Below are positions 1 to 23,622 of a stretch of 23,622 nucleotides of DNA, one piece after another. The stretch is from positions 1 through 23,622 of the IMG/VR virus record IMGVR_UViG_3300017967_008316; one strand, 5' to 3'. A model generated the notes under the pieces. It was not told where the DNA came from. It did no database searches and was given only the letters and a program-made list of their open reading frames with translations. Position 1 is the stretch's first letter. Every line of letters begins with the position of its first letter. The translations under genes and the position numbers were made by a program. The stretch comes from a virus.

Positions 1-2
1 AA

Positions 3-98
3 CGCCTAACTGTCGCAAATGTGATGCTTCTACTCTTCTTAGATGAGTTCATATATGAGGCCTCAAACAAGGTAGGATTTTTCAGATCTTATCTATAA
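3..98 (+). CDS. possible C-terminal end of an upstream gene (partial)
   Basis: One frame is open from the left edge to a TAA at 96-98 (about 31 residues, ending FFRSYL). It is rich in hydrophobic residues and has codons like its neighbours (CTA, TTA, AGA, GGA). A second frame is open only to 46 and would end in a CxxC-containing tail, so which frame is real cannot be settled from this edge. The product is not recognised. The following 56 bases hold the promoter-like TAGTATA box of the next gene. Confidence 0.3.
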   Translation, partial: RLTVANVMLLLFLDEFIYEASNKVGFFRSYL

Positions 99-124
99 AA
101 ATCAAAAACCGTATTAATACACTA

Positions 125-131
125 TAGTATA
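125..131 (+). promoter_or_regulatory. TAGTATA promoter-like box before the S1-like gene
   Basis: TAGTATA ends 24 nt before the ATG at 155. The same heptamer ends 24 nt before the ATGs at 5642 and 11821. The constant spacing argues for a functional box, probably a -10-like element. No matching -35 element is obvious. Confidence 0.5.
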
Positions 132-154
132 AAATTATTATAAACCGAAAAAAA

Positions 155-1348
155 ATGAGCAATAATATAGAATCTGTCCAAGACTTTGACTGGGATCTTT
201 TTGAAGACGCTGGAAAGTATAACACCAAAGTTAAACTAACAGCAGAAGATCAAAGAGATCGAGTTAAAGTTCTATGCAAAGAACCGTACGCTCAAGAGCT
301 TTACGATAAGATGAAAGAATTTGAGAGTAGATCGGGCAAATCAACTCACGTAAACAAAGACCTAATTGAAGGAGGAGTATACGAGGTAACTGCCAAGCAG
401 ATTTCTTTCCAAGATCGTATCATCATAGCATACGATAATTTATCAGGCACTCAAGTTGAAGTACCGTTTAAGGAGTTTTCAAGAGACGTCGACTCTTTGG
501 CAAGAGGAGAAGGTTTAGAGTTTAATGTGATGATTACAAAGGGATCAGGTTCTAATGAGTTTGTAGGATCTGAAAGAAAATGCGTATCAATCAATAATAA
601 GTCTGAGCTTGACACTCATCTAGAAAATAACACTTGGTTCGAGGTTAAAGTAACTAAGCTAATCAAGGGAGGTTACATTGCTAAATACAAAGATTCAATT
701 GAATGCTTTATCCCAGGATCTCACGCTGCTGCCAATATAATTAGAGACTTTAATAAGTTAATCGGCCAGACAATCAATGTTATGGTTGATAATTATGATG
801 CTAATAATGATCTCTATATTCTATCTTATAAAAAATACATCGAACATTCCATGCCTCAAAGAATATCTGATCTAGAATTTGGCAGGGAATACACTGGTAA
901 CCTTACTACCAATCCTTATGACTTTGGAATATTCGTAGAATTCGAAGATTATTTTACAGGTCTAATACATGCAACTGAATTCGAGGACTATAACAAAATC
1001 AAAAAGTCATATAGAACAGGAGACGAAATTAAGTTCTATATCAAGAATGTTACCAAGAAGAAGCAGCAATATCGAATTGTCTTAACTCTAGATCCAGAGT
1101 CAATTGATTCAGAAAAAAGACAATGGAGCGATCTAAGAGATAGAACTGAGAATAAGAGTTTTGAATACGACGTTGATTCAAGCTCTAACTCAATTAAGAT
1201 CCATATCGACAAGGAGTCATCATACGAGGTTACCTTGAGAAGAAAAGATCTAGAGAGAAATCTATCCATGTACCCGATGGTTAGAGTATCTAAAGTTGAT
1301 CCCATCAACAAGAATCTTAAGTTTGAATTTGTAGAAAAAGTAGACTAA
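155..1348 (+). CDS. S1-like RNA-binding protein with repeated OB folds
   Basis: 397 residues. The clearest S1 (OB-fold) unit is at about residues 237-315 (GREYTGNL, then FGIFVEF, GLIHATEF, GDEIKFYI, IVLTLDP), the usual order of an S1 domain. A second unit at about 155-230 (FEVKVTKL, GGYIAKY, CFIPGSHAA, GQTINVMV, LYILSYKKY) and more diverged OB-like segments at about 68-145 and 330-395 give a beads-on-a-string layout like ribosomal protein S1. Such proteins bind single-stranded, A/U-rich RNA, so a role in translation or phage mRNA handling is likely but inferred. The start is an ATG after an A-rich tract, 24 nt downstream of a TAGTATA box. It is much shorter than cellular S1 (commonly 550 residues or more), with no N-terminal ribosome-anchoring domain that I can recognise. 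Confidence 0.75.
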   Translation: MSNNIESVQDFDWDLFEDAGKYNTKVKLTAEDQRDRVKVLCKEPYAQELYDKMKEFESRSGKSTHVNKDLIEGGVYEVTAKQISFQDRIIIAYDNLSGTQVEVPFKEFSRDVDSLARGEGLEFNVMITKGSGSNEFVGSERKCVSINNKSELDTHLENNTWFEVKVTKLIKGGYIAKYKDSIECFIPGSHAAANIIRDFNKLIGQTINVMVDNYDANNDLYILSYKKYIEHSMPQRISDLEFGREYTGNLTTNPYDFGIFVEFEDYFTGLIHATEFEDYNKIKKSYRTGDEIKFYIKNVTKKKQQYRIVLTLDPESIDSEKRQWSDLRDRTENKSFEYDVDSSSNSIKIHIDKESSYEVTLRRKDLERNLSMYPMVRVSKVDPINKNLKFEFVEKVD

Positions 1349-1386
1349 TTTATTCCTCCAGAGAACCTAATCGAAGTCAGCTCCAG

Positions 1387-1394
1387 ATAAATAA
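1387..1394 (+). promoter_or_regulatory. ATAAATAA late-promoter-like box in the S1-nrdB gap
   Basis: ATAAATAA lies in the 156-base gap before nrdB and resembles the T4 late consensus TATAAATA. It is 118 bases from the nrdB start, farther than the other copies of this motif in the window, so it is a weak call. Confidence 0.25.
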
Positions 1395-1455
1395 ATTAGA
1401 ATATGAAAGTCTACAAGGTTTACTCTTTACAATAATTGTACACTAACACCTACAC

Positions 1456-1473
1456 TGCCACCTTAGGGTGGCA
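1456..1473 (+). other. hairpin in the nrdB leader
   Basis: A perfect 7-bp stem, TGCCACC / GGTGGCA, with loop TTAG; outer CAC/GTG can extend it past a TT bulge. No T-run follows, so it is not a standard terminator. It sits 32 bases before the nrdB ATG and could be an mRNA-stabilising or processing hairpin. Confidence 0.5.
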
Positions 1474-1504
1474 TTGTGGACTTTAAAGAAAAAAAATTAA
1501 CGAG

Positions 1505-2500
1505 ATGTCTAAACTATTTGACAACAGAATCGAGTATAAGCCATTCGAGTATCCTGAATACTACACAGAAGGATGGCTGCCACAGGCTCAGGCCTTTTGG
1601 TTACACACTGAAATATCAATGCAAAGTGATCTAAAAGATTGGAATGAAAATCTTGAAGAACACGAAAAAAATTTAGTAGGTAATATATTACTCGGTTTTG
1701 CTCAAACAGAATGTGCAGTCTCTGATTACTGGACAACCATGGTAACTAACTGGTTTCCTAAACATGAGATTAAGCAGATGGCAATGATGTTTGGCTCTCA
1801 AGAAACGATTCATGCGACAGCATATTCGTATCTAAACGAAACTTTAGGACTAGAGGATTTTGCTGCTTTCTTGCATGAACCGGCTATCGCTGAAAAATTT
1901 GAACTTTTAACGTCCACCAAAGCTGACTATTCCTACAAAGATTTGAAAAAAGACCCCGCAGCAAGAGAAGATGTTGCAAGATCCTTAGCTATATTTTCAG
2001 CTTTTGCCGAAGGAGTATCTCTATACTCTTCATTTGCCGTTTTGTATAGCTTTCAGATGAGAAATCTTCTGAAAGGAGTCGGCCAACAGATGAAATGGTC
2101 AGTTAGAGACGAGTCCCTTCATTCAAAAATGGGATGCAGATTGTTTAGACATATGTGTGAAGAATATCCTGAGCTCAAATCAAGCGTAAGGGATAAAGTA
2201 CATGAAGCCGCTGAGATAATTATAGAATTAGAGCATAAATTTATAGATAAAATGTTTGAGATGGGAGACTTAGATAATCTTAGAGCCTCCGATCTAAAAC
2301 AATTTATAATAAAGAGAACCAATGAAAAGCTAGTAGACCTAGGATACGAACAAAGTTTCGAGTACGACGAAAATTCTGCAGCTGAGCTAGACTGGTTCTA
2401 TCACCTAACTGGTGGAGTTACCCACACTGATTTCTTTGCAATTAGATCAACTGATTACTCTAAGGCTGGAGAAGGAGAAGATTGGGAAGACATATTTTAA
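1505..2500 (+). CDS. nrdB: ribonucleotide reductase small (radical) subunit, class I
   Basis: 331 residues. The protein houses the dimetal centre and tyrosyl radical that drive reduction of ribonucleotides to deoxyribonucleotides, together with NrdA. Visible ligands: E100 and H103 (ETIH), E169 (FAEGVS), E203 and H206 (ESLH); radical tyrosine Y107 is four residues after H103, as in E. coli Y122. From the shared EHEK motif to ETIH the spacing equals that of E. coli NrdB as I recall it. This places E69 (QTEC) at the position of Asp84, so the first ligand is Glu instead of Asp, as in the class Ic enzyme of Chlamydia, but with the tyrosine kept. The C-terminus (EDWEDIF) is acidic-aromatic, as needed to dock on NrdA. 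nrdA follows after 20 bases. The start lies behind an A-rich leader. Confidence 0.95.
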   Translation: MSKLFDNRIEYKPFEYPEYYTEGWLPQAQAFWLHTEISMQSDLKDWNENLEEHEKNLVGNILLGFAQTECAVSDYWTTMVTNWFPKHEIKQMAMMFGSQETIHATAYSYLNETLGLEDFAAFLHEPAIAEKFELLTSTKADYSYKDLKKDPAAREDVARSLAIFSAFAEGVSLYSSFAVLYSFQMRNLLKGVGQQMKWSVRDESLHSKMGCRLFRHMCEEYPELKSSVRDKVHEAAEIIIELEHKFIDKMFEMGDLDNLRASDLKQFIIKRTNEKLVDLGYEQSFEYDENSAAELDWFYHLTGGVTHTDFFAIRSTDYSKAGEGEDWEDIF

Positions 2501-2520
2501 CATAACAAAGACAGAATATC

Positions 2521-4305
2521 ATGGCAAAAAATTACGGAGAAGATCTCGGATGGGAATTAGGAGTCGACCTACCAGTTTGGGCAAACACAGAAATTTACGT
2601 TAAAACAATATCAAAGGGTTACCTTTTACAGGGTGAAACCCCAAAGGACGCTTACTGGCGAGTATCTGCCGCAGTTGCTCGTAGACTGGGAAAACCCCAT
2701 CTTGCTAGTAAGTTCTTTGATTATATATGGCGAGGCTGGCTTAATTTAGCCACTCCCGTTCTTTCTAATACTGGTACTGATCGAGGTCTTCCAATTTCTT
2801 GCTTTGGAATCGATGTTGGAGATTCTATACAAGAAATAGGTACTAAAAATCTAGAAATGATGCTTCTTGCTAAGCACGGAGGCGGAGTAGGAATCGGAAT
2901 CAATCAAATTAGATCTGCGGGAAGCCGTATAACTCAAAACGGCACATCTGATGGGGTTGTTCCGTTTACTAAGATATATGATTCTACTATTTTAGCAACA
3001 AGCCAAGGATCGGTCCGTAGAGGAGCTGCCTCAGTTAACTTAAATATTGATCATGGTGATTTCGACGAGTGGATTGAAATCAGAGAACCTAAAGGAGATG
3101 TAAATAGACAATGTCTAAATCTTCACCAATGTGTAGTTGTTGGCGACAAATTCATGAGAAAACTAGAAGAAGGAGACTCTGAAGCAAGAAGAAAATGGTC
3201 AAAGGTTCTACAAAAAAGAAAAGCCACAGGCGAACCTTATATCATGTTTAAGGGTAACGTAAATAAGCAAAACCCAGAAGCATATAAACAAAACGGACTA
3301 AAGGTATTCATGACAAACATATGTAGTGAAATTACATTACATACCGACGAGTCTCATAGCTTTGTTTGTTGTCTGTCCTCTGTTAACTTAGCAAAATACG
3401 AGGAGTGGAAAGACACTGATCTCATTTACACTGCGACTTGGTTCTTAGATGGAGTTTTAGAAGAGTTCATACAGAGAGCTAAAAACATGAGAGGATTTGA
3501 AAACTCTGTTAGATCTGCTGAAAAAGGAAGAGCACTTGGCTTAGGAGTTCTAGGTTGGCATACATATCTTCAACAGAAGGGAATGTCATTCGAAGGACTT
3601 CCAGCTCAATTTGAGACCAGGAGAATATTTTCTCAGATGAAGATCGAAGCTGAAATGGCATCGAGAGACATGGCAGAGGAATACGGAGAACCTCTATGGT
3701 GTGTTGGAACTGGAATGAGAAACACGCATCTAATGGCGATTGCTCCTACTGTGTCTAATTCTAAACTTAGTGGAAATGTTAGCCCTGGAATCGAACCTTG
3801 GGCAGCAAATGTATTCACTGAACAAACGGCCAAGGGAACGTTTATTAGAAAGAACATAGAGCTAGAAAAAGTCTTCAGAAAAATAGGTATCAATAATAGA
3901 GAAACTTGGGATCGTATACTTTCAGACGGTGGTTCAGTTCAAGGAATAGAGGAACTTAATAATTGGGGATATGTTAACGGTAAGCTAACCAAGTCTGCAG
4001 ATATACCTGAAGATCAAATTAATAATAAAGAAGTTGATTGGGTTAAAGATGTCTTTAAAACATTTAAAGAGATAAATCAGCTTGAATTAATAAAGCAAGC
4101 TGGTATACGTCAGCAATATGTGGATCAGGCAGTTTCCTTAAACCTAGCGTTTCCATCTCAAGCTACGCCGAAGTGGATTAATCAAGTTCACATGGAGGCT
4201 TGGAAACAAGGAATTAAAACCCTATATTATATGAGAACCGAATCTGTTCTTAGAGGAGACATAGCTCAGGCTGCCATGATAGATTGCGTTGCATGCGACG
4301 GATAA
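2521..4305 (+). CDS. nrdA: ribonucleotide reductase large (catalytic) subunit, class I
   Basis: 594 residues, against 754 in T4 NrdA as I recall. There is no N-terminal ATP-cone, so dATP feedback through that domain is probably absent. The catalytic set is complete: C94 (ISCFG) and C283/C284 for the redox pair, N266-x-C268-x-E270 (TNICSE) for the thiyl radical site, tyrosine pair Y569-Y570 (LYYMRTES) for radical transfer, and a C-terminal C589-x-x-C592 re-reduction tail. Loops typical of the barrel are seen (GGGVGIGI, SVRRGA). It probably forms an operon with nrdB and supplies dNTPs for phage replication. The short length appears natural, because the N- and C-terminal motifs are both intact. 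Confidence 0.95.
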   Translation: MAKNYGEDLGWELGVDLPVWANTEIYVKTISKGYLLQGETPKDAYWRVSAAVARRLGKPHLASKFFDYIWRGWLNLATPVLSNTGTDRGLPISCFGIDVGDSIQEIGTKNLEMMLLAKHGGGVGIGINQIRSAGSRITQNGTSDGVVPFTKIYDSTILATSQGSVRRGAASVNLNIDHGDFDEWIEIREPKGDVNRQCLNLHQCVVVGDKFMRKLEEGDSEARRKWSKVLQKRKATGEPYIMFKGNVNKQNPEAYKQNGLKVFMTNICSEITLHTDESHSFVCCLSSVNLAKYEEWKDTDLIYTATWFLDGVLEEFIQRAKNMRGFENSVRSAEKGRALGLGVLGWHTYLQQKGMSFEGLPAQFETRRIFSQMKIEAEMASRDMAEEYGEPLWCVGTGMRNTHLMAIAPTVSNSKLSGNVSPGIEPWAANVFTEQTAKGTFIRKNIELEKVFRKIGINNRETWDRILSDGGSVQGIEELNNWGYVNGKLTKSADIPEDQINNKEVDWVKDVFKTFKEINQLELIKQAGIRQQYVDQAVSLNLAFPSQATPKWINQVHMEAWKQGIKTLYYMRTESVLRGDIAQAAMIDCVACDG

Positions 4306-4328
4306 TCGTATAAACGTTCACTTGTTCT

Positions 4329-4347
4329 GAATAAATAATAAAAAATA
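4329..4347 (+). promoter_or_regulatory. late-promoter-like box before the capsid-targeted gene pair
   Basis: GAATAAATAATAAAAAATA contains ATAAATA, close to the T4 late consensus TATAAATA. The identical 19-mer occurs on the minus strand in front of the tail-sheath gene (18430-18448). It starts 27 bases before the ATG at 4356. Sharing it with a tail gene suggests late expression. Confidence 0.55.
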
Positions 4348-4355
4348 ATCTACAG

Positions 4356-4841
4356 ATGCAAAACTTAAAGCATTTAAGATATTTCGATAATTATATTGCA
4401 GAACAAGATATGATGGGAGCAGAGCCAGGAGCAGCTGCCGCACCTAAAGAAATCGACTATATTTTTATATTCATAGAAGAAGGAGATGAAGGTGAGCAAA
4501 AGTATCCAGATGGATCGTCAACTAAAGTATATCCAACATATTCTATATCTAAAACTGGGTTAGATTCTTGGATTTCATCGAACGTTAAAGATATCGGCGA
4601 AGACAAGACTGCGACCACTACCATAGACATTAAGAAAGATGCAGTATCTGACTATATCTCAGGCAGAAAATCAACAATAACTCCAGATAACAAGCAATTT
4701 CTAAATACTTTTAAAAACCAAGTTAAGTCAGAACAGGTTGGAGAAAGAGTGGGAGACACTGAAGTTACTTTTTACGGGGACGGAAAAACATACGGCACTG
4801 ATAAAATAGATGTAACTTTTATCGTCGTACCTAAGAAATGA
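4356..4841 (+). CDS. unknown protein with a capsid-targeting-like N-terminus
   Basis: 161 residues; the fold is not recognised. The first 20 residues (LKHLRYFDNYIAE) form a short amphipathic stretch ending in I14-A15-E16, which fits the (I/L)-x-E cleavage rule of the T4 prohead protease gp21 and resembles the capsid-targeting sequence of T4 internal proteins (for example IPIII, which I recall as beginning MKTYQEFIAE). A Gly/Ala-rich linker follows (residues 21-30), then a mostly beta, Thr/Ser/Lys-rich domain (YIFIFIEEG ... VTFIVVPKK). The gene overlaps the next by ATGA, and a late-type promoter box precedes it. I infer a protein packaged in the head or a head component; this is unproven. Confidence 0.6.
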   Translation: MQNLKHLRYFDNYIAEQDMMGAEPGAAAAPKEIDYIFIFIEEGDEGEQKYPDGSSTKVYPTYSISKTGLDSWISSNVKDIGEDKTATTTIDIKKDAVSDYISGRKSTITPDNKQFLNTFKNQVKSEQVGERVGDTEVTFYGDGKTYGTDKIDVTFIVVPKK

Positions 4842-5593
4842 TAAAGTCTTTTACAGAATTTATAAATGAGAGAGATGATTCAGGACGCTCTAGGTTCTCT
4901 GAATATGCTGATGATATAATCAAATGTATCTCAGATTCTAATGCGTCTGATGCTCACTATAATGAGATACGGGAACTTGAGTACGTAGATCCTTACACAT
5001 TCGATCTAGTTATACAGCTAAAGAGAGACTCAAATCCGGACTTTGAGAAAGATTCTCACTTTAATGACTTATCTTGGGAAAAAATAAACTTCGAACATTA
5101 TGGATTTGCAATAGATGCAAATACCAAAATAGATAAAGCTGATCTCATTGTTCCCGAGATTATCTTCACAATTATTATTGATCCCGAAAGAGAGCCAGAT
5201 CTTTATGAGGAACTTAGATACCGTCTAATAGATATAGCGGCTCATGAATTAAATCACACTAACCAGATCGGCTGGAACAGAAAACCATTCAAAGTAAGAC
5301 CTAGCTCAAATAAGAAACGAGCATCTTCTAAAAAGAGTCACCAATATTTCCTACTTCCAGATGAAGTGGAATCAATGGTATGGGGAATGTACAATAGATC
5401 TAAAGAGCAGGGAGTTACAATAGATAAGATATTTGATAAGTATCTATACCCATTTCTCATGAATGGAAATATCACCAAAGAAGAATACAATAAAGTTCTA
5501 AAAACATGGGTAATTCACACTCTTGAAAACTACCCAGATGCTAATTTATCCCTAGAGGATGAAAAAATTAAGCAAATAGTAGATCGAATCTAA
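4838..5593 (+). CDS. predicted zinc metalloprotease with a capsid-targeting-like N-terminus
   Basis: 251 residues. H136-E-L-N-H140 (AAHELNHTNQ) is an HExxH zinc motif in a predicted helix after a beta-rich region (EIIFTIIIDPE). E176 or E178 (PDEVESMVWGMY), about 40 residues later, is a good candidate third ligand. The start MIKSFTEFINE resembles the T4 internal-protein targeting sequence, with I9-N10-E11 fitting the gp21 prohead-protease cleavage rule. The family is not recognised beyond the zincin signature. The start codon overlaps the stop of the preceding gene (ATGA), so the two are translationally coupled. A basic patch (NKKRASSKKSH, 158-168) separates the metal motif from the putative third ligand. 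The likely role is a protease carried in the virion or acting on the prohead, and possibly injected. Confidence 0.65.
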   Translation: MIKSFTEFINERDDSGRSRFSEYADDIIKCISDSNASDAHYNEIRELEYVDPYTFDLVIQLKRDSNPDFEKDSHFNDLSWEKINFEHYGFAIDANTKIDKADLIVPEIIFTIIIDPEREPDLYEELRYRLIDIAAHELNHTNQIGWNRKPFKVRPSSNKKRASSKKSHQYFLLPDEVESMVWGMYNRSKEQGVTIDKIFDKYLYPFLMNGNITKEEYNKVLKTWVIHTLENYPDANLSLEDEKIKQIVDRI

Positions 5594-5611
5594 AAACCTT
5601 TATTTCTGCCA

Positions 5612-5618
5612 TAGTATA
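5612..5618 (+). promoter_or_regulatory. TAGTATA promoter-like box before the Hc1-like gene
   Basis: TAGTATA ends 24 nt before the ATG at 5642, the same spacing as at 125-131 and 11791-11797. It lies in the short A/T-rich gap after the metalloprotease gene. Confidence 0.5.
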
Positions 5619-5641
5619 ATATCTTAAAATTTTATTACATT

Positions 5642-5896
5642 ATGAGCAATTTTCAACAATTCAAAGCTACCGTAGAAGAGGTCAAAGACCAAATTTTCGG
5701 TGAAATCGACGCAGCTATCCAAGAAATGGAAGAGAGCGGAGATGTAGAAAAGTACTATGAGAAGGGGGTTAAAAGCGCTGGCTCCAGACTCAGAAAGGGA
5801 CTACAGTCTATCAGAAAAGCAATTCACATGCCGACTGTTAGAGCAAACATGTCCAAAATTCAAAACGGCGCTAAAGAACTAAGAGATTCTATCTAA
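5642..5896 (+). CDS. histone H1-like (Hc1-type) DNA-binding protein
   Basis: 84 residues. The N-terminal half is a helical, acidic stretch (FQQFKATVEEVKDQIFGEI); the segment YYEKGVKSAGSRLRKGLQ (about 38-55) closely resembles the conserved core of Bacteroidota histone H1-like proteins (pattern FYEKGNKAAGTRxRKxMQ, recalled). A basic tail follows. Such proteins bind DNA without sequence preference and compact it. In a phage it may coat replicating or packaged DNA or displace host nucleoid proteins; that is inferred. It has its own TAGTATA box and lies just before gp32, so it is placed with DNA metabolism. Confidence 0.7.
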   Translation: MSNFQQFKATVEEVKDQIFGEIDAAIQEMEESGDVEKYYEKGVKSAGSRLRKGLQSIRKAIHMPTVRANMSKIQNGAKELRDSI

Positions 5897-5911
5897 TATG
5901 GATCTCTCGAA

Positions 5912-5943
5912 ATTACTAAAAGTTACTAAAAAAATTACGAGAA
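5912..5943 (+). promoter_or_regulatory. tandem A/T-rich repeats in the gp32 leader, possible autoregulatory site
   Basis: ATTACTAAAA (5912-5921) and GTTACTAAAA (5922-5931) are tandem, followed after two bases by the diverged ATTACGAGAA (5934-5943), ending at the gp32 ATG. T4 gp32 represses its own translation by binding cooperatively to an unstructured A/U-rich leader; this repeat could play that role here. Confidence 0.4.
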
Positions 5944-6969
5944 ATGACAGACTTTTTTGACTTACCCAATGACACATTTGTGAAAAGCTCAAGCTCTTCA
6001 CAAAAGAAATCAGACGCAAACATCTACAATCCTGATCCAAACGCACATAATGGATCTTACAAATCAGTATTTAGATTTATTCCTTATATCTCTGATAAAA
6101 CCAAGAGTAAATACACTAAATACGCAGCTAAATTCTGGAACCCTCTAACAAAGGAAGCTTTATATGTTGACTGTCCTTCGACAGTTGAAAAGCCTTCTAT
6201 CCTATGGGACTTAGAGACGGTTATCAGATCCTTTAAAAATGACGAACCGGAGTTACATGAGCAGCTGTCTTCTTGTTTTTCAAGATGGCATACTCACCAT
6301 TCTCCAGTTTATATTAAAAAGGATCCACAGAGACCCGAGCTAGAAGGAACTGTAAAGATTTTTAAGTATTCAGCTCAGATCAATAATATGATCGAGGGTC
6401 AAATCAACCCAGAAGAAGATGAATTACTGGACTCAGTATCTTCGGTTAATCCATTCCACTTGCTAGAAGGTAAAGACTTTCTATGTGTAGTTGGTAAGAA
6501 AACCAAGCAGTACAGAGACTGGAGTAAATCTAAATTCATGGATGAGGTTACTCCGTTCATGTTTAAGATTGGAGATAAGAGTGTCGTCGTTGAAAACAGC
6601 GAGAAGTCAGCTAAGCTCGTACAAGAGTTTCTTAAAAAGAATACTCCGGATATTGATCAATATCTATATCAAGAGTGGACCGAAGAAACTTATCAAAAAG
6701 TAGCTGATGCGATCGCATCCTTAGTTTCTAATCCTACCATCTTAAAGATGTTGATTGACAAGACAAGAGATGATAAGATGAAACAGCTTCTAACGGATAA
6801 AATGTCTGGAAGCACCGTATCTTCATCTACATCTAAGTCTAAAGCAAGCGAATTAGACGACGATATTAACTTTGAATCTGATCCGTTTGTTGAAGAAAAA
6901 ACTGAGACAGTAGCAGAAACTACTTCGTCAGAAGCTGACGATTATGATTCTCTATTCTCAGATCTGTAA
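5944..6969 (+). CDS. 32: single-stranded DNA-binding protein (T4 gp32 type)
   Basis: 341 residues (T4 gp32 has 301). It coats single-stranded DNA at the fork and coordinates polymerase, helicase and recombinase. Matching landmarks are SVFRFIPY near residue 40, KDPQRPELEGTVKIFKY (T4: KDPAAPENEGKVFKY), NPFHLLEGKDFLCVV, and an acidic C-terminal tail ending DDYDSLFSDL, the usual protein-interaction tip. Oddity: in the zinc region CPSTVEKPSILWDL lines up residue for residue with T4 CSSTHGDYDSCPVC; the first Cys is kept but both Cys of CPVC are Leu here, so the T4 zinc site is probably lost. Its place before the RNase H gene matches the T4 order 32-59-33-dsbA-rnh. Confidence 0.93.
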   Translation: MTDFFDLPNDTFVKSSSSSQKKSDANIYNPDPNAHNGSYKSVFRFIPYISDKTKSKYTKYAAKFWNPLTKEALYVDCPSTVEKPSILWDLETVIRSFKNDEPELHEQLSSCFSRWHTHHSPVYIKKDPQRPELEGTVKIFKYSAQINNMIEGQINPEEDELLDSVSSVNPFHLLEGKDFLCVVGKKTKQYRDWSKSKFMDEVTPFMFKIGDKSVVVENSEKSAKLVQEFLKKNTPDIDQYLYQEWTEETYQKVADAIASLVSNPTILKMLIDKTRDDKMKQLLTDKMSGSTVSSSTSKSKASELDDDINFESDPFVEEKTETVAETTSSEADDYDSLFSDL

Positions 6970-6984
6970 AAAAAATAAGATACA

Positions 6985-7287
6985 ATGTCAGAAGAAGTTA
7001 AAGAACCTACTGTTGAAGAAACAGTTGAGAAGTCACAAGAGCAAGAAAAAGCTCCTAAGGCAGTTCTTCTAGGAACTATCTCATATACTGAACAAGAAGA
7101 TTATGAAAAGTTTCTAGAGAATTTGGATGTAAATCAGGCTATCTTTGTCCTAGTGGCAAGCTGTAATTACGCACAGTCTAAAGGAGTATACTCTCTTGAT
7201 GAATCAGAGCTAGTTGCAAGAGCAATCAAAACGATTAAGAAAGCATCTAGTAAGTCTACCGAAGATCCCTCAAATAATGAAGATTGA
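6985..7287 (+). CDS. small acidic protein between gp32 and RNase H
   Basis: 100 residues, not recognised. The N-terminus is Glu/Lys-rich and probably disordered (1-25), followed by a compact helical part (EDYEKFLENLDVNQAIFVLVASCNY ... ESELVARAIKTIKKA). In T4 this interval holds gp59, gp33 (late transcription coactivator) and DsbA. By position it could be a distant counterpart of one of these, but I see no convincing motif. It starts 15 nt after gp32 behind an A-run, and its TGA overlaps the next ATG (TGATG). Confidence 0.7.
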   Translation: MSEEVKEPTVEETVEKSQEQEKAPKAVLLGTISYTEQEDYEKFLENLDVNQAIFVLVASCNYAQSKGVYSLDESELVARAIKTIKKASSKSTEDPSNNED

Positions 7288-8426
7288 TGGACTTTGTAAT
7301 AGACGGAAATGCCTATCTGAATGTAGCAATTAGCGTTACTAAATCTATAGCTTATAGAGATAAATCTATAGGCTCTAAATATTACGTTAATGATATATTC
7401 AATGATGGCAAGTCTATTCTGAAAGAAGAAGTAAAGATACAATTTAGAAACTTCTGTCTTAATTATATGAATTCACTAATTGCACCGGTTGGGAATAAAC
7501 TCAACCGTGTGCATTTAGTATTCGATTCAAGAAGCTGGAGAAAAAATTATATCAGAAAATTCTTTAATGATTCTAACTTTGAAACAAGTGTAGCACCTAC
7601 TGCATTTAAGTACAAAGGAAATAGAAAAAAGGATGACAACATTCATCTTTTCTTCGATTACTTTCAAAGTGAGATTGCTCCCCACCTAATGAAGGAAGCA
7701 GGGGTTAACTATTACAGAATAGATTCTACGGAAGGAGATGATATCATTGCCTACCTATGTGAGGTAATAGAAGGTGATATCATGGTGTACACAGTAGACA
7801 GCGATCTTAAGCAATTAACATATTCTCCTAAGAATAACATAATTGTTATATACCCGAAGCAAATGTCTAAGCATAAGAAATTATGTGTTCCTCAGGAGTT
7901 TAATCCTAGTCACGCTGAAGACGAAACAGATAACTTCTTTTCTCTTACCGAGTCTCATATTGTTACTCCAGCAATTGACAAAACAATTAATCTTCTTAAA
8001 AGCAGAGACTACGTTGAATACAAAGTAGATCCAGTTTTGGAGGTATTTACTAAAATATTTAGAGGTGATAAGAAGGATAACATTCCAAAAATGGATAAGA
8101 TGACTCCTACTAAAACTTCTAAAATGATAGATGCTATACGCAGTAATTACGGTAACTATTCCCTAAATTTGCTGGATGATCTAGACGAAAAATTCATAGA
8201 CTTTATAGTAGAAAACATAAGTATACTAAATAAAGTCAACGATATTGATAAGCTAAAGGACGTGAGAAAACACTTTATGTTCAACGCTAGAATTATCAGA
8301 TTATCGTCTAAGCTGTTTCCAAAGGAGGTCAGAGTTAGCCTAAGTAGTGGTATTGACTCCAAAAAGTTTATGAGTTTCAATTCTAAGAAATTCAATCACA
8401 TTAAAAATAACCCATCATTAATATGA
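7287..8426 (+). CDS. rnh: T4-type RNase H, 5'-3' exonuclease of the FEN-1 family
   Basis: 379 residues from the ATG at 7287, which overlaps the upstream stop as TGATG; an in-frame TTG at 7284 is less likely. It removes RNA primers and adjacent DNA from lagging-strand fragments. Acidic metal-site residues of the family are seen: D6 (VIDGNAY), D80 (LVFDSRSWR), E149/D151/D152 (EGDDIIAY), D171/D173 (VDSDLKQL), and GDKKDNIP (260-267) in the helix-hairpin-helix region. It is longer than T4 RNase H (305). The extra length includes a stretch at about 195-250 between the last active-site acids and the HhH. Its position after gp32 matches T4. Confidence 0.9.
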   Translation: MDFVIDGNAYLNVAISVTKSIAYRDKSIGSKYYVNDIFNDGKSILKEEVKIQFRNFCLNYMNSLIAPVGNKLNRVHLVFDSRSWRKNYIRKFFNDSNFETSVAPTAFKYKGNRKKDDNIHLFFDYFQSEIAPHLMKEAGVNYYRIDSTEGDDIIAYLCEVIEGDIMVYTVDSDLKQLTYSPKNNIIVIYPKQMSKHKKLCVPQEFNPSHAEDETDNFFSLTESHIVTPAIDKTINLLKSRDYVEYKVDPVLEVFTKIFRGDKKDNIPKMDKMTPTKTSKMIDAIRSNYGNYSLNLLDDLDEKFIDFIVENISILNKVNDIDKLKDVRKHFMFNARIIRLSSKLFPKEVRVSLSSGIDSKKFMSFNSKKFNHIKNNPSLI

Positions 8427-8722
8427 GACCTCTATACGAAAGAGTATTGATCAGACCGAAAGTCAAAGAAACAAAAACATCAGGAGGAATCATGCTTCCT
8501 GAAAAAGCGGTAAAGCGACCAAATATTGGAACTGTAGTTTCATGTGGAGAAGGAGTTCCACATCAACCAATGGCAGTAAAACCAGGAGACTTAGTGCTAT
8601 GTAATAGATTTGCAGGTACTGAAATTACCTATAAAGGGGAAAAGCACTACATTATCCTTTCCAATGAAATCATGGCAGTTTTAGATGATATCAATGATAT
8701 CGAACTAGAAGAGTTCGAGTAG
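8423..8722 (+). CDS. GroES-type co-chaperonin
   Basis: 99 residues covering the whole GroES domain: RPLYERVLIRPK at the N-terminus, a mobile loop near KTSGGIMLPEKA, GTVVSCGEG, KPGDLVLCNRFAGTEI, and EIMAVLDD at the end. An acidic tail (ELEEFE) is appended. It caps the host GroEL ring. T4 uses gp31 in this way to fold its major capsid protein, so the same job is likely here, though this protein looks like true GroES and not gp31. The start overlaps the RNase H stop (ATGA). A strong terminator follows. Confidence 0.93.
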   Translation: MRPLYERVLIRPKVKETKTSGGIMLPEKAVKRPNIGTVVSCGEGVPHQPMAVKPGDLVLCNRFAGTEITYKGEKHYIILSNEIMAVLDDINDIELEEFE

Positions 8723-8742
8723 ACTTCCTAAATCAATTAAAT

Positions 8743-8773
8743 AAAAAGCGACTCAATACTGGGTCGCTTTTTT
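8743..8773 (+). terminator. Rho-independent terminator after the GroES gene
   Basis: Stem GCGACTC (8748-8754) / GGGTCGC (8761-8767), with one T:G pair and a 6-nt loop, is flanked by an A-run and followed by T6. It separates the replication block from the rhodopsin operon. Confidence 0.9.
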
Positions 8774-8779
8774 AGTATA
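8773..8779 (+). promoter_or_regulatory. TAGTATA box at the end of the terminator
   Basis: The TAGTATA heptamer overlaps the end of the terminator T-run. It is 53 bases from the ATG at 8832, so it does not show the 24-nt spacing of the other copies; it may still serve the rhodopsin operon. Confidence 0.3.
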
Positions 8780-8804
8780 CGAGAAATTAACCTGCGTAAT
8801 ATGA

Positions 8805-8820
8805 AATAAATAAAATAAAT
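8805..8820 (+). promoter_or_regulatory. late-promoter-like box before the rhodopsin operon
   Basis: The run contains ATAAATAAAATAAA (8806-8819), a 14-mer that recurs exactly at 13656-13669. It begins 26 bases before the ATG at 8832, similar to the 25-28 bases seen for the ATAAATA boxes at 4331 and in front of the tail sheath. It suggests late transcription of the operon. Confidence 0.45.
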
Positions 8821-8831
8821 CCCCGAGGGTG

Positions 8832-9371
8832 ATGATAGCTAGAAGATTAAGAGAAATATTGACGTATTATGACTCTGAGCCAACTGAAGTTTTGCAAGGA
8901 CTGATATGGCTAGTGTTTTTTCCGATAGTTCTCTTGAGCGAGATGACTGGCCCAGTTACTTATTTAGTCGCTCCGTCGATGGTTATCGGATGGCTGGCAA
9001 TATATGCAGCCGCTAAGTCCTGCATAAAGACTAGACTATATACTTCGTTCGCGTATGGATTACTTTCTCTAATTGCTGCTTATGTTTTTATAAGTAATGG
9101 AGGTCTTAAAGTACATGCTACAAATTGGGGATGGGTTGTGATATGTATTAGCGCAATTTCTAACATAAAAAGAGTAAGACAGAAATACCTAAAGGAAATG
9201 AGCCCATCTGTTATTGACCGCGTCTTAGAAGAAGACGAAGAATCTGAAGTTGAGCAAACGATAGAAAGAATGTATCGAGATGATATGCTTAAGAAGATAG
9301 AGGAACTGCAGCGAGAAAACATAGAACTTAGATTCAAGATCGCAGATCTTCAAACAAAAAACGAAGAATGA
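8832..9371 (+). CDS. four-helix membrane protein with a cytoplasmic coiled coil (first gene of the rhodopsin operon)
   Basis: 179 residues from the ATG at 8832 (an in-frame GTG lies one codon upstream). Four hydrophobic segments lie at about 18-36, 42-62, 70-89 and 98-113, followed by a charged region (KRVRQKYLKE) and an acidic-basic heptad-like stretch at about 135-178 ending in KIEELQRENIELRFKI, a likely coiled coil. By the positive-inside rule the tail is cytoplasmic. The family is not recognised. Its last codons overlap the kinase start (ATGA). It may be a partner, scaffold or output adaptor of the sensor pair. A holin is a less attractive alternative because of the four helices and the long coiled coil. 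Confidence 0.75.
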   Translation: MIARRLREILTYYDSEPTEVLQGLIWLVFFPIVLLSEMTGPVTYLVAPSMVIGWLAIYAAAKSCIKTRLYTSFAYGLLSLIAAYVFISNGGLKVHATNWGWVVICISAISNIKRVRQKYLKEMSPSVIDRVLEEDEESEVEQTIERMYRDDMLKKIEELQRENIELRFKIADLQTKNEE

Positions 9372-10645
9372 TGTTAAAATTATTTGCAGGTATTTCTATC
9401 AGATCTAAAATAGCGCTATTTATGGCGTCCTCAATAATGTTAGGTTTTCTCATAGTAAAGAGCCTTTTATTGTTCGGGTTCTGTAACTACTCTACTCTCA
9501 CAAATTGGTATGAGTGGTTCTCAGTAATCTTCTTCATGCCTCCATTTTTTACTCTATTCTTGGAGATATTATACCTGAAGGCTCATATTAAACGTGAATT
9601 TAATCAAAAGAATCACGAGCTCATGGAGCTTGATAAATTCATTAATGAGGCCGCTCTTATATCTAAGACTGACTCCAAGGGAAGAATAGTGTTTGTAAAT
9701 AAGAGATTTGAAGAAGTATCCAAATGGAAAAAAAGAGAGATACTCGGAAAAGACCATAGAGTATTAAACTCAGGCACTCATCCAAGTAAATTTTGGATGG
9801 ATATGTATAAAACAACAGTCAAGCAAAAAAAGATTTGGAACTCAATTGTCACCAACGTGGCAAAAGATGGATCCTTATATTATGTCGATAGTTATATAAA
9901 GGCAGAATTTGATCCTAAGGGTGAAAATATTGTTGGCTTTACGTCAATTAGATATGATGTAACTCAAGTGGTAGACTCTATGAATGAAATAAACAAGAAA
10001 AATACCTATCTTGAACATGCTGCTAAGATTCTTAGACACGATATGCATAGTGGAATTAACACATATATACCAAGAGGATTAAGTTCCCTAAAGAGAAGAT
10101 TAACCGAAGAAAGAATAGAAGAATTAAAGATATCTGCTCCTCTTAGGATGATTGAAGAAGGTCTGAAACATACTCAAAGGGTTTACGTAGGCGTCAAAGA
10201 ATTCACCAACCTAGTTAAGAAGGATACTCAGCTTGATATGGAAATAATTAATCCGAGCAAAGCTTTAAAGGATTACCTATCTTCTACTTCATATTCAAAG
10301 CAAGTAAGAATAGATGAAATACCCGAGATAGAAGCAAACGAGGCTCTTTTTTGCACCGCAGTTGATAATCTAATTAGAAACGGATTAAAGTATAATGACA
10401 GTGAATCAAAGAAAGTTCTAATTTATCAAGAAGAAGACTGCATAGTAGTCCAAGATAATGGGAGAGGAATTACACAAGAGGACTTTGAAAAGCTATCACA
10501 ACCTTATACTAGAAAGAAAAATCAAAAAGAATCCGGCTCAGGTTTAGGACTAAATATATGTGTTGCAATTCTTCAAGAGCATGGATTTTCTATATGGGTA
10601 GACGAACAGCCGGTTGGGACTAAATTAAAAATCAAAGTAAAATGA
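9368..10645 (+). CDS. membrane PAS-domain sensor histidine kinase
   Basis: 425 residues. Two membrane helices at about 14-38 and 48-70 have only a very short outer loop, so there is no extracellular sensor domain. A linker helix follows, then a PAS domain at about 90-200 (ISKTDSKGRIVFVNKRFEEVS ... NGTxxYV-type core, SIRYDVTQ). The phosphoacceptor is probably H224 in LRHDMHSGIN. The ATPase domain shows the N box (DNLIRNGLKYND, 333-344), G1 (DNGRGI, 363-368), an F-box-like QPYTRK and G2 (GSGLGL, 390-395), so it appears catalytically intact. No response regulator is in the window. The gene overlaps both neighbours by ATGA, including the rhodopsin gene. The two-helix topology matches rhodopsin transducers (Htr type). 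I infer that light sensed by the rhodopsin controls this kinase. Confidence 0.92.
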   Translation: MMLKLFAGISIRSKIALFMASSIMLGFLIVKSLLLFGFCNYSTLTNWYEWFSVIFFMPPFFTLFLEILYLKAHIKREFNQKNHELMELDKFINEAALISKTDSKGRIVFVNKRFEEVSKWKKREILGKDHRVLNSGTHPSKFWMDMYKTTVKQKKIWNSIVTNVAKDGSLYYVDSYIKAEFDPKGENIVGFTSIRYDVTQVVDSMNEINKKNTYLEHAAKILRHDMHSGINTYIPRGLSSLKRRLTEERIEELKISAPLRMIEEGLKHTQRVYVGVKEFTNLVKKDTQLDMEIINPSKALKDYLSSTSYSKQVRIDEIPEIEANEALFCTAVDNLIRNGLKYNDSESKKVLIYQEEDCIVVQDNGRGITQEDFEKLSQPYTRKKNQKESGSGLGLNICVAILQEHGFSIWVDEQPVGTKLKIKVK

Positions 10646-11268
10646 GCACTCTATTGATCATAACATCTATAATATTCGCAACAAGCGCAGGATTCTTTTA
10701 TCTAAAGAAGGAATCATCGTTAATGAACAAGATATCGATACTGATACTTTTAATTGCTTCGTCTAATTACCTGTTAATGTCTCAATTTGCTGACTATGAA
10801 AATATTAGAGCGCTTAGATATACTGATTGGTTCCTGACCGTTCCACTTCTAGTATATCAAATGTGCTGTCTATTCATGAAGAAACCAGCATCAATTAAAA
10901 CATGTGGAGTAAGCTTATTAATGATACTCTTAATGTTGGTCTGTGGTCTCTCAGGTGAGCTTGGAATATCCAAAGAGATTCAAATGTTAGATATAAAGCC
11001 TCATGAATGGAAGCCCTTAATGGGAATGCTAGGGATTGGTTTTAGCTTAAATGCGTTTCTGTTTTTAACTGGAGAAATGAAGGAAGCAAACGATATTAAA
11101 CTATTCGTAATAATAATAAGCCTCTGGCAATTTTATCCTATTGTGTATTTCTTAGCTGATAGCCAATATACAATAATAGGCTATTCAATAGCTGATGTCA
11201 TTGCTAAAGTTGGAGGAGCATTCGTTATGGCTTACTTCTGTGACCAATGTCACATGTCCAGTAAATAA
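10642..11268 (+). CDS. microbial (type I) rhodopsin, probable light sensor
   Basis: 208 residues, seven hydrophobic helices (about 3-20, 30-50, 59-80, 86-104, 124-146, 152-172, 176-200). Helix C reads RYTDWFLTVPLLVYQ: R59, D62, T66 and Q73 match bacteriorhodopsin R82, D85, T89 and D96, giving a D-T-Q motif; L70 is at the proteorhodopsin colour-tuning site, where Leu means green. Helix F has W162-x-x-Y165-P166-x-x-Y169. Helix G has D185-x-x-x-K189 (ADVIAKVGG), the counter-ion and retinal Schiff-base lysine. GLSGELG (102-108) resembles GYMGEAG of proteorhodopsin. It is short (bacteriorhodopsin and proteorhodopsin have about 250 or more) because the loops are short; no core helix is missing. No carboxylate donor is present, which fits sensing. 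It overlaps the kinase gene (ATGA). Retinal must come from the host, as no synthesis gene is seen here. Confidence 0.93.
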   Translation: MSTLLIITSIIFATSAGFFYLKKESSLMNKISILILLIASSNYLLMSQFADYENIRALRYTDWFLTVPLLVYQMCCLFMKKPASIKTCGVSLLMILLMLVCGLSGELGISKEIQMLDIKPHEWKPLMGMLGIGFSLNAFLFLTGEMKEANDIKLFVIIISLWQFYPIVYFLADSQYTIIGYSIADVIAKVGGAFVMAYFCDQCHMSSK

Positions 11269-11301
11269 TTTCACTCAGGCCTTTAAATTTAGAAAACCTT
11301 T

Positions 11302-11332
11302 TAGTATAGTCTAGTATAAATAATCATACTAG
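11302..11332 (+). promoter_or_regulatory. double TAGTATA and TATAAATA promoter-like region with inverted repeat before the structured RNA
   Basis: TAGTATA occurs at 11302-11308 and 11312-11318; the second copy runs into TATAAATA (11315-11322), an exact match to the T4 late consensus. The sequence CTAGTAT (11311-11317) and its inverted copy ATACTAG (11326-11332) flank 8 nt, so the site could also bind a dimeric regulator. It lies just upstream of the boxA-like element and the RNA. Confidence 0.55.
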
Positions 11333-11338
11333 AACAAA

Positions 11339-11358
11339 AAGTTCTTTGACTTATTGGT
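11339..11358 (+). promoter_or_regulatory. boxA-like antitermination element (copy 1)
   Basis: AAGTTCTTTGAC followed by TTATTGGT. The same sequence with one change recurs at 12053-12072. From memory, GTTCTTTGACATATTGG-like sequence stands before rRNA operons of Bacteroidota, and it resembles the E. coli boxA TGCTCTTTAACA, bound by NusB-S10 to allow transcription of untranslated RNA. Here it starts the long non-coding region. Confidence 0.55.
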
Positions 11359-11359
11359 G

Positions 11360-11780
11360 AAAGGCGCTTGAAACCGACGGGTGAACGGCGTTGATGTGTG
11401 CCAGAATAATAGGTAAGCAAAGCCTATAACGGACCGAATTAGATCGATGGATCGCAGAAAGGTGATGAGCCTCCCTGGTTAAATGACCAGGCTGAATCAG
11501 ATAACTACTGGAATTCGGGTCTCCGGCAAAAAACTACAAATCTGATTTGTAAATCTCTTATGGGTAAAATAACAATTCCCATCTAGTGACCGAATAATCT
11601 TTTCGTTTGTGAGATAAGGTGATTCTAAAGATCGTAGTAATTAAATCAATGATTTGAGTGAGCGCAAACTCAAATTAAGATTTATTTCGACAGAAGTTTT
11701 AGAAGGCAGAGATAAAAAAGCAAGCGGCCGGGCTGAAGGTAATCAGTAATCCTTCTGCATCTACTTTCACTTTAAATAAG
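11360..11780 (+). ncRNA. large structured non-coding RNA of unknown family
   Basis: No credible ORF, but many complementary segments. A long-range helix pairs 11363-11370 (GGCGCTTG) with 11721-11729 (CAAGCGGCC, one bulged G), closing a domain of about 370 nt. Inside, 11434-11440 (CCGAATT) pairs with 11512-11518 (AATTCGG), enclosing a hairpin CCTGG/CCAGG (11474-11478 / 11487-11491). Further hairpins are ATGGG/CCCAT (11560-11582 region), ATTTGAGT/ACTCAAAT (about 11652-11675) and GAAGG/CCTTC (11735-11756 region). A promoter-like box and a boxA-like element lie upstream and tRNA genes downstream. Large ornate RNAs (GOLLD, ROOL) are found next to phage tRNA genes, but I cannot match this one to them; it shows no clear RNase P, tmRNA or intron signature. 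The exact ends are uncertain. Confidence 0.6.
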
Positions 11781-11790
11781 ATCAAAACTT

Positions 11791-11797
11791 TAGTATA
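11791..11797 (+). promoter_or_regulatory. TAGTATA promoter-like box before the 28-codon ORF
   Basis: TAGTATA ends 24 nt before the ATG at 11821, the same distance as at two other genes in the window. Confidence 0.5.
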
Positions 11798-11820
11798 GTT
11801 AAACAGAAGAAATTAAACAG

Positions 11821-11907
11821 ATGAATTACACTGTCTCAAATATCACATCAACAAGGTTAGGTATATTAAGACTAATAGGAACATCTCCTACTCAGGATCC
11901 AGTGTAA
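11821..11907 (+). CDS. 28-residue small ORF with its own promoter box and terminator
   Basis: ATG to TAA encodes MNYTVSNITSTRLGILRL followed by IGTSPTQDPV. It is unlike anything I recognise. The case for a real gene is its setting: a TAGTATA box exactly 24 nt upstream, an A-rich leader (GAAGAAATTAAACAG) of the style used by other starts here, and a strong terminator 24 nt downstream. The middle is hydrophobic and the ends polar, too short for a clear membrane helix. It could instead be a leader peptide or a short regulatory RNA. Confidence 0.4.
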   Translation: MNYTVSNITSTRLGILRLIGTSPTQDPV

Positions 11908-11930
11908 GATTATCTAAACGTAGAAAATTT

Positions 11931-11964
11931 AAATCTGGATCCAAAAGATCCAGATTTTTTTTTG
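11931..11964 (+). terminator. Rho-independent terminator before the first tRNA cluster
   Basis: A perfect 11-bp stem AAATCTGGATC (11931-11941) / GATCCAGATTT (11947-11957) with loop CAAAA runs into a T-tract. Confidence 0.92.
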
Positions 11965-11974
11965 ACATATATTT

Positions 11975-12049
11975 GCTTCCATAGCTCAACTTGGCTAGAG
12001 CACCTGATTTGTACTCAGGGGGTTGTGGGTTCGATTCCTACTGGAAGCT
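11975..12049 (+). tRNA. tRNA-Thr (anticodon UGU)
   Basis: Acceptor GCTTCCA / TGGAAGC, D arm AGCTC...GAGC, anticodon stem CCTGA/TCAGG with loop TTTGTAC (anticodon TGT, reads ACA), T arm with GGTTCGATTCC. The 3' CCA is not encoded. First of a run of four tRNA genes. Confidence 0.95.
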
Positions 12050-12052
12050 CAA

Positions 12053-12072
12053 AGAAGTTCTTTGACGTATTG
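12053..12072 (+). promoter_or_regulatory. boxA-like antitermination element (copy 2)
   Basis: AAGTTCTTTGAC followed by GTATTGGT sits between tRNA-Thr and tRNA-Gly. It differs from the copy at 11339-11358 at one position. Two copies in untranslated RNA units support an antitermination role. Confidence 0.55.
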
Positions 12073-12080
12073 GTTTAATT

Positions 12081-12153
12081 GCGGAAGTAGCTCAGTTGGT
12101 AGAGCATTAGCCTTCCAAGCTAAGGGTCGCGGGTTCGAATCCCGTCTTCCGCT
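12081..12153 (+). tRNA. tRNA-Gly (anticodon UCC)
   Basis: Acceptor GCGGAAG / CTTCCGC, D arm GCTC...GAGC, anticodon stem TTAGC/GCTAA with loop CTTCCAA (anticodon TCC, reads GGA), T arm GCGGG TTCGAAT CCCGT. CCA is not encoded. Confidence 0.95.
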
Positions 12154-12159
12154 CTGATT

Positions 12160-12241
12160 GCCGAAGTGGTGGAATTGGTAGACACGCTGGTCTTAGGAAC
12201 CAGTGCTTCACAGCTTGTGGGTTCGAGCCCCACCTTCGGTA
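12160..12241 (+). tRNA. tRNA-Leu (anticodon UAG)
   Basis: Acceptor GCCGAAG / CTTCGGT (first pair G-U), typical Leu D arm (GGTGGAATTGGTAGACAC), anticodon stem CTGGT/ACCAG with loop CTTAGGA (TAG, reads CUA), a long variable arm and T arm GTGGG TTCGAGC CCCAC. 82 nt. Confidence 0.95.
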
Positions 12242-12248
12242 CTACATT

Positions 12249-12334
12249 GCCGCCCTGGTGAAATTGGTAGACACGAGGGACTTAAAATCCCTTGAGCAGT
12301 AATGCTCGTGCCGGTTCGATTCCGGCGGGCGGTA
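12249..12334 (+). tRNA. tRNA-Leu (anticodon UAA)
   Basis: Acceptor GCCGCCC / GGGCGGT, anticodon stem AGGGA/TCCCT with loop CTTAAAA (TAA, reads UUA), a long variable arm (TGAGCAGTAATGCTCG) and T arm GCCGG TTCGATT CCGGC. 86 nt, 7 nt after the other Leu tRNA. Confidence 0.95.
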
Positions 12335-12347
12335 CTAAACTTACGCA

Positions 12348-12713
12348 ATGATTAAAATTAAAATATCAACTAGAATAGTATTCTTAATAGGTAATTATGC
12401 GATTAAAATGCCTATTGATCTTAGAGGATATTATCAAGGCCTCAACGAAAAGTATCTGTATAATAAATACAGGAATTCAGGTCTTTTAGCAAAATTGATT
12501 TGGTCAAAACTAGGAATAGTAGTCCAACAGAGGGTTGACCCTATAAAATCTGATAAGATAAATCCGATCCTGGTTCTTAAAATCAAGAGTGAAATACCTG
12601 AGCTTAATATTTCTAACTGCGATCTACATAACCCAGTTAATTGGGGAATCTATAAGAATCAAACAGTTTTACTTGACTATGGAATCACTGAGAAAGTAAG
12701 CATGATGTATTAA
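12348..12713 (+). CDS. minimal protein-kinase-like protein
   Basis: 121 residues. The N-terminus STRIVFLIGNYAIKMP places K20 in an AIK-type strand like the ATP-binding lysine of kinases. Near the C-terminus CDLHNPVNWGI (91-101) resembles the kinase or aminoglycoside-phosphotransferase catalytic loop (D-x-H-x-x-N), and LLDYG (108-112) resembles the metal-binding DFG. The spacing between these is short and most of the C-lobe is missing, so this is either a degenerate kinase fold or a compact phage version; activity is uncertain. It follows the Leu tRNA after 13 nt and meets the minus-strand gene tail to tail, with the two stops overlapping. Confidence 0.55.
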   Translation: MIKIKISTRIVFLIGNYAIKMPIDLRGYYQGLNEKYLYNKYRNSGLLAKLIWSKLGIVVQQRVDPIKSDKINPILVLKIKSEIPELNISNCDLHNPVNWGIYKNQTVLLDYGITEKVSMMY

Positions 12714-13183
12714 ATTGCCTTTCTAAATGAAAGTTGAACCATCTCTTTGTCAGAATTAGTGAATGATGTTTCTAAAGATAGTCCCTCTTTAATCTGAAGA
12801 TGTGCATAAATTGACGAAGGAGTTTTATAGAAACCCCCTTTAGGAAGTGGACCTAGCATCCAAAACGGAGCAATCCCTATCCTTAATCTTGGATTTATCT
12901 GGTACTCGATTTGAGCAAGTCTAATCCTTATTTGATTCTGCATAGAATAAGTAGAATCATCTTCACCAATATAAGATTGATCGCCGAATAAATTAACCAA
13001 TTCTAATCTTGGTCCGAATATCCATTTCCCATAATTAAATGATTTTTCTACACTTATAGATAAGGAATTGTAATAGGATATGTTAGCCGACATTTCAACT
13101 TGCCAGCTTTCTAAAGTATCTTTTGATTGTCCTACAGAACTAGTAGATAAAAACAACAAAAAGCAAAATATTAAGTTTCTCAT
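12710..13183 (-). CDS. small exported outer-membrane beta-barrel-like protein
   Basis: 157 residues on the minus strand, opposite to the surrounding plus-strand genes. Residues 1-19 (MRNLIFCFLLFLSTSSVGQ) are a typical Bacteroidota signal peptide. The rest alternates polar and hydrophobic residues in strand-sized pieces (WQVEMSANISYY, SLSISVEKSF, WIFGPRLELVNLF, QIRIRLAQIEYQI, RLRIGIAPFWML, SIYAHLQIKEG, LSLETSFTN, MVQLSFRKAI), as in 8-stranded outer-membrane barrels. The position between tRNA blocks and the opposite strand mark it as a cargo gene. It may remodel the host surface, for instance to block superinfection; this is inferred. Confidence 0.65.
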   Translation of the reverse strand: MRNLIFCFLLFLSTSSVGQSKDTLESWQVEMSANISYYNSLSISVEKSFNYGKWIFGPRLELVNLFGDQSYIGEDDSTYSMQNQIRIRLAQIEYQINPRLRIGIAPFWMLGPLPKGGFYKTPSSIYAHLQIKEGLSLETSFTNSDKEMVQLSFRKAI

Positions 13184-13256
13184 ATGGCTTCTTTATTTTA
13201 TCTATATGAAGATATCTGAACATCATTGATATATCAAGTAATATAAATGTCACAAT

Positions 13257-13330
13257 GCACCCATAGCTCAGCTGGATAGAGCATCTGCCTTCTAAGCAGA
13301 CGGTCTCAGGTTCGAATCCTGATGGGTGTA
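13257..13330 (+). tRNA. tRNA-Arg (anticodon UCU)
   Basis: Acceptor GCACCCA / TGGGTGT, D arm AGCTC...GAGC, anticodon stem TCTGC/GCAGA with loop CTTCTAA (TCT, reads AGA, the dominant Arg codon in these genes), T arm TCAGG TTCGAAT CCTGA. Confidence 0.95.
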
Positions 13331-13336
13331 CTAAAC

Positions 13337-13401
13337 GATCAAGCGTTCCAGCCGATTACGGTAAAACGAAGGTCTAAGGGAACTAGTACCTTGGCTTGAT
13401 C
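13337..13401 (+). ncRNA. 65-nt pseudoknot-like RNA element between tRNA genes
   Basis: An 8-bp outer stem GATCAAGC (13337-13344) / GCTTGATC (13394-13401) closes the element. Inside, GTTCC (13345-13349) can pair with GGAAC (13379-13383) and AAGGT (13369-13373) with ACCTT (13388-13392). The two helices interleave, giving an H-type pseudoknot or two alternative folds. A short CCG/CGG hairpin lies between. There is no T-loop or anticodon arm, so it is not a tRNA. It lies 6 nt after tRNA-Arg and 4 nt before tRNA-Met in what is probably one transcript. Function unknown; a processing element, small RNA or ribozyme are all possible. Confidence 0.5.
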
Positions 13402-13405
13402 CCAC

Positions 13406-13479
13406 GCTCTCTTAGCTCAGTTGGTCAGAGCACCCGACTCATAATCGGTAGGTCGTAGGTTCAAGCCCTACAGGGAGCA
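13406..13479 (+). tRNA. tRNA-Met (anticodon CAU; tRNA-Ile2 possible)
   Basis: Acceptor GCTCTCT / AGGGAGC (one T:G pair), D arm AGCTC...GAGC, anticodon loop CTCATAA (CAT), T arm GTAGG TTCAAGC CCTAC. The 27-43 pair is a C-U mismatch. CAU is also used by lysidine-modified tRNA-Ile2; with a separate Ile(UAU) gene nearby, Met is more likely. Confidence 0.9.
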
Positions 13480-13509
13480 CTAATTAAACCAATACACTTT
13501 TTCGCATTC

Positions 13510-13537
13510 TGCACCTCTACGGATTTTTATAGGTGCA
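13510..13537 (+). other. hairpin between tRNA-Met and tRNA-Ile
   Basis: TGCACCT (13510-13516) pairs perfectly with AGGTGCA (13531-13537) around a 14-nt loop. It lacks a T-run, so a processing or spacer hairpin is more likely than a terminator. Confidence 0.4.
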
Positions 13538-13544
13538 TCAACAT

Positions 13545-13618
13545 GGGGGCGTAGCTCAGTTGGTTAGAGCAGGATGCTTATATCATCAAGGTCACAGGTT
13601 CAAATCCTGTCGTCCCTA
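13545..13618 (+). tRNA. tRNA-Ile (anticodon UAU)
   Basis: Acceptor GGGGGCG / CGTCCCT (two G-U pairs), D arm GCTC...GAGC, anticodon loop CTTATAT (TAT, reads AUA), T arm ACAGG TTCAAAT CCTGT. The 27-43 pair is a G-A mismatch. Last tRNA of the array. Confidence 0.92.
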
Positions 13619-13623
13619 CTTAG

Positions 13624-13650
13624 GGGCAGGAGAAAGGCTCCTGCCCTTTT
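13624..13650 (+). terminator. Rho-independent terminator after the tRNA array
   Basis: A 9-bp stem GGGCAGGAG (13624-13632) / CTCCTGCCC (13638-13646), loop AAAGG, followed by TTTT. Confidence 0.92.
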
Positions 13651-13654
13651 CCGC

Positions 13655-13669
13655 TATAAATAAAATAAA
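13655..13669 (+). promoter_or_regulatory. TATAAATA late-promoter-like box
   Basis: An exact TATAAATA at 13655-13662 continues into AATAAA; ATAAATAAAATAAA is shared with the box before the rhodopsin operon. It lies directly after a terminator and 14 nt before the ATG at 13676, so the leader would be very short. Confidence 0.5.
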
Positions 13670-13675
13670 GACATA

Positions 13676-14128
13676 ATGTATAGGGTATTTAAGAAGCTAA
13701 ATGGTACCGCAGTAGATATCGTGGATCACACCATCTCAGTTCTTAAAGAATGTCCATATACTGAAATTCATATCGGTAGTGACTCACAGAATCACTCTGA
13801 AGTCACTAAATATAGTACTGTTATAGCATATAGGTTTGGAAACAGAGGGGTGCACTACGTTGTACATAAGATGTCAACTCCTAAGATCACTGATAAATGG
13901 ACTAGATTATGGAAAGAAGCAGTAATGTCAATTGAAACAGCTGAAATACTGACCTCAAAAATAAAGGTTCAAGTTCAAATAGATTTAGATTATAACTCAG
14001 ATAAGAGATATTTTAGTAGCAGGCTAGTTCAGGCAACTTCAGGTTGGGCAAATAGTCTGGGATACAAAGTTAATATTAAACCTGATAATCAGATCGCTAC
14101 CAGAGCAGCAGATTACCACTGTAGGTAA
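13676..14128 (+). CDS. RNase H-fold protein of the DUF458/YkuK type
   Basis: 150 residues. EIHIGSDSQNHSEVTKYSTVIAY (30-52) is the first strand pair of an RNase H-like fold with the acidic residue D36, as in the YkuK/DUF458 family (typical IxIGTDSQ). Further acids sit in a strand (VQIDLDYNS, D103/D105) and near the C-terminus (ATRAADYHCR, D146), giving a plausible metal-binding set. The family is uncharacterised; nuclease activity is a prediction. The gene begins a new transcription unit between a terminator and a TATAAATA box upstream and the methyltransferase-like gene downstream. Confidence 0.7.
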   Translation: MYRVFKKLNGTAVDIVDHTISVLKECPYTEIHIGSDSQNHSEVTKYSTVIAYRFGNRGVHYVVHKMSTPKITDKWTRLWKEAVMSIETAEILTSKIKVQVQIDLDYNSDKRYFSSRLVQATSGWANSLGYKVNIKPDNQIATRAADYHCR

Positions 14129-14153
14129 ATACTATAAACCTACACCACTTATT

Positions 14154-14160
14154 TAGTATA
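14154..14160 (+). promoter_or_regulatory. TAGTATA box before the methyltransferase-like gene
   Basis: TAGTATA ends only 9 nt before the ATG at 14169, unlike the 24-nt spacing elsewhere. If it is a -10 box the mRNA would be nearly leaderless. Confidence 0.35.
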
Positions 14161-14168
14161 ATTTATAT

Positions 14169-14759
14169 ATGCCTAGATTCGTAAAAGAAAATATTGAATT
14201 TAAAGGAATAGACTTTCTTCCAGAATATTGGAAGCCATACTTTGTTCTTTCGGAAATCGGCAAAACATACACAGTCATTAGAGACACCGAAGTTCCTATT
14301 TTGAATAACACAAACAATTCGTGCAAAAGCTGTGGAAATAGAATTCCAGACCTAATAATGTCTGATACTGAATATGAATACCATACAAATCAACCATTCT
14401 TTGATTTATGCTTGGAATACACTCACCCTAGAGTATTATCAGTTGGATACGGAATAGGATTGATTATTCCCGAAATGGAACGTCAAGGAGTAGATCTAAC
14501 TATACTTGAAAAATATCAAGAAATTCTAGATCTTGACGAAAATATTGATCAAGTAAAGCAGTCACATACAATAATTATTGGCGATATTAAAAGCTTTGAT
14601 CTCTCTCAGTTAGATCCGTTTGATGTCATATTTTTAGACATAACTGAAAATCTACCCTGGGCAGAAGTTCAGGCTTTAAAAAGTAATTTAAAACCGGGTG
14701 GTCAATTAAAACTATGGTCACATGATAAAAAGATTAATGACCGTAAAAAAAATACTTAA
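14169..14759 (+). CDS. Rossmann-fold SAM-dependent methyltransferase-like protein
   Basis: 196 residues. RVLSVGYGIGLIIPEM (88-103) is a glycine-rich SAM-binding motif I. E114 (LTILEKY) is at the ribose-binding position, GDI (138-140) at the adenine-binding loop, and VIFLDI (153-158) and LKPGGQLKLWSH (174-185) are the usual following strands. The layout resembles spermidine-synthase-like and small methyltransferases. The N-terminal 80 residues form a separate piece with a CKSCGN CxxC (52-57). The substrate cannot be read from the sequence. The stop codon is directly followed by the start of the nuclease gene (TAAATG). Confidence 0.7.
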   Translation: MPRFVKENIEFKGIDFLPEYWKPYFVLSEIGKTYTVIRDTEVPILNNTNNSCKSCGNRIPDLIMSDTEYEYHTNQPFFDLCLEYTHPRVLSVGYGIGLIIPEMERQGVDLTILEKYQEILDLDENIDQVKQSHTIIIGDIKSFDLSQLDPFDVIFLDITENLPWAEVQALKSNLKPGGQLKLWSHDKKINDRKKNT

Positions 14760-15368
14760 ATGAGAAAAATAAAAATGATTAATCGACTTACTTTAATTCT
14801 TGCACTATTCCTAAGTGTAGGATTTGCTAATGCACAAACCTCTGCTGATACTCTTGAAACGGATATATTCAAAGTGGTTTATTCTGAATTTCACGAACAG
14901 CCTCTTTTCCTATCGTATACCGTCGATTGTCCAACTGGAACGGCATCTAGATCGGGAATGAATTTCTACAAAGTAGAAGGAATTCATACCTCCGATAACG
15001 ATGACTATAAGGACAATCCATATGATAAGGGACATCTTGCTCCAGCTGCAGCCTTTAATTGTGATAGAGACGTTTTAAAAATGACGTTTTCATATTTAAA
15101 CTGTGCTCTCCAGCATGAGGGATTAAATAGAGGACCTTGGAAAGAACTAGAAGGATTTGAAAGAGATCTAGCTAAAGTATTCGACCAAGTATCAGTTGAA
15201 ATTACAGTTAATTTTACTGAAGAGTTACATAGAGTTCCCGGAGGAGCTGCTATTCCGGATTCCTTCACTAAGATCATAAGATTTGACGGAAAAGCAATTG
15301 CTTTTGTTTTTCCAAATGAAGATGTATCTGGTGAAGATTGGTCCAAGTTTAGAGTGCTTGATTGGTAA
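14760..15368 (+). CDS. exported DNA/RNA non-specific endonuclease (NUC1/Serratia nuclease family)
   Basis: 202 residues. A signal peptide spans about residues 1-26 (MINRLTLILALFLSVGFANAQ); an internal ATG at 14775 would give a more standard signal length. YDKGHLAPA (88-96) is the family DRGH motif with Lys for Arg; H92 would be the general base. N114, N123 (LNRGPWKELE) and E129 are candidates for metal and phosphate contacts. It would cut DNA and RNA in the periplasm or outside the cell. An exported nuclease in a phage could attack incoming DNA of rivals, or scavenge or thin DNA at lysis; the choice is inference. A bidirectional terminator separates it from the convergent sheath gene. Confidence 0.88.
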   Translation: MRKIKMINRLTLILALFLSVGFANAQTSADTLETDIFKVVYSEFHEQPLFLSYTVDCPTGTASRSGMNFYKVEGIHTSDNDDYKDNPYDKGHLAPAAAFNCDRDVLKMTFSYLNCALQHEGLNRGPWKELEGFERDLAKVFDQVSVEITVNFTEELHRVPGGAAIPDSFTKIIRFDGKAIAFVFPNEDVSGEDWSKFRVLDW

Positions 15369-15393
15369 TCTAAATCAAATAATCTTAAAATAA

Positions 15394-15420
15394 AAAAGGG
15401 AAGCAATTAGCTTCCCTTTT
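15394..15420. terminator. bidirectional terminator between convergent genes
   Basis: A perfect 11-bp stem AAAAGGGAAGC / GCTTCCCTTTT with loop AATTA. A-run and T-run on either side make it work in both directions, for the nuclease gene (+) and the tail-sheath gene (-). Confidence 0.93.
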
Positions 15421-15442
15421 CTGTATCAATAAGCTTCTAGGT

Positions 15443-18418
15443 TTAGAAACTTGGTGTGAATCCTGTTGAATCTGAACTAAGTTCTCCACCGACTCTGGTA
15501 ATTGTAATACGGTTGATGAATTTGTGAATTCCTCTTGGGAAATCAACAATAACATCAATGATAGCCGCATTGTTTTCAATTACTTCATTAGTGTTATTAG
15601 AAGAATCAAATACAACTTTGTATGAACTTAATCCTCTAGCGTTAACAACAGCATCTAAGTAGTTTTCAACAATCGTCTTAACTCTAAGTCTAGTGATCTC
15701 ATCGTTAAAGTCAAACAAGAAGTTGAATAGTATTCTAGAAATATCTCTTTCAATAGTAGAAAGATTGTCTCTAACGTGCGCATTATTAAGAGCTGAATTA
15801 ACTCTCTGGTAAGCTGTGTTATTAGAGAATAATAGAGTACCAAATCCTCTTCTCTTAACAATTAGATTGTGACCAATTGGCTCTAAGAAATCTCTATCTT
15901 GATCCGTTAATTCGTATTCAATTCCAACTAATTCAGGATCCGTGATAGCACCTCTTTTTCCACCGGCTACAATTAAGAATGGAGTACCATTCTTGAACTT
16001 TCTAACATAAAGATTAGAAATGTATGCCGCTGGCGGAACTGAGATATTTCTATTTCCGTTTCTAATAATCAGATTAGGGAAGTAGAAAGTAGAGTAAGAT
16101 GCTAGTGGAACACCGTTAATATCCTCTTGAGCAAATTGGAAGGTAAAACTAGGATTTAAGTTTAAATCTCCACCTTTAGAAATTAACTCAGTTGATAGTA
16201 ACTTATTAGTTGAACTAATAAAGCTAGGATCTACAGATTTTTCAAATTGAGCTACAGAAGGAGCATTTAACAATGCCATTGCTTGCCCGTGAGTAGCTGC
16301 TAATTTAGATAAGTAATACTTAGAGCTCGAGCTAATCTCTCCCTCATAGGTATCTACTATGTATCTGAAGTCAATTACTTCTTTTCCAGCAAGAGCTTGC
16401 GGAATTGAAGTGTAATCAAAGAGATAAGATAGTATATCTTGCTGTCTAGCGGCAGTTCCGTTAGGTAACAATGTTTCTCTAATCTTAAATCCTCTCAAAT
16501 ATTGTCCTCTAATAGAGTTTACAAAGTTGTATACTCCCTTGTAAACTTGAATCTTATTATTAGTTACATCTAGACCACTTATTTCATCTACTGAAGGGGC
16601 CATAGTAGTAACAGTATATTCAAGTCTATATGGGCTAATTTCTTCTCTAGAAGTAACAGAAATTATCTTCAACAATCTAGGTCTAACATCTCCGATTCTT
16701 TTAGCTCTAATGAAGTGATTAACTTTTATAAATTCATCAACTTTAGCCTTATTAACTGCAACTGAAGTATTTACTCCTACTACAATTTTATTAGGTTGAG
16801 TAATTGTAAAGTCAGTAAAGTAGTTAGTATCTGAAAGATCAAACTCTGCGGTGTAATCTTCTCCAGCGTCAGTAACGATCTTGATATAATCATTTCCTCC
16901 ACCGGTATAAACAATTGAGCTTGCATCTTCTTGATTTAATAAAGTAATATCAGAATATATAAATACTTTGATGTACTTCAACTCATTTCCTGACACAGTG
17001 ATTGAGAAGTTATCTTGAGTTTTGATGTAGTAGTCTAACGTACCGTTTGTAATGATATCACCAGTTCTAACAAAACCATTTGCATATGAATCATACAGAG
17101 TACTGTCCTCCATTGCGATGATATATGGATCTCCAGATGCTGGCGTAATAACGTAAGTATCTCCAGCAATCGTTGGAATAACCGAACCAGTTAAGAAATT
17201 AGCTTCTGAATCGCTATCGCTAATTGCGAAAATTAATTCAGAATCTGCTGGTCGTCTGTAGCTTAAAACATCAATCAGAGGAGTTACATCAGCAGCAGAT
17301 CCGTCGGTATCATATCCTCCGTCATCAGCAGTGTATGCATCATCTGAATTTAATTCATCATATCCGTGTCCAACTAAGTCAATTCTATGAGTATCAACCT
17401 CAATATCATTGAAGTTAGTGTTAGCAAGATCGACCAAGTCCAATTTATCAGAATCTAAAGCACATAGTACCCCGGTTGATGGGAATAGTCTATTAACTAA
17501 TCTGTCAATAGAAATACTATTTCCAGATTGATCTATGAAATCTGGAATTAAGCATCCGATTGTTCTACTGATTACTTTAATCTCTCTAAGAGCAAAGAAT
17601 TCAGAAGATTTTGCTTCAATTAAACCAGACTCATCGAAAAATTGTCCATATACTGGATCGTTTGCCAGTTTCAAGTAGTTAGTCCAATCTCCAGATATAA
17701 AGATTACCTCTACCATGTAGTCTGAGATAAAATCATCTGGGTGAACATAGGAAGGAAAATCTGTTTCTTCTCCGCTTCCGACAGTGTTGTACCATTCCTT
17801 TGCTGTTATATCAAACCCGGTTGTAGCAGCACGTCTTGTCCATATCGTCAAATTAGATTTTCCAGTGTTTGCGAATGATAAGATCTTATTAGAATCAATT
17901 GAAACGTTACCTAGTCCTCCTGGATTGGTGATATAATCATCTCCAAGAGCCAAGTTCTTAGTTTTGTTCAATTGTTCTGAGCTAGCAAACCATAACCTTC
18001 TAGTATTGAAGAAGTCTATGATTGGATTTTTTACCGGATTTTCCCCTGAGTTGTTACTAGAAGACTCAGTGTTAAACGTCGTAAAGTAGGCTTGATCCTG
18101 ATTAACTAGCGAATCGTCGTCAGTATCTATCGGCATAACGTTTAAAGCAAATACTGGTCCTTCTCTCAATGCGACTTCAATAGATCTATGGAAATATCCA
18201 CCAGCCTTTTCCAACTTAGGATCGATATCACCAAACACTGCTTTAAGAGTTCTAAGGTCGTTTATTAATACAACAGTATTAAATGGACCGACTCTGCTTG
18301 ATCCGATTACTAATCTTCCAGTCGTTAAAGGAAGAGCTACGTTCTCGCTTTGATCAATCTCAACGGTATATACACCGCTGGACTTAAAATTATTTAAATT
18401 GATCCTTCTTTCAGCCAT
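15443..18418 (-). CDS. 18: contractile tail sheath protein (T4 gp18 type)
   Basis: 991 residues, longer than T4 gp18 (659). The N-terminus (SSGVYTVEIDQSE, then GRLVIGSSRVGPFNTVVLI) and the C-terminal domain (FFPNLIIRNGNRNISVPPAAY-like segment, RGFGTLLFSNNTAYQ, NNAHVRDNLSTIERDI, then FPRGIHKFINRITITRVGG) are those of T4-like sheaths. The extra length is in the middle, with Asp/Tyr/Gly-rich stretches (about 340-400) and beta-rich insertions, probably surface-exposed. The gene stands alone on the minus strand without the tube gene beside it. The ATG follows a leader with a late-promoter-like box. The protein polymerises around the tail tube and contracts on infection. Confidence 0.92.
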   Translation of the reverse strand: MAERRINLNNFKSSGVYTVEIDQSENVALPLTTGRLVIGSSRVGPFNTVVLINDLRTLKAVFGDIDPKLEKAGGYFHRSIEVALREGPVFALNVMPIDTDDDSLVNQDQAYFTTFNTESSSNNSGENPVKNPIIDFFNTRRLWFASSEQLNKTKNLALGDDYITNPGGLGNVSIDSNKILSFANTGKSNLTIWTRRAATTGFDITAKEWYNTVGSGEETDFPSYVHPDDFISDYMVEVIFISGDWTNYLKLANDPVYGQFFDESGLIEAKSSEFFALREIKVISRTIGCLIPDFIDQSGNSISIDRLVNRLFPSTGVLCALDSDKLDLVDLANTNFNDIEVDTHRIDLVGHGYDELNSDDAYTADDGGYDTDGSAADVTPLIDVLSYRRPADSELIFAISDSDSEANFLTGSVIPTIAGDTYVITPASGDPYIIAMEDSTLYDSYANGFVRTGDIITNGTLDYYIKTQDNFSITVSGNELKYIKVFIYSDITLLNQEDASSIVYTGGGNDYIKIVTDAGEDYTAEFDLSDTNYFTDFTITQPNKIVVGVNTSVAVNKAKVDEFIKVNHFIRAKRIGDVRPRLLKIISVTSREEISPYRLEYTVTTMAPSVDEISGLDVTNNKIQVYKGVYNFVNSIRGQYLRGFKIRETLLPNGTAARQQDILSYLFDYTSIPQALAGKEVIDFRYIVDTYEGEISSSSKYYLSKLAATHGQAMALLNAPSVAQFEKSVDPSFISSTNKLLSTELISKGGDLNLNPSFTFQFAQEDINGVPLASYSTFYFPNLIIRNGNRNISVPPAAYISNLYVRKFKNGTPFLIVAGGKRGAITDPELVGIEYELTDQDRDFLEPIGHNLIVKRRGFGTLLFSNNTAYQRVNSALNNAHVRDNLSTIERDISRILFNFLFDFNDEITRLRVKTIVENYLDAVVNARGLSSYKVVFDSSNNTNEVIENNAAIIDVIVDFPRGIHKFINRITITRVGGELSSDSTGFTPSF

Positions 18419-18429
18419 TTCTTTAAGTA

Positions 18430-18448
18430 TATTTTTTATTATTTATTC
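18430..18448 (-). promoter_or_regulatory. late-promoter-like box of the tail-sheath gene
   Basis: Read on the minus strand this is GAATAAATAATAAAAAATA, identical over 19 nt to the box at 4329-4347. It begins 30 bases before the sheath ATG. The ATAAATA core resembles the T4 late promoter. Confidence 0.6.
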
Positions 18449-18533
18449 TCACACGATGTCAATAAACCCAAAAAATATTCAAAAATCAAGATCCAAGTCA
18501 TCAATTTGATGTATAAGACTATAAAGAATTTTC

Positions 18534-18998
18534 ATGGCAAACTCGGACAACATTTGTGCAGACCTCAAGGTTGAGGACTTTTATTCAGATAACTCTGATA
18601 CTCTAGGGCTAATTTTCAACAAGCAGAAGGAACTCCAAGAGAGACTTGGATTTGATTTTAAAGACTGGACATTAAAGCAAATTGCAGATTTTTGGATGGT
18701 CAATAAGCACGCAATGAGCGACGAGCTTAACGAAATGTTCGATGCACTCGGCGGTATTAACGAAGGAATAGGTTCCGCGGCTTGGAAATATTGGAAAAAT
18801 AATAATTCTAAGGCGACCGAGATGAAAATTTCAGATTTATCAGATGATGATAAACTAGAACTATTCTACGAGTGGATCGACGGGCTTCATTTTTACATGA
18901 ACTTTGCGATATCAATTGGCATGACTCCTTCAGATATCGTAAATCTTTACATGGCAAAAAATTCAGAAAACCACGATCGTCAGAATCGAGGATACTAA
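18534..18998 (+). CDS. dimeric (all-alpha) dUTPase
   Basis: 154 residues. The all-alpha NTP-pyrophosphatase signature is visible: E64-x-x-E67 (SDELNEMF) in one helix and E113-x-x-D116 (YEWIDGLHFYMNFAISIGM) in another, with WKYWK (84-88) between them, plus the C-terminal pattern LYMAKNSENHDRQNRGY typical of the dimeric dUTPase family. It hydrolyses dUTP to dUMP, which keeps uracil out of DNA and feeds dTMP synthesis, in line with the ribonucleotide reductase genes. It is the first plus-strand gene after the divergent sheath gene, so its promoter must lie in 18449-18533, where I see only A/T-rich sequence. Confidence 0.85.
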   Translation: MANSDNICADLKVEDFYSDNSDTLGLIFNKQKELQERLGFDFKDWTLKQIADFWMVNKHAMSDELNEMFDALGGINEGIGSAAWKYWKNNNSKATEMKISDLSDDDKLELFYEWIDGLHFYMNFAISIGMTPSDIVNLYMAKNSENHDRQNRGY

Positions 18999-19012
18999 AA
19001 AAAATAGATAAA

Positions 19013-19267
19013 ATGAAAATAGTAGGAGAAGACGGAAATCAACCAGGGCCTCAACCCGGACCAAGTGGTATACCGGCAGATGTTCTAAAGAATGCCGAGT
19101 ATATTAAGTGTGAGGAGTGCGAAGGCACCGTATTTGAAGAAAAAATGATGATCAAGAAAATATCCAAGTTTTTAACTGGATCTGATCGAGACAGTATTGC
19201 CCCAGTACCAGTTGTTGTTTGCTCAGCTTGTGGACATATGAATGAAATGTTTAAGCCATCAATATAA
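19013..19267 (+). CDS. small zinc-ribbon protein
   Basis: 84 residues from the ATG at 19013, chosen because it follows an A-rich leader 12 nt after the dUTPase stop; the frame is open farther upstream but that overlaps dUTPase. C33-x-x-C36 (KCEEC) and C70-x-x-C73 (CSACGH) make a four-cysteine zinc ribbon around a basic segment (KMMIKKISKF). The N-terminus is Gly/Pro-rich (GNQPGPQPGPSG) and probably flexible. Function unknown; its place just before DNA polymerase suggests replication or transcription. Confidence 0.75.
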   Translation: MKIVGEDGNQPGPQPGPSGIPADVLKNAEYIKCEECEGTVFEEKMMIKKISKFLTGSDRDSIAPVPVVVCSACGHMNEMFKPSI

Positions 19268-19288
19268 ACCCCCAGTCAAAGATCACAT

Positions 19289-20722
19289 ATGATTATAGGA
19301 GTAGAAGTTCAAAATAAAGACTTAATGATATCTTACTATGATAAGAGCGGTAAGATATCCTACATTAGAAAGAGACTATCAGATCATGAGATCTTTAATT
19401 GGGTTGAAAGCAATAAGCCAACAATCTACAAGAATTGGGATGGCAAACCGATAAAACGAGCAAAATCAGATCCAAAATGGTTAACCAGAACCAGGATAGA
19501 GGAGCTAATCATAGAAAAGCTTTCGCCGGAAGAGATCAACATGATATACGACTTTGATAATCTTCCAAGAAAGGACTATGTCGATATCGAGATTGGATTA
19601 ACAAGTGACGAATTTCCAAAGCCCGAGAAAGCGGCTATGCCAGTATGTCTAATATCATTCTGCAACGAAGAAGGAGTAAATTATGTCCTATCTATCATGA
19701 AATCCGAAGAACATCCAAACGGATTAACAGATTCGGATATATCTAGAATGGAAAAGGAAATCAATGAATATTTTAGAAGTATCATTCCGCACGGTGATAA
19801 AGACAGGTCAATTCTAGATCAAGAATTCAAAATAAAGCATAAGTTCTTTAAAACTGAAGACGAGCTTCTAGAATTCTATTTTCATCAGGTAATTCCAAGA
19901 CAGTCCTTCCTAACTGGTTGGAATTTTATCGACTTTGACTGGCAATATCTTATGAATCGAGCAAAGAAGAGAAACATCGATCCTCTTCAAAACATGCAGT
20001 CAAATAAGACGTTTAACAAGAGGCATAAGCTTCCGGTTCACCTAGGAATTCTAGACTACATGCACTTATTCCAAGACCCTGGATATAAGCCTTATAAAGT
20101 AGTGGAGAATTACACACTGGATTACATTGCTAATAAAGCCCTTAATGTAACCAAACTCAAGCATCCTTATAAAAACATGAGAGAGTTTCAACAGGATGTA
20201 TATATGTTCACCAAATATAATGTGATCGATATAATACTTGTGAAGCTCCTAGAAGATAAATTCGGGTTATTAGATGTTGCATTTTCTCTTGCAAATACAG
20301 CACAGATCGAAGTAAATAAGATCCATAGCCCGGTTCATGTTACTGAAGTCCTAATGTGTAGAGAATTTCTAAACATGGATCGAAGAATGATGAAGAAGCC
20401 TTGGAGTAGCGGAGAAGATAAGGTAGATACAAAATACGAAGGAGCATATGTAATGCCTCCGGTTCCTGGATATTATGAGTACGTTGCATGCTACGACTTT
20501 GCGTCGATGTATCCAAACATACAGATGCAGTTTAATATTTCTCCTGATTCTTACTTAGGAAAAAAGGGCATGATTCGTGTTAATGGATCGGAAATATCTA
20601 CCAAAAATGATACCTATTTTGATGGTAGAAAAGACTCAGTCGCGAGAACAATTCTAAATCGACTATATAACGCTAGAATTACAGCTCAAGACGAGATAAA
20701 AAGTTTAAAGTTTTCAAAATGA
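19289..20722 (+). CDS. 43: DNA polymerase, family B (T4 gp43 type), N-terminal half: exonuclease plus palm motif A
   Basis: 477 residues against 898 in T4 gp43. The 3'-5' exonuclease is complete: Exo I D99-I-E101, Exo II GWNFIDFD (210-217), Exo III YNVID (310-314). Polymerase motif A follows: D403 in YDFASMYPNIQ, then FNISPDSYLG. The protein stops at a position matching about residue 480 of T4 gp43, just before the fingers; motif B (NSLYG) and motif C (DTDS) are not encoded in any frame of the downstream sequence here. The stop overlaps the next ATG (ATGA), so the boundary is clean and not a simple frameshift. A second gene for the C-terminal half must exist elsewhere if the enzyme is active. 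Split gp43 genes are known in some T4-like phages. Confidence 0.93.
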   Translation: MIIGVEVQNKDLMISYYDKSGKISYIRKRLSDHEIFNWVESNKPTIYKNWDGKPIKRAKSDPKWLTRTRIEELIIEKLSPEEINMIYDFDNLPRKDYVDIEIGLTSDEFPKPEKAAMPVCLISFCNEEGVNYVLSIMKSEEHPNGLTDSDISRMEKEINEYFRSIIPHGDKDRSILDQEFKIKHKFFKTEDELLEFYFHQVIPRQSFLTGWNFIDFDWQYLMNRAKKRNIDPLQNMQSNKTFNKRHKLPVHLGILDYMHLFQDPGYKPYKVVENYTLDYIANKALNVTKLKHPYKNMREFQQDVYMFTKYNVIDIILVKLLEDKFGLLDVAFSLANTAQIEVNKIHSPVHVTEVLMCREFLNMDRRMMKKPWSSGEDKVDTKYEGAYVMPPVPGYYEYVACYDFASMYPNIQMQFNISPDSYLGKKGMIRVNGSEISTKNDTYFDGRKDSVARTILNRLYNARITAQDEIKSLKFSK

Positions 20723-21021
20723 CAAGTAGAGATTTTATAAGCTGGCTAGACGGCTTTACAGAAGGAAAGACAGAATTAAACTCTGAGGAAATTAATAGAA
20801 TCAGAGAAAAGTTGGAAACTATTGTTGACATAAATCCTTCCATAGTTCCTCTTCATCCAGTTCCTACTCCTGTTCCAGGAAGCGGGGATCCCTATTCTCC
20901 ACCCTATTCGGTAGGAGACTTTCCTCCGTATGGAGGGACTACATTAACCTATTCGTATACCACGAATGATAAAAAATCTGATAAAGATGAGGTGGATAAA
21001 AAATCTGATTCTAAGGAATAA
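20719..21021 (+). CDS. small protein with an N-terminal WLxGF motif and a proline-rich middle
   Basis: 100 residues. The N-terminus DFISWLDGFTEG ... LNSEEINRIREKL (5-33) resembles a short helical motif (FxxWLxGFxE, then a helix) found at the start of many small phage proteins of unknown function. The middle is Pro/Gly/Tyr-rich (PSIVPLHPVPTPVPGSG, YSPPYS) and the tail is Lys/Asp/Ser repeats, both probably disordered. It is coupled to the polymerase gene by ATGA. Possibly an accessory or bridging peptide of the replication complex; this is only positional. Confidence 0.65.
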   Translation: MTSRDFISWLDGFTEGKTELNSEEINRIREKLETIVDINPSIVPLHPVPTPVPGSGDPYSPPYSVGDFPPYGGTTLTYSYTTNDKKSDKDEVDKKSDSKE

Positions 21022-21037
21022 AAAAAATAAAGAAGAG

Positions 21038-21739
21038 ATGATGACTGAAGAACAACTAATTAGTTACAAACAAAATTTCACTGGTCAAAGGTTTCAATGG
21101 ATAAAAACAGACCGGCCCGAGCTAGTTGGAAAGATAGTAAAATGTAGGGATGTACAGCACCAAGGAAGAAGTGCGATCGCAGTATTTGAAGATGGATCTA
21201 AGATAGATATTAAACTGCTTAATAAAAATCTCTTGATGATCACTGGAGATATGCAACCACTGAGTAAGCAAGAAGCTATGAGTATAGGCGGAGCAAACCG
21301 TCCAAGTCAACAGGCTCCCTTAGAAACTCCTCCATCGGGAAGCGGACCGATTAAGATTCCAGATGAATTAAAGGAGTATCAAACCAAAAATGAACCTCCA
21401 AAGCAAAATTTAAGTAAGCCTCAATCTGAATCTCAAAGGCAGAGCGAACCTGCTAAAAATCCATTTGAGATGTTTAACTCTGAGGAAACTGAAATTGTTC
21501 TTAAAATGAACGTAAAAATTCCAGATAAAAAGTTACTAAAGCTAATGTATTCTAACGCTGAGAATAAAGAGGAGTTCGTAGACCAGCTAGCTGCTTACAT
21601 TTATTCTCTTATAAATAATAATACAGTAGTAGATTCTTTAGAGTCAATCTTTGTAAGCAAGCCTAAGAGTAGAGCAAAGGTAGTACATAAGAAGTCTGAT
21701 ACTGAAGATATAAAATTAACCGAGGTTGATGACGAATAA
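21038..21739 (+). CDS. unknown protein with a beta-rich N-terminus and helical C-terminus
   Basis: 233 residues from ATG ATG at 21038/21041, chosen for the A-rich leader and because the longer open frame from 20966 overlaps the upstream gene. About 1-80 looks like a small beta barrel (GKIVKCRDVQHQGRSAIAVFEDGSKIDIKLL). About 85-155 is Pro/Gln/Ser-rich and probably disordered. About 160-212 is helical (VKIPDKKLLKLMYSN, FVDQLAAYIYSLINN), and the tail is charged. The family is not recognised. It lies between DNA polymerase and uvsX and its end overlaps the next gene, so it probably belongs to the replication operon. Confidence 0.65.
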   Translation: MMTEEQLISYKQNFTGQRFQWIKTDRPELVGKIVKCRDVQHQGRSAIAVFEDGSKIDIKLLNKNLLMITGDMQPLSKQEAMSIGGANRPSQQAPLETPPSGSGPIKIPDELKEYQTKNEPPKQNLSKPQSESQRQSEPAKNPFEMFNSEETEIVLKMNVKIPDKKLLKLMYSNAENKEEFVDQLAAYIYSLINNNTVVDSLESIFVSKPKSRAKVVHKKSDTEDIKLTEVDDE

Positions 21740-22283
21740 GGAATTCAAAAACAGTGAACAGTTTTCAGATGGTAAATATAGAGTTCTGAAAATAAGCGAC
21801 GGATCCAAGGATTTAAGAAGAATTACTTGCGAAACTGAGGGTATCTGTTTGATACCCTTTGACACGTCTAATGGTAAGATTAGAAATGTATACCTAGCTC
21901 GCCAGATGAATTACCTTCAAAATCAAGAAGATCATTCATGTATTTGCATTGAATCTAGAGGAACTTACTCCTCTAACTTCGAGGAGGTTGAATCAATATG
22001 TAAAGAGGAGCTGAACATTGATTGTGACGTAAATGATGTTTACTACCTTGGGTCAATTAAGCATAATTACCCATTCACTAAATCCTATAAATGCTATGGT
22101 ATAAACCTAGACAATCACTCTAAAGATCTATCCGGATTCGCGTTAGATATTCCAAAATCAGAGCAAGATAATAGACTATATGCTCTTGATAAAGTCAGAT
22201 TCAATAGAGTTCTCAACGGAGAAATAGAAGACTCACTATGTCTTGCCTCGGCCACTCTGCTAATTTCGTACATAAATTCATAA
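21729..22283 (+). CDS. Nudix-like protein with a degenerate Nudix box
   Basis: 184 residues from the ATG at 21729, overlapping the preceding gene by 11 nt (an in-frame TTG at 21726 is less likely). The order of strands (GICLIPFD, RNVYLARQ, then a Gly-containing loop and helix GTYSSNFEEVESICKEELNI, then VYYLGSI) resembles a Nudix fold. In the Nudix box GX5EX7REUXEEXGU the EE pair and last hydrophobic residue fit, but R-E are S-I, so catalysis as a normal Nudix hydrolase is doubtful. It may be a non-catalytic binding protein. An alternative is an unrelated alpha/beta protein. Confidence 0.5.
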   Translation: MTNKEFKNSEQFSDGKYRVLKISDGSKDLRRITCETEGICLIPFDTSNGKIRNVYLARQMNYLQNQEDHSCICIESRGTYSSNFEEVESICKEELNIDCDVNDVYYLGSIKHNYPFTKSYKCYGINLDNHSKDLSGFALDIPKSEQDNRLYALDKVRFNRVLNGEIEDSLCLASATLLISYINS

Positions 22284-22328
22284 AACTAGGAATATTAATT
22301 CCAGTACAATCTTATAAAAATAGATAAT

Positions 22329-23519
22329 ATGTCGTCATCAACAAAGGATTTAGTATCAGCGTTCGGTAAATTTAACGAACTATTAGAAAAACAAACCAAG
22401 AATAGAGTAACCCTTAGGGGATTTTCAGACATCGATGAATATATTCATACAGGTAACTACCTCTTGAATGCTCAGATGTCAGGATCTCTGCGAGGAGGAT
22501 ATCCAAATGCTAGGAGTCTTGGAATTGGAGGAGACAGTGGAACTGGTAAGACTTTCCTATGTTTGAATGCAGTTAAGAACATGCAAGCAATGGGATACGG
22601 AGTTTTCTATGTTGACACTGAGGGTGCCTTAGACAGAAAGGATTTTGAGAATTTCGGAATAGATATGTCGATGATGAACTACAAGAGAATTGGAGTTATA
22701 TCCGAGGTTAAATTCTTTGTATCTGACATTATTAAGATGAAAGAGGAGAATCCAGGAATGAAAGTTGGAATAATTGTAGACTCTCTAACTCACCTTGAAA
22801 CTAACAAGGAAATTGAAGATGTCAGAAAGGGAAGCAATGCACAAGACATGGGTCTTAGAGCAAAAGAGCTTAGAGCTCTTTTCAAGTCCTTCACACTAGA
22901 TCTATCAAATCTTAAGATTCCACTCATCTTTACATCTCACACATATTCAAGTCAAGATCAGTATACCCCAAAGCAGATGTCAGGAGGTGGAGGTCCTCTA
23001 TATGCAGCATCAGTAGTTATGATGCTCTCTAAAGGACACCTGAAAGATGACAATAAAACCAAGACTGGGGTAATCGTAAGATCGACGACAGATAAAAACA
23101 GATTGGCAAAACCTGCCAAAATAGAATTTCACATTAGTTTCCATAAGGGAATGAATCCATACATTGGCCTACAAGATTATCTAAGCTGGGAAAACTGTGG
23201 AGTACAGAGAGGTAATAAATTAACTGAAAAAGAGTATTCTAAACTCAAGCCAGCTGAACAGTCTAGTTGCTCAGATTTTGAGGTAGATGGAGAAAAGTTC
23301 TGGTTCCTTCCAAAAGACAGAGCACTTAATTACGTAATAAAGCATTCAGGTGCCCTTGTCCCATGGAGAGAAGTATTCACAGACAAGGTGTTTATTCCTG
23401 AAGTAATTGATGAGCTCGATAAAAACGTAATTATGCCAATGTTCAAGTACAGCTCTCTTGCTGAAATTGAACAAGATGAATTAGATGACTTTGATCAAAT
23501 AGAGGATAATGAAGATTAA
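22329..23519 (+). CDS. uvsX: recombinase of the RecA/UvsX family
   Basis: 396 residues, close to T4 UvsX (391). Walker A is GDSGTGKT (68-75), Walker B ends in VGIIVDSL (about 146-153), and a loop GGGGPLYAAS is in the expected place for DNA contact. The C-terminus is strongly acidic (DELDDFDQIEDNED), as in RecA-type proteins that gate DNA entry. It forms filaments on gp32-coated single strands and drives recombination-dependent replication and repair. The order polymerase then uvsX is as in T4. The leader is A/T-rich with TATAAAAATAGATAAT before the ATG. Its end overlaps the next gene by 11 nt. Confidence 0.93.
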   Translation: MSSSTKDLVSAFGKFNELLEKQTKNRVTLRGFSDIDEYIHTGNYLLNAQMSGSLRGGYPNARSLGIGGDSGTGKTFLCLNAVKNMQAMGYGVFYVDTEGALDRKDFENFGIDMSMMNYKRIGVISEVKFFVSDIIKMKEENPGMKVGIIVDSLTHLETNKEIEDVRKGSNAQDMGLRAKELRALFKSFTLDLSNLKIPLIFTSHTYSSQDQYTPKQMSGGGGPLYAASVVMMLSKGHLKDDNKTKTGVIVRSTTDKNRLAKPAKIEFHISFHKGMNPYIGLQDYLSWENCGVQRGNKLTEKEYSKLKPAEQSSCSDFEVDGEKFWFLPKDRALNYVIKHSGALVPWREVFTDKVFIPEVIDELDKNVIMPMFKYSSLAEIEQDELDDFDQIEDNED

Positions 23520-23622
23520 GAACAGTGTACCAATTAAGTATGCTCTAGATCTTCACCTCTGTAAGGAACACATATCCTCAGACGGAATCGTATTTGAGAT
23601 ACTTAGATATCTCTTAAATCAA
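23509..23622 (+). CDS. start of an unknown gene (cut by the window edge)
   Basis: ATG at 23509 opens a frame of 38 codons to the edge, beginning MKIKNSVPIKYALDLHLC. It overlaps uvsX by 11 nt, like other coupled pairs here. In T4 uvsX is followed by genes 40 and 41 (helicase), but too little is visible to assign this one. Confidence 0.55.
   Translation, partial: MKIKNSVPIKYALDLHLCKEHISSDGIVFEILRYLLNQ

Follow-up and report, generated by a model that had tools for sequence, protein, structure and literature searches.

The operon at positions 8,832 to 11,268 of this viral DNA raises the question of why a bacteriophage would encode a rhodopsin together with a histidine kinase, and whether the two act as one light-sensing device. 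The window, that is, the whole stretch of 23,622 nucleotides that was analysed, carries three genes here on the plus strand. The first, coil1 (8,832 to 9,371, with an alternative GTG start possible at 8,829), encodes 179 amino acids with about four membrane helices followed by a C-terminal coiled coil. The second (9,368 to 10,645) encodes a histidine kinase of 425 amino acids with two membrane helices, a PAS domain and a catalytic ATPase domain. The third (10,642 to 11,268) encodes a type-1 rhodopsin of 208 amino acids with a D-T-Q motif (D62, T66, Q73) and the retinal lysine K189. An ATGA overlap occurs at both joints, and a sequence-only reading that had described the block as a membrane coiled-coil protein, a PAS kinase and a rhodopsin joined in this way was confirmed from the open reading frames and the sequence. 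In the gap that separates the operon from the groES-like gene, a hairpin with a 10-nt loop followed by a T-run (8,743 to 8,772, plus strand) can be read directly from the sequence; its loop exceeds the limits of the motif scan, which does not list it. It likely separates transcription of the two, and the operon is therefore probably an independent unit. A scan for sigma-70-type promoters in the window gave no more sites than shuffled sequence.

The operon is flanked on both sides by phage genes, including those for RNR, a gp32-like SSB, an RNase H-type exonuclease, the groES-like protein, tail sheath, DNA polymerase and UvsX. Because the annotated phages nearest to the window in tail sheath or UvsX are Prevotella Lak and Flavobacterium MaF61, both phages of Bacteroidota, together with huge phages, a Bacteroidota host is likely. 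An assembly accident was ruled out, as other metagenomes also yielded contigs with the block (L002, as well as L003 and L165, both incomplete).

Judged by family match, key residues and predicted fold, the third protein is a type-1 (microbial) rhodopsin. It matches PF01036 with 56.4 bits (cut-off 24.6), the sole rhodopsin family returned, which leaves it outside the heliorhodopsin family. The residues R59, D62, W63, T66, Q73, W162, Y165, P166, D185 and K189 are all present. Specifically, the helix G lysine (K189, codon at 11,206 to 11,208) and the counterion aspartates D62 and D185 are kept. The AlphaFold2 model has a seven-helix fold (pLDDT 87.6), and Foldseek aligned it to solved microbial rhodopsins with TM scores of about 0.65 to 0.79, OLPVRII being among the closest folds. 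In sequence, the matches are solved proteorhodopsins and OLPVRII, and the closest families are the proteorhodopsin and xanthorhodopsin pumps. No cellular donor can be named because all cellular matches had at most 34% identity, in a scan limited by short patterns. The gene for retinal synthesis, Blh (PF15461), was found in none of seven records, which are mostly short fragments, in a search to which only one control genome responded, and that below the cut-off; retinal would thus have to be supplied by the host. A dN/dS of 0.07 between the rhodopsins of L097 and L098 (dS about 1.3) indicates purifying selection.

The affinity to pumps and the retention of D62 and D185 are what would be expected if the rhodopsin were a light-driven, or slow, proton pump that sustains host membrane energy during infection, with the kinase co-transcribed but not signalled. 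A pump-type proteorhodopsin does occur on another phage contig. However, the helix C motif is D-T-Q in all four phage lineages, against the pump motif D-T-E in every one of the 56 cellular relatives sampled, so that in the phages the donor position holds glutamine rather than glutamate. With this helix C carboxylate donor absent (Q73), membership among the proteorhodopsin-type pumps was rejected. Helix B (predicted at residues 27 to 46) offers no substitute, as it lacks aspartate and glutamate and no conserved acidic column is found there. In addition, the D-T-Q rhodopsin always lies in a signalling operon, while the pump-type phage rhodopsin is found in a record without the kinase. A pump is therefore an unlikely reading. 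Established chemistry of rhodopsins predicts a slower photocycle when the proton donor is missing, and a slow photocycle would suit a sensor.

If the rhodopsin serves the kinase, the two should be found together in other phages. Searches with the rhodopsin only, in which the kinase was not used as a query, recovered six further phage contigs: L002, L003, the near-identical pair L095 and L096, the 297-kb contig L097, and L098. The kinase is in the same operon as the rhodopsin in all seven contigs, the window included, which represent four lineages. The sequence-only reading had proposed conservation of the block in related phages as a check, and had named rhodopsins at sites unlinked to the kinase as evidence against it; for the D-T-Q type, the linkage holds throughout and no unlinked site was found among the seven. 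Coil1 is seen in six of them; the remaining contig, L003, is truncated within the kinase gene and does not reach the coil1 position. The order is coil1, kinase, rhodopsin in the window type, the first two of which are repeated on the incomplete contig L165, and kinase, receiver, coil1, rhodopsin, coil2 in L095 to L098. Across the rhodopsin-bearing contigs, the rhodopsin gene overlaps its neighbours or sits within about 10 bases of them.

A different phage rhodopsin, of the pump type (D-T-E), occurs without a kinase. One such gene is a complete proteorhodopsin at positions 6,857 to 7,570 of L214 (IMGVR_UViG_3300046323_000337), a phage-like contig that also carries thymidylate synthase, lysozyme-like and NAMPT-like genes and has no kinase match in the record. 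Among the other pattern matches, L086 was set aside as a pump-type phage rhodopsin and L091 as a D-T-G rhodopsin in a record that looks bacterial, while in L087 and L093 the matched site contains no reading frame for a rhodopsin.

The setting of the block in the window also bears on its history. It lies in a variable region of 6.7 kb between the groES-like and tail sheath genes (8,723 to 15,442), which also contains seven tRNAs and an ORF-free stretch. No kinase or rhodopsin match occurs anywhere on the contigs of 12 backbone relatives of the window phage. In most of these relatives (e.g., L198, L199, L201 and L205), the groES-like gene lies close to the tail sheath gene, with neither kinase nor rhodopsin between them. 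Based on this comparison, the block came into the window phage as one unit. The ORF-free stretch itself (11,335 to 11,960, plus strand, about 626 nt) folds better than its shuffles (z -3.4) and closes with a strong hairpin terminator (11,931 to 11,957); it has no Rfam match. Near it, at 11,315, lies TATAAATA, a motif no commoner than chance in the window.

Such a setting, a variable region that also contains tRNA genes, together with the scattered occurrence of the rhodopsin on the kinase tree, is what would be seen if the rhodopsin were a passenger gene with no functional connection to the kinase. Against this stand the linkage in seven of seven contigs and in two gene orders, the overlapping reading frames and the purifying selection. 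We give the passenger reading the least credence of those considered.

The kinase has the catalytic boxes and the ATPase domain of a sensor histidine kinase. The PAS and HATPase_c domains (PF02518, 64.8 bits) are matched in Pfam. The H (H224, at 10,037 to 10,039), N, G1, F and G2 boxes could all be located, as had been proposed from the sequence. Pfam returned no HisKA match, but nearly every homologue compared retains the motif RHDMHSGIN. Hydropathy peaks fall at residues 17 to 35 and 52 to 70, about 16 residues apart. This two-helix topology had been taken as a sign of coupling to a rhodopsin, a point that does not stand. The kinase is one member of a large family found in phages, IMG/VR alone giving at least 595 relatives, and homologues without a rhodopsin share the same helices. 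The rhodopsin is absent from 78 of 80 kinase-bearing records, and PF01036 is matched in just the two contigs of the window type. The two-helix kinase is thus not specific to rhodopsins, its topology is no evidence for light coupling, and light is not the general signal of the family.

In the commonest arrangements, the kinase is followed by a receiver and coil2 (54 loci) or by a receiver, coil1 and coil2 (23 loci), counts that include related, non-independent loci. The receiver, a protein of about 145 amino acids with one REC domain, is encoded beside the kinase in most relatives, including L095 to L098. No receiver gene was found in the window contig or in the L002 and L003 fragments, and no coil2 in the window fragment. 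The sequence-only reading had the kinase phosphorylate a host regulator. A host regulator need not be assumed, since the relatives encode a receiver-only response regulator of their own alongside the kinase. From gene order, the phage receiver protein of the relatives is the likelier target.

Several variations on the operon were noted within the family. Kinases of about 590 amino acids in L005, L010, L017 and many other loci contain about 170 additional residues between the membrane helices and the PAS domain, forming a domain that by eye is GAF-like. A patatin-like phospholipase gene, its family also assigned by eye, follows the kinase directly and precedes the receiver in L018, L019 and L063. 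At 7,600 to 7,800 of L097, a protein of 62 to 66 amino acids shows two hydrophobic stretches by eye; it has homologues in 12 other loci, mostly 0 to 4 bases upstream of the kinase, and no family match.

Coil1 is the constant companion of the rhodopsin. Its family comprises 32 phage loci, the window copy being 32 to 44% identical to the others compared, and a kinase or receiver of the phage two-component family adjoins it in all 32. No convincing match to its fold was found among solved or viral structures, and the window copy is too divergent to be placed in a coil1 tree. In a quick tree of the kinases, the window kinase falls outside the single, fully supported group made up by the kinases of the coil1 clade, and the rhodopsin appears at three places. 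Coil1 and the rhodopsin therefore accompany two branches of this kinase family, and they look like an input module joined to each, by a history in which repeated gain and repeated loss are indistinguishable.

The step of infection that such a module might control is suggested by the genes around it. Across the kinase family, the operon neighbours include amidase endolysins with a peptidoglycan-binding domain, phage lysozymes, M15 peptidases, a PHROG endolysin family and holins. A lysis gene lies within 3.5 kb of the operon in 45 of 72 non-redundant loci, a count made with profiles built from the operon neighbours themselves, whose family assignments were confirmed. The matches are concentrated near the operon, with 71 at 0 to 2 kb versus 5 at 2 to 10 kb. 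Because of the origin of the profiles, a position-blind Pfam test was added, using PF01510 (amidase) and PF00959 (lysozyme) on 35 records. It gave 26 matches above the cut-off, 7 of them within 2 kb where about 1.2 were expected (P 0.0003, which overstates independence since the loci are related). In L095, an amidase gene ends 2 bases before the kinase; the operons of the window, L097 and L098 have no lysis gene beside them. Judged from these neighbourhoods, the link to lysis is real for much of the kinase family, and for most of the rhodopsin-bearing phages it is only inferred.

The lysis genes that flank many of the kinase operons would also fit a rhodopsin acting on the membrane directly, as a light-gated channel or depolariser that, with coil1 and nearby holins, triggers or delays lysis while the kinase is not involved. 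The closest folds include OLPVRII, cation channels make up group 1 of the viral rhodopsins (PMC7659345), and coil1 is weakly like small phage membrane proteins. These coil1 matches are weak, however (best E 0.019), the helix-B glutamate of the giant-virus proteins is absent, and none of the contigs found has the D-T-Q rhodopsin without the kinase. Such a direct action on the membrane is very improbable.

The reading that best accounts for these observations, with a probability of roughly two in three, is that the block is a phage light-input module, made of the rhodopsin and coil1, added to a phage two-component system that is often located in the lysis region. We infer from the sequences that the kinase is under light control. 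In the mechanism proposed, the rhodopsin would bind retinal made by the host and lie in the host membrane beside coil1 and the helices of the kinase. Its presumably slow photocycle, in keeping with the missing carboxylate donor, would alter autophosphorylation of the kinase. The phosphate would then pass to the phage receiver protein, which in the window phage may be encoded elsewhere in the genome or may have been lost. The receiver, with the membrane coiled-coil proteins, would act on a late step of infection, most likely the timing of lysis, because many relatives sit among endolysin and holin genes. A fuller version of this scheme is possible, although less likely than not. In it, phages of aquatic bacteria, probably Bacteroidota, would time lysis by a light-sensing two-component system in which the rhodopsin and coil1 gate the kinase and the receiver and coiled-coil proteins control the holin/endolysin step, coupling bursts to daylight.

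The presence of a rhodopsin in a viral signal-relay gene cluster suggests that this group of uncultured bacterial viruses senses sunlight during infection. The proposal that such an operon is undescribed agrees with the literature searched: no description of a bacteriophage rhodopsin was found in the open-access PMC papers searched, nor was any paper on phage two-component systems. At the limits used, the rhodopsin, kinase, receiver, coil1 and coil2 had no match in 50,697 phage records, and no isolate phage carrying any part of the system was found. If light does control the kinase, the operon would provide a direct molecular route by which phages sense sunlight, and it would be relevant to the daily rhythm of marine infections. 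Additionally, the phage two-component family, with its IMG/VR matches often in the lysis region, is a testable candidate for signal-controlled lysis.

Comparison with known systems places the block apart from each of them. The A215T change is what makes the haloarchaeal sensory rhodopsins signal. In the window rhodopsin, A188 rather than a threonine precedes K189, so a change of the A215T type is absent and membership in the sensory rhodopsin/Htr group was rejected. Haloarchaeal sensory rhodopsins I and II resemble the window in having a separate two-helix membrane partner, Htr, encoded in a neighbouring gene (PMC6798134). In contrast, Htr belongs to the methyl-accepting chemotaxis proteins and relies on a separate kinase, whereas the partner in the window is itself a PAS histidine kinase. 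It was rejected as an Htr, since it has PAS and HATPase_c domains and no chemotaxis-protein family was returned by Pfam. The heliorhodopsins encoded near PAS/HisKA/HATPase histidine kinases, for which a light switch has been proposed (PMC8612252), are alike in pairing a rhodopsin with a PAS histidine kinase. They belong to another family and to cellular genomes, while the window encodes a Bac_rhodopsin (PF01036) in a phage, in one operon with the kinase.

The rhodopsins of giant viruses, such as OLPVR1 and OLPVRII, have been described as channels or pumps (PMC6821725, PMC7659345, PMC3500653). Like the window protein they are virus-encoded, short and type-1, and OLPVRII is a top match in both fold and sequence. 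However, they come from viruses of eukaryotes and carry a glutamate in helix B (E42 of OLPVRII). The phage rhodopsins are without this glutamate, which excludes them from groups 1 and 2, and they lie in a two-component operon. The closest sequence families, green proteorhodopsin and xanthorhodopsin, are D-T-E pumps, as opposed to the D-T-Q phage group, whose members are shorter (192 to 208 amino acids). Finally, in the algal histidine-kinase rhodopsins, or enzymerhodopsins, a rhodopsin controls a histidine kinase (PMC6798134), as it is presumed to do in the window. While the algal enzymerhodopsins are single fused proteins, the phage rhodopsin and kinase are separate proteins encoded in one operon.
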